A DNA stretch of 64,000 nt from Candidatus Aquiluna sp. IMCC13023. Lineage in GTDB: Bacteria > Actinomycetota > Actinomycetes > Actinomycetales > Microbacteriaceae. The stretch is from assembly GCF_000257665.1 (NCBI RefSeq), contig NZ_AJKR01000001.1:1-64000 (forward strand). Reading direction: 5' to 3'. Shown piece by piece: positions 1-64,000 of the stretch (its first letter is position 1; each line of letters opens with the position of its first letter). The notes beneath the pieces were generated by a model. The model did no database searches, was not told the DNA's origin, and worked only from the letters and a program-made list of their open reading frames with translations. The position numbers and the translations under genes were made by a program.

Positions 1-93
1 GGCATCCGCAGCCTCCGAAGCAGCCAGGGCATCCGCAGCCTCCGAAGCAGCCAGGGCATCCGCAGCCTCCGAAGCAGCCAGGGCATCCGCAGC
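1..93. repeat. 27-bp tandem repeat coding for a nine-residue Ala-rich unit
   Basis: Three complete identical 27-bp units (1-27, 28-54, 55-81) and a fourth that diverges after 15 bases lie inside the minus-strand DUF3494 gene. On that strand each unit encodes a DALAASEAA-type nonapeptide. Weaker Ala/Asp/Gln-rich relatives continue to about position 270. The array is cut by the window edge, so the copy number is unknown. It is coding and has no spacers. Confidence 0.9.
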
Positions 94-2223
94 CTCGAGC
101 GCAGCCAAATCCAAATCCAACGCATCCTGAGCCGCCTGAGCGGCAGCAGCTAGCGCCGCAGCCCGACTAGCGGCATCCGCGGCGTCCGCGGCATCCGAAG
201 ACCGACTAGCTGCATCCGCTGCATCCAACGCATCCTGAGCCGCCTGAGCGGCAGCGGCTATCGCGGCAAGCTCGAGCGATGAATCTACCCGAGTCACGCT
301 ATTGGAGGATAGGGCGACAGTTCCTCCTAGGGCCAGGAGGCGACCTGTAACGGTCGCTCCCGCAGCCACGTTGATGGCGTCTTTTGCTAACACCGTTCCC
401 GCGAAGACTGACCCAGCGGCCAGGTTTGTTGCACCGGTTACCTGCCAAAAGACGTTGCCAATGTTGCCACCATTGATCACAGTAACGTTGCCGCCAGCTG
501 CAACGTTAAGTGCGCCGGAGACTTGAATCAAAAACATCGCGTCTGAATTTCCCTCGGCGTCAAAAATTAGATTTCCTGTCAACGACAAAGCGCCTGCTGA
601 CTTATAAGCGCCAGCGGTCAAGGTAAGACCGATCAAATCTCCGCTAATTGGCGTGGTCGTCGAGACTGATTTGGCTGCGTCGTAAGCAACCTGAAGATCA
701 ACCTTGGCCTGAACTGCGGCCGCATCAGCTAGGTGGAGATTACCCGTGTGAGTAAGGGTGTCCTGCCCGGTGAAGGTGGCCGCCGGGTTCGAACCAATGT
801 CGCCAAGCACGCTGCTAACACCGGCAGCGTTTGTAATTCCTGTGCCCGCCAGGATCGCATAAGTGCCGGCGGTTGCAAGATCTATTGTTGAGGTGCTCAG
901 GGTTACGACGGGCGCGTCATAGCTGTAGACATTGTTGTTGGAAAGAGTGACGGTCCCCCCAATGGCCAGGAGCCTCCCTCTAACCGAGGCTCCTGCCGCC
1001 ACGGCTATGGCTGTGTTGACCAGAGCAGTTCCCATGAAGCTGGAGCCCGCAGCGAGATTTGCGGCTCCGGTTACTCGCCAGTAAACATTGTCAGCTGACC
1101 CACCGTTGATCACGGTTACGTTTCCACCGGCGGCGACATTCAGCGCGCCCTCTACTCGGAAAAGAAACACTGCATTGGCGTCCCCACCTGCGTCAAGGAC
1201 TAGGTTGCCTGTGAGCGAGATGGCTCCAACCGACTCATAGGCCCCGGGAGTAATGGTCATACCGATTAGGTCGCCCGAAATAGGGGATACGACGGAAACC
1301 GACTTTGCAGAGTCGTATGCAGCCTGAAGGTCCGTTTTGGCCTGAATGGCGGCAGCATCGGCTAGATGAACCTCACCAGTTTGCGTTATCGAAGCTTGAC
1401 CGGTGAGGGTGGCCGTAGGGTTCGTGCCAATGTGGCCCAGAACGTTGGTTTCGCCTGCGTTGGTAATTCCGCCGCCAGCAAGAACTGCGTAGCCTGCGGC
1501 TGTCGCTAGATCAACTGTGCTTGCGGTCAGAGTCACTATCGGCGGATCGTACTTGTGCACGTTGTTAGAGGAGAGAGTCACTGAACCGTTGATAGCAAGT
1601 AGTCTTCCCCGAACAGAGGAACCGGCAGCCATGGCAATTGTGGTCTGGGCAAGCACTGTGCCCAGGAGTTTTGCGTTGGCTGCGATATTGGCTGTGCTGC
1701 CAACCTTCCAGTAAACATGGTCCAACGAACCGCCATTAATCAGCGTGATTTCACTCGAGGCCGCCACGTCAAGAGTCGAGCCGGCCTGGAAAACAAAAAC
1801 TGCGTTTGCGTCGCCACCCGCATCCAATATCAAGTTGCCAGTTATGGCAATGGTCGCTGCCGATGTGTAGACACCGGGACTAAGGGTGAGCCCGCCGAGA
1901 TTACCTGCAATGGTGTTTGTTGAAGTCAGGGCGGAAGCCGCATCAAAAGCTGCTTGCAAATCCGATTTTGCCTGGATGGAAGTATCGTCCCCCAAGTGCA
2001 AGCTTCCGGTCTGAGTGATCGTTGCTTGACCGGATACTGTCACGGTTGGATTGCTTCCGATGTGACCTAGGACGTTTGTCTCCCCTGCGTTAGTGACCCC
2101 TGCGCCAGCAAGAATCGCGAAGTCATCCGCTACGCCGAGTGAAATCGGTTCGACCGCTTGACTCGAATCCGAGATCAAAAAAGTGGCAGGCATAACCAGA
2201 GTGAGAGCAACGACTGTGAACAT
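1..2223 (-). CDS. Secreted triple-domain DUF3494 ice-binding-type protein, incomplete at left edge
   Basis: I read this frame by hand: it is open from the ATG at 2223 to position 1, at least 741 codons with no stop. A hydrophobic segment ending in DSSQA is followed by three homologous domains of about 200 residues, roughly at 2140-1565, 1520-910 and 880-300. Each has the DUF3494 (ice-binding-like) pattern: an LGVADDFAILAG-like opening, an internal GDLIGxxxxPGxYxS-like segment, FVFQAGSTLDV-like strands, NGGSxxxVYWxV and a GRLLAINGSVTLSSNNV-like end. After the third domain comes an Ala/Asp/Ser-rich stalk that leaves the window. DUF3494 proteins bind ice or inhibit recrystallisation and some act as ice adhesins; here the function is inferred from family. 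The start is uncertain: the ATG gives a signal peptide without positive charges, while the same frame upstream encodes an Arg/Lys-rich stretch back to a stop at 2283 but has no ATG, GTG or TTG there. Confidence 0.85.
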   Translation of the reverse strand, partial: MFTVVALTLVMPATFLISDSSQAVEPISLGVADDFAILAGAGVTNAGETNVLGHIGSNPTVTVSGQATITQTGSLHLGDDTSIQAKSDLQAAFDAASALTSTNTIAGNLGGLTLSPGVYTSAATIAITGNLILDAGGDANAVFVFQAGSTLDVAASSEITLINGGSLDHVYWKVGSTANIAANAKLLGTVLAQTTIAMAAGSSVRGRLLAINGSVTLSSNNVHKYDPPIVTLTASTVDLATAAGYAVLAGGGITNAGETNVLGHIGTNPTATLTGQASITQTGEVHLADAAAIQAKTDLQAAYDSAKSVSVVSPISGDLIGMTITPGAYESVGAISLTGNLVLDAGGDANAVFLFRVEGALNVAAGGNVTVINGGSADNVYWRVTGAANLAAGSSFMGTALVNTAIAVAAGASVRGRLLAIGGTVTLSNNNVYSYDAPVVTLSTSTIDLATAGTYAILAGTGITNAAGVSSVLGDIGSNPAATFTGQDTLTHTGNLHLADAAAVQAKVDLQVAYDAAKSVSTTTPISGDLIGLTLTAGAYKSAGALSLTGNLIFDAEGNSDAMFLIQVSGALNVAAGGNVTVINGGNIGNVFWQVTGATNLAAGSVFAGTVLAKDAINVAAGATVTGRLLALGGTVALSSNSVTRVDSSLELAAIAAAAQAAQDALDAADAASRSSDAADAADAASRAAALAAAAQAAQDALDLDLAALEAADALAASEAADALAASEAADALAASEAADA

Positions 2224-2367
2224 TGCCAGCTTGGAGGACTTGCTTCTGCCCGGTAGGGCGTGAATTCTGATGAATTCTTTCTAGGTACATATGGCTAACT
2301 CGCGTAATTCGCGAATATCGACCTTGTTTGAAACCCTACAGTGTTTATCCCCACTTAAGGGGATATT

Positions 2368-2408
2368 TATCCCCCAACCAGTTGACAACTATCCCCCAAC
2401 CAGTTGAC
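2368..2408. repeat. Two 19-bp direct repeats in the upstream region of the DUF3494 gene
   Basis: The sequence TATCCCCCAACCAGTTGAC occurs at 2368-2386 and again at 2390-2408, 22 bp apart start to start, followed by a partial third copy (TCCCCCAAG) near 2414. Just before them lies ATCCCC-acttaa-GGGGAT at about 2347-2364. Two helical turns of spacing and the position some 145-185 bp upstream of the gene start would suit a regulator binding in tandem. The rest of the stretch 2224-2553 shows no gene. Confidence 0.7.
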
Positions 2409-2553
2409 GCCTGTCCCCCAAGTGTGGAAAAGGTCCATCTAGTCATCGGTTCGGCGGCGGCAAATAGCCCTGAAATTCCATGGTTTGTCCGATGGGGATT
2501 TTCCTATAAACTTTCCCCGCAACGCATTTGCCTCCACGCAAGTGCGTTGCACT

Positions 2554-2638
2554 GGCAAGTTACCCAAGCGGCCAAAGGGATCTGACTGTAAATCAGCTGT
2601 CATCGACTTCGTGGGTTCGAATCCCTCACTTGCCACCA
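2554..2638 (+). tRNA. tRNA-Tyr (GTA)
   Basis: The acceptor stem GGCAAGT (2554-2560) pairs with ACTTGCC (2628-2634), followed by an encoded ACCA. The anticodon loop carries GTA at 2588-2590. A long variable arm, as expected for bacterial tRNA-Tyr, and a GTTCGAATC T-loop are present. It is followed within a few bases by a terminator hairpin. Confidence 0.95.
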
Positions 2639-2668
2639 AGGCCCAGTCTTGAATGACTGGGCCTTTGC
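2638..2668 (+). terminator. Rho-independent terminator of tRNA-Tyr
   Basis: An 11-bp perfect stem AAGGCCCAGTC (2638-2648) / GACTGGGCCTT (2655-2665) with a six-base loop begins right after the tRNA 3' end. The T-run is short (TTT inside and after the stem), so termination strength is a guess. Confidence 0.75.
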
Positions 2669-2840
2669 CATGTTCCTAGCGGGCTTTAGGTCCGATGAAT
2701 CCTCACATTTGAAGTACAAGCTTCCCTTTAATTAGAGGGGCTCAGGATCATCCAATGGAGGCTGTGGATTGGAAAAACGCATCCAGTTTTAGTGGATGTT
2801 ATTGTTCATTTCACGCGTTCTGGTGTCGAAAGGGGTCCCA

Positions 2841-4055
2841 GTGAAAGCGACTAGGATCGGCGCACTCCGCGTTATCAGAGTGACCATTATTTCTGCACTC
2901 GCTCTTGCAGGTTGCTCACCTAGCGAACCAGCTGCAGTTGTTTCTGAAGTCGACTCAGAGGTCACAACCCAAGGCGAGGTTCTTACCGTTTGGTTAGACG
3001 AGTTCGAGGCGCTTGGTCTCGAATCAGTAGCACTGCAGTTTGAGGCCGATACCGGCACGCGGGTTGACCTTGTAATAAAAACAGACATAGTCAACGAGTT
3101 TTTGGGCGCTAGTGACAATGCCCCTGACATAGTGCTTGGCCCTCACGGTCTGCAGCGAGGATTTTTAGCTGGAGGCCTGATTGCACCATTTAGCTTGGAA
3201 GGTGCTGAGACAGGGTTCAACTCCGGAGCAGTTCAAGCCTTCAGCCATGTCGGGAAGCAGTATGGTTTGCCCTACGCCCAAGAGAGCATTGCGCTTGTGT
3301 GCACAGAGTCCGCGATGCCCAAAGCGCCCGAAACTTTTCAAGACGTAGTTGATGTCGGACTTGCGATTTCTCTAAACGATGGAACCGGCGACCCGTATCA
3401 CCTGTACCCGCTTCAAACGTCTTTTGGCTCAAGTGTTTTCGAGGTCGATCCGACCAACTCTGGAATTTTGAATTTAGCTTTGGGCAATGAAGAGGGACTT
3501 GCCTTTGCAAATTGGCTGTCCAAAAATGCTTCTCTTTTTGATCTTGAGAGCAATACCGCCCTTATTCAGCAGCAGCTTATCGATGGCGAAAAGGGCTGCT
3601 GGATCACCGGTCCCTGGAGTGGATTGTGGTTCTCCGAGGTCTTCGGTGAGGAGGGCTGGAACGCTTATGAAGTTCCTTCTGCCGGCGGACAAGTAGCCAG
3701 GCCATTTCTAGAGGTTCGGGGAGCAATGCTGAGTGCCCGAGCCGGTGACCCAAGTGCGGCGACCAAATTCATTGTCGAATACCTAGGAAGCGACCCTGGT
3801 CAAATCGCCATGTTTCAAGCAACCGGGCGCACGCCTTCTAATTTGAAAGCTCTAGAAAGCGCCAAGGATTTCAAGATTCCCTATCAATTCGGCTTGAGCG
3901 GTTCTAGTGCGGTGCCGAGGCCGGTGTCATCAAAAATAGACTCCGTGTGGTTTCCGTTGGGAGAGGCCCAGATGGCAATTTTGCGCAAAGACGATGACCC
4001 AAACCTGCTTTGGAGAAAAATGTCTGACGAAATAGCGGAAGCAATCCGAGACTAA
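2841..4055 (+). CDS. Extracellular sugar-binding lipoprotein (MalE-like)
   Basis: This 404-residue protein resembles MalE-type solute-binding proteins of carbohydrate ABC transporters: a VLTVWLDEFE-like first strand, APDIVLGPHG, a GLPYAQES segment and a GPWSGLWF segment correspond to conserved positions of that fold. I chose GTG at 2841 over the upstream ATG at 2796 because AAAGGGG at 2830-2836 is well placed as a ribosome site and because this start gives a compact signal peptide with the lipobox LALAGC, Cys25 being the lipidated residue. No permease or ATPase gene is adjacent, so the binding protein is an orphan here and would need a transporter encoded elsewhere. It is followed after 95 bp by the GH13-family gene in the same direction, suggesting a shared role with oligosaccharides. 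Ligand unknown. Confidence 0.8.
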   Translation: MKATRIGALRVIRVTIISALALAGCSPSEPAAVVSEVDSEVTTQGEVLTVWLDEFEALGLESVALQFEADTGTRVDLVIKTDIVNEFLGASDNAPDIVLGPHGLQRGFLAGGLIAPFSLEGAETGFNSGAVQAFSHVGKQYGLPYAQESIALVCTESAMPKAPETFQDVVDVGLAISLNDGTGDPYHLYPLQTSFGSSVFEVDPTNSGILNLALGNEEGLAFANWLSKNASLFDLESNTALIQQQLIDGEKGCWITGPWSGLWFSEVFGEEGWNAYEVPSAGGQVARPFLEVRGAMLSARAGDPSAATKFIVEYLGSDPGQIAMFQATGRTPSNLKALESAKDFKIPYQFGLSGSSAVPRPVSSKIDSVWFPLGEAQMAILRKDDDPNLLWRKMSDEIAEAIRD

Positions 4056-4150
4056 ATACCGATTCCTTTGTGGGATTATCCCCACATTTTGGCACTTTCA
4101 TTGTGCATATCCTCACGTCCGTTAGGCATTAGGCAGGGTAGCTTGTAGGC

Positions 4151-5995
4151 ATGCCCGATCTAGATTTGCAGCCGCACCACGATGGCTCGGCACTTTATGT
4201 TGCAAATCAGCGCCCAAAGCTCGGCGACAAAATTAAGATTCGAATCCGGATTCACAATTCGATTGGAAAACTGAAGCAGGTACTTATTCGCCAAAGCGAA
4301 TCAGGCCAATCGACATTCAGTCCGGCGCTCAAGCCTCTTATTCACCGTCACGGCTGGGATTGGTACGAGGGCTTACTTGTTATTCCGAACCAGGAAGTTA
4401 GCTACAGGTTTTTTCTAGAAACCACTGGCGGCGAGAGCTTTTGGCTAAACGCCACCGGACTACATGAGCTAGATCAACCGGACCGCGATGATTTCAGAAT
4501 CAATGTTCACAACAAGGTCCCCAAGTGGGCTACCGGGGGCGTTCTATATCAGGTCATGCCAGACCGATTTTCTCGTTCGACCAAAGCAGATGAGCGCGAG
4601 ATGCCGGCATGGGCGGAGCCTAAAACTTGGAATAGTGCCGTGAAGACCAGAGGCAGCGGAGTAAACGAACAGTTTTTTGGCGGTGACCTAAAGGGTATTG
4701 AAGATCGCCTGAGCCACCTGAAAAAAGTTGGCGTAACGATTTTGCAGCTCACACCTTTTTTCCCGGCTGGCTCCAGTCATCGGCTAGATGCGACGAGCTT
4801 CGACCAAGTTGACCCGGTGCTGGGTGGAAATGGAGCTCTTGCCAGCCTGGTTTCCAAGGCTCACGAAGCAGGCATCAAGGTAGTTGGCGATTTGAATTTG
4901 AATCACTCTGGCGAGACCCACGAGTGGTTTGCATCCGCGTTCAAGAAGCCAACTGCTCTAGAGAGTGAGCTTTATTACTTCTCCGAGGGCAACCTCAGCT
5001 ATGACTCCTCGCGCGCAAACGAAACCCAACCTAAGTTCAACTGGGGTTCAGAGGAAATTAGAAAACGCCTCGTTGAGGGCAAGGCATCGATTATTGCAAA
5101 GGGCCTTTCGACACCGTTTCAGCTTGACGGCTGGAGACTGGCAGCGGCAGGAGCAATTGGTAAAAACCGAATGGATGACTACAACCATGAGGTTCTAAAT
5201 CTTGTTCGAGACACCATGGACAACTCGAACCCAGATAGCTTGTTGATAGGCGATTTCGGCTCGGATTCGGTAGTCCAGGTTCAGGGGGATAACTTTTCAT
5301 CGATCTTGAGTTATTCCAATTTCACCAAGCCAACCTGGAGCTGGCTTTGGAACACCAAGCAGAATAAAGAAGAAGCAAAGATGGGTCTTGGTCGCAAGTC
5401 GATTTCAGGAGACCAGTTTCGTCAAGCGCATAACTGCCAGTCAGGAACTACCCCTTGGCATTTGAGAATGCACGCTCTAAACGCTCTTGATACTTATGAG
5501 ACCGGAAGGTTTAAGACCTTCGCCATTTCTGGTTCGCAGCGGGTTGCTGCAGGCTTGCAGTTCACCTTTCCTGGAATTCCGCATGTTTACGCGGGAGATG
5601 AACTGGGACTAGACGCCGAAACCGGTGAGGGCTCAAGAACTCCAATGCCCTGGAATGGCGAGCGGGAAACTGACCCTCACATGATTGAAACCTACGCCAA
5701 GCTTTCTCAAGTAAGAAAGCACCATCGGGCCTTGGCCGAAGGCTCAATGCGTTGGCTTTACTCGTCGGATGAAGCAATTGCTTTTGTTCGAGAATCAAAG
5801 ACTGAGTCGGTGCTGGTAATTGCCTCCAGGGGCAGGGACCGGAAGCTTCAATTCTCGAGGGATGCCATCAGTGGTGCCGAAGGTGCCACCAATCTTTTTG
5901 GCAATGGTTTGCTTCGAGTAGTGGGCGGAAAAATACGCTACGACGCCGCAGAATTGGATTTACAGATTTGGCGTTTGCCTAGCGCTGTTCGCTAG
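4151..5995 (+). CDS. GH13-family protein with substituted catalytic residues (probable pseudoenzyme)
   Basis: The 614-residue protein has the architecture of cyclomaltodextrinase/alpha-glucosidase-like GH13 enzymes: an N-terminal beta domain (about 1-120), a TIM barrel starting near GGVLYQVMPDRFSRS (129), and a C-terminal beta domain after about 520. Region I is recognisable as DLNLNHSG (247-254). In region II, normally DGWRxD, the sequence is DGWRLA, putting Ala331 at the nucleophile position. In region III the expected Glu acid/base is Asp368 (LIGDFG). In region IV the expected His-Asp pair is Tyr449-Glu450 (LDTYETGR). All three catalytic carboxylates are therefore changed while length, fold motifs and reading frame are intact. 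By family knowledge hydrolysis should be lost or strongly reduced; a carbohydrate-binding or regulatory role is inference. There is no signal peptide, so it is probably cytoplasmic. Confidence 0.85.
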   Translation: MPDLDLQPHHDGSALYVANQRPKLGDKIKIRIRIHNSIGKLKQVLIRQSESGQSTFSPALKPLIHRHGWDWYEGLLVIPNQEVSYRFFLETTGGESFWLNATGLHELDQPDRDDFRINVHNKVPKWATGGVLYQVMPDRFSRSTKADEREMPAWAEPKTWNSAVKTRGSGVNEQFFGGDLKGIEDRLSHLKKVGVTILQLTPFFPAGSSHRLDATSFDQVDPVLGGNGALASLVSKAHEAGIKVVGDLNLNHSGETHEWFASAFKKPTALESELYYFSEGNLSYDSSRANETQPKFNWGSEEIRKRLVEGKASIIAKGLSTPFQLDGWRLAAAGAIGKNRMDDYNHEVLNLVRDTMDNSNPDSLLIGDFGSDSVVQVQGDNFSSILSYSNFTKPTWSWLWNTKQNKEEAKMGLGRKSISGDQFRQAHNCQSGTTPWHLRMHALNALDTYETGRFKTFAISGSQRVAAGLQFTFPGIPHVYAGDELGLDAETGEGSRTPMPWNGERETDPHMIETYAKLSQVRKHHRALAEGSMRWLYSSDEAIAFVRESKTESVLVIASRGRDRKLQFSRDAISGAEGATNLFGNGLLRVVGGKIRYDAAELDLQIWRLPSAVR

Positions 5996-6027
5996 TGCTA
6001 ATCTTCTTCGGTTGCAGTTATGGCAGC

Positions 6028-6099
<72 letters not shown>

Positions 6100-6118
6100 C
6101 GGTCTTCGGATCAAACGC

Positions 6119-6195
6119 GGCGGGGTAGCTCAGGTGGTTAGAGCGCACGACTCATAATCGTGAGGTCGCGGGTTCGAGTCCCGCTCCCGCTACCA
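6119..6195 (+). tRNA. tRNA-Met (CAT), probably elongator
   Basis: The acceptor GGCGGGG (6119-6125) pairs with TCCCGCT (6185-6191) using G-U pairs at both ends, followed by an encoded ACCA. The anticodon is CAT at 6153-6155. The anticodon stem lacks the three G-C pairs of an initiator tRNA, and the genomic position matches the elongator gene of other Actinobacteria. A lysidine-type Ile tRNA cannot be excluded by eye. Confidence 0.92.
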
Positions 6196-6214
6196 AGGCA
6201 TTACCCTTGTATCC

Positions 6215-6658
6215 ATGGTTAACCCAAACATTCAAGGCAAGCGATATCCTAGGTCTGCCGCCTACCTAGTGGGACGAGAAAAAATTCGCGAGTTTGCAAG
6301 AGCAACGTTCGCATCCGAGGAATCAATCGATCTGGCCGCAGCCAAAGCCTCCGGTCACAGCGACTTAGTCGCTCCTCCAACTTTCCCGATAGTCCTGCAA
6401 GAGTTTGGCCTGAAGCTTGTTATAGCCGACCCGGAAGCCGGGCTTGATTTTTCTAGGGTTGTCCACGGCGAACAGAAGTTTGTTTTCCAGCGGCCGATTG
6501 TTGCAGGAGATCTTTTGACGAGCGAATTATCCGTTGCAAGCGTCAAGTCCCTTGGGGGCAACCACATGGTGGTTTTCGACACTGAAATTTTCGATGACAG
6601 CAATTCGCTTGTCTGCACGGCGATTTCAACGCTTGTGGTTAGGGGTGAAGATGCCTGA
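6215..6658 (+). CDS. MaoC N-terminal-type dehydratase subunit (HadA-like)
   Basis: The 147-residue protein matches the FAS1-like MaoC dehydratase N-terminal family, recognised by the opening NPNIQGKRYP, APPTFPIVL and the VHGEQKFVFQRPIVAGDLL segment. In Actinobacteria such proteins pair with a catalytic MaoC subunit (HadB) to form a heterodimeric 3-hydroxyacyl-thioester dehydratase. This subunit lacks the hydratase motif with catalytic Asp/His, as usual. Its stop overlaps the next gene by 8 bp, supporting translational coupling and a stable complex. The substrate chain length cannot be read from the sequence; mycolic-acid synthesis is not expected in this lineage. Confidence 0.85.
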   Translation: MVNPNIQGKRYPRSAAYLVGREKIREFARATFASEESIDLAAAKASGHSDLVAPPTFPIVLQEFGLKLVIADPEAGLDFSRVVHGEQKFVFQRPIVAGDLLTSELSVASVKSLGGNHMVVFDTEIFDDSNSLVCTAISTLVVRGEDA

Positions 6659-7067
6659 AATCAGTGAATTAACTATTGGCGATGTGATAGCTGAAAAAAA
6701 CTTCAACCTAGACCGAGATTCCCTGGTTCGATATGCGGGGGCCTCAGGCGATTTCAACCCAATTCATTACCGCGACGATATCGCAGCAGGCGTTGGATTA
6801 CCAGGGGTATTGGCTCATGGAATGCTCACCATGGGCCTGTCAATTGACCCGGTGGTTAGTTGGCTTGGAGATGCTGGGAAAATTCTCGAATACGGCGTGA
6901 GGTTTACCAAGCCGGTCGTGGTTCCAGCAAAAGGGCGGGCCGTAATTACGGTCATTGCCAAGGTTGCCGAACTGGATTCAGAGGCTAAAAAGGCAAGAAT
7001 TGATTTGCAAACAAGCTTCGATGGCAACAATGTTCTTGGCAAATCACAAGTTTGGGTTCAGCTTTGA
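6651..7067 (+). CDS. MaoC-family (R)-specific enoyl hydratase/dehydratase (HadB-like)
   Basis: The 138-residue hotdog-fold protein has the MaoC hydratase motif YAGASGDFNPIHY followed by GVLAHGMLTMG, containing the catalytic Asp and His of the family. I chose ATG at 6651 because it overlaps the end of the HadA-like gene; a longer frame upstream lies inside that gene and is not conserved in character. It probably forms a heterodimer with the preceding subunit and dehydrates or hydrates acyl-thioesters in the cytoplasm. The downstream murB start overlaps its stop codon, so the three genes are likely one transcript. Confidence 0.88.
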   Translation: MPEISELTIGDVIAEKNFNLDRDSLVRYAGASGDFNPIHYRDDIAAGVGLPGVLAHGMLTMGLSIDPVVSWLGDAGKILEYGVRFTKPVVVPAKGRAVITVIAKVAELDSEAKKARIDLQTSFDGNNVLGKSQVWVQL

Positions 7068-8101
7068 GTAACGCTCCGGTAAGTCTTTCCACGCTCACCA
7101 CGATGCAGGTTGGTGGAGTGCCAAGTCGGATTATTAGCTGCGGCAATACCCAGCAGTTATACGACGCAGCTATTGAGCTCTGGAGTAGCGACGAGCAATT
7201 TCATGTTCTGGCAGGCGGCTCTAACACCGTATTTGCGGAAGATCTAGAAGGTCTAACCATCCTTCACGTGACTAACCGCGGTGTGGAAATTGTCTCCGAG
7301 GATGCACAGTTTGTGACGGTTCAGGTTCAGGCAGGTCACTCTTGGGATGAGTTCGTGGCTTGGGCGGTAGCTAATGACTACGCCGGGATTGAAGCCATGA
7401 GCGGAATACCGGGTAGCGTCGGTGCCACCCCTGTTCAAAACGTCGGCGGTTACGGCCAGGAAGTATCTGACGTGATTACCCAGGTTGAGTTTCTAGAAAA
7501 AGGCTCAGATGAGTCCGTAATAAGGCCAGCCAGCTATTTCGAATTTTCCTATCGAGACAGCGCTTTGAAGCATGGGCTTGAGGGCTTAGTGGGCTGGGTC
7601 GAATTCAGATTGCAAAAACTAGCTGGCATGAGTGTCCCCATGAAGTCCGGTCAGATTACCGAGCACTTAGGCGCTGAATACGGATCTGCATTGCCCTTGG
7701 AGCAAGTTCGAAAAACAGTCTTAGAGCTTCGCGCCTCCAAAGGGATGGTCATAAGCGCTAACGACCCAGACAGCGTCGGATGCGGCAGCTTTTTTACCAA
7801 CCCGGTGATTAGTGTCGAAAAGAGCCTTGAGTTTCCCGAGGAGATGCAGCGCTGGAGAATGCCAAATGAAGACCAGGTGAAAATCTCTGCTGGTTGGCTA
7901 ATTGAGAATGCCGGCTTCCCCAAGGGTTACTCGATTCCTGGCTCGAAGGCCGCAATCTCCAATAAGCATGCGCTGGCAATCACCAACCGAGGTGGAGCAA
8001 GTAGTTCTGAAATTCTAGAATTAGCAAGACTGATTCAAGAGCGCGTTGCTGCCAGGTGGGGAATTAACTTGATTCCAGAACCTAATTTGGTTGGTTTTTA
8101 G
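7064..8101 (+). CDS. murB: UDP-N-acetylenolpyruvoylglucosamine reductase
   Basis: MurB is the FAD enzyme that reduces UDP-GlcNAc-enolpyruvate with NADPH to UDP-MurNAc in peptidoglycan synthesis. The 345-residue protein shows the FAD-binding AGGSNTVFA and GIPGSVGATPVQNVGGYGQE motifs, the YRDS segment of the substrate site, the catalytic-Ser region GCGSFFTNP, and the conserved C-terminal Glu region (PEPNLVGF). I prefer TTG at 7064, which overlaps the previous stop in TTGA; TTG at 7052 is an in-frame alternative. It is nearly tail to tail with the aminotransferase gene, two bases apart. Confidence 0.95.
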   Translation: MSNAPVSLSTLTTMQVGGVPSRIISCGNTQQLYDAAIELWSSDEQFHVLAGGSNTVFAEDLEGLTILHVTNRGVEIVSEDAQFVTVQVQAGHSWDEFVAWAVANDYAGIEAMSGIPGSVGATPVQNVGGYGQEVSDVITQVEFLEKGSDESVIRPASYFEFSYRDSALKHGLEGLVGWVEFRLQKLAGMSVPMKSGQITEHLGAEYGSALPLEQVRKTVLELRASKGMVISANDPDSVGCGSFFTNPVISVEKSLEFPEEMQRWRMPNEDQVKISAGWLIENAGFPKGYSIPGSKAAISNKHALAITNRGGASSSEILELARLIQERVAARWGINLIPEPNLVGF

Positions 8102-8103
8102 AG

Positions 8104-9303
8104 TTAACTAAAAAGCTTTTGCATGCGCTGGATACCCTCTAGCAGTTGATCGTCACTAAGCGCGTAGCTCAATCGCAGGTAACCACTAGGACCAAACGCT
8201 TCCCCTGGAACTAAGGCCACTTCGGCCTGCTCCAGAATCATGTCTGCAAGCTCCAGGGAGCTTGTGATTTGTTTCCCAGCCCAAGTCTTACCAAGTAACC
8301 CACTGACATCTGGGTAAACATAGAACGCACCCTCAGGATTCGGTGTCATCATCCCCGGGATTTTGTTCAGTTCGGCGACGGCAAGTTTTCGCCTGCGGTC
8401 AAAGGCTGCCAGCATCTTTTGTATTGGCTCTTGATCGCCGGTTATGGCAGCGATAGCTGCACGCTGTGAGATGTTTGAAACATTCGAGGTCAGGTGTGAC
8501 TGCAGGTTGCCCGCGGCCTTAGCGGCGTCGTCCGGGGCAATCATCCACCCGAGTCGCCAGCCGGTCATGGCGTAACTCTTAGCAACGCCATTGACCATGA
8601 TGGTGCGGTCTTGAATCTGGGGCACTAGCTCAGTTATTGAGTAAGCACGAATGCCGTCGTAGACCACGTTTTGATAAATCTCGTCACTTATTACCCAAAG
8701 ATTGGGCTTGGTCGCGACCCAGTTGCCAATGTCTGTCAGCTCTTGCTTGGAGAACACTGCTCCAGTTGGGTTTGACGGTGAGCAAATTAGCAACGCTTTG
8801 GTCTTCGGCGTGTAGGCCGCCTCTAGCTGCTCGACGGTTACTTTGTAACCCTGGTCAGATCCTGCGAAGACATCGACCTGCTTGCCCCCGGCAAGCTTGA
8901 TGGCCTCCGGGTATGTCGTCCAGTAAGGAGCAGGCACCAATACTTCGTCACCGTCATCGAGGATGACTTGAAATGCCTGGTAGACAGCCTGCTTGCCACC
9001 GTTAGTGACAATGACTTGGCTCGGAGTTATTTTCGTGCCACTGTCCTCAAGCGTTTTTTGAACAATTGCTTCTTTCATTTCCGGAAGTCCTGCTGCCGGG
9101 GTGTAGCGATGATTTTTCGGGTCTCGAACCGCAATTGCGGCGGCCTCAACAATGTGCGTGGGAGTCGGGAAATCGGGCTCGCCGGCAGCGTATGAGATGA
9201 CCGGGCGTCCGTTGGCAATTAGGGCCTTGGCCTTGCTGTCGACCTTCAGGGTCGCAGATTCTGCAATGGCGCTAATTCGCTTTGAAATTCTAGAGTCAGA
9301 CAT
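8104..9303 (-). CDS. PLP-dependent class I/II aminotransferase, aspartate aminotransferase type
   Basis: This 399-residue fold-type I aminotransferase has the conserved [11 protein letters not shown] loop, the phosphate-binding and Asp/Tyr cofactor region ([14 protein letters not shown]), the PLP lysine in [14 protein letters not shown], and the substrate-binding Arg near the end (YLRLSYA). Actinobacterial orthologues at this location, next to tRNA-Trp-secE, are annotated as aspartate aminotransferase; it would move amino groups between aspartate or a related amino acid and 2-oxoglutarate. It is transcribed away from secE and convergent with murB. Exact substrate is inferred from family only. 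Confidence 0.88.
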
Positions 9304-9349
9304 CCTTCAAGAATAGTTGCGGAATGTGAAGACGGTGGCTGATTCCCCG

Positions 9350-9378
9350 TTGCAATGCTTGAAATAACCCTCTAGACT
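9350..9378 (+). promoter_or_regulatory. Candidate sigma-70-type promoter for tRNA-Trp/secE-nusG
   Basis: TTGCAA (9350-9355) and TAGACT (9373-9378) are separated by exactly 17 bp. It lies 137 bp upstream of tRNA-Trp and no other gene on this strand intervenes. An imperfect inverted repeat (ACTTAAATAGAT / ATCTATAAGT, about 9421-9445) sits between it and the tRNA. Confidence 0.5.
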
Positions 9379-9514
9379 TACTCAAGTTGACATCTGCCGA
9401 TAACTATTCTGGCGAAATTCACTTAAATAGATTCAATCTATAAGTGTGTCTTTCCCAGATGGCACTTGAAACCAAGCCTTGTGCCAAGTAACGGTTGGTG
9501 GCGATGTCACACAC

Positions 9515-9587
9515 AGGGCGGTGGCTCAATTGGTAGAGCAGCGGTCTCCAAAACCGCAGGTTGCAGGTTCGAGTCCTGTCCGCCCTG
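9515..9587 (+). tRNA. tRNA-Trp (CCA)
   Basis: The acceptor AGGGCGG (9515-9521) pairs with CCGCCCT (9580-9586). The anticodon loop CTCCAAA carries CCA at 9548-9550. It lies 18 bp before secE, the conserved actinobacterial order. Confidence 0.95.
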
Positions 9588-9605
9588 CGAAGAAAGAAGG
9601 TTAAG

Positions 9606-9869
9606 TTGGCAGAAGAGAACGAGAAGGCTTCAGAGGACTTAGTAGAGAAGGCGCAAGCCGACGCTGCCAAGGCCAAGAACCCTATCCAGAAGGCGACGCT
9701 ATTTATTCGCCAGGTACTTTCTGAGCTAGGCAAAGTAACAACGCCTACTCGCAAAGAGTTGATCAACTACACCGGAGTCGTTCTTGGCTTCGTAGCGGTG
9801 GTAATGGTCATCATCTCCGCTCTTGACTGGGTTTTCCTAAACGTCGTGACCTTCATGTTCGCAGGATAA
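9606..9869 (+). CDS. secE: Preprotein translocase subunit SecE
   Basis: SecE is the essential small subunit of the SecYEG channel. The 87-residue protein has a charged N-terminal tail (1-30), the amphipathic helix with the typical FIRQVLSELGKVTTPTRKE signature, and one membrane span (about residues 55-80, YTGVVLGFVAVVMVIISALDW). TTG at 9606 is the likely start, preceded by GAAGG at 9596-9600; a longer frame would run back into tRNA-Trp and is rejected. nusG follows after 10 bp, the usual operon. Confidence 0.95.
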   Translation: MAEENEKASEDLVEKAQADAAKAKNPIQKATLFIRQVLSELGKVTTPTRKELINYTGVVLGFVAVVMVIISALDWVFLNVVTFMFAG

Positions 9870-9879
9870 GAGGTACAAA

Positions 9880-10743
9880 ATGTCAGATCTAAATTTCAGT
9901 GACGTCTCAAGCGACGCCAAAGCCTCAGAAGAAGTCGAAGCGGTTGAAGCGGTCGACAGCCAGAACGTTGAAACCGACGAAGCCGACTTGAACGAAGTTT
10001 CTGTAGAGCCAACTGATGATGCTCTAGAGGCAGAAGCCGAGGTTGTCGAAGCCGAAGCAGTCGAAGAGGCAGCAGTCGCAGTTGAAGAAGAGCCTGTCGT
10101 TGAAGAGGCCGACCCTTACTTGAAGTTCCGCGAAGAGCTTCGCGGTCTTGATGGCAAATGGTACGTTGTCCACTCTTACGCCGGTTACGAGCGCCGCGTG
10201 AAGCAAAACATCGAAACCCGTAAGGCAGCTCTTGCCGGTGGCGATGACATTCTGCAGATCGAAGTTCCAATGGAAGAGTCCATTGAGATCAAAAACGGTC
10301 AGCGCAAATTAGTTTCTAAGGTCCGCATTCCCGGTTACGTGCTAGTTCGCATGGAGCTCAATGAGGACAGCTGGACCCTGGTTCGTCACACACCAGCCGT
10401 TACCGGCTTTGTTGGCAACTCCCAGCACCCAACCCCACTTCGTCCGGCAGAGGCATTTGAAATGCTAAAGCCACTCTTCACTCCAGAAGAGACCGAAGAG
10501 GTAAAGAACTCCAAGGCTGCTGGAAACGGCCCTGGCGGCAAGGCAAAGTCAAGGTCTATCCCGGTCAACATCGACTTCAAGATCGGCGAAAGCATTTTGA
10601 TCAAGGACGGTTCTTTTGCCGGCCTTCCCGGCACAATCTCCGAAATCAAGCCAGAAAGCGGCAAGGTTACGGTTTTGGTTTCACTATTCGAACGCGAGAC
10701 TCCAGTGGAACTGGCCTTTGACCAGGTCGGTCCGCTGAACTAA
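9880..10743 (+). CDS. nusG: Transcription termination/antitermination factor NusG
   Basis: NusG binds RNA polymerase and couples transcription with Rho or the ribosome. The 287-residue protein has a strongly acidic, low-complexity extension (about residues 1-80, rich in Glu, Ala, Val), then the NGN domain starting at [17 protein letters not shown] and containing [11 protein letters not shown], and a C-terminal KOW domain (from about 225, [19 protein letters not shown]). Such acidic extensions are common in actinobacterial NusG proteins. It follows secE and precedes rplK by 14 bp with a good ribosome site. Confidence 0.95.
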
Positions 10744-10757
10744 GGAAAGATAGAAAA

Positions 10758-11189
10758 ATGGCACCCAAAAAGAAAATCACCGGTCTGATTAAGTTGCAGA
10801 TCCAGGCAGGCGCTGCTAACCCAGCTCCACCTATCGGACCTGCATTAGGTCAGCACGGTGTAAACATTATGGAGTTCTGTACTGCATACAACAACGCAAC
10901 CGCAGACCAGCGCGGAAACGTTGTTCCAGTAGAGATCACCGTTTATGAAGACCGTAGCTTCACATTCATCCTGAAGACACCTCCAGCCGCCGAGCTAATC
11001 AAGAAGGCAGCCGGAGTTCCAAAGGGTAGTGGCACACCTCACACCGTGAAGGTTGGCAAGCTAACCAAGGAGCAGGTTCACTCCATCGCCGAAGTAAAGA
11101 TGGCAGACCTGAACGCTAACGATATCGACGCAGCTGCGAAGATCATCGCCGGCACCGCCCGCTCAATGGGAATCACCACTGAGCTATAA
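10758..11189 (+). CDS. rplK: 50S ribosomal protein L11
   Basis: The 143-residue protein has the L11 signatures: an [26 protein letters not shown]-terminal rRNA/factor-binding region, here quoted in part, and a C-terminal RNA-binding domain ending GTARSMGI. L11 forms the GTPase-associated centre with 23S rRNA and takes part in the stringent response. A 75-bp gap containing a hairpin separates it from rplA. Confidence 0.97.
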
Positions 11190-11208
11190 GCAACAAAACA
11201 ACTAGATA

Positions 11209-11243
11209 GTCGTGGGAGGGGTAGCACCCCATAAACCACTACT
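11209..11243 (+). promoter_or_regulatory. Probable ribosomal protein L1 binding site (autoregulatory operator in mRNA)
   Basis: Between rplK and rplA the RNA can form a two-part helix: GTGG (11212-11215 region) with CCAC (11236-11239), and GGGG (11218-11221) with CCCC (11227-11230), separated by an asymmetric internal loop with GA on one side and ATAAA on the other. This layout resembles the known L1 mRNA recognition element, a mimic of its 23S rRNA site, through which L1 represses its operon. The assignment rests on visual resemblance. Confidence 0.5.
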
Positions 11244-11264
11244 GTGACCGAAAGGAATAGCAGC

Positions 11265-11954
11265 ATGGCAAAACGCTCGAAGGCCTACACAGAGGCCAAA
11301 GCAAAGATCCAAGAGGGCAAGTTCTACTCCACTGCGGAGGCTTCCGCCCTAGCAATCGACACCGCCGGCAAGAAGACCAACTCAACAATTGAGGTTGGAC
11401 TGAAGCTAGGTGTTGACCCAAGAAAAGCCGATCAGATGATCCGTGGCACCGTCTCGCTGCCACACGGAACCGGCAAGATCGCCCGAGTAATCGTGTTCGC
11501 TAACGGAGCAGCAGCAGATGCTGCTCGCGAAGCTGGCGCTGACGAGGTTGGCTCCGACGAGCTAATCGCAAGGGTTGAAGCTGGCTGGACTGACTTCGAT
11601 GCTGCGGTTGCAACCCCAGATCTAATGGGTAAAGTTGGCCGCCTTGGTAAGGTCTTGGGTCCTCGTAACCTGATGCCAAACCCTAAGACCGGAACAGTAA
11701 CCATGGACACCGCCAAAGCTGTCACAGACATCAAGGCTGGTCGTATTGAGTTCCGCATCGACAAGCAGTCAAACCTTCACTTCATCGTTGGCAAGGCAAA
11801 CTTCTCAGCTGAGAAGCTAACCGAAAACCTAAACGTTGCAATGGAAGAAGTTGTTCGCCTGAGGCCATCGACGGCCAAGGGTAAGTACCTACTAAAGGGT
11901 TCTGTCGCAACTACTTTCGGTCCGGGGATTCCATTGGATCTGTCGGACTACTAA
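11265..11954 (+). CDS. rplA: 50S ribosomal protein L1
   Basis: The 229-residue L1 protein forms the mobile L1 stalk. It contains the L1 signature around [17 protein letters not shown] and the [15 protein letters not shown] segment. I chose ATG at 11265, preceded by GAAAGGA at 11250-11256; a GTG seven codons upstream is less well placed. Its stop overlaps by 4 bp with the end of the convergent nuclease gene. Confidence 0.97.
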
Positions 11955-13540
11955 AGAGTTCTTAACCACCTGGTCAGCGCCAGCGTGCTCACGCAATCGT
12001 CTTGGTTGTAGTCGAGCACCTGGCGCTTCAGTGTTTCTGCGGCAGTTGGGTCTGACTCGAGCTTCTCGAGGTAGGACTCGTAAGTGTCCATCGAACCCAT
12101 CGCCTCTTTGACCGAGGATTTTCTTTCAAACTCGTAGTAATTCTCAAGTTTCTTTATTGAGTAACTTTCTTGAGACAGGACAAGCGAAGACTTCACGAGT
12201 AGATAAAGATCGACAAATACCCCATCGTTGATCAGTTGCTCCACCTCGTCGATAAAGCTATCGAAGCGCTTGGCAAGTCTGCGTAGGGCAGCCAGCTCGT
12301 AGTTCGCATAGTGGTAGACATTGAGATCGGGGTAGGTGGCTAGCCTGGCAAACAAATACCGAATAAATCCCTCAAAAGATTCTTTCTCGGCATCTCGATC
12401 ATCAGCCCAGGACCAGTGAAATTGTGATCCGGAATCGATAGTCAAATACCCAAATAGGTACTCGAGGCCTCCGGCTGGTCCCGAAAACACGAACCCCTCA
12501 AGATCGAAAAACAGGTCTCCCTTGTTTTCTTGTGGCAGCGCTGTCAGCGGTGCGCGGTTCTTTACTTCGTAGACGTGCTCGCCAGAGTCATAAGTGTGCT
12601 GCTGAAGCCTGGCTTGTCTCGAGAGCACCGCAACTTTTTCCTGACCCATGGTTTCAGTGTTTCCCTCAAATGCACCAAGCTCCCGAACTGTGTTTACGCC
12701 GGTTGCCCGAAGGGACACAACCTGAGCCTTCGAGATTCCAGCAACCAGCTGCAGGCTATTAGTTTCGTATCTTTGGTGACTACAGAGCTTGGGGTATTCG
12801 CAAATACCGCAGTAACTGGTAGCGGTGCAAATCAGCTCTCCGCAGTCGGCAATTGAGGTTGGGCCGGAGTCTATAAAAGTGGCTACTTCATCGAGGTATT
12901 CACTGCGCTTCGATTTCATGTTTGCCACAAGCACATCGGCAGCAAACTCGTTGATTTCCCGGCTTCCTTGGATTAGACCATGCGTCCCGGGAGCATTTAG
13001 ACCCATTGTTTCTAGGACATCAACATAGAGACCCACTTGCACCTGGTATTCAGGCTTTGGGGTTTTTGAAAGCTTGGCATCCCAGGCTGTGTAGCCGGCA
13101 GTTAGGTTGCCAGACTGTATTGCTGTCAGGCCAGTTTCGGTAAATTCAAATCGGTAGTCGGATCGCAAAAGGAAATCCGGGCGACCGGAAAACACCATGC
13201 TTCCTGAGCCTCCTTTGAGGCTTCCTTGGTAAATCACTGGAACATTTGCGAGCATGAGCTTCCGAGTATCGGCCGGATCGTAGCTCTCGGGTTTCTGGAG
13301 TAGATCGCCGAGATTCACAAGCAGCTCTCGCTCGAGAGCTTCCTCAAATTGATTTCCATATCGGATTGGAAGGTTATCGGGTCTCTCGTAAAAAGAATCG
13401 AGCAAAGTCTGTAGCTGGGGCAGCTTGAGTTCTCTGGCAACCGAGAGCTTCGTGCAGTGCGGGCACTGAGCTCGCATCAAATCTCTTGAGTCGAAACTCC
13501 AGGCTCCCTCGCGTAACTTCATTAGAACAAAGATTGCCAC
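11951..13540 (-). CDS. TM0106-type RecB-like nuclease with C-terminal RNase H-like domain
   Basis: The 529-residue protein fits the TM0106 family of putative RecB-like nucleases. The N-terminal part has a PD-(D/E)XK nuclease region ([10 protein letters not shown], later [23 protein letters not shown]), followed by a Cys group ([21 protein letters not shown] region) reminiscent of the Fe-S or zinc cluster of AddB/Cas4-type nucleases. A helix-hairpin-helix-like stretch follows, and the C-terminal half (from about 330, DLFFDLEG) has the predicted RNase_H_2 exonuclease fold with Asp/Glu motifs. Its role is uncharacterised; nucleic-acid repair is the reasonable guess. GTG at 13540 or ATG at 13522 may be the start; neither has a clear ribosome site. 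Confidence 0.75.
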
Positions 13541-13574
13541 ATTTTACGAATCAAGGAGTCACCCTGTGAAGGGT

Positions 13575-14543
13575 TCACGCCTGAAGCCGCGCTTCAACCT
13601 CGGCTCTTGTCGGAGGCTGGCAGCCAACCCTCTCACACACGATGGCAGCAGCAGCCGTGGCATACTCAGCGGCGCTGCGCATTTCATCCGGGGTTAGTTC
13701 GTTCAGTTTTGCCACAGGTTCGCTTCCGAGGGCGTCTAGGTCACTGAGTTTTGCCAAGAAATTTGCCATGAAAGTATCACCAGCACCAACTGTGTCCACC
13801 AGCATAATTTCCTGGGCTGGGACTTCGATGACCTGATCGTTTCGATAGACGAGCACTCCGTCGCCACCCATGGTTACGATCAACACCTTGCCGCCTCTGG
13901 TCCACTGCTCGGCGATGTTAGTCAGGTCGGCTCCAGCCTCCAGGTCAAATAGCCACTCGATGTCGGCATCAGAGGCTTTGATTATGTGGCTTGCCTTGTT
14001 CAGCGCCAGAACGCGGTCCAGCTCGACTGTTCGTTCAAAACCCAGTGACGGTCGAATGTTTAGATCATGCGAGAGCGTGATTTGCCTTGAAGCCGATAGC
14101 GTTGCAAGCCAATCCGCCATAACCCCACTTCCCGGCTCAATCGCGGCAGTTAGGCAACCAAATTGAACGGCCTTGGCACCGAGCTGGTTCACCGCCTCGA
14201 TGGTTGGGAGCTCTTTAGGCTCCCAAGCCCAGTCCGCAGTTCCGTTTATATAAAACGAGTAGTTGGCGACTCCGGCAGAATCGATTGTTGCAATCGCCAG
14301 GGTTGTTTGCTCTGTGGCAGCAATCGAAAGCGATAGGTCAACCGTGTATGACTCGAGGTGGCCTCTAATCTTGTGGCCGAAGGAATCACCTGAGATCCTC
14401 GCCAAAAACCGGTGTGGAACATCTACCCTTGCAAGCGCCATGGCAACGTTGGCATTGGCTCCGCCAACGACCGGGTTGTAGCCCTGACTAGAACCTTCGT
14501 GTCCGATCAGGTCAATTAGTGCTTCACCTATAACTAGAATCAT
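13575..14543 (-). CDS. PfkB-family sugar kinase (fructokinase-like)
   Basis: The 322-residue protein opens with ILVIGEALIDLI, has the first PfkB signature (GGANANVAMALARV) and the second, DTVGAGDTFMANFLA, with the catalytic Asp. These features point to an ATP-dependent kinase of a sugar such as fructose; the exact sugar cannot be assigned. Start ATG 14543 matches the family N-terminus. On its strand TAGACT (14551-14556, plus-strand agtcta) ends seven bases before the ATG, suggesting a leaderless transcript. Only 23 bp separate it from the divergent membrane protein gene. Confidence 0.88.
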   Translation of the reverse strand: MILVIGEALIDLIGHEGSSQGYNPVVGGANANVAMALARVDVPHRFLARISGDSFGHKIRGHLESYTVDLSLSIAATEQTTLAIATIDSAGVANYSFYINGTADWAWEPKELPTIEAVNQLGAKAVQFGCLTAAIEPGSGVMADWLATLSASRQITLSHDLNIRPSLGFERTVELDRVLALNKASHIIKASDADIEWLFDLEAGADLTNIAEQWTRGGKVLIVTMGGDGVLVYRNDQVIEVPAQEIMLVDTVGAGDTFMANFLAKLSDLDALGSEPVAKLNELTPDEMRSAAEYATAAAAIVCERVGCQPPTRAEVEARLQA

Positions 14544-14566
14544 GGCGCTAAGTCTAGGCTTTAGCC

Positions 14567-15589
14567 ATGAAGACCGCCTCGAGCATACAGACCGCAATTC
14601 GGCTTCCACTCATTGGCCTAGTAGCCACTTGGATTTTGTTTATGATTGCCGCCTACTCACAGTTGCTGGTGCAGCGGACCGTTTACCTTGACGACGGAAC
14701 TTCGGTTTATCCGGACCCAAGATTTCAGCTGGAAATCTATCTTTTCTTCCTAGGAATTACCGCATTTGCCCTTGCGGCGCTGGCTGGACAAAAACTGGCG
14801 TTGAGAATCAGGACCGAATCTGATTCCGGGTTAGCCATAAGTGCTCACCGCCTAAATAACTTAGGTGTCGTGCTTTCCTTGGTTGCTGGAGCCGTCTTTG
14901 CCATCGCAAGCTTCTTCGGGGCTTGGGACTCTTATAACCCCTCGGACGATCCAGTCGGATTGCGATTCCTAAATGTCTATCTGCCAATAATCCTTGCAAC
15001 AGCGCTGGTGGTATTTGTGATTTTGGCCGCATTCGTGTTTAGAAAAGATGCGCCCGATATCCCGGCGGGCGAAAAGGACGAAGATCGTAAAAAGTTACAG
15101 CGCGCAATTGGCCTTGCTTACGCAAGCCCCATTATCGGAACGGCAATAGCGATTATCTTTGGCCTGGTCGTTTACGATGTGACTCGTACGAGCCTTGATG
15201 TCTGGATCTGGGTGATCATTCAGGCGGTTATTGCGGTTTCCATAATCACCGGAACCCGCTTCGCTGCCCAAGCTAGGTCTTCAAAGCCACTACCCGTTAA
15301 AGAGCGCACTATTGGTTTAGCCGCTGTGAAGCTAAACCTTGTCTTGGCAATTGTGTTTGGTGCTGTCGTCACACTTATGGCTTTCACGATGGGCTTTCAA
15401 GCTATCTCTAGCCTTGAAATTTTCCCGGACTGGAGAGAAAACATGACCGCGGTGGAGCAGCAGTCAAGAATTATCGCTCCTTCAATCAGCTGGTTCTTCC
15501 GGCTCATGCTTCCGGCGCTAGTGTTACTTGCGCTGGCTGCTTTCGGTATTTACCGAACCACTACTTCTCGCCACGCTGATAAGGACTAG
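14567..15589 (+). CDS. Hypothetical multi-pass membrane protein
   Basis: I do not recognise the 340-residue protein. It has about seven hydrophobic segments (near residues 12-35, 58-78, 98-122, 138-160, 188-210, 216-236, 258-282 and 310-332) separated by short charged loops, with no signature of a known transporter. It is divergent from the sugar kinase and followed after 7 bp by the HAD phosphatase gene, so the three following genes could be one transcript. Function unknown. Confidence 0.7.
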   Translation: MKTASSIQTAIRLPLIGLVATWILFMIAAYSQLLVQRTVYLDDGTSVYPDPRFQLEIYLFFLGITAFALAALAGQKLALRIRTESDSGLAISAHRLNNLGVVLSLVAGAVFAIASFFGAWDSYNPSDDPVGLRFLNVYLPIILATALVVFVILAAFVFRKDAPDIPAGEKDEDRKKLQRAIGLAYASPIIGTAIAIIFGLVVYDVTRTSLDVWIWVIIQAVIAVSIITGTRFAAQARSSKPLPVKERTIGLAAVKLNLVLAIVFGAVVTLMAFTMGFQAISSLEIFPDWRENMTAVEQQSRIIAPSISWFFRLMLPALVLLALAAFGIYRTTTSRHADKD

Positions 15590-15596
15590 AAAGCGC

Positions 15597-16238
15597 ATGC
15601 AAACACCTCTTAAAGGCTTGCTCTTCGATAATGATGGAGTCCTTGTCGACTCCATGCCCGGCGCATTGCAGGCATGGGTGTTGTGGGGCGAGCGTTACCA
15701 TCCCGGATTCGATCTCAGTGCCGAATATCACGGCCGGCGAGCAAGCGACATCGTTGCTGAACTAGTTTCGGAAGACAAATTTCATGACGCGCTCGATTAC
15801 ATAAATCAACTTGAACTTGATCAGGCTCACTCAACTACCGCTCTTGTCGGAACCCTTGAGCTTTTGGTGTCACTGCCCGATGGCGCTTGGAACATTGTCA
15901 CCGGAGCCAATCCGGAACTTGCCAGAGCCAGATTGTCTGCGGCGGGGATTGTGCCGCCTCAGGCTCTAGTGACCGCAGCAGATGGACAAAAGGGCAAGCC
16001 AGATCCGGAGCCTTATTTACTGGGAGCCCAAAAAATCGGCATCCCAATAGCCGAATGCGCAGTATTCGAAGATGCCCCCGCGGGCCTTACGGCCGGCAAG
16101 CTGGCAGGGGCGTCATTGCTGGTGGGAATCGGTGAACAGACCCTGGACTCGGTTGCCGATTTGGTCATTGTTTCACTTGCGGGATTGAATTACTCACAAG
16201 GTTTGTTGGAGATACCAGATGAAGTTAGGTTGAGGTAA
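15597..16238 (+). CDS. HAD-superfamily phosphatase/phosphoglucomutase-like protein
   Basis: The 213-residue protein has HAD motif I FDNDGVLVDS with the nucleophile Asp, a helical cap region (about 20-75), motif II in VTGAN, motif III with the Lys in KGKPDPEPY, and the acidic motif IV FEDAPAGL. This is the HAD-IA pattern of sugar phosphatases and beta-phosphoglucomutases. Substrate unknown. ATG 15597 fits the family; a longer frame overlaps the membrane protein gene. Its stop overlaps the start of the glutaredoxin gene (TAATG). Confidence 0.85.
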   Translation: MQTPLKGLLFDNDGVLVDSMPGALQAWVLWGERYHPGFDLSAEYHGRRASDIVAELVSEDKFHDALDYINQLELDQAHSTTALVGTLELLVSLPDGAWNIVTGANPELARARLSAAGIVPPQALVTAADGQKGKPDPEPYLLGAQKIGIPIAECAVFEDAPAGLTAGKLAGASLLVGIGEQTLDSVADLVIVSLAGLNYSQGLLEIPDEVRLR

Positions 16239-16489
16239 TGGCAGAAATAGAATTTTACTCCGCTGATTGGTGCAGCGACTGCAGGCGTTCAAAGTCACTG
16301 ATGGACACTCTCGGGGTTGAGTACGAATTGTTTGATGTTGAACAGAGCAAAGAGAATGCCGATAAGTCACAGGCTATTTCCGGTCGTCACAACATACCGG
16401 TGATCAAATTCGCAGACGGCAATTTCCTAGTTGAGCCAAGTGATGCCATACTCCATGCAGAGCTTAAAATCCGCGGAATCATAGCCTAG
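16238..16489 (+). CDS. Glutaredoxin-like protein (mycoredoxin/NrdH type)
   Basis: The 83-residue thioredoxin-fold protein begins with EFYSADWCSDCRRSK, a Cys-Ser-Asp-Cys redox motif, and has the conserved cis-Pro segment (HNIPVIKF). The size and the C-terminal DG-FLVEPS region resemble actinobacterial mycoredoxins, which reduce mixed disulfides with mycothiol; the CSDC motif is not their usual CGYC, so thiol partner is unsure. It is fused in translation to the HAD gene by a one-base overlap. Confidence 0.8.
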   Translation: MAEIEFYSADWCSDCRRSKSLMDTLGVEYELFDVEQSKENADKSQAISGRHNIPVIKFADGNFLVEPSDAILHAELKIRGIIA

Positions 16490-16576
16490 GTCTATCTTTT
16501 TTTGCGTTCGGGTCGTAGGCTTTGAATATTGTGAGCTCGGGGTCTCCGGATTCACCAGATAAGGACTTCCCCGACG

Positions 16577-18124
16577 ATGCCAAATAATAACTATTCGCCT
16601 GCGCCGACCAAATCAAATGGTCGAAAGGGCTACGCCTCAAAAAAAGGCGATTACCAATCAACCGATGGAGCTCGAAAGCCCCGTCATTCACAGCGACCTG
16701 ACCGAGTTCAGCGCGAGGATTCTCGCGACAAGGACTTTTCAAATGCACGTGCCAAGACCGGCAAAACCTTCCAGGGCGACAAGAAGCTAGACAGGCTTGA
16801 GGCGACAGAGGTTGGCGAGAGCTTTGCAACTTTCCAAGAGATGGACCTTCCTGAGCGTCTGACCCAAGAGCTAGCGAAGATGGGTGCGGCAACACCGTTC
16901 CCAATTCAGTCCGCAACTATCCCTGCAGCAATGGCTGGTCGACACGTATTGGGCCGCGGAAAAACCGGTTCCGGTAAGACAATTGCTTTTGGTGTTCCGC
17001 TAGTTGCCTTCCTGGCAAAAGCTGGAAACCAGCCGAGAGTGCCGCTAAAGCCAAAGGCTTTGGTTCTTGCGCCAACACGCGAGTTGGCTCAGCAGATCGA
17101 CCGCACTCTTTCGCAGCTTGCAAAATCAGTAGGTTTCTACACCACCACTATTTATGGTGGTGTGCCTCAGCACCGTCAGGTCGAAGCGCTAAAGCGCGGC
17201 GTGGACATTGCTATTGCTACCCCGGGTCGCTTGGAAGACCTAATGGCCCAGGGCAAAATTGACCTGTCTGGTCTAGAAAGAGTTGTAGTTGACGAGGCTG
17301 ACCACATGTGTGAATTGGGCTTTGTTGAGCCAGTGAACCGCATTTTGGAGGCAGCAGGAGACAGCCAGAAGCTTCTTTTCTCTGCGACTTTGGACTCTGA
17401 GGTAGCTCAGCTTGTCAAGAAGTTCATGCCGTCGCCTTACGTGTACGAGGTACCGGGCGAAGTAAACGAGTCTTCAGACATCGAGCACCGCGTGCTAGTA
17501 ATGGATCCAAAAGATCGCTCAGCAATCTTCCATCGCCTAGTTCAGGGCTCTGGCAAGTCAATCGTGTTCGTTCGCACCAAGCTAACGGCTGAGGCTTTGT
17601 CTTCCAGCCTGAATGACGCTGGTGTTCCAACCGCAAGATTGCACGGAGACCTAAACCAGGCTCAGCGAACCAAGAACCTAGAGCGATTCATCAAGGGGTC
17701 TGCTCGAGTTATGGTCGCGACCGACGTTGCAGCTCGCGGTATCCACGTCGACGACGTGAAACTAGTAATTCAGCTGGATTTGCCTGAAGAGTACAAGACC
17801 TACCTCCACCGAGCTGGCCGCACCGGCCGAGCTGGTCGCAGCGGAACAGTAATCTGCATGGTGCCATCGGGTCGCTCAAGAAAAGTAGAAGACCTACTCC
17901 AAAGAGCTGACCGCGAGGCCATTTACAGCAATGTGAGCCCGGGTCACGAGTTGCTTGAAGAGCTAGCTGGACCGATTGCACCACCAATGGTCATGGACTC
18001 AATTGACTTCGGTGATTCAAGATTTGCGACTGTAAACAAGAACAAAGTCAGAACTGACTTGCGGGCACGCCACACGCCTAATAAGATGGGCGGAGCCAAA
18101 GACCGCCGGTACAAGTCGCGCTAA
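16577..18124 (+). CDS. DEAD-box ATP-dependent RNA helicase
   Basis: The 515-residue protein has a basic disordered N-terminus (about 1-75), then a Q motif region (FPIQSATIPAAM), Walker A GRGKTGSGKT, APTRELAQQ, the DEAD motif in VVDEADHM, SATLD, and in the second RecA domain ARGIHVDDVKLV and HRAGRTGRAGR. The C-terminal tail is short and basic. It unwinds short RNA duplexes, probably in ribosome assembly or mRNA turnover; cold adaptation is plausible but not shown. It is not obviously operonic with the glutaredoxin gene (87-bp gap). Confidence 0.93.
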   Translation: MPNNNYSPAPTKSNGRKGYASKKGDYQSTDGARKPRHSQRPDRVQREDSRDKDFSNARAKTGKTFQGDKKLDRLEATEVGESFATFQEMDLPERLTQELAKMGAATPFPIQSATIPAAMAGRHVLGRGKTGSGKTIAFGVPLVAFLAKAGNQPRVPLKPKALVLAPTRELAQQIDRTLSQLAKSVGFYTTTIYGGVPQHRQVEALKRGVDIAIATPGRLEDLMAQGKIDLSGLERVVVDEADHMCELGFVEPVNRILEAAGDSQKLLFSATLDSEVAQLVKKFMPSPYVYEVPGEVNESSDIEHRVLVMDPKDRSAIFHRLVQGSGKSIVFVRTKLTAEALSSSLNDAGVPTARLHGDLNQAQRTKNLERFIKGSARVMVATDVAARGIHVDDVKLVIQLDLPEEYKTYLHRAGRTGRAGRSGTVICMVPSGRSRKVEDLLQRADREAIYSNVSPGHELLEELAGPIAPPMVMDSIDFGDSRFATVNKNKVRTDLRARHTPNKMGGAKDRRYKSR

Positions 18125-18291
18125 AACCTAGAACTAGTTCTAGATCCGCCGCGACTGACGAAGGTTCACGAAAGTGAAAACCAGCGCAGGTGTATGAAGA
18201 GATTCTCTTTTTGAGTATTGCTCCGTGCGCCTAGCGCCGGAGCATTTTTTTTGATCCTCTTGTCACCGGCACTAAACAAACAAGGAGCGCC
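18125..18291 (+). promoter_or_regulatory. rplJ-rplL leader with terminator-like hairpin (L10 leader type)
   Basis: The 167 bases before rplJ contain CCAGCGCAGGTG (18181-18192), similar to the conserved part of L10 leaders, and a strong hairpin GCTCCG (18220-18225) / CGGAGC (18238-18243) extended by GCG/CGC across a bulged T, followed by eight T (18245-18252). In known cases L10(L12)4 binds the leader and lowers rplJL expression. The hairpin could be an attenuator of this leader or simply the end of a short upstream transcript. Confidence 0.55.
18220..18252 (+). terminator. Intrinsic terminator or attenuator 40 bp upstream of rplJ
   Basis: A nine-base-pair stem with one bulge, a CCTAG loop and a run of eight T is a textbook intrinsic terminator. 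Since it stands directly ahead of rplJ with no promoter obvious between them, partial read-through (attenuation) is likely. Confidence 0.8.
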
Positions 18292-18804
18292 ATGGCAGAC
18301 AAGAAGGAAAAGGTAGCCGAGCTAACCGAAAGGTTTACAAGCTCGAACACCGTTATTCTGACTGAATACCGCGGACTCAGTGTGACGAAGATGAAAGAGC
18401 TTCGTCGTGCAATGGTTAATGACGCAACATACGTGGTTGCAAAGAACACCCTTCTGAGAATTGCTGCGAAAAATGCAGGAGTTACCACTTTCGACGACCA
18501 GCTGGTTGGACCATCAGCCCTGGCTTTCGTACACGGTGACCCAGTAACAACCGCCAAGGCTCTGAAGGACTTCGCAAAGGCTAATCCACTGCTTCTTATC
18601 AAGTCCGCCGTTATGGATGGAATTGACCTCGATGCAGCTGAGATTAATAAGCTCGCTGATCTCGAAACCCGTGAGGTGCTATTGGCTAAGGTCGCTAGCG
18701 CAATCAAGGCAACGATGTTCAAGGCCGCCTACACCTTCAACGCACTTCCTTCCGGGGCAGTTCGCGTTGTCGACGCATTGCGTCAAAAGCAAGAGTCCAA
18801 CTAA
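18292..18804 (+). CDS. rplJ: 50S ribosomal protein L10
   Basis: The 170-residue L10 protein anchors L7/L12 dimers in the ribosomal stalk. The L10 signature is visible at EYRGLSVTKMKELRR and VAKNTLLRIA. The start has a good AAGGAG site at 18281-18286. rplL follows after 26 bp. Confidence 0.96.
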   Translation: MADKKEKVAELTERFTSSNTVILTEYRGLSVTKMKELRRAMVNDATYVVAKNTLLRIAAKNAGVTTFDDQLVGPSALAFVHGDPVTTAKALKDFAKANPLLLIKSAVMDGIDLDAAEINKLADLETREVLLAKVASAIKATMFKAAYTFNALPSGAVRVVDALRQKQESN

Positions 18805-18830
18805 TTACCCAAACCAAATAGGAGATCAAA

Positions 18831-19208
18831 ATGGCAAAGATGACTGCCGACCAGCTCATTGAAGCTTTCAAGGAGCTAACCCTTATTGAGCTTTCAGACT
18901 TCGTAAAGAAGTTCGAAGAAGTATTCGAAGTATCAGCAGCAGCACCAGTTGCTGTTGCAGCAGCCGGTGGCGCTGCCGCTGAAGCAGTAGAAGAGAAGGA
19001 CGAATTCGACGTCATTCTTGACGCTGCTGGCGACCAGAAGATCCAGGTTATCAAGGAGGTTCGTGCTATCACTAACCTAGGCCTAGGCGAAGCCAAAGCC
19101 CTTGTTGACGCAGCCCCAGCAACCATTCTTGAGGGTGCAAAGAAGGATGTTGCTGAAGACGCCAAGGCAAAGCTTGAGGCCGCTGGTGGAAAAGTAACCC
19201 TAAAGTAA
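18831..19208 (+). CDS. rplL: 50S ribosomal protein L7/L12
   Basis: The 125-residue protein shows the N-terminal dimerisation domain (about 1-35), an Ala/Val-rich hinge (40-58) and the C-terminal factor-binding domain with [21 protein letters not shown]. It recruits translational GTPases. It ends the transcript at a strong bidirectional terminator. Confidence 0.97.
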
Positions 19209-19227
19209 TTTTCTTTACTTAGAAATT

Positions 19228-19258
19228 AACCCCCGCAGTCTGACTGCGGGGGTTTTTT
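19228..19258. terminator. Bidirectional terminator between rplL and zupT
   Basis: AACCCCCGCAG (19228-19238) pairs with CTGCGGGGGTT (19244-19254), with a TCTGA loop and T-run 19253-19258 on the plus strand. The T-run touches the stop codon of the convergent zupT gene, which probably uses the same hairpin. Confidence 0.9.
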
Positions 19259-20088
19259 CATAGCCTGAGCAAGACCAAGCTGGTTGCCATTACTGCCATG
19301 CCGGCAATCAGGCCGTAAACAGTCAGGTGACCACGGGCCGAGTTCTTGGCGGTCGGCAAGAGCGTATCTATGGCAAGAAATACCATCACGCCGGCGACCA
19401 TGGAGAACACAAAGCCCAGTGAGAAATCTGTGAGGAATGGCCTCAAAATCAGGTAGCCAATAATCGCACCCGCTGGCTCAGCAAGCCCCGAAAGAAAACT
19501 TAGTTTGAAGGCTTTGCTTCTTGACTTTGTTGCGTAGTAAACCGGCACCGAAACCGCAATGCCTTCTGGGATGTTGTGAAGGGCCACTGCTACCGCCATC
19601 GCGATTCCAACTTCTGGGTCATCGAGTACCAGCAAGAACGTTGCGAGCCCCTCGGGAAAGTTGTGGATAGCAATTGCCAAAGCCACGAAAAGCCCCATTC
19701 GAAGCAGTGCCTTATTACTGGCAGTCTCCAGCATGTCGAGTTGGGTTTGGTCGTTGCCTATTAGTTCGATCTGTGTGTTCTCGTGGGGGTTTGCTGAGGA
19801 AGGCACCAGCGCATCTATGATCGCCATAACCACCATGCCAAGAACCAATGCGAAGGCCGCGTAGCCGGCGGCCTCAACGCTCGATACCGTGCTGGCCATG
19901 TAGGCGGTGGCCTTCGGAATGATTTCAACGAAGCTCAGGTAAATCATTACCCCCGCGGAAAACCCCATTGATATTGCAAAGAAGGTCTTATTCGTGGTCT
20001 TGGTGAAAAAGGCAAGGGCTGAGCCAATTCCTGTGGATAGCCCAGCCGCCAGTGTGACCCCGAAGGCCAATAGCAGCGTGCTGTCCAT
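19258..20088 (-). CDS. zupT: ZIP-family metal transporter (ZupT type)
   Basis: ZIP proteins import divalent metals (Zn, Mn, Fe). The 276-residue protein has eight predicted membrane spans and both metal-binding motifs of the family, HNFPEGLA in TM4 and HNIPEGIAV in TM5. A loop of about 30 residues between TM3 and TM4 is charged (DALVPSSANPHENTQ). It lies downstream of nrdHIEF and the micropeptide but behind a terminator; since class Ib ribonucleotide reductase uses manganese or iron, a metal-supply link is attractive but inferred. Confidence 0.92.
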   Translation of the reverse strand: MDSTLLLAFGVTLAAGLSTGIGSALAFFTKTTNKTFFAISMGFSAGVMIYLSFVEIIPKATAYMASTVSSVEAAGYAAFALVLGMVVMAIIDALVPSSANPHENTQIELIGNDQTQLDMLETASNKALLRMGLFVALAIAIHNFPEGLATFLLVLDDPEVGIAMAVAVALHNIPEGIAVSVPVYYATKSRSKAFKLSFLSGLAEPAGAIIGYLILRPFLTDFSLGFVFSMVAGVMVFLAIDTLLPTAKNSARGHLTVYGLIAGMAVMATSLVLLRL

Positions 20089-20110
20089 CTTGTTCCTTAG
20101 TGAGGTGACG

Positions 20111-20139
20111 AAAAAGCCGGGTAACTTATGTCACCCGGC
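20111..20139 (-). terminator. Terminator of the nrd operon
   Basis: On the minus strand GCCGGGT (20139-20133) pairs with ACCCGGC (20122-20116), followed by TTTTT (20115-20111). It stands after the micropeptide and before zupT. Confidence 0.85.
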
Positions 20140-20152
20140 CTGATCAATTTAT

Positions 20153-20203
20153 CTAGTGCTTACCGTTGCAGTTGCAGCTATCTTTTGAGCAGTTGCAGTC
20201 CAT
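20153..20203 (-). CDS. 16-residue Cys-rich micropeptide at the end of the nrd operon
   Basis: The frame reads MDCNCSKDSCNCNGKH and stop. Four Cys occur as two C-N-C pairs, with Asp, Lys, Asn and a terminal His, a composition fitting metal binding or thiol chemistry. The start has a perfect ribosome site: AAGGAGG directly follows, and overlaps, the nrdF stop region (20216-20208), six bases before the ATG. A rho-independent terminator follows 14 bp after the stop. So it is the last cistron of the nrdHIEF transcript. I know no named family; the function is unknown. Candidates are a metal chaperone for the NrdF cofactor, a redox buffer, or a regulatory peptide. It is too short for ordinary gene calling. 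Confidence 0.65.
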   Translation of the reverse strand: MDCNCSKDSCNCNGKH

Positions 20204-20213
20204 TTTCGCCTCC

Positions 20214-21197
<984 letters not shown>

Positions 21198-23372
21198 CTA
21201 GAGCATGCAGCTGACGCAGCTATCAACCTCTGTACCTAACAGGGCCTGCTGACGAATGCGGATGTAATAAATGGTTTTGATGCCCTTGCGCCAAGCGTTT
21301 ATCTGCGCACGGTTTACGTCTCTTGTGGTGGCGGTGTCTTTAAAGAACAAAGTAAGCGACAAGCCCTGATCTACGTGCTGGGTTGCAACAGCGTAGGTTT
21401 CAATGGTCTTATCTGGACCGAGGTCATAAGCGTCTTCGTAGTAGTCCCAGGTGTCTTCCGATAAGAACGGCGCTGGATAGTAAACCCGGCCCAATTTACC
21501 TTCTTTGCGAATCTCAATGCGAGATGCAATTGGGTGGATTGAGCTTGTTGAGTTGTTGATGTAGGAAATCGATCCGGTCGGTGGCACCGCCTGGAGGTTC
21601 TGGTTGTAAATACCGTGAGCCATGACCGAGGTCTTTAGTTTCTTCCAGTCAGCCTGAGTAGGAATCCTCGCTCCCGATTTTGCAAAGAGCTCCTTTACCT
21701 TCTCGGTTTTAGGCTCCCACACCTGGGTTACGTACTTCTCGAAGTACTCGCCACTTGCGTAGGTGGAGTTTTCAAAGTTACCAAAAGTGCTGCCTCGTTC
21801 GATAGCGATCTTGTTTGAGGCCTGGATTGCGTTGAACACCACGGTGTAGAAGTAGATGTTTGTGAAATCAAGGGCTTCTTCGCTGCCGTAGTGAATGTGC
21901 TCGCGGGCTAGGTAGCCGTGGAGGTTCATCTGTCCTAGACCAATCGCGTGACTCTTGTGGTTACCGTCGGAAATCGAGCGAACGCTAACGATGTCGGACT
22001 GGTCGCTCACAGAGGTCAATGCGCGGATTGAGGTCTCGATAGTTTTTGCAAGATCCGGACCGTCCATTGCCATGGCAATGTTTAGTGAACCCAAGTTGCA
22101 GGAGATGTCCTTACCAATCTGGTCATATGACAAATCAGCGTTGTAGGTGGTTGGTGTGTTCACCTGGAGGATCTCAGAGCAGAGGTTTGACATGTTGATG
22201 CGACCCTGGATTGGGTTGGCCTTGTTTACGGTGTCTTCATACATGATGTATGGGTAGCCAGACTCAAACTGAAGCTCTGCTATGCGCTCAAACAAGGTGC
22301 GAGCCTTGATCTTCTGCTTCTTGATTCTTGGGTCATCAACCATCTCCTGGTACTTCTCAGTAACTGAGATGTCACCAAATGGCACTCCGTAAACCTTTTC
22401 GACATCGTAGGGCGAGAACAGGTACATGTCTTCGTTGTCTTTTGCCAAGTGCATTGTGATGTCTGGAACTACTACGCCGATTGAAAGAGTCTTGATGCGA
22501 GTCTTCTCATCAGCGTTCTCACGCTTGGTGTCTAGGAAGCGAAGGATGTCTGGGTGGTGAGCGTTTAGGTAAACCGCGCCAGCACCCTGACGAGCACCAA
22601 GCTGGTTTGCATAGGAGAAGCTGTCTTCCAAAAGCTTCATCACCGGGATGATTCCGGATGACTGGCCTTCAATCTTCTTGATTGGAGCTCCATACTCACG
22701 AACGTTAGAAAGGTTAAGGGCAACGCCACCGCCACGCTTTGAAAGCTGGAGGGCTGAGTTGATGGCCCTAGAAATCGACTCCATGTTGTCTTCGATTCGA
22801 AGGAGGAAGCACGAGACAAACTCGCCACGCTGCTTCTTGCCGCAGTTTAGGAAAGTAGGAGTGGCTGGCTGGAAGCGTCCCGAAATGATTTCTTCAACCA
22901 TTGAGATCGCAATGTCTTCTTTACCCTCGGCTAGCGCCAAGGCAACCATTACTACGCGATCTTCGAATCGCTCTAGGTAGCGCTCACCATCAAAAGTCTT
23001 TAGTGCGTATCCGGTGTAGAACTTGTAGGCACCCATGAAAGCGTCAAAGCGGAACTTCTTGGAGTAAGCAAGCTTCTCTAGTTCTTCAATGAACTCGAAG
23101 CGGTACTGGTCCAAAATCTCTTTTTCGTAGTACTCATTCTCAACCAGGTAGTCCAAGCGCTCTTTCAGAGAGTGGAAGAACACCGTGTTTTGGTTTACGT
23201 GGTCCAAGAAGTACTTGCGAACAGCGAGCTTGTCTTTTGCAAGCTGCATCTTTCCGTCTTTGTCCCAAAGGTTGATCATGGCGTTGAGCTCGTGATAGCT
23301 CATGGCACTTTCGATGCCAGTCTTGCCGGTTTCAACTCCGTTGTCGTCTAGTTCTATTACCTGGTTAGCCAC
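21198..23372 (-). CDS. nrdE: Class Ib ribonucleotide reductase alpha subunit
   Basis: NrdE reduces ribonucleoside diphosphates. The 724-residue protein starts without an ATP-cone overall-activity domain, as typical for class Ib. Visible features are [20 protein letters not shown] (first active-site Cys), the radical-Cys loop [25 protein letters not shown] and the C-terminal redox Cys pair in CVSCML, which is recharged by NrdH. It overlaps nrdI by 16 bp. Confidence 0.96.
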
Positions 23373-23761
23373 AGCTTCTCCAGCCTCTCTTTTACTTGCT
23401 CGATATCGTCCGGGGTGCCCAGCAGTTCCGCTTTATAAATCATTGGAACTCCAAGCTTGGCGGCTACCAGGTCTCCAGCTAATCCATAGGAAGAGCCGAA
23501 GTTGGTGTTCCCAGTTGCAATCACGGCACGCACGTGTTTGCGGTTTGCAGGATTGTTCAAGAACTTTATTACCTGCTTGGGAACAGTGTTGTTGTCATCT
23601 CCAGAACCATAGGTTGGGACCACTAAAACACTTTCGCCCTCATGAATAAAGCTTGCAGCTTCATCGGTTTTGAGGGGGATTCGAATACTTGAGTATCCGA
23701 GTTTCTCGACAAATCGCTTAGTGTTCTCCGAAACCGAAGAAAAGTAAACGACGTCGAACAT
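23357..23761 (-). CDS. nrdI: Flavodoxin-like NrdI
   Basis: NrdI is the flavoprotein that supplies the oxidant for assembling the dimanganese-tyrosyl cofactor of NrdF. The 134-residue protein has [18 protein letters not shown] (phosphate loop), VPTYGSG and GNTNFGSSY motifs typical of NrdI. It lies 12 bp after nrdH and overlaps nrdE. Confidence 0.95.
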
Positions 23762-23773
23762 TTCTGGCTCCGC

Positions 23774-23998
23774 TCAGGCGCTAAGTGACTGAATGCGGTC
23801 CATGCGGAAACCACTCCAGTGGTCCTCGCCTGAAACAACTACCGGAGCTGCCGTGTAACCCAAGGTCTTCACCATGTCTAGAGCCACTGGATCCTGGCTC
23901 ATGTCAACCTCGTCATACTCGATTTGGTTGCGCTGCATCATGCGCTTGGTGCTATCGCACTGCACGCAGGCTGGAAGTGTGTAAACGGTAACCGCCAT
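23774..23998 (-). CDS. nrdH: NrdH redoxin
   Basis: The 74-residue glutaredoxin-like protein, with thioredoxin-like behaviour in known members, carries the redox motif CVQC (residues 11-14, LPACVQCDSTKR) and the C-terminal WSGFRMDRI signature of NrdH. It reduces NrdE. As first gene of the operon it has an AAGGAGG ribosome site (24011-24005). Confidence 0.95.
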   Translation of the reverse strand: MAVTVYTLPACVQCDSTKRMMQRNQIEYDEVDMSQDPVALDMVKTLGYTAAPVVVSGEDHWSGFRMDRIQSLSA

Positions 23999-24019
23999 GG
24001 TTGCCTCCTTAGGTTCCTG

Positions 24020-24043
24020 AAAGGGCCGAAATTAGCCCTTTTT
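24020..24043. other. Hairpin in the nrdH 5' leader
   Basis: AAAGGGC (24020-24026) and GCCCTTT (24035-24041) can pair. On the minus strand it sits in the untranslated leader just before the nrdH ribosome site; on the plus strand it is followed by T, resembling a terminator, but no gene upstream on that strand needs one. Confidence 0.4.
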
Positions 24044-24100
24044 TGACAAAGTTTTAGTGAATTTCTTACGAATTTCAGATTTCCTATAATAGCACTAAAC

Positions 24101-24146
24101 CACTACATCTAGTGATGAATCGCTAAAAAATCCACTTATTTAGTTA
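24101..24146 (-). promoter_or_regulatory. Tandem NrdR-like boxes upstream of nrdH
   Basis: CACTACATCTAGTG (24101-24114) is a palindrome close to the NrdR consensus, and CACTTATTTAGTTA (24133-24146) is a weaker copy. Their centres are 32 bp apart, about three helical turns, as in known NrdR operators. On the minus strand a TATTAT -10-like element lies at 24091-24086, so the first box would cover the -35 position. NrdR represses RNR genes when dATP is plentiful. Confidence 0.65.
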
Positions 24147-24239
24147 TTTCTCAAACATTAACCCACAACTTGAACTTTAGGGCGTTTGATTTGTCAGCGT
24201 GTCGCAGGAAGTTTTCAATATTGGTCTAATTCTTAGTTG

Positions 24240-24263
24240 TACGAGATGTACCCTTATCTCGTA
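24240..24263. promoter_or_regulatory. Inverted repeat upstream of the copper chaperone gene
   Basis: TACGAGA (24240-24246) and TCTCGTA (24257-24263) are perfect arms with ten bases between. The position 48 bp ahead of the PCuAC start suits a repressor site or a leader hairpin. No regulator is assigned. The rest of 23999-24310 holds the nrd control region. Confidence 0.4.
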
Positions 24264-24310
24264 ACTGCACAAGAAAGTATGACTTCGGTCACTGACATCT
24301 AAGGAAAACC

Positions 24311-24793
24311 TTGCGCAAGTTGGCACTAATTCTTTCTAGCCTGCTGGTTTTAACCGGATGTTCGACCAAGACCGAAGTCTTAGCTACTGACATGTGGGTC
24401 AAATCCTCCGAGATTTCGACCGCTCAGGGCATGACCGCCGTCTACGGAACGCTCACAAACGACTCCGGTGATGACATCGTGCTAACCGGAGGTAGGACAG
24501 ATTTAGCTGAAATCGTAGAGATTCACGAAATGGCAATGATCAGTGGCGAAATGAAAATGCAAGAAATTGACGGCGGCTTAGCGATTCCGGCCGGACAGAG
24601 CATTCAATTGGAGCCGGGCGGCAATCACCTAATGCTTATGGGCCTCACTCAGGACTTGTTAGCCGGCGACCAGATCACCGTGACCTTTAGTTTTAGAGGT
24701 GCGCCGGACCTTGTCGTCGAAGGGGTTCTTGCTAAGCCGGCCGAGGGCGGCGACGAGGAATACCACTCAACAAAAACAGACATGGAAAACTGA
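24311..24793 (+). CDS. PCu(A)C-family copper chaperone lipoprotein
   Basis: The 160-residue protein has a lipoprotein signal (LVLTGC, Cys17) and the Cu(I) site of the PCuAC family: IHEMAMISGEMKM and, later, NHLMLMGL, giving the His/Met ligand set H-M...M...H-M. Members deliver copper to cytochrome oxidase or other exported cuproproteins. Start TTG 24311 is preceded by AAGGAAAA. It overlaps nothing but is separated from the DyP gene by a single base, so the two are co-translated. Confidence 0.88.
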   Translation: MRKLALILSSLLVLTGCSTKTEVLATDMWVKSSEISTAQGMTAVYGTLTNDSGDDIVLTGGRTDLAEIVEIHEMAMISGEMKMQEIDGGLAIPAGQSIQLEPGGNHLMLMGLTQDLLAGDQITVTFSFRGAPDLVVEGVLAKPAEGGDEEYHSTKTDMEN

Positions 24794-24794
24794 C

Positions 24795-26006
24795 TTGGTT
24801 AGTCGCAGAGGGTTTCTTGGCGGCGGAGCGGCGGCAGCTGCCTCCGGCGTGCTTGGTGCTACCGGCGGAGCCTATGCAGCCGGCGCCGTTGGTGCAGAAA
24901 ACCTCGAGACCTTTGCTGCCAAACGAGAGCTGGCTTTTCACGGCGACCACCAAATGGGCATCGAAGCGGATTTGCAATCCGTAACCAATTTCATCTCGCT
25001 TGATATCAAACCAGGCAGCAACCGAGCTTCAATGCTCAGATTTATGAGCCTGCTAACCGATGACATCTTCCGGTTATCCCGCGGCGAACCTGTGCTGGCG
25101 GACCCGGCACCGGAACTGGCAATTGGTGCGGCAAGATTCTCGGCCTACGTTGGTTTTGGCCCCAGTTTCTTTGAAAAACTAGGCCTGGAATCCAAGATGC
25201 CAACCGGCTTTGGAAAACTACCAAAATTTAAGGTTGACCAACTTCAAGATAAGCACTCCTCCGGAGATGTTTTGATTCACATAGCCGCCGATGATCCAGT
25301 CGTACTGGCCCACGGGACCAGAGGGCTTGTGAGAGATGCGATGCCATTTGCCTCGGTTCGCTGGGTCCAGTCTGGTTTTGCTCACACGCCGGGCATGGTT
25401 CCTCCCGGAATAACCCACCGAAACCTGATGGGTCAGGTTGATGGTACGGCTAATCCGAAGCTGGGTACAGCAGATTTTGACAAGGTCGTTTGGATAGAAG
25501 ATGGTCCATCCTGGATTCAGGGCGGCACGCTATTAGCCTTTCGTCGCATAGCAATGCAGCTTGATACTTGGGATCAGCTTGGAACTTCTAGTAAAGAAGA
25601 AGTTATTGGCCGAAAGCTATCCAACGGCGCGCCACTAACCGGAGATATTGAAAGCGACATTCCGGACCTTGGGGCCAGGCACCCAAATGGACTGAGCGTG
25701 ATTCCAGAATTCGCTCACATTAGAAGGGCTGCTCCAGAAAACCTTGACGAACGCATCTTCCGCAGGCCGTTCTCCTACGAAGCTGGTATTTCAAGTGCCG
25801 GATCAGTGGACGTTGGGTTGCTTTGGACTGCGTATCAGCGGAACATGGAGAACCAGTTCATCCCAATTCAAAGACGCTTAGACGAGCTAGACCTTTTGAA
25901 TGAGTGGACTGTTCCAATTGGCTCCGCGGAATTTGCGATTGCTGGAGGAGTAAGGCCGGGCGAAGTCATCGCAGAGGCGCTATTCTCTTATGGTGTCAGA
26001 ACCTAA
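24795..26006 (+). CDS. Tat-exported DyP-type haem peroxidase
   Basis: The 403-residue protein starts at TTG 24795 with SRRGFLGGG, a twin-arginine motif, and an Ala/Gly-rich hydrophobic segment. The DyP signature is visible as GQVDGTANP with the catalytic Asp, and the probable proximal haem His lies in FAHIRRAAPEN, with a downstream Arg. DyP peroxidases oxidise dyes, aromatic compounds or porphyrin-like substrates with peroxide; EfeB relatives act in iron uptake. Pairing with PCuAC is seen in other Actinobacteria. Its 3' end overlaps the MFS gene by 17 bp. Confidence 0.9.
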   Translation: MVSRRGFLGGGAAAAASGVLGATGGAYAAGAVGAENLETFAAKRELAFHGDHQMGIEADLQSVTNFISLDIKPGSNRASMLRFMSLLTDDIFRLSRGEPVLADPAPELAIGAARFSAYVGFGPSFFEKLGLESKMPTGFGKLPKFKVDQLQDKHSSGDVLIHIAADDPVVLAHGTRGLVRDAMPFASVRWVQSGFAHTPGMVPPGITHRNLMGQVDGTANPKLGTADFDKVVWIEDGPSWIQGGTLLAFRRIAMQLDTWDQLGTSSKEEVIGRKLSNGAPLTGDIESDIPDLGARHPNGLSVIPEFAHIRRAAPENLDERIFRRPFSYEAGISSAGSVDVGLLWTAYQRNMENQFIPIQRRLDELDLLNEWTVPIGSAEFAIAGGVRPGEVIAEALFSYGVRT

Positions 26007-27249
26007 GCCAAACCGGATTCGCGGCAGGGTTATAGATTCTGGAGATCAGCTTTCTAAAAGAATGCTGATTGGCTACGTTGTAATTTTGGCTCTGTCAATG
26101 AGCTTGGTGCCCTACGCAATTGACCCCTTCCTTCCGGCCTTCCCCGAAATAGCCACTTACTTTGGCGTTCCAAACGGAACCGTGCAAGCTTCGCTAACCG
26201 GTGTCACGGTGGGTATTGCGCTTGGGCAGCTGGTTATCGGGCCACTCTCTGACGCCTTTGGTCGAAGACCTCTGATCCTGCTTGCAACCGCTGGCTTTGG
26301 TTTGAGCGCGCTACTGGCATTTTTCGCACCGAACTTCGAAACCTTCTTGGGTCTTCGGTTTGCAATGGGGTTCTTTGCTGCTGGCGCTGACGTGGTGAGC
26401 CGAGCAATTGCTAGAGACCTCTACCGTGGGCATCGCATGCAGACAATGCTGGCAAAAATCTTTTTGATTCAATCGCTTTCACCGATTATCGGACCGATAG
26501 TCGGAGCCCAAGTTACTCAAGCAGGCAACTGGCAAGCCATATTTCTGATCTTCGGATTCGGCGGCATTATCTTGGCGCTTTTCTCATCTGGATTACTTGT
26601 TGAGACTTTGCCGGTCGCAAGGCGAAGAAGTAGCACGCCCATGGGGTTGGCGCGAGGTTACCGTGCGGTTTTGAAGGACCGGGTTTACATCGGCCTCATG
26701 ATATTTGGAGCCTTCCAGATTTCAGCGCTGTTCGCCTATCTAAACAACGTCCCGTTTTTGTTTCAAGACAGTTTTGGTCTAAGCCCGAGTGACTTTGGGT
26801 TTTGGATTGCGGCTAATTCGCTGGCGTCATATGTTGGCGTTCAAGTCGGTGCTTATGCCGCAAGGCATATTAAGGGCCAGTGGCTACTGGCGATTTACTC
26901 AAGCATCGGAATATTTATAGGTGCCGGGTTATTCGCAACCGCCGGATCTGGGTTGGTTGTTGCAGAAGCCTTTTTTATGCTTCAGCTATTTATCTTTGGC
27001 GCTGGAATTACAACCATCCCGACCATCGCGCTTTATAACCACGGCTCCGAGGCCGGAACAGCAGCTTCTTTGCTTGGAGTGGTGAACTTCACAACAGCCA
27101 GCGTGGTTTCGATTGCCTATGGGTTCATGAATAATCAAGACACCCAAGACATTGGAATCTTGATTGGGCTGTTATTCGTTGTTTCACTTTCCAGCCTGAT
27201 GTTTATTACGAGACCGTGGAAAGTTCCGGATCTAAGAAGCGGCAGTTAG
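25990..27249 (+). CDS. Bcr/CflA-type MFS drug exporter
   Basis: The 419-residue protein has twelve predicted membrane segments and the Bcr/CflA features of the DHA1 family: PFLPAFPEIATYF in TM1 and the motif A loop GPLSDAFGRRPLIL. Such proteins export drugs or dipeptides such as Cys-containing ones. Overlap with the DyP gene implies one operon of three genes. It is tail to tail with the EamA transporter gene. Substrate unknown. Confidence 0.87.
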   Translation: MVSEPKPNRIRGRVIDSGDQLSKRMLIGYVVILALSMSLVPYAIDPFLPAFPEIATYFGVPNGTVQASLTGVTVGIALGQLVIGPLSDAFGRRPLILLATAGFGLSALLAFFAPNFETFLGLRFAMGFFAAGADVVSRAIARDLYRGHRMQTMLAKIFLIQSLSPIIGPIVGAQVTQAGNWQAIFLIFGFGGIILALFSSGLLVETLPVARRRSSTPMGLARGYRAVLKDRVYIGLMIFGAFQISALFAYLNNVPFLFQDSFGLSPSDFGFWIAANSLASYVGVQVGAYAARHIKGQWLLAIYSSIGIFIGAGLFATAGSGLVVAEAFFMLQLFIFGAGITTIPTIALYNHGSEAGTAASLLGVVNFTTASVVSIAYGFMNNQDTQDIGILIGLLFVVSLSSLMFITRPWKVPDLRSGS

Positions 27250-28149
27250 CTAAGTCTTTTGACGCTTTAGTTTCAGTCGGCGCCCTTGAGCAAAGAAAGC
27301 GCCGGTTAGCACCAATATTGCCCCCGCCGGTTCATACCAGTGCAGTCCTTCTCCCAGTAAAAGCACTCCCCAAACGGTTGCAATTACCGGGTTTGTGTAG
27401 GTGACGGTTGCCGCCACTGCACTTCCGGCAGTTGCCACCACCTGATGAAACAGCCAGTAGGAAATTCCAGAGCCTAAGACCCCAAGCAGTACCAGTGCAC
27501 CTGCGCTCTGAACGGTTGGTTCTGCGACGAACAACGGACCGGTAAACAGGTAAACCGGCAAGAGAATTACCGCACTGGTCAACACCTGGACGCTTGCCGT
27601 GACAGTTGCAGGCAGCTTCATCGGAGTTACATATTTTCTGATGTAGGGCGTTCCGATTCCGTAGGAAATTGAAGCGGCTATCAAAGCCAAGATTGCTATC
27701 GGCTCGCTCTCACCAAACCCTCTCCAAATCCCAAGAGTGATCCCCACGCCAACTAGGCCAACCAATAAACCGATGATGGCTGTCGGATTTTGCTTTTGGG
27801 CCCTAAAAAGAGTGAAGGTGGCTAGCAAGGTAAACATCGGTGTCGTGGCGTTCAGAATGGCCGCCAAGATACTCGTCGTGTATTGCTGGGCAAAGGCATA
27901 CATGGTGAAGGGAAAGGCGGACATAAAAAAGCCCGCAACTAAAAGATGCAGCCACTGCTTAGCCTTGCCCGGAAGCCTGAGACCGAGGCTGTAGGTGATG
28001 ATGATCATGGCAAGTGCACCCAGTGCTGTTCGCCAGAACGCGACACCAACGGCAGTTGTCCACTCGAGCGAAAGCTCAATAAAGAAAAAGCTAGAACCCC
28101 AAATTAGCGCTAGCGGAATGAACTTGATAACCCAGTTATCTCGCATCAC
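27250..28149 (-). CDS. EamA/DMT-family transporter
   Basis: The 299-residue protein has ten predicted membrane spans in two EamA repeats, with the motif WGSSFFFIELSL early in the first and an AATVTYTNPVIATVWG segment in the second. Family members export metabolites or amino acids. It starts three bases after gnd ends, so both are probably co-transcribed. Substrate unknown. Confidence 0.87.
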   Translation of the reverse strand: MMRDNWVIKFIPLALIWGSSFFFIELSLEWTTAVGVAFWRTALGALAMIIITYSLGLRLPGKAKQWLHLLVAGFFMSAFPFTMYAFAQQYTTSILAAILNATTPMFTLLATFTLFRAQKQNPTAIIGLLVGLVGVGITLGIWRGFGESEPIAILALIAASISYGIGTPYIRKYVTPMKLPATVTASVQVLTSAVILLPVYLFTGPLFVAEPTVQSAGALVLLGVLGSGISYWLFHQVVATAGSAVAATVTYTNPVIATVWGVLLLGEGLHWYEPAGAILVLTGAFFAQGRRLKLKRQKT

Positions 28150-28152
28150 TGG

Positions 28153-29589
28153 TTAGTCGGTCTGAATCTCGGATTTGTCTCCGGACCAAAGGGTATGGAA
28201 GGTTCCCGGCATATCCACTCGCTTATAAGTGTGGGCTCCGAAGAAGTCACGCTGGCCTTGCACAAGTGCCGCCGGCAAACGCTCGGCGCGCAATCCATCA
28301 AAATAGCTCAGCGAAGAAGCAAAGGCTGGAATCGGAATGCCGGCAAGTGAAGCTTTAGAGACAACTTGACGCCAGGCAGCAGCTGCATCTTCGATCGCCT
28401 GTATAAAGTAGCCGTCAAACAAGAGAGAAAGTAGCTTCGCGTCTTGCTTATAGGCATCAGAAATTCGGTTTAGGAACTGAGCTCGGATTATGCAGCCACC
28501 GCGCCAGATCTTTGCTACTTCTCCTAGGTTGATGTCCCAGTTGTTCTCGATTGCCCCGGCTCGAATTGCATCGAAGCCTTGGGCATAGGCCACGATCTTG
28601 GAGGCATAAAGTGCTTGCCTGACATCTTCGATAAAGGCGTCCTGGTCGGCAATCTCCCAGACGGTATCACCGGCTGAATATTCTGGCGCTCCAGCACGCT
28701 GAGCTGCTTGCGAGGAAAGCGAACGAGCGAAAACTGCCTCGGCAATACCAGAAACCGGGGTTCCCAGATCCAGCGCACTCTGAACAGTCCAAACGCCGGT
28801 GCCCTTGGAACCGGCTGCATCCAAAATCACATCGACCAGTGGTTCACCAGTTGTTTGATCGACCTGGGCCAACACCTCGGCGGTGATTTCAATCAAGTAG
28901 CTTTCAAGTTCCCCGGCATTCCATTCGGTTAGAACACTTGAAATCTCAATCGGGTTTAGACCGCCGGCTTGACGCAGGATGTCGTACGCCTCGGCTATCA
29001 GTTGCATGTCGGCATACTCGATGCCGTTGTGAATCATTTTCACAAAGTGTCCGGCTCCGTCGCTGCCAATGTGGGTAACGCATGCCTCACCCTCGGCAAC
29101 GGCTGCGATTGATCTAAGAATCGGACCTAAGTGCTCATAAGCCTCTTTTGAGCCGCCGGGCATAATGGAAGGTCCGTTCAGTGCCCCTTCTTCGCCGCCC
29201 GAGATACCGGCGCCCACAAAGTGAATGTTTTTGGCCGAAACTTCTTTTTCTCGGCGAATAGTGTCTGTGTATAGAGCGTTCCCGCCGTCCACGATGATGT
29301 CGTCTTTTTCAAAGCGGTCGCTCAGGGCTGTAATCACAGCGTCTGTGGCAAAGCCTGCCTGCACCATGATGATCGCGATACGGGGCTTAGCCAAGGAGGC
29401 CACAAACTCATCTATTGAATCGCTGGCGATGAAGTTTGCCTCTGGGTGGTTAGCGACTAAATCATTAGTCTTTTCAACCGAACGGTTATAAATGGCAACC
29501 TTGTTGCCGGATCTGGAAGCCAGGTTTCTGGCGAGGTTTGAACCCATTACTGCCAAACCAACCACGCCGATGTTTGCAGTTGCACTCAT
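28153..29589 (-). CDS. gnd: 6-phosphogluconate dehydrogenase, decarboxylating
   Basis: The 478-residue enzyme makes ribulose 5-phosphate, CO2 and NADPH in the oxidative pentose phosphate pathway. Features are the Rossmann loop GLAVMGSNLARNLA with NRS for NADP, the GAGISGGEEGA signature, the catalytic Lys/His region HFVKMIHNGIEYADMQ and the C-terminal WRGGCIIRA. The usual length supports the NADP-dependent form. Confidence 0.95.
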   Translation of the reverse strand: MSATANIGVVGLAVMGSNLARNLASRSGNKVAIYNRSVEKTNDLVANHPEANFIASDSIDEFVASLAKPRIAIIMVQAGFATDAVITALSDRFEKDDIIVDGGNALYTDTIRREKEVSAKNIHFVGAGISGGEEGALNGPSIMPGGSKEAYEHLGPILRSIAAVAEGEACVTHIGSDGAGHFVKMIHNGIEYADMQLIAEAYDILRQAGGLNPIEISSVLTEWNAGELESYLIEITAEVLAQVDQTTGEPLVDVILDAAGSKGTGVWTVQSALDLGTPVSGIAEAVFARSLSSQAAQRAGAPEYSAGDTVWEIADQDAFIEDVRQALYASKIVAYAQGFDAIRAGAIENNWDINLGEVAKIWRGGCIIRAQFLNRISDAYKQDAKLLSLLFDGYFIQAIEDAAAAWRQVVSKASLAGIPIPAFASSLSYFDGLRAERLPAALVQGQRDFFGAHTYKRVDMPGTFHTLWSGDKSEIQTD

Positions 29590-29612
29590 GCTTAGATTTC
29601 CTGGTTCTCTAG

Positions 29613-29628
29613 ATCTAGTTGACTAGAT
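29613..29628. promoter_or_regulatory. Palindrome upstream of gnd
   Basis: ATCTAGT (29613-29619), TG, ACTAGAT (29622-29628) forms perfect seven-base arms about 25 bp before the gnd start. It could be an operator; no regulator is known. Confidence 0.4.
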
Positions 29629-29690
29629 GCGATGCGAGGGCTTCTTTGGCCTGCGGAATTTCCCTTTAGATTAGCGCAAGGTGCAAATCT

Positions 29691-30755
29691 TTAGGGTTTT
29701 AGGGCCTCACTGATGAGCCCAACAAAACGCTCAACATCAGCCTCGGTAGTGTCAAATGCACACATCCAGCGCACTTCGTTTGTCTTCAGGTCCCAGTCGT
29801 AAAAGTGAACCTGCTCGCGAATCTTTGCGATCGCTTCAGCGGGAAGGCAGGCAAATACCGCGTTGGCATCGGTGGGGTTGGTAAACCTGAGTCCAGTTAT
29901 TTCACCTTTTTCTACCTTGGCTTCAAGCAGGTGACGCAGGTGACTGGCCATCTTGTTAGCGTGAGCCGCGGAACGCATCCCCAGACCATTTTCCATCAGC
30001 GCCAATAACTGAGCCGAAGCAAAGCGCATCTTTGACATAAGTTGCATCGACAGCTTTCTTAGGAAAATCAAACCATCTACTGCCTCGGGGTTTATTACGA
30101 CAACCGCCTCGGCGGCAATAACGCCGTTTTTGGTTCCGCCGAAACTAACGACGTCTACCCCGGTATCGGTAATCATTTCCTTGAACGTGACACCGAGCGA
30201 CGCAGCCGCATTCCAGATTCTTGCGCCATCCAGATGAAGGAGCAGTTTATTTTCGTGGCAGTAGTCAGCTATCGCTTTAATTTCCGCGACAGAGTAGACG
30301 GTCCCGACCTCTGTGCTTTGGGTAATAGAAACCACCAAGGGCTGTGCTCGATGCTCAAAGTCAATGTCGTAAACCTGAGTGGCTATTGATTCCGGGGTCA
30401 GCTTGCCGTGCACGTGCTGAACATTGAATAGCTTCAATCCACTGACGCGCTCTGGAGCGCCACCCTCATCGGTTTCAATGTGGGCAAGGTTTGAACAAAT
30501 GACAGCACCCCAGCGCGGCATCATTGCGGTTAGCGCCAGCACGTTAGCACCGGTTCCATTGAAAACCACAAACGTTTCGGCCTGCTGACCAAACTCATCA
30601 CGCATCTTTTGCTGCAGGGCTTTGGTGTAATCGTCGTAACCGTAGGCGCTCTGATGCCCATCATTTGCACTAGCAATTGCGGTAAGCACCTCCGGGTGCA
30701 CTCCGGCGTAGTTATCGCTCGCGAAACTGCGAAGCGATTGATCGTGAGTTACCAA
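29691..30755 (-). CDS. Low-specificity threonine aldolase-type PLP enzyme
   Basis: The protein of 354 residues from TTG 30755 matches the threonine aldolase/beta-eliminating lyase family: FASDNYAGVHP at the N-terminus, FNGTGANVLAL, the HLDGARIWNAA cofactor segment and the PLP Lys in SFGGTKNG. It cleaves threonine or allo-threonine to glycine and acetaldehyde. I chose TTG 30755 because GGGAG (30765-30761) stands five bases upstream; ATG 30794 is a longer option. It is divergent from pta. Confidence 0.88.
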   Translation of the reverse strand: MVTHDQSLRSFASDNYAGVHPEVLTAIASANDGHQSAYGYDDYTKALQQKMRDEFGQQAETFVVFNGTGANVLALTAMMPRWGAVICSNLAHIETDEGGAPERVSGLKLFNVQHVHGKLTPESIATQVYDIDFEHRAQPLVVSITQSTEVGTVYSVAEIKAIADYCHENKLLLHLDGARIWNAAASLGVTFKEMITDTGVDVVSFGGTKNGVIAAEAVVVINPEAVDGLIFLRKLSMQLMSKMRFASAQLLALMENGLGMRSAAHANKMASHLRHLLEAKVEKGEITGLRFTNPTDANAVFACLPAEAIAKIREQVHFYDWDLKTNEVRWMCAFDTTEADVERFVGLISEALKP

Positions 30756-30846
30756 GGAAGCTCCCAAAATTGCGTGTACTTGATTGAACCACATTTTGTT
30801 TATCGACAGTTAGATCCGGCCACCTTGGCAAGGCTATCCTTGAGCC

Positions 30847-32958
30847 ATGGCCCGAAGTATATATCTTGCCTCAGTTGAAGGCCACACCGCCAAATCCGTC
30901 GTCGCGCTCGGAGTTTTAGAGGCGCTGAAGACAAAGCACAAAACCATTGGTGTTTTTCGTGCAGTTGTGCCATCCAGAGATAGTAAAGATCGCGTTCTAG
31001 AGCTTTTGCTGTCCCACCTTCCGAACAAGCTGGATTATCAGGCTTGCATCGGCGTGGGCTACCAAGAACTTCACGAGTCATCGGAGCGTGCGCTCGAGGT
31101 AATTTCGCAGCGCTACCAAAAGCTTGCCGCCAAGTGCGACGCGGTTCTGGTCATTGGTTCTGACTACACCGATGAGGCTGCACCTGCCGAACTGTCCTTC
31201 AATGCTCGGGTTGCTGCAAACATTGGTGCACCATTACTAATGGTCTTCAGCGGTCGAGAACTAGATGGGTCCGACACCCACCTAGGGCAAGCACCGGCAA
31301 GAACCCCAAAGAAATTAGCCCAGATTGCTGAGGTGGCCCTTCGGGAAATAAGGGACTATCACGCAACCCTTCTGGGCATTGTGGTGAACCGTGCTGAAAC
31401 CCAGGACATGGCAAGGATTGAATCGGCTGTCATGATCGCCACAAAGACCAAAAACGTCTTTGTGGTTCCAGAGGATCCCTATCTAATGGCGCCAACGCTT
31501 AGTGAAATCCAAACCGCAATTAGAGGAAAGCTCGTACTTGGCTCCAAAGATCGGCTTGATTCAGCTGCTCTAGATGTTGTGGTGGCTTCGATGTCGGTAC
31601 CAAACGTATTGACTCAGTTGATGCCGGGTGCAGTAGTTGCGGCCCCGAGCGACAGAACAGATGTGTTGCTAGCACTCCTAATGGCGGATAGCTCGGAGAC
31701 GTTCCCCAAGCTTGCCGGCGTGGTAATAAACGGCGGCTTCGAGATGCCGGAGCCAATAACAAGGTTGATCAAAGGCTTGAAGTCAACCCTGCCGGTGATT
31801 TCGGTTCCTACCGGAAGCTTTGACAGCATGATGGGAATCATCCAAACCCGTGGAAACGTGTCCCTGAAGGACACTGAAAAAACCGCTAGGGCCCTGAGGC
31901 TCATTACCAAGCACCTGCCAAAGGCGGCGCTCGCAAAACTAGTGGAGGACTGCGTCATCAAGGTGGTGACCCCGCTGATGTTTGAGCAGCAGTTGGTGCT
32001 GAGGGCGTCACAGAACCTTCAGACCATAGTCTTGCCAGAGGGCTCCGATGACCGCATTCTTAGGGCGGCCGCCGAGGTGCTAGAACGAAAAGCAGCCAAG
32101 TTGATCATCCTTGGCTCCAAAGAGGACATCAAAAACCGAGCAGCGCAGATGAAACTGAATCTTTCAGCAGCAAAAATAATTGACATTGAGACTTCGCCCG
32201 AGAAAAAGCGTTTTGCGGAAAGTTATGCAAAATTGCGCAAGCACAAAGGCGTTACCAGTCAGCAGGCGCTTGAAACCATGAGCGATCTTTCATATTTTGG
32301 AACGATGTTGGTCCACGCGGGTCTCGCAGATGGAATGGTATCGGGCGCTGCACACACCACTGCCCACACAATCACGCCGGCCTTCGAGATCATCAAAACA
32401 ACCCCCGGAGTAATGTCGGTTTCCAGCGTCTTCTTGATGGCTCTGGAAGATCGGGTAGTTGTTTACGGCGATTGCGCGGTCATCCCAGAACCGACCGTTG
32501 AGCAGCTTGCCGACATTGCAATTTCTTCGTCGGAGACAGCGAAACAGTTCGGGATCGAACCGCAGGTTGCGATGCTTTCTTATTCGACCGGTGAGTCCGG
32601 CTCCGGAGCTGAAGTTGATCGAGTCAGGCAGGCCACCAAGCTAGCAAAAAAGCTTGCTCCCAAGTTGCCGATAGAAGGACCCATTCAGTTTGACGCCGCC
32701 GTGGATGCCGCGATCGCTCTGGCTAAGCTTCCGGGGTCCTCGGTTGCGGGCCGCGCCACAGTGTTTGTGTTCCCAGATCTAAACACCGGCAACAACACTT
32801 ACAAAGCTGTTCAGCGAACCTCCGGTGCTCTAGCTATAGGTCCGGTGCTGCAGGGTCTTAGAAAGCCAGTGAACGATTTATCCAGGGGCGCGACCGTGAA
32901 GGACATAGTCAACACCATCGCGATCACCGCAATCCAGGCTCAGGGTAAAAACCAATGA
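30847..32958 (+). CDS. pta: Phosphate acetyltransferase (long form)
   Basis: Pta interconverts acetyl-CoA and acetyl phosphate. The 703-residue protein has an N-terminal BioD-like P-loop-fold domain (about 1-210), a DRTGG domain (about 215-330) and the C-terminal PTA_PTB catalytic domain (about 380-700) with LPEGSDDRILRAA and SYSTGESGSG motifs. The N-terminal P-loop reads VEGHTAKSV, so the usual Gly before Lys is Ala; the domain may not bind ATP. The stop overlaps ackA in ATGATG. Confidence 0.94.
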   Translation: MARSIYLASVEGHTAKSVVALGVLEALKTKHKTIGVFRAVVPSRDSKDRVLELLLSHLPNKLDYQACIGVGYQELHESSERALEVISQRYQKLAAKCDAVLVIGSDYTDEAAPAELSFNARVAANIGAPLLMVFSGRELDGSDTHLGQAPARTPKKLAQIAEVALREIRDYHATLLGIVVNRAETQDMARIESAVMIATKTKNVFVVPEDPYLMAPTLSEIQTAIRGKLVLGSKDRLDSAALDVVVASMSVPNVLTQLMPGAVVAAPSDRTDVLLALLMADSSETFPKLAGVVINGGFEMPEPITRLIKGLKSTLPVISVPTGSFDSMMGIIQTRGNVSLKDTEKTARALRLITKHLPKAALAKLVEDCVIKVVTPLMFEQQLVLRASQNLQTIVLPEGSDDRILRAAAEVLERKAAKLIILGSKEDIKNRAAQMKLNLSAAKIIDIETSPEKKRFAESYAKLRKHKGVTSQQALETMSDLSYFGTMLVHAGLADGMVSGAAHTTAHTITPAFEIIKTTPGVMSVSSVFLMALEDRVVVYGDCAVIPEPTVEQLADIAISSSETAKQFGIEPQVAMLSYSTGESGSGAEVDRVRQATKLAKKLAPKLPIEGPIQFDAAVDAAIALAKLPGSSVAGRATVFVFPDLNTGNNTYKAVQRTSGALAIGPVLQGLRKPVNDLSRGATVKDIVNTIAITAIQAQGKNQ

Positions 32959-34061
32959 TGCCAATCCTGGTTGTGAATTCCGGTTCAAGCTCGGTGAAGT
33001 ACCAGGTTCAAGATGTCGATTCTGGCGATTCCTTGCTAGAAGGCCTTATTGAACGAGTTACGGATCACGATGAAGCCTTCAAGAAAATGCTTGCGGAGAT
33101 AGCCGACTCCAAAATTGAACTAAGCGCTGTTGGTCACCGGGTCGTTCACGGCGGAGCAAAGTTTTCAAGCCCAACGGTCATCAGTGAAGAAGTATTGGCC
33201 GAGATCGAAGCCTTGGTTCCACTCGCACCACTCCACAATCCTGGGAACCTGGCTGGGATTCGTGCCGCCCGAGCAGCTTTCCCGGGGTTGTTACAGGTCG
33301 CGGTATTTGACACGGCTTTTCACCAGACCATGCCCGCCAGCTCCTATCGCTACGCAATTGATCAAAAGCTAGAAAAACGCTACGGGGTCAGAAAATATGG
33401 CTTTCACGGGACCTCTTATGCTTTCGTTGCAAACCAAAGCGCCAAGTTCCTAGGCATCGAACAGCAGGATCTCAATGCTGTTATTTTGCACCTGGGCAAT
33501 GGAGCGTCCGCTTGTGCGGTGAAGTCCGGTAGATCCTTCAATACTTCGATGGGCATGACACCGCTTCAAGGTCTTGTGATGGGGACAAGGTCGGGAGACA
33601 TTGACCCCGGCATTATTTTTTATTTAGGCAATGAAGCAGGGTTGTCAAATGCTGAAATCGACGAAATGCTCAATGCCAAATCTGGCCTCAAGGGCCTAAC
33701 CGGGATCAGCGACATGCGAGACATTAGTGCTCTGGCAGCGGCTAAAGATCCTTTAGCCCAGGAAGCCTTAGAAATTTACACCCAGAGAGTTAGGCACTAT
33801 TTAGGAGCCTATTTCGCAGAGCTCGGTCAGTTGGATGCGATTGTTTTCACAGCGGGTGTCGGCGAGAATTCGGCGGAAATTCGAAGCATGGTTTGTGCGA
33901 ACCTCAAGGCACTCGGCATTGAGATAGACGATGATCTGAATCAGGCCAAAGCGAAAAATAATCGCGATATTTCCCTATTAGGGTCGAGGGTTAGAGTGTT
34001 AGTGATTCCCACTAACGAAGAGCTAGAAATAGCGAGTCAAACCGCAGCACTTCTCAGGTAA
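32955..34061 (+). CDS. ackA: Acetate kinase
   Basis: AckA makes ATP and acetate from acetyl phosphate. The 368-residue protein has VNSGSSSVKY at the N-terminus, GHRVVHGG, the FDTAFH signature, HLGNGAS and the nucleotide-site motif GVGENSAEIR. With pta it forms the reversible acetate pathway; the four-base overlap indicates coupled translation. Confidence 0.96.
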   Translation: MMPILVVNSGSSSVKYQVQDVDSGDSLLEGLIERVTDHDEAFKKMLAEIADSKIELSAVGHRVVHGGAKFSSPTVISEEVLAEIEALVPLAPLHNPGNLAGIRAARAAFPGLLQVAVFDTAFHQTMPASSYRYAIDQKLEKRYGVRKYGFHGTSYAFVANQSAKFLGIEQQDLNAVILHLGNGASACAVKSGRSFNTSMGMTPLQGLVMGTRSGDIDPGIIFYLGNEAGLSNAEIDEMLNAKSGLKGLTGISDMRDISALAAAKDPLAQEALEIYTQRVRHYLGAYFAELGQLDAIVFTAGVGENSAEIRSMVCANLKALGIEIDDDLNQAKAKNNRDISLLGSRVRVLVIPTNEELEIASQTAALLR

Positions 34062-34075
34062 GGCAGGGCACGATT

Positions 34076-34909
34076 ATGAGCGAACCGACTCCGTGGGTGA
34101 TAGGCGCACCGGTTGCTGGCTATCACTGGAAGGCCAAGAATCCAAAGGCTCAGCTGTTATTGCAGCACGGCCTCGGTGAATACTCCGAGCGCTATGTGAC
34201 TCAGTACTCCCAATTGATACCAAAGCTTGTTGCGAACGGTTTTGATGTTTATGCAATAGACCTTGAGGGTCACGGCAACACCGCCGGTATTCGCGGACTA
34301 GTAGATGTTGTGGCGGCGGTTGACGACCATTTGGCTGCTCGGGCTGCGATGCCAAAGAAGCTGCCAACTTTTTTGCTTGGTCACTCACTCGGAGGGATAG
34401 TTACTGCGGGCAGTATCCTTCGAGATCAAACCAATATTGAAGCCGCCATAATTTCAAGCTCTGCGATGCAGGCGCCCTCCAGTGCTGGTTTGAGGGTTCT
34501 GACCAAAGTGCTAGCCAGGGTTGCTCCCGAGGCTCCGGTGCCAGTTCCAAGGCCAGGCATCGAAGCTTTTACTAGAGATCAAGAGCTACTAAAAGTAATC
34601 GCCAAAGATCCTGAAATGTTTTTGGGCAAAGCAAGAAACCTAGTTGGCAGAACCACGCTGTTACTTTCCGATGAGGTTTGGTCCAAGGCCAGCCGCTGGA
34701 GTGTCCCAACGCTGTTTATTCACGGCGACAAAGACACATCAACAGAGTTTGAAAACTCCGTAAAGCTTCACGCGGCCATTTCTTCCAAAGACAAAACATT
34801 GAACGTTTACCCTGGCGGCTACCACGAGCTACTAAACGACATCGTTAGCCAAGAGGTTTTGACTGATCTTTTAGCTTGGTTGGATAAGCGCAATCCAGTT
34901 TCGAAATAA
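34076..34909 (+). CDS. Alpha/beta hydrolase, monoacylglycerol lipase type
   Basis: The 277-residue protein has HGLGEYSERY (oxyanion region), the nucleophile elbow GHSLGG, an Asp in HGDKD and a His near the C-terminus (GGYHELLND), the full catalytic triad of serine hydrolases. The pattern with LEGHGNTAG is that of monoacylglycerol lipase/lysophospholipase-type proteins. It starts 15 bp after ackA and is likely in the same transcript. No signal peptide, so cytoplasmic. Confidence 0.85.
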   Translation: MSEPTPWVIGAPVAGYHWKAKNPKAQLLLQHGLGEYSERYVTQYSQLIPKLVANGFDVYAIDLEGHGNTAGIRGLVDVVAAVDDHLAARAAMPKKLPTFLLGHSLGGIVTAGSILRDQTNIEAAIISSSAMQAPSSAGLRVLTKVLARVAPEAPVPVPRPGIEAFTRDQELLKVIAKDPEMFLGKARNLVGRTTLLLSDEVWSKASRWSVPTLFIHGDKDTSTEFENSVKLHAAISSKDKTLNVYPGGYHELLNDIVSQEVLTDLLAWLDKRNPVSK

Positions 34910-34942
34910 TCCGAAACAATCCATGTCAAATCGATGATCGAC

Positions 34943-34971
34943 TTGACATGGCGATTCTCTGCCTGCATACT
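34943..34971 (+). promoter_or_regulatory. Near-consensus sigma-70-type promoter
   Basis: TTGACA (34943-34948) and CATACT (34966-34971) with a 17-bp spacer. The expected transcript start (about 34978-34980) coincides with the ATG of a 29-codon Cys/Met-rich frame, and the promoter would also serve the winged-helix gene at 35167. Confidence 0.65.
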
Positions 34972-34979
34972 TCTCAGCA

Positions 34980-35069
34980 ATGAGTACTCGACCAGCATTG
35001 AACGCGCAGCCAAGCTGCGCAATGTTCTGCTGCTCGATGGCAATGTGCATGGGCTCGTGCCTTCGCTAA
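34980..35069 (+). CDS. Possible leaderless Cys/Met-rich leader peptide
   Basis: The 29-codon frame begins at the predicted transcript start and has no leader. Its second half, from codon 13, is CAMFCCSMAMCMGSCLR: five Cys and four Met in 17 residues. Actinobacteria are known to use short Cys-rich leaderless ORFs whose translation senses cysteine supply and controls downstream genes. A hairpin overlaps its stop codon. The downstream gene is a winged-helix protein, not an obvious sulfur gene, so the regulatory target is unsure. An overlapping frame from 34935 (52 codons) has no such promoter fit. Confidence 0.4.
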   Translation: MSTRPALNAQPSCAMFCCSMAMCMGSCLR

Positions 35070-35086
35070 TTAGCAACCCAATTAGC
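35065..35086 (+). other. Hairpin overlapping the leader-ORF stop codon
   Basis: GCTAATT (35065-35071) pairs with AATTAGC (35080-35086). The TAA stop of the small frame (35067-35069) lies inside the left arm, so a ribosome at the stop would open the hairpin. A second short palindrome, GCACG-tgatt-CGTGC, follows at 35113-35127. No T-run follows either, so neither looks like an intrinsic terminator. Confidence 0.5.
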
Positions 35087-35166
35087 TCTTAGGCACCAGC
35101 ACCCCGACAAACGCACGTGATTCGTGCACTAATCGATCGCAAACTTGCCAACTAAGGACTCATAAA

Positions 35167-35766
35167 ATGACCGCAATTAAAACCAAATCAACAACCGTCG
35201 CAAAAGGATTCGCCCTCTACGTAGGCATCTCGGAACAAGACGCACAAGATGCTGGCCTCACACTTGCCCAGATCGCTCAGGCTTTGAAACAAACAATCGC
35301 CAGTCTGGTTCCAGAAAAAGCAAACGAGACATATGCCGCCATCGCTCTTGCTCCAGAGGGTTCGACCGGCAGAAATCTAGACATCACCAGGCTTGCTCTT
35401 CGGGAACCACGAGCTACAAATACTCCAACTAAACCTGAGGCTGACGAGAAGACTGCTGCCAAAGGGCTAGTGGTCGACTTGACCAGAAAACGACTCTTCG
35501 TTGACGGAGCCAATGCTCAGCTGACCTGCAAAGAATTCGAACTTTTCGCGTTTTTGATCGAGAACACCGGTCAGACCGTGAGTCGCAAGCAAATTGCAGA
35601 TATTTCCGATCGTTGCGGAGAATCAACACCAAATGCTAGGACCATCGATGTTCATGTCCGCAGGCTGCGCGCCAAAATCGCAGGCTACGAAGACGTAATT
35701 CGAACCTCTCGGGGAGTCGGTTACCGCTTTGACAGACACCCGGATGTCCTAGTGCAGCAGTTCTAG
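35167..35766 (+). CDS. Winged-helix DNA-binding protein with OmpR-type domain, no receiver
   Basis: The 199-residue protein has a C-terminal OmpR/PhoB-type DNA-binding domain (about 100-190) with LTCKEFELFAFLIEN, TIDVHVRRLRAKI and TSRGVGYRFD. In place of a phosphorylatable receiver the N-terminal 80 residues form an uncharacterised domain (GFALYVGISEQDAQDAG, ETYAAIALAPEGSTGR). I have seen this architecture in Microbacteriaceae but know no function. AAGGA at 35152-35156 is the ribosome site. The long upstream region with promoter and Cys-rich frame suggests post-initiation control. Confidence 0.78.
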   Translation: MTAIKTKSTTVAKGFALYVGISEQDAQDAGLTLAQIAQALKQTIASLVPEKANETYAAIALAPEGSTGRNLDITRLALREPRATNTPTKPEADEKTAAKGLVVDLTRKRLFVDGANAQLTCKEFELFAFLIENTGQTVSRKQIADISDRCGESTPNARTIDVHVRRLRAKIAGYEDVIRTSRGVGYRFDRHPDVLVQQF

Positions 35767-35793
35767 ATTTGTGGAGGCGCCCAGTTGTCGCAA

Positions 35794-36711
35794 CTATCGT
35801 TTTATAACGACCATTGAGGCGCCGAACACCACCAGCACCGCACCCAGGTAAGTCAACGGGCCAAAGTTAGATTCAGTTATTGGTGCTACTAGATCAAGCA
35901 CCAGTGACGCTACTACTTGCCCCAAAAGCAATGAGAGCCCCAGGGCTAGGACTCCGATCTGTCTGACCACCATCACCTGAATAAAAATGAATATTCCACC
36001 CACTAACCCACCCAGATAAAGAACTGGGTTCGTGGGCCAGCCGTTAGAAAGGTCTGGCACTCCCTCGAATGCGAGCACTACAACCGCGATAAGCGCGGTT
36101 CCGGTCACAAAGTTTATGAAGGTGGATATCAGAACCGAGTCGGTCTTGGTCGCCAGTCTTCCGTTGATTGCCTGCTGGAAACCGGAACCAAAGCCTGCGA
36201 GGAACGGCAGCACTATAAGGCCACTAACAGCTTGGATACCAAGGCCAGAGGAGAGAACCAGACCGATAATTGCGATGCCAGCGCCCGCTAAGCGCGCCAG
36301 GGATAGCTTTCGCTTTGCCAAACCAAGCATTCCAAAAGAATCAACCATTAGCGCGGCTGCTGCTTGGCCCGAAACGATAGCGAGCGTGAAAAGAGTCACT
36401 CCTATTACGGGCGCAACTAAACCCTGCATCATTACAAAGAAGCCACCGAAGAACCCACCCAGGGTCATCCAAATTGGCAACTGACGGCCAAGCGCCTTGG
36501 TCGAAACCAGAAGCTTGCTGCGCTCGCTTCGGCTGATGAAAAAAGGTATTGCCACCAGCACGGTTCCGATTCCAAAAGAAACTAGCGCTGCAAACAGGCC
36601 ATCCTGAAGAGCAATCGCGAGCTCACCGTTTACACGGGACTGAACCGCGATTAGCGCTCCGGCAATCACGCTGAGCGAAATTGCGAGGGGTCTTGGCGTT
36701 GTTAGCTGCAC
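35794..36711 (-). CDS. DMT transporter of the YdcZ/DUF606 type
   Basis: The 305-residue protein contains two DUF606 repeats, each about 140 residues with five membrane spans; QSRVNGELAIALQDGLFAAL opens the first and QQAINGRLATK the second. Substrate unknown. I chose GTG 36711, matching the family N-terminus; a longer frame to 36795 would translate a hexanucleotide repeat into MRLRLRLR and is unlikely. Confidence 0.85.
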   Translation of the reverse strand: MQLTTPRPLAISLSVIAGALIAVQSRVNGELAIALQDGLFAALVSFGIGTVLVAIPFFISRSERSKLLVSTKALGRQLPIWMTLGGFFGGFFVMMQGLVAPVIGVTLFTLAIVSGQAAAALMVDSFGMLGLAKRKLSLARLAGAGIAIIGLVLSSGLGIQAVSGLIVLPFLAGFGSGFQQAINGRLATKTDSVLISTFINFVTGTALIAVVVLAFEGVPDLSNGWPTNPVLYLGGLVGGIFIFIQVMVVRQIGVLALGLSLLLGQVVASLVLDLVAPITESNFGPLTYLGAVLVVFGASMVVIKR

Positions 36712-36772
36712 TGTTATCCGGGCCTTAGGTTCATTGATTCGAAAAATTCTGCAACTGACAATTAATTCTTGT

Positions 36773-36800
36773 CGCAATCGCAATCGCAATCGCAATCGCA
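36773..36800. repeat. CGCAAT hexanucleotide tandem repeat
   Basis: Four and two-thirds perfect copies of CGCAAT lie in the gap between two divergent genes. Perfect short repeats can vary in copy number by slippage; this one sits about 62 bp upstream of the YdcZ-type gene start, in its likely promoter region. Confidence 0.85.
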
Positions 36801-36875
36801 GTCTATGGCTGCTGGCGTGACTACACCATCAGTAACGAGGCGACTAACTCAATGCTGGACTAACCTTGAAGCACT

Positions 36876-37361
36876 ATGACAAAACAATCTGAAGCCTTTT
36901 CCCCGAAGAATCTGTTTTCTTATTTCGCACTTGGCGAAGCCATCACCTGGGGTCTACTGATCGCAGGCTTGCTGGCAAGGGAGTTATTGCAGGCTCCGGG
37001 TATGGTCATCACGGTTGCTGGTGCCACCCACGGGTTTATGTTTCTAAGCTATGCGACAACGGCAGCTCTGGTCGGGATAAACAATCGCTGGAGCTTGGCA
37101 AAAACCGCCATTGGCGTCATTCTGGCAATAGTGCCGTTTGCGACAATACCTTTTGAGAAGTGGCTGCTAAAGCGCAAGATGTTAGATGGCCTCTGGCGCA
37201 GACAGACATCAAAAAACCCTAAAGATAAGACCCGTTCGGACCGACTATTCCGCTGGTTTATCAATCGCCCACGCACTTTGATTCTTGTCATAATCGCTTT
37301 TGTCGTGACGCTATTTTCAGTTTTGCTTTACCTAGGACCGCCGGATCAATGGGGCAACTAG
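36876..37361 (+). CDS. DUF3817 integral membrane protein
   Basis: The 161-residue protein has the DUF3817 pattern: EAITWGLLIAGLLAREL, GATHGFMFLSY and PFATIPFEKWLLKR, with three membrane helices, then a charged linker and a fourth helix near the C-terminus (about 136-156) that is additional to the core domain. Function of the family is unknown. Confidence 0.83.
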   Translation: MTKQSEAFSPKNLFSYFALGEAITWGLLIAGLLARELLQAPGMVITVAGATHGFMFLSYATTAALVGINNRWSLAKTAIGVILAIVPFATIPFEKWLLKRKMLDGLWRRQTSKNPKDKTRSDRLFRWFINRPRTLILVIIAFVVTLFSVLLYLGPPDQWGN

Positions 37362-37466
37362 AGCCACGTAGAGCCTGACTGGCTTTTTTTAGAAACACGC
37401 CTAAGCTAAGAGGCATCTGAATTGGGCAACAACTTAGTTGCTGACAGAAATCAAGGAGCGATACCC

Positions 37467-38873
37467 GTGCCCGCGACATTGACGTCAAAGCATGATTCCG
37501 CCGGATGGCGAAAAATACCAACATCATCAAAACCCATAAATCAAGATCGAGTCCAAGAACTTCTAGTTCAAGAGTGGGCCAGATTCGAGGAGAGCACCAG
37601 GGCCTCGGGTGTTCACAACAAAAAGGCTATGAAATCTCTGCCCATGGGCGTGACTTCTAGCTTTCAACACTGGGACCCATACCCAATTTCTATTGTTTCG
37701 GCAAAGGGTGCTTATCTCACCGACGTTGACGGTCGCAAGCTCTTGGATCTTTCCATGGGCTTCGGCGCAATGCTGGTCGGGCACCTTCATCCCAAGATAA
37801 TTAAAAGAGTAAAAAAGGCGCTTCGCTCAACTGGAACGCTGTTTGTGACACCGTCGCCTACTGCGACCGATGTTGCCGAGAGGTTCAAGGCGAGATTCGG
37901 TCTTGAAATGCTTCGATTCACAAACTCCGGCACCGAGTCGACTATGTATGCCATAAGAACCGCAAGAGCGGTGAAAAAGAAAAATGGTGTTATCAAAATC
38001 GAGGGCGGCTACCACGGCGGCTACGACCCTTTGCAGGTATCGGTAAAGCCTGATTTGAAAGACATTGGGTCGCCAGATCACCCAACTGCGCAAGTGCCAC
38101 CCGAGGTTGAGGCCGGCGATGTTTATGTCGTTCCCTACAACAACTTAGAACTCCTCGAAGAGATCATGAAAGATCACGGGCACAACATCGCTTGTTTCAT
38201 GATTGAACCGGTAATCGAGAACCTGTCGATTATTTTGCCCGATGCTGGATATTTGCAATCGGTTAGGGACCTTTGTGACGAGTACAACATTTGCTTGATT
38301 TTTGACGAAGTCAAGACGGGCCTTACCGCCGGAGTCGCCGGAGCTGCAGCAAGAGTCGGCGTGAAGCCTGACTTGATCACCCTTGCAAAAAGTATCGGTG
38401 GTGGATTCCCGCTCGCTGCATTTGGTGGCAAGCTGGAGTATATGGAAGCCGTCGTCGACGGTCGTATGGCTCACTTTGGAACCTATAACGGTAACCCTCT
38501 AGTGATGGCAGCAGCGCTCGCCGTTGACGAAATCTGTACTCCAGCAGCCTTGGCGAAAGCAGAGGCAATCAACAATGCAACGCTTGCCAAGTTGGATGCG
38601 ATTATCAACGAGTTTGAACTGCCAGCCCACACCATTGGGTTGGGGGTAAAGGGCGCAATGATTTGGTCACCGGATCCGGTTAGAAACTACCGGGACTACA
38701 AGGCAACCGACTTTGAAACAGCAGAGCTGTCATGGCTCTGGGGTATCAATAGAGGCGTGCTAACTCCTCCAGGCCTGGATGAGCAGTGGCTTGTGTCACT
38801 CGCGCACAACCAGAAGGATATGGACAAAATGGTCGAGAGCACCAGGCAGCTAGCAATGGCACTTCGGGCTTAA
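37467..38873 (+). CDS. GSAM-like class III aminotransferase
   Basis: The 468-residue PLP enzyme resembles glutamate-1-semialdehyde aminomutase and its relatives: LDLSMGFGAMLVGHLHP, FTNSGTESTMYAIRTAR, EGGYHGGYD, the cofactor Asp in FDEVKTG, and the PLP Lys in LAKSIGGGFPLAAFGG. It is longer than typical HemL (about 430) and stands apart from the haem genes near 62000, so it may be an aminotransferase of another substrate. Start GTG 37467 has AAGGAG at 37453-37458; the earlier TTG 37422 has none. Confidence 0.78.
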   Translation: MPATLTSKHDSAGWRKIPTSSKPINQDRVQELLVQEWARFEESTRASGVHNKKAMKSLPMGVTSSFQHWDPYPISIVSAKGAYLTDVDGRKLLDLSMGFGAMLVGHLHPKIIKRVKKALRSTGTLFVTPSPTATDVAERFKARFGLEMLRFTNSGTESTMYAIRTARAVKKKNGVIKIEGGYHGGYDPLQVSVKPDLKDIGSPDHPTAQVPPEVEAGDVYVVPYNNLELLEEIMKDHGHNIACFMIEPVIENLSIILPDAGYLQSVRDLCDEYNICLIFDEVKTGLTAGVAGAAARVGVKPDLITLAKSIGGGFPLAAFGGKLEYMEAVVDGRMAHFGTYNGNPLVMAAALAVDEICTPAALAKAEAINNATLAKLDAIINEFELPAHTIGLGVKGAMIWSPDPVRNYRDYKATDFETAELSWLWGINRGVLTPPGLDEQWLVSLAHNQKDMDKMVESTRQLAMALRA

Positions 38874-38929
38874 GGGCAATTTTTCAAACCAAGCAACGCA
38901 AGCCTGAATTTTTGCGCTTTTCTAAATAG

Positions 38930-38973
38930 ATGAACTAAAGTTCATAGAAGTAATGTTCTGTAATTTAGATTAC
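38930..38973 (+). promoter_or_regulatory. Two palindromic operator-like sites upstream of the SbtAB regulator
   Basis: ATGAACTAAAGTTCAT (38930-38945) is a perfect 16-base palindrome, and GTAAT-ttag-ATTAC (38960-38973) is a second perfect one, centred 29 bp away. They precede the regulator gene by 18 bp and would suit autoregulation of the regulator-sbtA-sbtB unit. Confidence 0.55.
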
Positions 38974-38990
38974 TTTGTTGGAGGAGAACG

Positions 38991-39275
38991 ATGAGCGAAC
39001 GATGGACCTTTCTAACTCATCATGCCCATCTAATGCTGATGCTACAAAGAGACCAAAGCGCCAAAATCGAGGACCTTGCCCAGGTGCTGGGAGTCACCCC
39101 GAGATATGTAGTCAGCATTTTGAATGACCTCACAGAAGGTGGTTATCTCACCAAGGAAAGAGTTGGCAGACGCAATCACTACTCAATAAATCGTGAAGCG
39201 GAGCTTCGGCACGAAACAAGTTTGCATAAGTCGGTTGGGGATCTAATCGATTCACTCGGAGTGGTAGGCAGGTAG
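38991..39275 (+). CDS. Small winged-helix transcriptional regulator
   Basis: The 94-residue protein is a single winged helix: AHLMLMLQRDQSAKIEDLAQ, recognition-helix region VTPRYVVSILNDLTEGGYLTKERV and a wing GRRNHYSINRE. It resembles the small MarR/HTH_24-like regulators. A strong GGAGGAG site lies at 38980-38986. It is followed after 4 bp by the SbtA gene, so it probably controls bicarbonate uptake; effector unknown. Confidence 0.8.
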   Translation: MSERWTFLTHHAHLMLMLQRDQSAKIEDLAQVLGVTPRYVVSILNDLTEGGYLTKERVGRRNHYSINREAELRHETSLHKSVGDLIDSLGVVGR

Positions 39276-39279
39276 GGCA

Positions 39280-40254
39280 ATGGACATTTTGTCGGTGGCA
39301 GTTCAAAACCTAACCAGCGCCCCGGTGCTCGCTTTCGCTCTTGGCTTGCTCGCAGCAGCGATAAAGACTGATCTTCGGTTGCCCGAGCCGATTTACCAAG
39401 TAATTTCTATTTACCTATTGCTGGGAATCGGAATCAAGGGTGGTGTTGCCCTTTCAAATGCGGAGTTCCAAGAAGTAGGCCTGCCTATTCTGGGAACCTT
39501 GCTACTTGGCTTAACAGTTCCAGTGCTGGCTTTTTTCTTGCTGAAGTTTCTAAAAAAGCTCTCGGTGGTTGACCGGGGAGCACTTGCTGCCCATTACGGG
39601 TCAACATCGTTGGTGACCTTTACCGCAGCGGTTATCTTTTACGAATCAGTTTCGATTTCAGTCGAGGGTTACCTCACCACCTTGCTGGCAATTTTGGAAA
39701 TCCCTGGAATTATCGTCGGTTTAATGCTGGCCTCTAGGGGGCTTCGCAGGGAAGTTTCCTGGGGCGAATCCTTCCGAGAGATTTTGACCGGCAGATCAAT
39801 CTTCTTGCTTGCCGGCGGCCTAGTAATAGGCTTCCTGACAAAATCAACTGGATTCGCTGGAATCGAGTTTTTCTTCGTCGCGCTGTTCCCAGGAGTACTG
39901 ACGCTGTTCTTGCTTGAGCTTGGAATTGTCGCCGGTAGAAGACTCAAGGATCTAAAAAAGGCCGGGATTGGAATAGTCGTATTTGGGATCGCATTCCCTC
40001 TTATTTCTGGCACCCTAGGAGTAATGACAGGACAACTAACGGGGCTTGGTATAGGCGGCGCTGCGACATTGGGCGTTCTAAGTGCTTCTGCTTCTTATAT
40101 TGCCGCCCCAGCGGCGGTTCGACTGGCCCTACCTGAGGCGAGCCCAGGAATCTACCTGACTGCGAGCCTTGGAATCACGTTCCCGTTCAACCTAACCCTG
40201 GGTATCCCTATCATGTTGGAAATAAGTAAGTTCCTAGAAAGCGCAGGCCTTTGA
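39280..40254 (+). CDS. SbtA-family sodium-dependent bicarbonate permease
   Basis: The 324-residue membrane protein has about ten spans and the SbtA signatures DLRLPEPIYQVISIYLLLGI with GIKGGVAL, then HYGSTSLVTFTA with a second inverted-repeat-like half including LSASASYIAAPAAVRLALP. In cyanobacteria SbtA brings bicarbonate in with sodium. In a heterotroph it could feed anaplerotic carboxylases. It overlaps the PII-like gene by one base. Confidence 0.88.
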   Translation: MDILSVAVQNLTSAPVLAFALGLLAAAIKTDLRLPEPIYQVISIYLLLGIGIKGGVALSNAEFQEVGLPILGTLLLGLTVPVLAFFLLKFLKKLSVVDRGALAAHYGSTSLVTFTAAVIFYESVSISVEGYLTTLLAILEIPGIIVGLMLASRGLRREVSWGESFREILTGRSIFLLAGGLVIGFLTKSTGFAGIEFFFVALFPGVLTLFLLELGIVAGRRLKDLKKAGIGIVVFGIAFPLISGTLGVMTGQLTGLGIGGAATLGVLSASASYIAAPAAVRLALPEASPGIYLTASLGITFPFNLTLGIPIMLEISKFLESAGL

Positions 40255-40550
40255 TGCTGAAAGATCGAAAACTAATTGTTGTCGTGGTCGAAGCTGCTCT
40301 CGAGCAGCGACTCTCAAAGGACATACTTTCCCAAGGCGCTAAGGGCTTCACGATTACTCACGCCAATGGACTAGGTCCGAGAAACCAGCGTGCGGGTGAT
40401 TTGGAAGGCGGCAATATTCGTCTGGAGACAGTAGTGCCAGAAGAGACCTCAATGAAGATTCTGGAGCTACTAAAGACGAGCTATTTCCCGCACTATGCCT
40501 GCAGCGCTTGGGTGTCAGATGTCCAGATATTGCGTGAGGACAGGTACTAG
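40254..40550 (+). CDS. SbtB-like PII signalling protein
   Basis: The 98-residue protein has a PII-like fold: KLIVVVVEAALEQRLSK, a shortened T-loop region with NGLGPRNQRAGDLEGGNIRLETVV and the C-terminal strand CSAWVSDVQIL. SbtB binds adenine nucleotides, including cAMP in cyanobacteria, and gates SbtA. The C-terminal redox loop with two Cys found in some cyanobacterial SbtB is absent. I chose ATG 40254; TTG 40251 is possible. Confidence 0.83.
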   Translation: MLKDRKLIVVVVEAALEQRLSKDILSQGAKGFTITHANGLGPRNQRAGDLEGGNIRLETVVPEETSMKILELLKTSYFPHYACSAWVSDVQILREDRY

Positions 40551-40608
40551 TTCGATCCGGTAGCTGAGACAATTGCTATTGAGCAAACTTTAGAACGGAT
40601 GGCTTGGG

Positions 40609-43600
40609 GTGAGTGAGCTACAGATCAACTATCCTCCAGACCTTCCGGTTGCAGCTAGACGAGAAGACATCCTTGAGGCCATAACCAACAATCAAGTATT
40701 GATTGTTGCCGGTGCTACCGGTTCCGGCAAGACCACGCAGCTTCCAAAAATGTGCTTAGAGCTTGGACGAAAATCCATAGCTCATACTCAGCCCAGAAGA
40801 ATTGCTGCTCGGTCTGTAGCCGAGCGCATCTCCGAAGAGCTGAAGGTTGAATTGGGTGGCCTGGTTGGTTACCAGGTTCGCTTCACCGATCAGGCAAGCA
40901 AGGCGACCAGGGTGAAAGTCATGACTGACGGCATCTTGCTAAATGCTCTGCAGCGAGATCGAATGCTCAAACAGTACGACACCATAATCATCGATGAAGC
41001 CCACGAGCGAAGTCTAAATATTGACTTCCTGCTTGGCTTTTTGAAGCAACTATTGCCAAAGCGTCCTGAGCTCAAGCTAATAATCACTTCGGCGACAATT
41101 GACCCCGGCTCCTTTTCGAAGCACTTCAACGACGCTCCAATTATCGAGGTTTCGGGAAGAACCTTTCCAATTGAGATTCGCTATCGCCCCGTGACAAGAG
41201 ACGGATCACAGGATGCTGACCCGGATGTTGAAACCACCGCAGCCGACTACCTGGACGGAGTGATTTCAGCGCTCAAAGAACTCGAGACTGAACAAGATGG
41301 AGACGTGCTGGTCTTTCTTTCTGGAGAATCAGAGATCAAAGATGCTCAGGATGCAATCGAGGGCAGCATCACTCAGGGCGCACTCAAGGGAAACTCCGAA
41401 GTATTGCCGCTTTATGGCCGACTGAGCTCCGCCGAGCAACATCGAGTGTTTGAAGTTAGCAAAGTTGCCGGACTGCGAAAGCGCGTGATTCTTGCCACCA
41501 ACGTTGCGGAGACCAGCCTCACAATCCCGAATATCAAGTACGTGATAGACGCCGGCACCGCCAGGATTTCGCGCTACAGCCCCAAGGCAAAGGTTCAGCG
41601 GCTTCCGATTGAAGCAATTTCCCAGGCAAGTGCTAATCAACGAGCCGGGCGTGCTGGGCGAACCAGCCCGGGAGTAGCGATCAGACTTTATTCAAAAGAG
41701 GACTTTCAATCTCGGCCAGAGTTCACCGATCCAGAGATTCTAAGAACCAACTTGGCCTCGGTTATTTTGCAGGCCGCAACTATCGGACTTGGAGACCTAA
41801 CCAAGTTTCCATTTCTTCAGGCTCCTGAACCCAGGGGAGTCAAAGATGGCATTGGGCTTCTCAAAGAGCTTGGGGCAATTGACCAGGATTCCAACGAGGT
41901 TGAGCTCACCAAGCTTGGTAAGCAGCTGGCTAGGCTTCCAATCGAGCCTCGATTCGCAAGAATGCTGCTGGAATCAAAACGGCATAATGTGGTGCGCGAG
42001 GTAATGGTTATCGTTGCAGGACTAACGATTCAGGACCCCAGAGAGCGCCCCCTTGAAAAGCGCGAGAAGGCAGATCTCCTGCATGCTCGCTTTCTAGACC
42101 CAGGCAGCGATTTTCTTTCACTAGTGAATCTTTGGAACCACGTTGAGGATCAGCAAGAAAAGCTGTCATCCTCTGCATTCCGCAGGCTTTGCAAACAAGA
42201 GTTTCTAAACTACCTTCGGGTCCGTGAGTGGCAGGATTTGGTCCGGCAACTAAAGAGCGTTAGCAAGCCGTTGAATCTTAATTTTGGTAATCGTAGGGTC
42301 GACCCCGAAGGAATCCACAAGGCATTGCTGTCTGGTCTGCTCAGTCAAATCGGGTTGCAGCAAGAAAATGAAAAAAAGGTTTTCAAAAACGGCAAGCTGC
42401 AGAAACAAAAGCGAGTGCAGAGTGAGTATTTGGGTTCCGGTGGCAAGAAGTTTGTAATCTTTCCAGGTTCTGCCCTGGCCAAGAAACCCCCCGAAGCTCT
42501 CATGAGCGCGGAGCTTGTCGAAACCAGTCGGCTGTTTGCCCGCATGAATGCTGCGGTCGATCCAGCATGGGCCGAAGAGCTTGCCGGCGATCTTGTTCGA
42601 AGAAGTGTTTCAGAACCTCACTGGGAAAAGAAGCTTGGAGCAGTCATCGGGCTCGAACGAGTAATGCTGTTTGGGCTGACATTAGTTGCAAACCGCAAGG
42701 TTCAGTACTCGCGCATTGACCCGATGCTATGCCGGGAGTTATTTATCAGGCATGCCTTGGTTTATGGAGAGTGGGACTCAAAGCAGGTCTTTGACCAAAA
42801 AAATAAGGACTTACTGTCCGACATGGAAGCTGCCGCCGATAGGGCACGCTCACCCCAGCTTGCAGCCGGTGAAGACGACGTCTTCCGCTTCTACAACAAT
42901 CGGATTCCACTGGATGTTTTTTCTACCGGCAGCTTTGAGGGTTGGTGGAAAAAGGCCAAGCACGAAAAGCCGGAGTTTCTAACCATGACCAAGGCCGAGT
43001 TGCTGGGTGCCGATGAGACTCAACTTGATGAAGACGATTACCCCGGTCAAGTGGTTATCGACGGTCAAGAATTTGGCCTCAGTTACTTATTCGACCCCGG
43101 TAACGAACACGACGGGGTTTCGGTGGAGGTCCCGATTTCACTGTTGGCAAGCATCAAGCCGGAGGGCTTCGAGTGGCTGATTCCAGCGATGCGACTGGAG
43201 CTGATTACCGAGTTGATCCGGAGCCTGCCAAAGGCGGTTCGCAAAAACGTAGTTCCCGCCAAAGACTGGGCGGCAAAGGTTATGAGAAATCTACCCGCGG
43301 AGCCCACCGGCAAGATTACTGAAGTGTTGGCCACTCAGCTGCAGTCCTTGAGTGGCGTCAGGGTTACCCCAGAAGATTTCAGTCCTGAGGTGTTACCTGC
43401 CCAACTAAAGGTTTCTTATCGAGTTCTAGATTCCAAGGCGAAGCAGCTAGAAATCGGCAACGATCTAGCGGCACTTCAACAAAAACTTGCCCAAAGCTCG
43501 ATCGACGCGGTGTCGAACATGATTCAGTTCGAGGGACCCTCGATAGAGCGAAGCAATCTACAAACCTGGGACTTTGACGAACTACCTAAACAGCTAGATA

Positions 43601-44412
43601 CGAAGCAGGGCAGCAATAAAGTAAGCGCGTTTCCGGCACTGGTTTTAGATGAAAAAACAAACACCGTCGATTTGAAACTCCACTCCTCGGAAGCCACACA
43701 AGCGCTAGAGCATCCAGTGGGTGTGGTGGAACTTGTTCAGCTGAGCATTCCATCGCCGGTGAAGTACATTGAGGCGCATCTGACTCAAGCCGAAAAGCTC
43801 GCCATTGCAAGCCTGCCCTATCCAAGCCTCAGTGCTTTTGTTGCAGATGTCATCAGGGCGGGTGCTAAAAAACAGCTCTTCATTCTTGATCCACAGGGTC
43901 TAATTTTTACCGCCAAAGAATTTGAAAATCTCAGGCAGCTCGTTGAGGCCATTTCGATTGAGCTGATTTTTGACGTCGCCAAAATAATGCTGAAGATTTC
44001 GCAAGCGGCCAGTGAAGCCAATAAGGCAATTTCTAATGCCAAGGCGATTGACTTTCTAACGGTGCTTGCCAGTGAGAAGCTCCACATCCAACAACTGTTG
44101 ATTCCAAAGCTCGTTTCCTCAACCGGTCTTGATCGGCTGTCGCGAATCGAAATCTACTTACGCGCTATCACGCAACGAGTGGTGAAGCTGCAGGAGAGCC
44201 CGGAGCGCGATCGAATTAGCGCGATCGAATTAGCAAAAGCAATCGAGGTCTTCGAAGTCGCAGGCGGAAGGTTGCCGTTGCCTCAAAAATCCAGCGAGAA
44301 ACTTACTTCAGCAAGATGGTTGCTTGAGGAACTAAGAGTGAGCCTGTTCGCTCAATCGCTTGGAACTCAAGAGGCGGTTTCTCTAAAGCGAATACAAAAG
44401 CAGCTGTCTTAG
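40609..44412 (+). CDS. hrpA: ATP-dependent RNA helicase HrpA
   Basis: The 1267-residue protein is a DEAH-box helicase: Walker A GATGSGKTTQ, DEAHERSLNIDF, SATID, the second RecA domain with TNVAETSLTIP and QRAGRAGRTSPG, then the winged-helix/ratchet region (about 400-560) and the long C-terminal DUF3418 part of HrpA. HrpA resolves stalled or collided ribosomes. Start GTG 40609. Its end overlaps the convergent mmsA by 4 bp. Confidence 0.94.
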   Translation: MSELQINYPPDLPVAARREDILEAITNNQVLIVAGATGSGKTTQLPKMCLELGRKSIAHTQPRRIAARSVAERISEELKVELGGLVGYQVRFTDQASKATRVKVMTDGILLNALQRDRMLKQYDTIIIDEAHERSLNIDFLLGFLKQLLPKRPELKLIITSATIDPGSFSKHFNDAPIIEVSGRTFPIEIRYRPVTRDGSQDADPDVETTAADYLDGVISALKELETEQDGDVLVFLSGESEIKDAQDAIEGSITQGALKGNSEVLPLYGRLSSAEQHRVFEVSKVAGLRKRVILATNVAETSLTIPNIKYVIDAGTARISRYSPKAKVQRLPIEAISQASANQRAGRAGRTSPGVAIRLYSKEDFQSRPEFTDPEILRTNLASVILQAATIGLGDLTKFPFLQAPEPRGVKDGIGLLKELGAIDQDSNEVELTKLGKQLARLPIEPRFARMLLESKRHNVVREVMVIVAGLTIQDPRERPLEKREKADLLHARFLDPGSDFLSLVNLWNHVEDQQEKLSSSAFRRLCKQEFLNYLRVREWQDLVRQLKSVSKPLNLNFGNRRVDPEGIHKALLSGLLSQIGLQQENEKKVFKNGKLQKQKRVQSEYLGSGGKKFVIFPGSALAKKPPEALMSAELVETSRLFARMNAAVDPAWAEELAGDLVRRSVSEPHWEKKLGAVIGLERVMLFGLTLVANRKVQYSRIDPMLCRELFIRHALVYGEWDSKQVFDQKNKDLLSDMEAAADRARSPQLAAGEDDVFRFYNNRIPLDVFSTGSFEGWWKKAKHEKPEFLTMTKAELLGADETQLDEDDYPGQVVIDGQEFGLSYLFDPGNEHDGVSVEVPISLLASIKPEGFEWLIPAMRLELITELIRSLPKAVRKNVVPAKDWAAKVMRNLPAEPTGKITEVLATQLQSLSGVRVTPEDFSPEVLPAQLKVSYRVLDSKAKQLEIGNDLAALQQKLAQSSIDAVSNMIQFEGPSIERSNLQTWDFDELPKQLDTKQGSNKVSAFPALVLDEKTNTVDLKLHSSEATQALEHPVGVVELVQLSIPSPVKYIEAHLTQAEKLAIASLPYPSLSAFVADVIRAGAKKQLFILDPQGLIFTAKEFENLRQLVEAISIELIFDVAKIMLKISQAASEANKAISNAKAIDFLTVLASEKLHIQQLLIPKLVSSTGLDRLSRIEIYLRAITQRVVKLQESPERDRISAIELAKAIEVFEVAGGRLPLPQKSSEKLTSARWLLEELRVSLFAQSLGTQEAVSLKRIQKQLS

Positions 44413-45896
44413 TTTTGTGGAAAGCCTAGGTTCACGCCACCGTGGCTGGGGTCTAGCCAGCGCGAGGTGATCACCTTGGTTCTTGTGAAGAACCTAAAGC
44501 CTTCTTCGCCGTGTGCTCGGCTGTCGCCAAAGAGTGAGTTTTTCCATCCTCCGAAGGAGAAGTAAGCAACTGGAACTGGAATTGGCACATTCACACCAAT
44601 CATTCCGGCTTCAACCTCGTTTTGGAATCGTCTTGCCGCGCCTCCGTCGTTGGTGAAAACAGCGGTGCCGTTGCCGTAGATTCCTCCGTTAATAAGTTCC
44701 AGCCCCTCTTCAAAGGAACTGACTCGAATCACGCTTAGCACCGGTCCGAATATCTCGTCCTGGTAGGCCTTGGAGCTTGTTGGCACCTGATCCAAGAGTG
44801 TTGGTCCAAGCCAAAAACCGTTCTTGTCGCCGTCTGGCACAACTGATCTACCGTCAACTACAACCTTGGCTCCGTCAGCCTCCGCGATTTCTATGTAGCC
44901 GGCAACTTTGTCGCGGTGTTCCTTGGTTACAAGGGGCCCCATGTCACAGGCGCGACGACCATCGCCCACTTTGATCTGAGAGATTCGAGACACAATCTTT
45001 TCGATCATTTCATCGGCTACGGGCTCCACGGCAACAACCACTGAGATTGCCATGCAGCGCTCTCCGGCGGAGCCGAAGCCGGCGTTTATTGCTGAGTCTG
45101 CAACAAGGTCTAGGTCAGCGTCTGGAAGCACGAGCATGTGGTTCTTTGCCCCACCTAGAGCCTGAACACGCTTGCCTTTTTTGGCGCAGTTCTCATAAAT
45201 GTATTTAGCAATCGGGGTTGAGCCGACGAAGCTTATAGCCGCTACATCGTCGCTATTAATCAGGCCGTCGACCGACTCCTTGTCGCCTTGCAGGACATTG
45301 AAAACTCCAGCTGGCAAGCCAGCCTCAGTCCAAAGTTTTGCCATCCAAAGGGCCGCGGAAGGATCTTTTTCGCTCGGTTTTAGAATCACGGTGTTGCCGG
45401 CGGCAATAGCTATTGGAAAAAACCACATCGGCACCATTGCTGGAAAATTAAATGGGCTAATGATTCCAACGACTCCAAGGGGTTGCTTGGTGGAGTAGAC
45501 GTCAACATTGGTTGATGCGTTTTCCGAGTACTCACCTTTTAGAAGATGAGGCATGCCGCAGGCAAACTCAACAACTTCTTGGCCTCTGGTTATCTCTCCG
45601 AGGGCATCGGATAAAACTTTGCCGTGCTCGGCAGTAATTATTGCTGCAAGCTCAGGCTTCCGCTCATTTAGTAGTTCACGAAATTTGAAAATTATCTGTT
45701 GGCGCTTAGCCAATGAAGAGTCGCGCCAGGCCGGGTAGGCAAGCTTTGCAGAGTCGATGGCAGCTTTGATATCTGTCTCATCAGCCAGAGCCACTCGGCC
45801 GGACTCTGTTCCAAGTGCTGGGTCATAAACCGGAGCCGTCCTTGTCGAAGAGGGCCTATGTTCGGCACCAGAAATGTAGTGGGAGATCAGGTTCAT
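44409..45896 (-). CDS. mmsA: CoA-acylating methylmalonate-semialdehyde dehydrogenase
   Basis: The 495-residue aldehyde dehydrogenase has the MmsA-type signature: FNFPAMVPMWFFPIAIA, KPSEKDP, and the catalytic Cys in GERCMAISV, without the general-base Glu context of hydrolytic relatives. It turns methylmalonate or malonate semialdehyde into propionyl- or acetyl-CoA in valine, myo-inositol or pyrimidine breakdown. No partner gene of those pathways is nearby. Confidence 0.9.
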   Translation of the reverse strand: MNLISHYISGAEHRPSSTRTAPVYDPALGTESGRVALADETDIKAAIDSAKLAYPAWRDSSLAKRQQIIFKFRELLNERKPELAAIITAEHGKVLSDALGEITRGQEVVEFACGMPHLLKGEYSENASTNVDVYSTKQPLGVVGIISPFNFPAMVPMWFFPIAIAAGNTVILKPSEKDPSAALWMAKLWTEAGLPAGVFNVLQGDKESVDGLINSDDVAAISFVGSTPIAKYIYENCAKKGKRVQALGGAKNHMLVLPDADLDLVADSAINAGFGSAGERCMAISVVVAVEPVADEMIEKIVSRISQIKVGDGRRACDMGPLVTKEHRDKVAGYIEIAEADGAKVVVDGRSVVPDGDKNGFWLGPTLLDQVPTSSKAYQDEIFGPVLSVIRVSSFEEGLELINGGIYGNGTAVFTNDGGAARRFQNEVEAGMIGVNVPIPVPVAYFSFGGWKNSLFGDSRAHGEEGFRFFTRTKVITSRWLDPSHGGVNLGFPQN

Positions 45897-45973
45897 TTTG
45901 CATCCTTACTTTGATGCTGGTTGCAGGGCCTAGATGGCTTCAAAATTGACTTTCGAAATCAAGCTAACACTAT

Positions 45974-46399
45974 TTATAGTCGCCCAGTTGCCCTTTTGAT
46001 TAGCTCGACGATTCGAGCCTGAGCCATTTTGTCAATCTTTTTCAATGCGTATGAGGTTGGCCACATTTCACCGTCGTCCAGAGTGGCATGCTCGCTAAAC
46101 CCAAGAGTTGCAAACCTCACCCTGAACTTGCCCGCGCTCTGGAAAAACAAAATGGTTTTGCCGTTGTGCCCCCAAGAAGGCATGCCGTACCAGGTCTTGG
46201 CATCAAGATCTGGGGCATGTGTCTTCACGAGCGCATGGACCGTTGATGCCATTTCCTTGTCACTGGCATCCATCTGTCCGATTTTGAGCATGACATCCGC
46301 CTCTGCGGCAATCTTGTCATCCTTACTCTTTAGCTCCTTGGCCCTCTCTCGCATCGCTTTTCGCTCATCCGCGGTGAAGGCAGTCATGTTGTCACTCAT
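45974..46399 (-). CDS. DUF1801-type protein
   Basis: The 141-residue protein has the DUF1801 (YdhG-like) pattern in its second half: TWYGMPSWGHNGKTILFFQSAGKFRVRF and LDDGEMWPTSYAL, quoted in parts. The first 45 residues are charged and helical (ERKAMRERAKELKSKDDK). Function of the family is poorly known; one member was proposed as an iron chaperone. ATG 46399 or the internal ATG 12 bases later may start it. Confidence 0.8.
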   Translation of the reverse strand: MSDNMTAFTADERKAMRERAKELKSKDDKIAAEADVMLKIGQMDASDKEMASTVHALVKTHAPDLDAKTWYGMPSWGHNGKTILFFQSAGKFRVRFATLGFSEHATLDDGEMWPTSYALKKIDKMAQARIVELIKRATGRL

Positions 46400-46474
46400 A
46401 GTTCTCCAGTCGATGCATCCTCGCCAAAAAGACTAGTGACAAAGGTCTCATGGGCGCGGGATGAATTTTGGTTA

Positions 46475-46572
46475 CTGGGCTGTTGACCAGGGGGGCTCAG
46501 TTCGATGCCCAGCCATCTATCAGGCTGGACTTCTAACCTTAGGAAGCCCTCATATCCCGCACGTAGGCGTGC
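46475..46572 (+). other. Hairpin-rich leader region upstream of the MMPL gene
   Basis: The region can form CTGGGC (46475-46480) / GCCCAG (46507-46512), a competing CAGCC (46511-46515) / GGCTG (46523-46527), a weak CTTC/GAAG pair, and GCACG-tagg-CGTGC (46559-46572), ending 22 bases before the ATG. Mutually exclusive pairings are a feature of regulatory leaders. No known riboswitch is recognised. Confidence 0.3.
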
Positions 46573-46593
46573 ACCAAATGATTTAGGAACTAA

Positions 46594-49167
46594 ATGGCCC
46601 AGCTGTTATACCGCCTTGGAAAATTCTCCGCTAAACGAGCGTTCGCTGTCATCGCCATCTGGGTGCTACTGATTGGAGCTGCAGGAGCCGCGGCGTTGCT
46701 CTCCGGAGGCAAGCTCGGAACCACAATGACTCTAGATGGCATTCCATCCCAGGACCTTGCGACCTCACTTCAGGAAACATTCCCCGAGGCCGCAAGAGCC
46801 GCCGGACAAGTTGTATTCCACAAAGCTGACGGCGTCGAATTTTCAGCGGCGGAGATTTCGGGTATTTCTAATGTCCTAGACAGAGTCAAAACTCTGATCA
46901 CTGTGGACGATGTCGCTGATCCGTTTATTACTCAGGCAACCCTTGACAGTCAGCGTGCTGACTTGGCGGCTGGCCTAGTGGCCATTTCGGACGGCAAGGC
47001 TGAAATCAATAAAGGTCAAGCTTCGTTGGACGCCGGACAAGATCAACTTGATGCCGCTAAGTCTGATCTCGAGGCCCAGGCTGAAACATTGCAGCAAACT
47101 CTCGATGCGATGGTTGCCAATAATGCTCCCGGAACCGAGCAGGTCTTAGCCGGGCTAGCGCAGATTCAAGCTGGACTCGATCAGATTGCACTCCAGCAGA
47201 CCGAGCTAACCAACGGGCAATCGAAACTTGATGAGGGCAAGACCGAGCTTGCAAGCAATGAAGTTCAGCTGGTAGCGGGCGAAAAGCTTCTTGGCACCGC
47301 AAATAACTTCCGCACGGTGTCAGTTGATGGTCAGACGGCTTTTGCCACAATTTACTTTGATCAGCCGACTGGTCAGCTAGACGAGGTGGCAGCCGCTGAA
47401 GTTGTGGACCTTATAGAAGCTCAGACTCCAGCTGGAATTCAGGTCGAGTACTCACAATCCCTAGTGTTCTCACTAGACGGCCTTCTGGGAATTGGAGAGA
47501 TCGTTGGTTTGGCAATCGCAGCCCTGGTGCTTGCAATAATGCTTCGAACCTTTATTGGCGCCGGCCTTCCAGTGATTGCTGCAATCACCGGAGTCGCTAT
47601 CTCTGCGGCTATAACTTTTGCTCTGTCCTCCGTGATTGAAATGACCAGCACTACTCCGCTGCTGGGAATCATGCTGGGTCTTGCAGTTGGAATCGATTAC
47701 TCGTTATTTATCTTGAATCGTCACCGACGTCAGCTAAAAGCTGGAGTTGAACTTCAAGAATCAATCGGCCTTGCCAATGGCACCAGTGGCAACGCTGTTG
47801 TCTTTGCAGGGATCACGGTAGTTATTGCTCTTTTGGCCCTGAACCTAACCGGCGTGGGCTTCCTTGGCTTGATGGGTAGCGCTGGAGCGCTTGCAATTGT
47901 GGTTGCAGTTTCAGTTGCGCTGACTTTGGTGCCTGCGGTGCTGGGCCTAGCTAAGGAAAAAGTTCTTACTCAAAAAGAGCGCTTAGTGCGCGAGGCAACA
48001 GGCCTTTCGAGCACGCCAGAGCAGGTTTATGCCCTCGAAGAGGCAAACGCTAGCCATAAGCCTGTGTTTGCGAACAAACGTCCTTGGGTTGTCATCATTG
48101 GAGTAGTAACAGTTTTGATGATCGTGGCGGTGCCCGCCCTGAGCATGCGTCTGGCTCTGCCAGACGGTGGGGCTGAGGCCAGTGACTCAACCGCATTCAA
48201 GTCTTACACGTTGATTTCCGAAGCCTTTGGACCTGGCAGCAACGGAAGCTTGGTTGCAATAGTCGACGTTCCGGAAAACCTTGACGAGATTGCAGAGCTT
48301 CAGCTGCAAGCTGATGTTTCCGAGCGACTATTCGCTTTGGACAATGTTTCGGCAGTGCTGCCCGGAGGAGTTTCCACTTCGGGACTGGACCTGATGTTTG
48401 TGCTGGTTCCGGAATTTGGACCGACCAGTGCTGAGACCGAGCAATTGGTGTTCGATATTCGAGAACTTGAAAAAGTATTTCCAGCTGAGCTAAATGCAAA
48501 CATTGAGGTCACCGGCATTGCGGCTGTGAATATAGATATTTCTCAGAAACTGGCAGATGTGTTGCCGCTCTACTTGGGCACAGTGGTTATTTTGTCGTTC
48601 TTGCTTTTGATTCTTGTATTTAGGTCACTCATTGTTCCTTTGGTTGCAACCGGTGGCTTCCTGCTAACCGTTGGGGCGACTCTGGGTGCGGTCGTTGCGG
48701 TCTATCAGTTTGGTTGGTTATCCGAGGTTTTGGGCGTAACTCAAGCCGGTCCAATACTTAGCTTCTTGCCAATTCTTTTGATCGGAATTCTGTTCGGTCT
48801 TGCGATGGATTACCAGCTCTTCGTGGTTTCCGGTATGCGCGAGGCATTTGTGCACGGCAAGAGTGCAAAGGACTCCATTGACTCCGGTATCCACTTGGGA
48901 AGGCCGGTCGTTATCGCTGCAGCCATCATCATGGTTTCGGTGTTCGGTGGTTTCGCCTTCTCCCACATCACAATGATTAAGCCGATGGGCTTTGGGTTAG
49001 CAATCGGCGTCCTTATTGATGCGTTCCTGGTTCGACTGTTGCTGGTCCCGGCCTTGATGAGCGTTATTGGAAAAGCAGCTTGGTATTTGCCCAAGTGGCT
49101 TGACAGGTTATTACCTGATGTCGATGTCGAGGGAGCAAAGCTCGAGCGTTTGCGTTCGCAGGCCTAG
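46594..49167 (+). CDS. MMPL-family RND transporter
   Basis: The 857-residue protein has two halves, each with an external loop and a six-helix MMPL block. The first extracellular loop holds a long predicted coiled coil (about residues 120-235, rich in INKGQASLDAGQDQLDAAKSDL-like heptads, quoted in part). Membrane blocks contain GIDYSLFILNRHRR and GLAMDYQLFVVSGMRE, the conserved Asp-Tyr pairs of proton-driven MMPL transporters. Actinobacterial relatives export lipids or drugs. Heliorhodopsin follows after 34 bp in the same direction. Confidence 0.9.
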   Translation: MAQLLYRLGKFSAKRAFAVIAIWVLLIGAAGAAALLSGGKLGTTMTLDGIPSQDLATSLQETFPEAARAAGQVVFHKADGVEFSAAEISGISNVLDRVKTLITVDDVADPFITQATLDSQRADLAAGLVAISDGKAEINKGQASLDAGQDQLDAAKSDLEAQAETLQQTLDAMVANNAPGTEQVLAGLAQIQAGLDQIALQQTELTNGQSKLDEGKTELASNEVQLVAGEKLLGTANNFRTVSVDGQTAFATIYFDQPTGQLDEVAAAEVVDLIEAQTPAGIQVEYSQSLVFSLDGLLGIGEIVGLAIAALVLAIMLRTFIGAGLPVIAAITGVAISAAITFALSSVIEMTSTTPLLGIMLGLAVGIDYSLFILNRHRRQLKAGVELQESIGLANGTSGNAVVFAGITVVIALLALNLTGVGFLGLMGSAGALAIVVAVSVALTLVPAVLGLAKEKVLTQKERLVREATGLSSTPEQVYALEEANASHKPVFANKRPWVVIIGVVTVLMIVAVPALSMRLALPDGGAEASDSTAFKSYTLISEAFGPGSNGSLVAIVDVPENLDEIAELQLQADVSERLFALDNVSAVLPGGVSTSGLDLMFVLVPEFGPTSAETEQLVFDIRELEKVFPAELNANIEVTGIAAVNIDISQKLADVLPLYLGTVVILSFLLLILVFRSLIVPLVATGGFLLTVGATLGAVVAVYQFGWLSEVLGVTQAGPILSFLPILLIGILFGLAMDYQLFVVSGMREAFVHGKSAKDSIDSGIHLGRPVVIAAAIIMVSVFGGFAFSHITMIKPMGFGLAIGVLIDAFLVRLLLVPALMSVIGKAAWYLPKWLDRLLPDVDVEGAKLERLRSQA

Positions 49168-49201
49168 ACTGAAGGCAACTTAGAACTAGGGAGTTCTCAT
49201 A

Positions 49202-50014
49202 ATGGCAAAAACAATAAAGCCGGCTAAAACACCGGACCAGCAAATTGGGGGACTACGAAAGTACAACGTAGTCGCAGGTTTCTTGCACCTAATCCAAGCG
49301 GTCGGGTTCTCATATGTTTTGACAATGCTCGACTACCAGATTCTGTATCCGGTAAAAATTGAATACCCAACGGGTCCTCCGGGAGTGGCCAGTCCAGTTG
49401 ACGTGGTGACTCTATTTGACATCAACATCGGTGCTGGAATTGTTGGCTTCTTGGCGCTATCTGCGCTGTTCCACTTCATTATTTCTTCGCCGATGTTCTT
49501 CCAGCGCTATAAAGCTGGCCTGAAGGTAAACCACAACTATTTCCGCTGGGTTGAGTATTCACTTAGCTCCTCGGTAATGATCTTCTGCATCGCATTGCTA
49601 AACGGTATTACCGATATTGCCGCGCTGGTGGCAATCTTCGCGGTGAACGCATCCATGATCATGTTCGGAGCTCTTCAGGAGAAGTACGAAACTCCTGGCA
49701 GCGGCAAGGGACTGCCATTTATCTTCGGATCAATGACAGGAATCATTCCTTGGCTAATTCTCGTTCTCTACATCTGGCAGCCGGGTGCAACAAACGCATC
49801 AGAGATTCCAGGCTTTGTCTACGGCATCGTTGTTGCGCTGTTTTTGTTCTTCAACACCTTTGGTTTCAACCAGGCATTCCAGTACAAGAAAATTGGACCT
49901 TGGAAGAACTACCTATTCGGCGAGAAGAGCTACATCACTCTTAGCCTCGTTGCTAAGACCGTCTTGGCATGGCAGATATTCTCCGGAGCTATCATTCCGG
50001 CTTTGGTCAGCTAA
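49202..50014 (+). CDS. Heliorhodopsin
   Basis: The 270-residue seven-helix protein carries the heliorhodopsin signatures RWVEYSLSSS in TM3 and SLVAKTVLAWQIFSG in TM7. Lys252 is the retinal Schiff-base residue and Glu118 the probable counterion; their spacing (134 residues) equals that of E107/K241 in the prototype 48C12 as I recall it. His29 and His91 are candidates for the inner polar cluster. Heliorhodopsins have an inverted topology and do not act as classical pumps; light-sensing or enzyme-regulating roles are proposed. No retinal-synthesis gene is in the window. It is probably co-transcribed with the MMPL gene and ends at a 23-bp inverted repeat. Confidence 0.95.
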   Translation: MAKTIKPAKTPDQQIGGLRKYNVVAGFLHLIQAVGFSYVLTMLDYQILYPVKIEYPTGPPGVASPVDVVTLFDINIGAGIVGFLALSALFHFIISSPMFFQRYKAGLKVNHNYFRWVEYSLSSSVMIFCIALLNGITDIAALVAIFAVNASMIMFGALQEKYETPGSGKGLPFIFGSMTGIIPWLILVLYIWQPGATNASEIPGFVYGIVVALFLFFNTFGFNQAFQYKKIGPWKNYLFGEKSYITLSLVAKTVLAWQIFSGAIIPALVS

Positions 50015-50023
50015 CCAATAATT

Positions 50024-50071
50024 ACGCAAATAGCCCCGCTGGCCCCCTGGGGCCAGCGGGGCTATTTGCGT
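50024..50071. terminator. 23-bp perfect inverted repeat after heliorhodopsin
   Basis: The arms 50024-50046 and 50049-50071 are perfect complements, starting ACGCAAATAGCCCC and ending GGGGCTATTTGCGT, with only CT between. A rho-independent terminator role is likely although no T-run follows the full stem; the length is unusual. Confidence 0.75.
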
Positions 50072-50195
50072 CTCTAGGCATCAGGCCTCCCTGCGCCGGA
50101 TGAACTGCATGTGCGACGGCGAGAAACCGCTCGGACCAGGGAACAAAATATGGATGAGACAAGTTTTCTTTCTCTACTAATCAAAGGAAACTTTC

Positions 50196-50786
50196 ATGCC
50201 CCAAGTCGCGACTAATCGCCTTGCCTTATCCGCGCTTTTATTGCTGTCAGCTCTTACTTTGGCAGGCTGCGCCGGAGTCTCTATGGCAACCATGAATCAT
50301 GGCGGCACTCAAATTGAGTCTGCTAGCGGAGTGAACACGTCCGACTTTTCTGGGATGGACATAATGTTCGCCCAGATGATGATTCCGCATCACCAGCAGG
50401 CGATCGACATGTCCGCACTTGCGCAATCCAGGGCCTTGAGTCCGGAGGTGAAGGCGCTAGCCTCGAAGATTAGCGCTGAGCAAGGCCCTGAGATTGAGCA
50501 AATGCGCTCTTGGCTCAAGGCTGCAAATGCGCCGACCGAGATGGGTCATCAAATGTCCATGGATGGAATGCTCTCGGCTGCCGAAATGGAGCGGCTATCT
50601 AGCGCCAGCGGCGCAGAGTTTGATGAGCTGTTTCTCCTCGGAATGATTGCCCACCACGAAGGAGCCATCGAGATGGCTCAAATGGTGGTGGACTCTAAAA
50701 ATCTTGAAGCTCGCGAACTTGGCGCTGCCGTTATCAAAGTGCAGACTCTAGAAATTGCGGAATTACAGGTCTTGCTAACCAATTAG
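50196..50786 (+). CDS. DUF305 lipoprotein
   Basis: The 196-residue protein has a lipobox (LTLAGC, Cys25) and a DUF305 domain recognised by MMIPHHQQAIDMS and its repeat MIAHHEGAIEMAQ, each half with paired His and Met, a ferritin-like helical layout. Met-rich stretches (MGHQMSMDGM) suggest copper binding; function is unknown. It is convergent with the ROK regulator gene. Confidence 0.85.
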   Translation: MPQVATNRLALSALLLLSALTLAGCAGVSMATMNHGGTQIESASGVNTSDFSGMDIMFAQMMIPHHQQAIDMSALAQSRALSPEVKALASKISAEQGPEIEQMRSWLKAANAPTEMGHQMSMDGMLSAAEMERLSSASGAEFDELFLLGMIAHHEGAIEMAQMVVDSKNLEARELGAAVIKVQTLEIAELQVLLTN

Positions 50787-50804
50787 TTGTGGATTGTGAC
50801 TGGG

Positions 50805-52010
50805 TTATGGATTCCGCTTAGCAGGAGTGGCGAATTTTGTCGGGTCAGCAATTGCCTCTTGAAAAACCAACTCAGATGCGCCGATGGCCATTGAATTGGC
50901 TCCAAGTTCATTGACAAAAATCCGCATGCCTTCCAACGATGCTGGAATCGCGTGTTTTTTGATTACTCGGTGGAAGTAGTTCTGGTCGAATCGGTACAAG
51001 AATCTAAGGAAACCGGCCAGCACGAAGACCTCTGGATTAAAGATGTTCGCAAGGTTTGCTGTTGCGATTCCCAGCGCTTCGAGTTGCCTTCTGGCAAGGG
51101 CGGTTGATTCGGGAGTTCGGTTGTTTAGTAGCGCGATCTCGAGATCTTCATCGGAAACATTCTTCAATCCCAAGACAGCCTCCAGGTCATCTCTTCTGAC
51201 CAGGGCCTCAAGGGTTCCTTGAATTCCCGAGTAGTCCAGCTCTTTGCCTGAACTGATTCTCATGTGCCCAAGCTCTGCTGCGTAACCGCGAAAACCCTTC
51301 AGCTCGGTGCCGTTCATGAACACACCCCCTCCGATACCGGAAGTGCCGTGCATATAGACAACATCTGTGGCGCCCTTGGCTGCCCCGTAGGCCATCTCGG
51401 CCTTACAGCCTAAAGACGCATCGTTTGCGACAAAAACCGGCATTGATAGCCGCTCCGTTAGTAAGTCACGAATCGGGAATTCGGACCATTGCAAATTCGG
51501 AGCCTGCCTAACAATGCCGGTCAGGGAGTTAATCTGCCCCGGCACAATTACACCAATTCCGAGAATTCGGTAGGGAGTGTCACTGGTTTCAAGCTGAGTT
51601 ACGAGGCTGTCAATAACCTGAACCATGTCCTCGAGTGCTTGGTCTTGGCCGATTGGGTCATCGTAGAGCAGCTTTTCCGAGTGAACGATGGTTCCGTCGA
51701 AGGCAACGGCCTTGACTTCGAGGTAGTCAACTTCAGGGTGTACTGAGATTGCGAGCACTTCCTTGGAGGCGTCGACGCCCAAGCTGGGTCTGCCAACTCG
51801 GTCAAGTTGTTCGGCTCCGGTGTCCGAGGCAAATCCCAAATTAACTAACGTCGTTACAAGCTTGGCAACAGTGGATCGACTTAGGCCAGTGAAACTGCAA
51901 ATCTCAGAACGAGTAATTGCGCGGTGCTCGTGAATCAAACCAAGAACAGTTGACAGGCTCGATCGTCCTGAGGCTCGGGCTTCAAACATTGGGGTCGCTT
52001 TGGAGGTCAT
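50805..52010 (-). CDS. ROK-family transcriptional regulator, probably of the xylose-type operon
   Basis: The 401-residue protein has an N-terminal winged helix (about 20-75, RAITRSEICSFTGLSRSTVAKLV) and a ROK domain with GIGVIVPGQ and FVANDASLGCKAE. The usual ROK zinc motif (C-x-C-G-x2-G-C after GHM) is here LDYSGIQGTLE, so all metal Cys are missing. It is divergent from the binding protein gene at 52257, and such regulators often repress adjacent sugar transport genes when the sugar is absent. Confidence 0.85.
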   Translation of the reverse strand: MTSKATPMFEARASGRSSLSTVLGLIHEHRAITRSEICSFTGLSRSTVAKLVTTLVNLGFASDTGAEQLDRVGRPSLGVDASKEVLAISVHPEVDYLEVKAVAFDGTIVHSEKLLYDDPIGQDQALEDMVQVIDSLVTQLETSDTPYRILGIGVIVPGQINSLTGIVRQAPNLQWSEFPIRDLLTERLSMPVFVANDASLGCKAEMAYGAAKGATDVVYMHGTSGIGGGVFMNGTELKGFRGYAAELGHMRISSGKELDYSGIQGTLEALVRRDDLEAVLGLKNVSDEDLEIALLNNRTPESTALARRQLEALGIATANLANIFNPEVFVLAGFLRFLYRFDQNYFHRVIKKHAIPASLEGMRIFVNELGANSMAIGASELVFQEAIADPTKFATPAKRNP

Positions 52011-52038
52011 CTTCAGAGCCTAATACTTTCATTTAGTT

Positions 52039-52188
52039 TGTCTAGGTAGTCTACAAAAAAGCCCATTAAATAAAGAGAGTGGCAGAAAATTCACTCGGAT
52101 CGGCCCTGAAGAACCCAATTAAAAGCTAATTGTTACCAAATCTTGATAAAAATTATCCATTTTTATTTGTTTCGTGTGGAAACATAAT
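52039..52188. promoter_or_regulatory. Divergent control region of ROK regulator and sugar transporter
   Basis: GTTTC-gtgtg-GAAAC (52169-52183) is an inverted repeat just before a CATAAT -10-like hexamer (52183-52188) of the transporter operon. A second imperfect repeat TTTGTCTA...TCTACAAA (about 52038-52058) stands near the regulator start. Both are candidate operators. Confidence 0.45.
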
Positions 52189-52256
52189 GAAACCTACTTC
52201 AGCCGACTTGGCTCAAGCCGGGTAGAAACAAACTACTTAGAAAAATAAGGGGAAAT

Positions 52257-53333
52257 ATGAAGAAGTTCAGAATTGCTTCTCTAGCTGCAGTTGCAGCCGC
52301 ATCTTTGGTGCTGGCCGGCTGTGCAGCAGACACTGCAACCGAAGAGACCTCCACTGCAGCTGCTGGCGAGACCGTGGCGGAAGCGCTACGCGCTTGCGTT
52401 ATCCTCCCGGATGCTGACGCCGGAACTCGCTGGGAGCCGGGCGACCGTCCAGCTCTAGAGACCGGACTAACCGCTGCTGGCTACGACGCTGACATTCAGA
52501 ACGCGCAGTCAGACACCGCAAAGTACGCAACCATTGCTGACGCTCAGCTAACCAAGGGTTGCGATGTAATGCTTCTAGTTGACTACCAGGGTGCTGGTGC
52601 AGCTGTTGCCGAGAAGGCAAAGGCTGCTGGAGTTCCAGTTATCGCCTATGACCGTCCAATTGCTGGAGCGGACTACTACGTATCATTCGACAACTTCACA
52701 GTTGGTGCCCTTCAGGGACAGATGATCGTTGACGGACTTGTGGCAGCGGGCAAAGACCCAGCAACCGCTAGCATCATTTACTCATCGGGTGACCCATCCG
52801 ACGGTAACGCAGCTATGTTCTTCGATGGTGCCAAGAGCGTTCTTGACGCCGCTGGTGCATCACCTGCGTTCACCATGGAGGGAACCTGGGACGGCGCAAA
52901 AGCTGGAACATTGTTCGAGCAGGCTTTCACCGCAGTTGGTGGAAACGTTGACGCAGTTCTAGCTCCAAACGACAACAACGCAGCCTCGATCATCTCAATC
53001 CTGGACAAGAACGGCCTAACCGTTCCAGTATCAGGTCAGGATGCATCAACAGCTGGTCTTCAGAACGTTCTTTTGGGCAAGCAGTACGGAACGGTTTACA
53101 AGCCATTCCAGCTTCAGGTTGCCGCGGCTCTAGAGATCATTGCAGCGATCCTTTCGGGCGAAACCGTCACAGCTAACAAGACCCTTGACGACGGAACCCC
53201 ATTCATCGCAATCGATCCAATCATCACAACCGCCGAGTTGGTCAAGGACGTCGTCGCCGACGGCCAGGCCACCGCAGCGGATCTTTGCACCGCAGAAGTG
53301 GCAGCAGCTTGCGCCACCTTCGGCGTAGAGTAA
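52257..53333 (+). CDS. Xylose-type sugar ABC transporter, substrate-binding lipoprotein
   Basis: The 358-residue protein has a lipobox (LVLAGC, Cys22), then a type I periplasmic-binding fold: RACVILPDADAGTRWEPGDRP, KGCDVMLLVDYQG, VPVIAYDRPI and LAPNDNNAASI, matching XylF/RbsB-like proteins. Aromatic-plus-acid pattern and gene context suggest D-xylose or a related sugar. It is separated from the ATPase gene by a strong hairpin, which usually keeps binding-protein mRNA more abundant. GGGG at 52248-52252 region is its ribosome site. Confidence 0.87.
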   Translation: MKKFRIASLAAVAAASLVLAGCAADTATEETSTAAAGETVAEALRACVILPDADAGTRWEPGDRPALETGLTAAGYDADIQNAQSDTAKYATIADAQLTKGCDVMLLVDYQGAGAAVAEKAKAAGVPVIAYDRPIAGADYYVSFDNFTVGALQGQMIVDGLVAAGKDPATASIIYSSGDPSDGNAAMFFDGAKSVLDAAGASPAFTMEGTWDGAKAGTLFEQAFTAVGGNVDAVLAPNDNNAASIISILDKNGLTVPVSGQDASTAGLQNVLLGKQYGTVYKPFQLQVAAALEIIAAILSGETVTANKTLDDGTPFIAIDPIITTAELVKDVVADGQATAADLCTAEVAAACATFGVE

Positions 53334-53356
53334 TTAGCAACTAGTAATTAGTAACT

Positions 53357-53393
53357 AGCTCATTCCCGGGCGGTTTCCGCCCGGGAATGAGCT
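53357..53393 (+). other. 17-bp perfect hairpin between binding-protein and ATPase genes
   Basis: AGCTCATTCCCGGGCGG (53357-53373) pairs with CCGCCCGGGAATGAGCT (53377-53393) around TTT. No T-run follows. It probably acts as a partial terminator or 3' stabiliser inside the operon. Confidence 0.75.
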
Positions 53394-53418
53394 TCTAATA
53401 AGAGCAAGAGGCCCCACC

Positions 53419-54168
53419 ATGTCGCAGGCACTCGTTCAGCTCAAGAACGTTAAAAAGAGCTTTGGTCCAGTAGACGTTCTAAAGGGCGTCGACCTAGAAG
53501 TTTTTGCAGGAAAAGTAACAGCCCTTGTCGGAGACAACGGAGCCGGCAAGTCAACTCTCATCAAAGGTCTGGCTGGAGTTCAGCCCTATGACGCCGGAGA
53601 AGTTAGATTTGATGGCGAACTGCAGGAGCTCCACTCACCCCGGCAGGCATCGGCACTCGGCATCGAAGTCGTGTATCAGGACCTAGCGCTCTGCGAAAAT
53701 CTTGACATCGTTCAAAATATGTTTTTAGGTCGTGAGACCCTGAAGTCTGGAACCCTAAGCGAAGCCGAAATGGAAGCTGCCGCTGCAAGAGCTCTGCAGT
53801 CACTTTCAGTAAAAACCGTTAGGTCTGTTAGACAGACTGTTTCTTCGCTGTCCGGTGGTCAACGCCAAACCGTGGCTATCGCAAGAACTGTCTTGCGCGA
53901 TGCCAGGCTGGTAATCCTCGATGAGCCGACCGCCGCTTTAGGTGTCGCTCAAACCGAGCAGGTTTTGAATCTAGTCCGCCGTTTGGCAGATCAGGGCTAT
54001 GGCGTTCTAATGATCAGCCACAATCTCTACGACGTTTTCAAGGTAGCGGACGACATTGCCGTGCTGTATTTAGGAAACATGGTTGCACAGCTGGAAACCG
54101 CAAAGACCACCAGCAATGAGGTCATCGGTTACATCACGGGCATTGCAACAGATGTTAAGGAAGGCTAA
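53419..54168 (+). CDS. Xylose-type sugar ABC transporter, ATP-binding protein (single NBD)
   Basis: The 249-residue ATPase has Walker A GDNGAGKST, signature LSGGQRQTVAIAR, and Walker B LVILDEPTAAL. Unlike the duplicated XylG/RbsA of enteric bacteria (about 500 residues) it has one nucleotide-binding domain, the usual actinobacterial form, and would act as homodimer. The permease gene follows after 2 bp. Confidence 0.9.
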   Translation: MSQALVQLKNVKKSFGPVDVLKGVDLEVFAGKVTALVGDNGAGKSTLIKGLAGVQPYDAGEVRFDGELQELHSPRQASALGIEVVYQDLALCENLDIVQNMFLGRETLKSGTLSEAEMEAAAARALQSLSVKTVRSVRQTVSSLSGGQRQTVAIARTVLRDARLVILDEPTAALGVAQTEQVLNLVRRLADQGYGVLMISHNLYDVFKVADDIAVLYLGNMVAQLETAKTTSNEVIGYITGIATDVKEG

Positions 54169-54170
54169 TC

Positions 54171-55403
54171 GTGGCTGAGAAGGTAACACTGCAAACCGGT
54201 CACGAGGGTGGAGTGAAAGGGCAGGTTTCTGCTTATTTCTCCAGGCTCAAAGGCGGCGACATGGGCGCGCTACCCGCGATGGCAGCAGTTATCGTCCTGA
54301 TGGCGCTATTTGCTAACCTATCTCCTTATTTTTTGACTGAGATAAACATTGCAAACCTGTTTGTTCAGTCGGCAGTGCTGATGGTTACTGCCATGGCACT
54401 TGTGTTTGTTCTACTGCTTGGAGAGATTGATCTAAGCGCCGGCGTGACCGCTGCTACCGGGATGGCTCTGTTTGTGAAACTAACAAACACCGGCTGGGAC
54501 TGGCCAGTGGCGTTAGCGCTTGGATTCTTGGTTGGGCTAGTAACTGGCTGGGTGCTAGGTATGTTCGTGGCCAAGATCGGTGTTCCATCTTTTGTGATTT
54601 CACTTGCTTTTTATCTTGGTTTTCCAGGTGTGATGTTGATCATCTTGGGTTCTGGTGGAATTCTTCGACTAGAGGTTGAGCCAATCAAGGCAATCATGAA
54701 CGTGAACCTTCCGGTGTGGGGCGGTTGGGCCGTTCTGGCCGTCACCGTCATCGTTGCACTTGTGCTATCAGTTTGGGATAGGTCCCGCAGGCTAAGAGTC
54801 GACCTTCCGGTTCGACCAATGATTTTCCTGGTCGCCAAAATTGCGGCCTATCTGGTTGTTGGCGGTGGAATAATATTTATGCTCAACTTGCCTCGCAGCT
54901 TGGTTGCGGCTAATCCAATTCGTGGTGTTCCCATCGTGGTTCCTATCGTGATTCTCTTGATGTTCGCCGGAACCTTCGTACTGAACAGAACACGGTTCGG
55001 CCGATATTTGTATGCGGTGGGTGGAAACCCAGAGGCTGCAAGACGTGCCGGAATCAATGTTGCTCGCATCCGCATCTACGCCTTCATGATCACCTCGACA
55101 CTCGCCACAATGGGTGGGCTGATGCACATCAGTCGAATCGGAGCCGTTGAGGCAGCTGCCGGAAAGATTATCGTTCTATCGGCTGTCGCGGCAGCTGTGG
55201 TGGGTGGCGTTAGCCTCTTTGGTGGCAGAGGAAAACTATTCAATGCGGCCATTGGAGCCATTGTGATTTCAATAATTGATAATGGCTTGGGCCTAATGGG
55301 CTTCCCTGCTGGAGTTAGCTTTATTGTGACCGGAGTAGTGCTTGCACTGGCCGCGACCGTGGATGCTTTGGCCAGAAAACGAGCCCCTGGGATGCGAATC
55401 TAA
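54171..55403 (+). CDS. Xylose-type sugar ABC transporter, permease
   Basis: The 410-residue protein belongs to the BPD_transp_2 (XylH/RbsC) family, with about ten to eleven membrane spans, LLGEIDLSAGVTAATG early and the coupling-helix-like GGNPEAARRAGINVARIRI. It starts with GTG two bases after the ATPase gene. It forms the membrane channel of the sugar importer. Confidence 0.9.
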   Translation: MAEKVTLQTGHEGGVKGQVSAYFSRLKGGDMGALPAMAAVIVLMALFANLSPYFLTEINIANLFVQSAVLMVTAMALVFVLLLGEIDLSAGVTAATGMALFVKLTNTGWDWPVALALGFLVGLVTGWVLGMFVAKIGVPSFVISLAFYLGFPGVMLIILGSGGILRLEVEPIKAIMNVNLPVWGGWAVLAVTVIVALVLSVWDRSRRLRVDLPVRPMIFLVAKIAAYLVVGGGIIFMLNLPRSLVAANPIRGVPIVVPIVILLMFAGTFVLNRTRFGRYLYAVGGNPEAARRAGINVARIRIYAFMITSTLATMGGLMHISRIGAVEAAAGKIIVLSAVAAAVVGGVSLFGGRGKLFNAAIGAIVISIIDNGLGLMGFPAGVSFIVTGVVLALAATVDALARKRAPGMRI

Positions 55404-55520
55404 TAGCCATAAAGTTGGATTTGGTTTTGCAGTCTGACTAAGTGGGTTTCCTTTTTTTATAGCCCGCGCTTATTGCTAGAAACCGGCCTTATTGAAGAAT
55501 TTTATGATTAGCCTTTATAA

Positions 55521-57038
55521 ATGAATGCAACCCTAAAGCTAGGCAGCTTGGATGACCTAAGGGCTTTTAGGCGCCTGCTTTTGGTTCCTTTCGACCATCT
55601 AAATTTCGACCGCGGAGTCCTCAAGGACGCTGACCCGGCAACCGATATCGTGCTTTTTGTTCAGAGCGAACGAATGGTCACCGGTCGGCCATTTCATAAA
55701 GAGCGGCTATTTTTCTTGATCTCTTCCGCCAGGCACTTCGCGGCGGAACTTGAAAAGTCTGGATTCACTGTTTTGTTTATCGAGGCAGAGACAACAACCG
55801 CTGGAATCACTGAGGCAAGAAAGGCCGTTGGGGAATTACCGGTCTTGTGTGCAGAGCCGTCTTCTTTTAGGCAGCGATCTCAGCTTGCTAATTTCGGTGT
55901 CGAGTTTGTGGAGAATGATTTCTTCTTGACGCCAAGAAGGTTATTTCAAGAGTGGGCCGGTGGCCAAAAAAGCTTTGTAATGGAGAACTTCTATAGGGCC
56001 CAAAGAGTTCGTCTTGACCTGTTAGTTACGGACGGTAAGCCGGAACAGGGTCGCTGGAACTTTGATGCCGATAACCGGCTGCCACCACCTAAGAATTACA
56101 CCTGGCCAGAAAGGCTCACCCACGCTCGCGACAAAATCGATACTGATGTAGCAAAGAGCCTGAATTACGAACCGACTGACAGTTGGGCCACCACTCGGGA
56201 TGGAGCACTTAGGCAGCTTGAACACTTTTTGAATAATCACCTTGCGGGCTTCGGGCCATACGAAGATGCCGTGACACTCGATGAATGGTCTCTGCACCAC
56301 AGTCTTTTGAGTCCCTACCTAAATAATGGCCTGATCACACCTGCCGAAGTGGTGGCTGCCGCCATCGAGCGCTACAACGAGGGCCACGCTCCGATTGAGT
56401 CAGTGGAGGCCTTTGTTCGGCAAATTATTGGCTGGCGCGAATACATAAATGGCATGTACTGGTTTTTGGGCGAAGACTACAAAGAGCTAAATGGCCTTAG
56501 TGCGACCCGAAAGCTACTGCCACTGTTTGCGGATTCATCGAAAACCAAAATGAACTGCGTTAGCCAAGTCGTTTCACACGTGGAGACGCGAGCTTGGACC
56601 CACCACATCCCAAGGCTCATGATTCTTAGTAACTTGGCCCTTGTCACCGGCACCAATCCACAGGAGTTTTTAGATTGGATGCGAGAGCAGTTTGTCGATG
56701 CAGCCGAATGGGTAATGGTGCCGAACATCATCGGCATGGGAGTTCATGCCGATAGCGGCCGCCTTATGACCAAGCCCTATGCGGCCGGTGGGGCCTATAT
56801 CAATCGGATGACGCAATACTGCAAGGGCTGCGCATACGACCCTAAGAAGCGAGTGGGCGACGATGCCTGTCCATTCACCACTTTGTATTGGGATTTTCTT
56901 GACCGACACAAAGAAGAATTCAAGAAAAATCACCGCATGAGTCAGCAGGTGTTTGGGTTGAATCGACTATCGGACTTGCCCGAGCTCAAAACTCGTGCCG
57001 CGGAGGTTCTAAGTGGCTTGAGTGAAGGAAAAATCTAG
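55521..57038 (+). CDS. FeS-BCP-type photolyase/cryptochrome
   Basis: The 505-residue protein belongs to the FeS bacterial cryptochrome/photolyase group (PhrB-like). An N-terminal antenna domain (about 1-145, LLLVPFDHLNFDRGVL) precedes the FAD-binding helical domain with TRAWTHHIPRLMIL. Four Cys expected to bind a 4Fe-4S cluster are Cys346, Cys434, Cys437 and Cys450 (YCKGCAYDP, DACPF), each four below the PhrB positions as I recall them. Known members repair (6-4) photoproducts with blue light. It stands alone in its transcript. Confidence 0.92.
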   Translation: MNATLKLGSLDDLRAFRRLLLVPFDHLNFDRGVLKDADPATDIVLFVQSERMVTGRPFHKERLFFLISSARHFAAELEKSGFTVLFIEAETTTAGITEARKAVGELPVLCAEPSSFRQRSQLANFGVEFVENDFFLTPRRLFQEWAGGQKSFVMENFYRAQRVRLDLLVTDGKPEQGRWNFDADNRLPPPKNYTWPERLTHARDKIDTDVAKSLNYEPTDSWATTRDGALRQLEHFLNNHLAGFGPYEDAVTLDEWSLHHSLLSPYLNNGLITPAEVVAAAIERYNEGHAPIESVEAFVRQIIGWREYINGMYWFLGEDYKELNGLSATRKLLPLFADSSKTKMNCVSQVVSHVETRAWTHHIPRLMILSNLALVTGTNPQEFLDWMREQFVDAAEWVMVPNIIGMGVHADSGRLMTKPYAAGGAYINRMTQYCKGCAYDPKKRVGDDACPFTTLYWDFLDRHKEEFKKNHRMSQQVFGLNRLSDLPELKTRAAEVLSGLSEGKI

Positions 57039-57112
57039 GCCCAGGGATCGAGCAATTAGATGGCTGGAATGGCTCTCAAATCTCCCGACAAGGCCGCTGA
57101 CTTGCTGCCTTG

Positions 57113-57556
57113 CTACTTTGCGCTGAGTTTCAAAAGAAACTGGCCGGCACCGGGGGTTATTTCGGTGAAGAACTTGGTGGTTGGCGCGAGCCTTGACAAG
57201 CGGTCCAATAGCCAGATGGACGCCTGTTCGGCATCTTCGTTGGTTGCGCAACGGCCGACGGCTTCCCTGCCGCCTTTTTTTGCGAGGCGTTCGACCGATT
57301 CAAATATTGCTGCTGGGTCAAAGACAAACAGCTCCTTTGACCAAGGAACAACCGGCGCAATCTTGCCGCGCATAGTGTTGCAGGAACGGTGGGCCAGTCG
57401 TTCAACGGTCGTGGCTCCCTTTTTGGCCTTTGAGGCTGCGTAGCTGTCGGCACTTGGTCCTTGGTCAGAATTCACAGAACCATCTGGGTCTACTGGCTCA
57501 TCGCATAGCCAACAGCGCCAGTTATCATTTTGGCCAATTTGATTTAGATCGCTCAT
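57113..57556 (-). CDS. Small protein with HNH-like zinc finger
   Basis: The 147-residue protein has CWLC (Cys15, Cys18) and HRSCN (His56, Cys59, Asn60), the spacing and order of an HNH-type zinc-binding core, followed by about 85 residues without known motif. It is convergent with the photolyase gene. Nuclease activity is only a family-level guess; the rest of the ββα-metal signature is weak. Confidence 0.6.
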   Translation of the reverse strand: MSDLNQIGQNDNWRCWLCDEPVDPDGSVNSDQGPSADSYAASKAKKGATTVERLAHRSCNTMRGKIAPVVPWSKELFVFDPAAIFESVERLAKKGGREAVGRCATNEDAEQASIWLLDRLSRLAPTTKFFTEITPGAGQFLLKLSAK

Positions 57557-57753
57557 TATTACCGCCCTCAAAGTGAACTTTAGTCAGGCTAAGAACAGGC
57601 CGCTGAGATAACAGGAACGTGATTGATATTCTTGTTGAAATTTAATTAGTTTTTGCTTGGTTTGATTGAATCCGGGCAAGTGCGATTGGATAAAAAAGTG
57701 AGTAATCAGAAAACTACGAGGCTTGACCTGAGCCTGATTGTTGAGGCTGCCAG

Positions 57754-58401
57754 ATGCCAGTAATGCCAATGTTTCCGTTGGGCCTAGTTCTTATGCCCCA
57801 CCTGCCGCTTGACCTAAGAATCTTCGAGGAGCGCTATCTAAAACTGCTTGGCGATTTGCTCGGAGATGAAAACCCAGAGTTTGGTGTTGTTCTCAACGGT
57901 CGTGGTGAGGATGAGCGTGGCAAGGAAAAGCGCTTTGACATGGGCACGGTGGCTCTCGTGACAGACATTGGCACCACCGAGGAGTTTTATGGTTTGCAAT
58001 CAGTTGGGGGATCTAGGTTCAAGGTGAATGCTTGGCTTCCGGATGACCCATATCCGATCGCCGATATCGATTTCTTGCCTGATCTAGTTTGGGACAATGG
58101 TCTTGAACCACTTCGGCAGGAACTCGAGACAAAGGTCCGAAAGCTATTGTCTTTCGCAAGCGAGTTTGCTGATTTACAGTATGGGGCGGACACGATTTTG
58201 AGTGATGACCCCATGGAGGCCTCCTGGCAACTTGCGGGAGTATTACCGGTTGGTCAGTTAGATCAGATTGACTTGCTGCAGTCGCAGTCCACCGAAGAGC
58301 TATTGACGAGGGCACAGCACATCGTGGATAACGCCGATGACACCCTCCACGCCATGATCACGGACCAAGAAGGCGTTGGCCTGACTGACGATGAGGACTA
58401 G
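57754..58401 (+). CDS. Lon substrate-binding-domain protein
   Basis: The 215-residue protein has the Lon N-terminal (LonSB) domain, PMFPLGLVLMPHLPLDLRIFE and RYLKLLGDLL, and a helical second half, but no AAA or protease domain. Such stand-alone proteins are common in Actinobacteria and their role is unknown. Confidence 0.85.
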   Translation: MPVMPMFPLGLVLMPHLPLDLRIFEERYLKLLGDLLGDENPEFGVVLNGRGEDERGKEKRFDMGTVALVTDIGTTEEFYGLQSVGGSRFKVNAWLPDDPYPIADIDFLPDLVWDNGLEPLRQELETKVRKLLSFASEFADLQYGADTILSDDPMEASWQLAGVLPVGQLDQIDLLQSQSTEELLTRAQHIVDNADDTLHAMITDQEGVGLTDDED

Positions 58402-58413
58402 ATCGTAGGTGAG

Positions 58414-58436
58414 GTGAGTGCCTTGGCACCGTTTTT
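58414..58436 (+). terminator. Weak terminator-like hairpin after the LonSB gene
   Basis: GTGC (58418-58421) pairs with GCAC (58426-58429) around CTTG, followed by G and five T. The stem is short, so confidence is low. The rest of 58402-58621 shows nothing I can name. Confidence 0.35.
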
Positions 58437-58621
58437 ACGCTGCGGTAGATAAAGTTCAAATCAGAAAGATTTTGACGAATCGACTCATTATTGGGCGACC
58501 GAAAATCATTTCGCCTAGTCGGATCGGGAACTCTTCGATTCATTGCCATCAGTCGGACAGGCATCACTGGTTCCAAAACGCGAGCTAAGACCCATAAAAA
58601 CCGATAATGTGATGGGGAATT

Positions 58622-58678
58622 ATGAGCAATTTATCTGAGTTGGCTAGAAGATTCGATAGGGAAGACTTATGTCAGTAA
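58622..58678 (+). CDS. Possible 18-residue upstream ORF overlapping the pntA start
   Basis: The frame [18 protein letters not shown] ends ten bases inside pntA, in another frame. It has GGGGA (58612-58616 region) five to six bases before its ATG, and the pntA ribosome site AGGGAAG lies within it. Translation of this short frame would bring ribosomes to the pntA start. No direct evidence that it is expressed. Confidence 0.3.
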
Positions 58679-60204
58679 TTGGAGTAGTGACCGAGCAGTC
58701 ACAAGAATCTAGAGTTTCGGCCACCCCAGAAACCGTAAAGAAGCTTCTTGCACTGGGATATGAGGTCCTAGTTGAAAAGGGCGCGGGAGCCAAGGCAGCA
58801 TTCCCGGATTCCGCCTATAAAGAGGCAGGCGCCAAGGTAGTTGCAGGAGCCTCCGCATGGAAAGCAAACATCGTCTTGAAGGTCGATGCACCCACAGACT
58901 CCGAAGTAAAGAAACTCCAGGCTGGAACGGTTCTTGTCGGCCTGTTGAGCCCTGCTTTTAAGCCTGAGCTCCTCGAAGCTCTTGCCAAGCGGAAGGTTAC
59001 CGCGTTAGCAATGGACGCAGTGCCAAGAATTTCCAGAGCTCAGTCCATGGATGTGCTCAGCTCAATGGCGAACATTGCTGGTTACCGTGCGGTGGTTGAA
59101 GCCGCTCACGAATTTGGTCGCTTCTTCACCGGTCAGGTTACTGCCGCCGGAAAAGTGCCTCCGGCGAAGGTTTTGGTTGCCGGTGCTGGAGTGGCGGGGC
59201 TTGCAGCAATTGGTTCTGCATCGAGTCTCGGAGCTATCGTCCGAGCAACCGATCCGCGCCCAGAGGTTTCCGACCAGGTTCGCTCAATCGGAGGCGTCTA
59301 CTTGCCCGTTGAGGTTGAAGAGAAGATGGAGACCGGCGACGGTTACGCGAAGGCCACAAGTGACGCTTATAACAAGCGCGCTGCAGAGATGTATTCGGAG
59401 CAGGCTGCGGACGTTGACATTATTATCACCACCGCTTTGATCCCAGGACGACTCGCTCCAAAGCTAATAACTGCAAAAGACGTCGCCCTTATGAAATCCG
59501 GAAGCGTGATTGTGGACATGGCTGCGGCCCAGGGCGGCAACGTGGCGGGTTCAGTAGCGGGAAAAAAGGTCGTCACCAAAAACGGTGTCACCATCCTTGG
59601 TTACACCGATCTACCAAGCAGGCTTCCAGCTCAGTCTTCACAGCTCTATGGCACCAACCTGGTAAACCTTTTGAAGCTGCTAACCCCAGCGGCAGATGGC
59701 AAGCTAGTGCTTGATTTCGAGGATGTTGTTCAACGTGCCGTGACAGTAGTCAAGGCCGGTGAGATAACTTGGCCGCCACCACCAATTCAAGTTTCTGCAG
59801 CCCCACAGGCTGCAGCTCCTGTTGAAGCTGTTGTTGAGAAAAAGAAGATGTCGGCGCAGACCAAGAGCATCTTGATTGGTTTGGGCTTCGCTGCAGCTTT
59901 TGCCGTAATTTCATTCGCACCTCCCTTGTTGCAGCAGCACTTTCTAGTCTTATCCCTGGCCGTAGTGGTCGGGTTCTATGTCATCGGCAAGGTTCACCAC
60001 GCTCTTCACACTCCGTTGATGAGCGTTACCAACGCAATCTCTGGAATCGTGGTGGTTGCAGCCATCTTGCAGGTCACCGATTCCAATGGTTTGATTCAGA
60101 TACTCGCTGCAATTGGTGTGACGCTTGCGAGCATAAATGTCTTTGGAGGCTTCGCGGTTACCCGCCGAATGCTCAAGATGTTCACGAAGGGTGAGAGCCG
60201 ATGA
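58669..60204 (+). CDS. pntA: NAD(P) transhydrogenase subunit alpha
   Basis: PntA with PntB uses the proton gradient to transfer hydride from NADH to NADP. The 511-residue protein has the NAD-binding domain I (about 1-370; [34 protein letters not shown]) and a C-terminal membrane part with four helices (about 400-500), so both alpha parts are fused. It overlaps pntB in ATGA. Confidence 0.94.
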
Positions 60205-61598
60205 GCGCCGTCGCACTAGCAAACTCCGCATACATTGTTTCAGCACTGCTTTTCATCATGAGCCTTGCAGGTCTCAGCAAGCATGAGACCGCAAGAACCG
60301 GTTTGGTTTATGGAATGGCAGGTATGGCCATTGCCATCTCTGCAACCATTTGGCTCACGTTGTCAGGCGAGTGGAACGACTCAACCTCCACCGGCTTTGT
60401 GCTTTTGGTTGCAGCCCTGTTGGTGGGAGCTCTAATTGGGCTCTGGCGGGCCCGAGTGGTCGCAATGACAGGCATGCCTGAACTCATTGCCCTTTTCCAC
60501 AGCTTCGTTGGTCTAACGGCCGTGTTGGTTGGTTGGAACGGTGCTCTACACACAGCAGATGTCACAGCTGAGATGATCGGTGTTCACCGTGCAGAAGTGT
60601 TCATCGGAGTCTTTATTGGTGCCGTTACCTTTACTGGTTCGATCGTTGCCTACCTAAAGCTCTCGGCAAAGATTTCCTCCAAGCCACTTATGCTCCCGGG
60701 CAAGAACCTGCTAAATCTCTCGGCATTGGTTGGCTTTTTAGTTCTAACGGTTTGGTATGTAATCACACCGGATCTGTGGCTTTTGATATCAGTAACAATC
60801 CTTGCACTGGCTCTTGGTTGGCACTTGGTTGCATCAATTGGTGGTGGGGACATGCCAGTGGTTGTCTCGATGCTAAACAGCTATTCCGGTTGGGCAGCAG
60901 CTGCAACTGGATTCTTACTAAGCAACAACTTGCTTATTGTTACCGGTGCCCTAGTCGGTTCCTCCGGTGCTTACCTTTCTTACATCATGTGCAAGGCAAT
61001 GAACCGTTCCTTCATTTCGGTGATCGCCGGTGGCTTCGGTATTGAAGCCCCTTCCTCTGAAGAGGAAGAGCAGGGTGTTCACACCGAGATAGATGCTGGA
61101 TCCGTGGCTGAACTTCTTAGCAATGCCAGCAGCGTGGTTATTACTCCCGGCTACGGCATGGCAGTAGCTCAAGCTCAGTATCCGGTTGCAGATCTTGCAA
61201 AGCGCCTGCGCGACAAAGGTGTGAATGTTCGATTTGGAATTCACCCGGTCGCAGGGCGTCTTCCAGGACACATGAACGTGCTTCTTGCTGAAGCAAAGGT
61301 TCCCTACGACATCGTGCTTGAGATGGACGAGATCAACGACGAACTTTCTCAGACCTCAGTGGTTCTAGTCATAGGCGCCAATGACACCGTGAACCCAGCC
61401 GCCACCGACAACCCAGGCAGCCCAATCGCCGGCATGCCGGTGCTGAAGGTCTGGGAGGCTGAGAGCGTGATTGTCTTCAAGCGCTCAATGGCCTCTGGTT
61501 ACGCAGGTGTTGCAAACCCACTGTTCTACAAGGACAACGCCAGAATGCTCTTTGGCGATGCCAAAGATCGGGTTGAGGACATTCTCAGAGCTCTTTGA
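60201..61598 (+). CDS. pntB: NAD(P) transhydrogenase subunit beta
   Basis: The 465-residue protein has about eight or nine membrane helices (first 260 residues), including the conserved His/Ser/Asn segment [13 protein letters not shown], and the NADP-binding domain III from about 290 with [38 protein letters not shown] (in part) and [14 protein letters not shown]. Confidence 0.95.
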
Positions 61599-61610
61599 TG
61601 TTGCGCTGGC

Positions 61611-62711
61611 TTATTGCTCTGCCTGAGCCACTGTCTGAAGCTCACTCCTAAGGTTTGGGCAACATCCAATGGCGCAATTATCGGCCCACGGACCTAAGGG
61701 TGAGAGCGCCTTCTTGTCAGATCCCTTGATGCGCTCGAGTATCAAATCAGCAATGCCGTCGACGAATGCGTGATGATCAGAAGCGGTAGCGGCTCTTAAG
61801 AAGTGCATACCTAGCTCCTCTGCGGTTTCCTTGGCCTCATTGTCTAGATCCCAGACAACCTCTACGTGGTCACTCACAAAGCCAATAGGCACGACCATAA
61901 CTGCGGTTTTTCCAGACTCATGGGCAGAGCGGATTGCATCGTTCACATCTGGCTCAAGCCAGGGCGTCTGCGGACTGCCGGACCTGGACTGGTAGACAAC
62001 TTCCCAATTTGGAGATTCTTGCTCAAGTCGCTTGGTGACGGCATCGATTACTAGCCCGCCGGCAACTAGGTGTTGTGCCTCGTAGGCACCACCGGGAGCG
62101 GTGAACTCATCCCGTCTTGTTGGAGGGCCACTGGTTTCGCCCATGGTGTTCGGGATTGAGTGAGTGGCAAACATGATTTGGATGTCTTTGTCTTCGATGC
62201 CCTCGCCGCGGAATTGAGTTAGCTTTCTAGCAACATCTTCAATCACTGGCTCCAGGAAGCCGGGGTGGTCAAAGTAGTGGCGAACCTTATCGATCTTCAT
62301 CTTGCCAACCAGGTCATTATCATCGAGAGCTTTATAAAGGTTCTCTCGATACTGGCGGCAGCCTGAGTAGGAGGAGTAAGCGCTCGTCACCCACGCCAAA
62401 ACAGTGCGGTGGCCATCCTCGTACATTTGCTTCACAACATCTGCGAAATACGGCTCACTGTTTCGGTTCCCCCAGTAAACCGGGATGTCTATGCCGCGAT
62501 TTGGAAAGTGCTCTTTTAGCTTGGCAAGCAACGCACGGTTCTGGTCATTGATTGGGCTCACGCCACCAAGTGCCATGTAATGGTGAGAGACCTCAACCAG
62601 GCGCTCCTGTGGGATACCGCGACCAGCTGTTACGCGCTCAAGGTATGGCATTACTTCTTCCGGGCCTTCCGGGCCTCCGAACGAGGTCAATAAAATTGCA
62701 TCGTAGGACAT
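61611..62711 (-). CDS. hemH: Coproporphyrin/protoporphyrin ferrochelatase
   Basis: The 366-residue enzyme (CpfC in the coproporphyrin pathway) inserts iron into the porphyrin. Visible are LLTSFGGPEGPEEV, the catalytic-His segment FATHSIPN and GFVSDHVEVVWDLD. The C-terminal NCAIGCCPNLR, with an internal Cys in SGCRQYREN, fits the 2Fe-2S cluster of actinobacterial ferrochelatases. Start is one base before the end of hemQ on this strand, so they are co-transcribed. Confidence 0.94.
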   Translation of the reverse strand: MSYDAILLTSFGGPEGPEEVMPYLERVTAGRGIPQERLVEVSHHYMALGGVSPINDQNRALLAKLKEHFPNRGIDIPVYWGNRNSEPYFADVVKQMYEDGHRTVLAWVTSAYSSYSGCRQYRENLYKALDDNDLVGKMKIDKVRHYFDHPGFLEPVIEDVARKLTQFRGEGIEDKDIQIMFATHSIPNTMGETSGPPTRRDEFTAPGGAYEAQHLVAGGLVIDAVTKRLEQESPNWEVVYQSRSGSPQTPWLEPDVNDAIRSAHESGKTAVMVVPIGFVSDHVEVVWDLDNEAKETAEELGMHFLRAATASDHHAFVDGIADLILERIKGSDKKALSPLGPWADNCAIGCCPNLRSELQTVAQAEQ

Positions 62712-63389
62712 TTAGTTTGTTCCGATCTGGCTAAGTTGTATTTTTCTTCCTGTGTAAAACGGGACCTCTTCGCGCACGTGCAGTCGGGCCTTGGTGTACC
62801 GAAGCTCGCGCATCATATCCACGATCTCGTGTAAATCATCTGACTCAAGCGCCAACAGCCACTCGTAGTCACCTAGAGCAAAGGCCGCGACTGTGCTCGA
62901 GAGAATGCCCGGGAACTCTTGGCCGGCTTTACCGTGCCCAATCAGCATCTCGCGACGTTCTGCCTCCGGCAGCAGGTACCAGTCGTAAGACCTTACGAAT
63001 GGGTAGAAGCAAAGCCAGTCTTTGGGTTCCTTACCCAGCATGAAACCGGGCACGTGGCTTCGGTTGAACTCCGCTGGCCTGTGAAGCCCCATTGCACTGA
63101 AAACGCTCTCGTAGTAAGCGCCTAGGTCGGTTGCTAGAAACGACTTGATCGCACCCTGCACCTCTTCAGCAGTCTCAGCGTGAATCCAAAGCAGTAGGTC
63201 TGCATCACCCCTGAAACCTGTTAGGTCATAGGAGCCGCGAAGCTCAATCCCTTCTTTGGTCAGAGTCTCCTCGAATTCCGCGACCGGAGTGCCGGCGTTT
63301 GTCCTTGGCACGCTTAGTCTTCTAAGTGCGGTCCAGTTCGTGTAGCGAACCGTTCTGTTGATTTCCTCTACCTTAGTTTCCTGTTCCAA
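62712..63389 (-). CDS. hemQ: Coproheme decarboxylase HemQ (ChdC)
   Basis: The 225-residue protein belongs to the chlorite-dismutase-like HemQ family that turns coproheme into haem b with peroxide. FYPFVRSYDWYLLP with the probable catalytic Tyr, LIGHGKAGQEFPG with the haem-ligand His, and FALGDYEWLLALE are typical of the actinobacterial form. It overlaps cgoX by 17 bp. Confidence 0.94.
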   Translation of the reverse strand: MEQETKVEEINRTVRYTNWTALRRLSVPRTNAGTPVAEFEETLTKEGIELRGSYDLTGFRGDADLLLWIHAETAEEVQGAIKSFLATDLGAYYESVFSAMGLHRPAEFNRSHVPGFMLGKEPKDWLCFYPFVRSYDWYLLPEAERREMLIGHGKAGQEFPGILSSTVAAFALGDYEWLLALESDDLHEIVDMMRELRYTKARLHVREEVPFYTGRKIQLSQIGTN

Positions 63390-64000
63390 TGAGATCTCCT
63401 TCTCTAGTTGCTAGCTCGTGTTTTAAAATTCCCAACAGGCCATTTCCTGACATGTATGCGCCGCGCAGCTCTACGCCCAAAGGTTCAACAAGGCGTCTAA
63501 TCCGCTCAATTCTTCTGAGGTGCCCGGCGGATGCTTTGACTAGAGAGTCTTCCCAAAGCACTTCGACTTGACCAAGCAGCTTTGGACTTTTCACTCCGTA
63601 GATCAAGTCGAATGCCGCGAGGATGGCGGATTTTTGTTGGGCGCTGTCTAACCGCGTTGGACTTCTAAAACTAAATCGGACTAGATGCTGATCTTTTTTT
63701 AAATTGCCGTTTAGCCATTCCCACTTTGCATTTAGGTGGGTGGTCGCCTTTACTGCAAGCCCTAAATCTTCTGCTACAAGAGCGCCGGTGCCAATCGGAA
63801 AACTATTGAGCTCCGGTGACTCAACCAGCACTGTCACCAAAAGTGTTTCTAAGGACTCGATCTCCTGAAGGGCTATCGACAGCTCATGAAATTCGAACAA
63901 CATTCTTGCTGCAGCGCTTGCCGTTGTTGCGATAACTAAGTCATTTGCGTAAATGGTTTCTCCCGCTTCAATCTCAAATTGGCCATTGCTCAACTTTGAT
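63373..64000 (-). CDS. hemY: Coproporphyrinogen/protoporphyrinogen oxidase, C-terminal part, cut by right edge
   Basis: The frame is open to position 64000, so only the last 209 residues or so are visible; a TTG near 63993 is internal, not the start. YANDLVIATTASAAARML followed by a substrate domain and the C-terminal FAD segment (GVELRGAYMSGNGLLG) match the HemY/CgoX family. It precedes hemQ and hemH in the order expected for the coproporphyrin-dependent haem pathway. Confidence 0.88.
   Translation of the reverse strand, partial: SKLSNGQFEIEAGETIYANDLVIATTASAAARMLFEFHELSIALQEIESLETLLVTVLVESPELNSFPIGTGALVAEDLGLAVKATTHLNAKWEWLNGNLKKDQHLVRFSFRSPTRLDSAQQKSAILAAFDLIYGVKSPKLLGQVEVLWEDSLVKASAGHLRRIERIRRLVEPLGVELRGAYMSGNGLLGILKHELATREGDLIGTGN

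Follow-up and report, generated by a model that had tools for sequence, protein, structure and literature searches.

Small metallothioneins are represented by the fungal copper metallothioneins, as in Neurospora, and by the mycobacterial protein MymT. Behind nrdAB of E. coli sits the ferredoxin gene yfaE. How class Ib ribonucleotide reductase (RNR) obtains manganese over tighter-binding metals in cells is an open question. CutF-like proteins are nascent-chain copper sensors, often encoded upstream of metal-homeostasis genes (PMC9973294), and a majority of C(P)XCG zinc-finger micro-proteins in Haloferax are reported to bind zinc (PMC11241148). Here we describe a 16-residue, Cys-rich micropeptide encoded directly behind nrdF in Candidatus Aquiluna sp. 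IMCC13023, and compare its locus with those of related genomes. The window, meaning the whole stretch of DNA that was analysed, spans 64,000 nucleotides (assembly GCF_000257665.1, contig NZ_AJKR01000001.1, positions 1 to 64,000).

A short reading frame behind nrdF

The features of the locus are as follows.

23774..23998, minus strand: nrdH, glutaredoxin-like protein (TIGR02194)
23357..23761, minus strand: nrdI, flavoprotein (TIGR00333)
21198..23372, minus strand: nrdE, class Ib RNR alpha subunit (TIGR04170)
20214..21179, minus strand: nrdF, class Ib RNR beta subunit (TIGR04171, PF00268)
20209..20215, minus strand: Shine-Dalgarno (SD) site AAGGAGG, 2 nt of it common to the nrdF stop codon, with the ATG 5 nt further on
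20153..20203, minus strand: micropeptide reading frame, MDCNCSKDSCNCNGKH, 16 aa and TAG (direct reading, and conservation in 23 loci)
20111..20141, minus strand: intrinsic terminator, a 12-pair hairpin and T run (fold z -6.1)
19258..20088, minus strand: ZIP transporter of the ZupT type (PF02535; NCBIfam equivalog NF003243 above cut-off)

The original prediction placed a 16-residue Cys-rich reading frame at 20153-20203, and it was present as described on the minus strand. Its codons are ATG, GAC, TGC, AAC, TGC, TCA, AAA, GAT, AGC, TGC, AAC, TGC, AAC, GGT, AAG, CAC and TAG, and the first 15 bases (ATGGACTGCAACTGC) occur a single time in the genome. The perfect AAGGAGG said to be fused to the nrdF stop was also there, with a 2 nt overlap, and the names given to the operon genes (nrdH, nrdI, nrdE and nrdF) are all backed by NCBIfam models. 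A rho-independent terminator had been claimed behind the frame; we found a 12-pair hairpin followed by T's that begins 11 nt past the micropeptide stop, with its G+C core about 13 nt past the stop. The terminator stretch of 53 nt folded at -23.2 kcal/mol (z -6.1), and none of 200 shuffles reached equal stability. A simple consensus terminator scan did not list the hairpin behind the micropeptide, probably because its stem extends into the T tract. At the gathering threshold, an RNA family scan of the window returned four tRNAs only, with no known family at the micropeptide region. The ZIP gene, which did not figure in the original prediction, starts 22 nt past the T run of the terminator.

Upstream of nrdH lies an imperfect palindrome, CACTAGATGTAGTG (24101-24114, minus strand), which resembles an NrdR box. 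Genes for a PCu(A)C copper chaperone, a DyP-type peroxidase and an MFS protein follow at 24311-27249 on the plus strand, divergent from nrdH. All three were found at 6 of 15 related loci compared, and the block appears to have been deleted, partly or wholly, in L045, L190 and L191. A link between the micropeptide and these divergent copper genes was rejected: among the 15 loci they were unmatched beside nrdH in three that encode the peptide (G009, G010 and G303) and were present in G008, which does not encode it.

Conservation and selection in related genomes

An nrdF match was present in 20 of 22 genomes of the same genus (g1); completeness is 77% and 50% in the other two. When the sequence downstream of nrdF was read, the micropeptide lay behind it in 19 of these 20 g1 loci. 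The exception was G008, where nrdF runs straight to the hairpin and a whole-genome profile search was also without a match. Outside g1, the micropeptide was found in G163 (genus g81) and in G303, G362 and G415 (genus g11). In g11, nrdF was matched in 24 of 67 genomes, and in 11 of 22 when the better genomes are taken by themselves; judging from this search for class Ib nrdF, the class of RNR seems to differ within the genus. The micropeptide was present in 3 of the 21 g11 genomes with a readable nrdF 3' end, out of the 24 with a match. With a limit of E 0.05, the peptide profile had matches in 4 of the 67 genomes of g11; the match in G412 was dropped as chance (E 0.046, with an internal stop), and the second match in G362 is the opposite end of one broken locus. 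Of 80 named contigs retrieved with NrdF, two likewise carry the micropeptide, L045 (CALGUV010000171.1) and L046 (JARXAN010000028.1); both stand outside the count of 23 loci, and L046 probably duplicates the record of G015. The micropeptide lies directly behind nrdF in all 23 loci, and a hairpin behind it appears in the RNA fold of each; in G016, no run of at least three T's was found past the hairpin. In G008 and G222, the order is nrdF, hairpin, ZIP, with the micropeptide absent and no remnant of it, so that it is dispensable even where a ZIP gene lies behind nrdF.

The 23 coding sequences reduce to 18 different sequences at the DNA level and 14 at the peptide level. Across the 18 DNA rows, Met1 and Cys 3, 5, 10 and 12 show no variation; Asn4 occurs in 17 of the rows, and Asp2, Gly13 and Lys15 in 16 each. 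Lys7 is present in all 17 rows that have no gap at its position, and His16 in 14 of the 17 that have none at its own; N4, K7 and G13 stand at 90% or more in alignment A1 too. The C-terminal His is absent at four of the 23 loci (G303, G362, G415 and G163). The consensus is M-[DG]-C-x-C-x(3,4)-C-x-C-[GN], mostly with a K-H end, and length differences are of whole codons, giving 15 or 16 aa. With the start codon excluded, pooled pN/pS was 0.29 over the 18 rows and 0.28 over the 14 gapless rows. Column shuffles of the alignment had a mean pN/pS of 0.84 and a minimum of 0.33; none of 500 was as low as the observed value, a count that is not a strict probability because the rows are kin. As frame controls on the 14 gapless rows, the reading frame itself, ATG included, gave a pN/pS of 0.26, against 1.39 and 0.47 for the other two frames. 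The value for nrdF at 20 of the peptide loci was 0.12, indicating that the micropeptide is constrained, though less than the enzyme.

The signals for translation are conserved as well. In all 23 loci, an exact stretch of at least 5 nt from AAGGAGGT ends 4-7 nt ahead of the ATG. Counted from the first base of the nrdF stop, the ATG follows at 12 nt in 7 loci, 13 nt in 10, 15 nt in 3 and 16 nt in 3, and the SD is kept throughout. Relative to nrdF, the micropeptide is in frame 0 in 10 loci and in frame +1 in 13. This difference between loci rules out a C-terminal extension of NrdF made by read-through or frameshift, and the micropeptide is thus not an nrdF read-through product. Of the refuting conditions set out with the original prediction (no conserved CxC...CxC pattern, a lost SD, or a dN/dS near 1), none was borne out. 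Taken as a comparison of sequences, its position, SD and conservation identify the frame as a genuine conserved micropeptide gene, and together with the pN/pS of 0.28 they bear out the proposal that it is the last cistron of nrdHIEF and is under selection.

The range of the gene appears narrow. At the family level, a profile search matched 17 of 398 genomes at E up to 0.1. Eleven of these matches were near full-length with E below 1e-5 (eight g1 genomes, G303, G362 and G163), several of them in genomes that had contributed to the profile itself; the remaining six were partial, with E 0.008 or worse, and were taken as chance. The 396 genomes at the order level gave the window's own match and one partial match (E 0.006), while the class (394 genomes) and phylum (296 genomes) gave the window's own match only, at E up to 0.001; these draws of genomes overlap. 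Other profile matches, beyond nrdF loci, had E 0.006 or more and were partial or contained stops. Since a profile of 16 positions has limited power (its own score is 34 bits), it may overlook more distant relatives. A reading frame with CxC...CxC within 300 nt behind nrdF was found at 4 of 103 loci in the set L022-L124 (L023, L024, L045 and L046). The other 99, mostly from other Microbacteriaceae, mycobacteria and relatives, had no such frame in 300 nt (a shorter flank in two of them), and class Ib RNR therefore does not generally need the micropeptide. Viral contigs gave no exact match to a micropeptide pattern that is blind to a TCN codon at position 6 and would thus miss the window's own form.

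On a tree of 47 NrdF rows, from which three short rows were left out (G362, G415 and G453), the distribution of the micropeptide requires at least three changes, as gains or losses. The NrdF sequences of G303 and G163 are nested in a supported clade of g1 rows. This nesting suggests either a transfer of the nrd block, micropeptide included, between genera or genera that are not cleanly delimited.

The metal-importer slot

The ZIP gene lies directly behind the micropeptide in 19 of the 23 loci. In G003 the contig ends a few codons into an apparent ZIP gene behind the micropeptide. The remaining gene orders are informative: G019 (L005) has an Nramp gene in place of ZIP behind the micropeptide and terminator, G002 keeps the micropeptide with ZIP displaced about 1.5 kb, beyond an oppositely oriented gene, and G017 keeps the micropeptide in a genome where neither the ZIP nor the Nramp family was found. 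Of the nrdF loci in these genera, 19 lack the peptide: nrdF is followed directly by Nramp in 9 of them, ZIP is present in 2, and the flank that was read contains neither gene in the other 8. Across the 22 g1 genomes, Nramp turned up in G019 alone and ZIP in 18, with two of the four lacking ZIP (G007 and G021) being incomplete. From these gene orders, the position behind nrdF is an importer slot that is filled by Nramp or ZIP, while the micropeptide stays with nrdF. Its retention where the importer was lost, swapped or moved (G017, G019 and G002) ties it to nrdF rather than to the importer, in agreement with the original assignment to the nrd operon. The association between micropeptide and ZIP is strong in counts, but reflects two or three independent changes, too few for a statistical test; the phylogenetic comparison used 39 rows, with G002 and G003 scored as ZIP and with G362, G415 and G453 left out as too short.

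The start of ZIP lies 18-27 nt past the T run in 17 of the 19 loci with both peptide and ZIP, and 64 nt past it in G303; in G016, where the T run was not found, the distance has no value. Such a gap leaves little room for a promoter, and expression of ZIP probably relies either on read-through or on a promoter lying within the peptide and terminator stretch. The short gap also leaves room for a leader role of the reading frame, which is weighed below.

Predicted function and comparison with known systems

We favour a predicted metal-thiolate role for the micropeptide. The best explanation as a whole, held tentatively and with somewhat less than even confidence, is that it serves as a free, one-ion, metallothionein-like thiolate buffer beside NrdF. 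As the last cistron of nrdHIEF it would be translated and remain in the cytosol, and its own SD overlapping the nrdF stop leads us to expect it from the same message as NrdF. It is small and high in Cys, with four among 15-16 residues, in two CxC pairs that do not vary in the 18 rows. These pairs would supply four thiolates, mostly accompanied by the C-terminal His, to form a site for one ion. Thiolates' metal preference is general chemistry, and the site would be expected to bind a single soft or borderline ion (Zn(II), Cu(I) or Fe(II)) much more tightly than Mn(II); it could serve as a dithiol too. A predicted broad-range importer, of the ZupT type here where sister lineages have Nramp behind nrdF, would bring metal in, and a buffer made beside NrdF would shield the Mn/Fe site from competing metals. 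Two rival variants of the buffer reading are Fe(II) delivery to NrdF and a thiol exchange that involves NrdH/NrdE. The explanation is weakened by the lack of the micropeptide in G008 and G222 and by its presence in G017 without ZIP or Nramp, as well as by the C-terminal His missing at four loci, by a constraint weaker than that on nrdF and by the few independent changes behind the ZIP association. A more specific proposal, in which a four-thiolate RNR accessory of 16 residues guards or loads the NrdF site where ZIP replaced Nramp behind nrdF, is doubtful; such a dedicated RNR accessory factor would be smaller than any known to us.

Among the alternatives, a redox partner is unlikely. Here, a CxC dithiol peptide would reduce NrdE, NrdF or NrdI beside NrdH and have no metal role. 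CGC-type dithiols mimic protein disulfide isomerase, and the pair of CxC motifs encoded directly after a class Ib RNR would suit such a function, but NrdH is encoded in the same operon and normally does that job, and the paired CxC...CxC arrangement suits a metal site at least equally well.

We consider it distinctly unlikely that the frame is a metal-sensing leader, in which translation of the Cys-rich sequence would govern terminator read-through into ZIP in a CutF-like manner. The order of short reading frame, hairpin and metal transporter resembles such a system, as does the closeness of ZIP to the T run, and CutF-like proteins commonly precede metal-homeostasis genes (PMC9973294). However, the micropeptide is kept with ZIP gone, swapped or moved, and the order nrdF, hairpin, ZIP exists without it in G008 and G222. 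Nor was a general antiterminator apparent, since pairing of the hairpin 5' arm with upstream RNA was not generally above shuffled sequence: this fold was below the plain-shuffle mean in 8 of 23 loci, mostly by about 1-2 kcal/mol or less, and by 6.5 kcal/mol in G303 (G004 and G005, where the arm is too short, are uninformative, and the arm of G010 is shortened by a mismatch). A chain of 16 residues would still be within the ribosome tunnel. CutF works via export, and inspection of the micropeptide found 16 polar residues with neither a signal sequence nor a hydrophobic stretch.

An Fe-S or iron-donor peptide for NrdF, placed like yfaE behind nrdAB, is improbable. The four Cys ligands and the position directly behind the beta subunit gene would fit, but class Ib enzymes use NrdI, which the operon has, and the peptide profile matched no chain in the PDB up to E 10, a collection of solved structures that does not cover all metallothioneins. 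Less probable still is a Cys-tRNA attenuator, in which Cys codons would stall the ribosome under cysteine shortage and change downstream expression. Four of the 16 codons are for Cys and a terminator is close behind, but conserved non-Cys residues (N4, D2, G13, K15, H16 and K7), fixed Cys spacing and the lack of a general antiterminator all stand against it, and the next gene is a metal importer that changes between genomes. That the frame arose by chance in the terminator region and is no gene at all deserves hardly any credence; its very short length and confinement to one small clade are outweighed by its conservation, SD site, frame and pN/pS, on which grounds we rejected it.

A tiny conserved thiolate peptide in the NrdF transcript would add a new element, open to direct testing, to the explanation of how manganese is selected. 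Rhodoluna lacicola, possibly a related organism, takes up DNA by natural transformation and is amenable to gene inactivation (PMC11577799). The case also shows that selected genes of 16 codons, which gene calling easily misses, can be found by comparing the gaps between stop codons and terminators.

The micropeptide gene has probably not been described so far. Among the matches listed in a search of open-access literature, no title described it, and that literature yielded no paper joining nrdF to a small cysteine-rich operon protein, none joining ZupT, NrdF and manganese, none joining Luna-1, Rhodoluna or Aquiluna to ribonucleotide reductase, and no paper on the Neurospora metallothionein. 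The main text of an RNA-seq paper on Rhodoluna (PMC8591293) does not mention nrd, ribonucle-, small ORF, zinc or terminator. As the search covered an open-access collection, the novelty is provisional.

The micropeptide resembles small metallothioneins in its shortness and repeated CxC pairs; it differs in having four Cys only, enough for about one ion, and in sitting in an RNR operon. It shares with NrdI, NrdH and YfaE the character of a small helper encoded beside RNR subunits, but it is 16 residues long with two CxC pairs, and NrdH and NrdI are separately present. Like the C(P)XCG micro-proteins of Haloferax (PMC11241148), it is tiny with paired Cys, but its pairs are CxC rather than C(P)xCG motifs. 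The resemblance to CutF (PMC9973294) lies in a reading frame with a Cys/metal motif before a metal gene and a hairpin between them. In contrast to CutF, the micropeptide is far shorter, has no signal peptide by inspection, and outlasts the loss or swap of the downstream metal gene.
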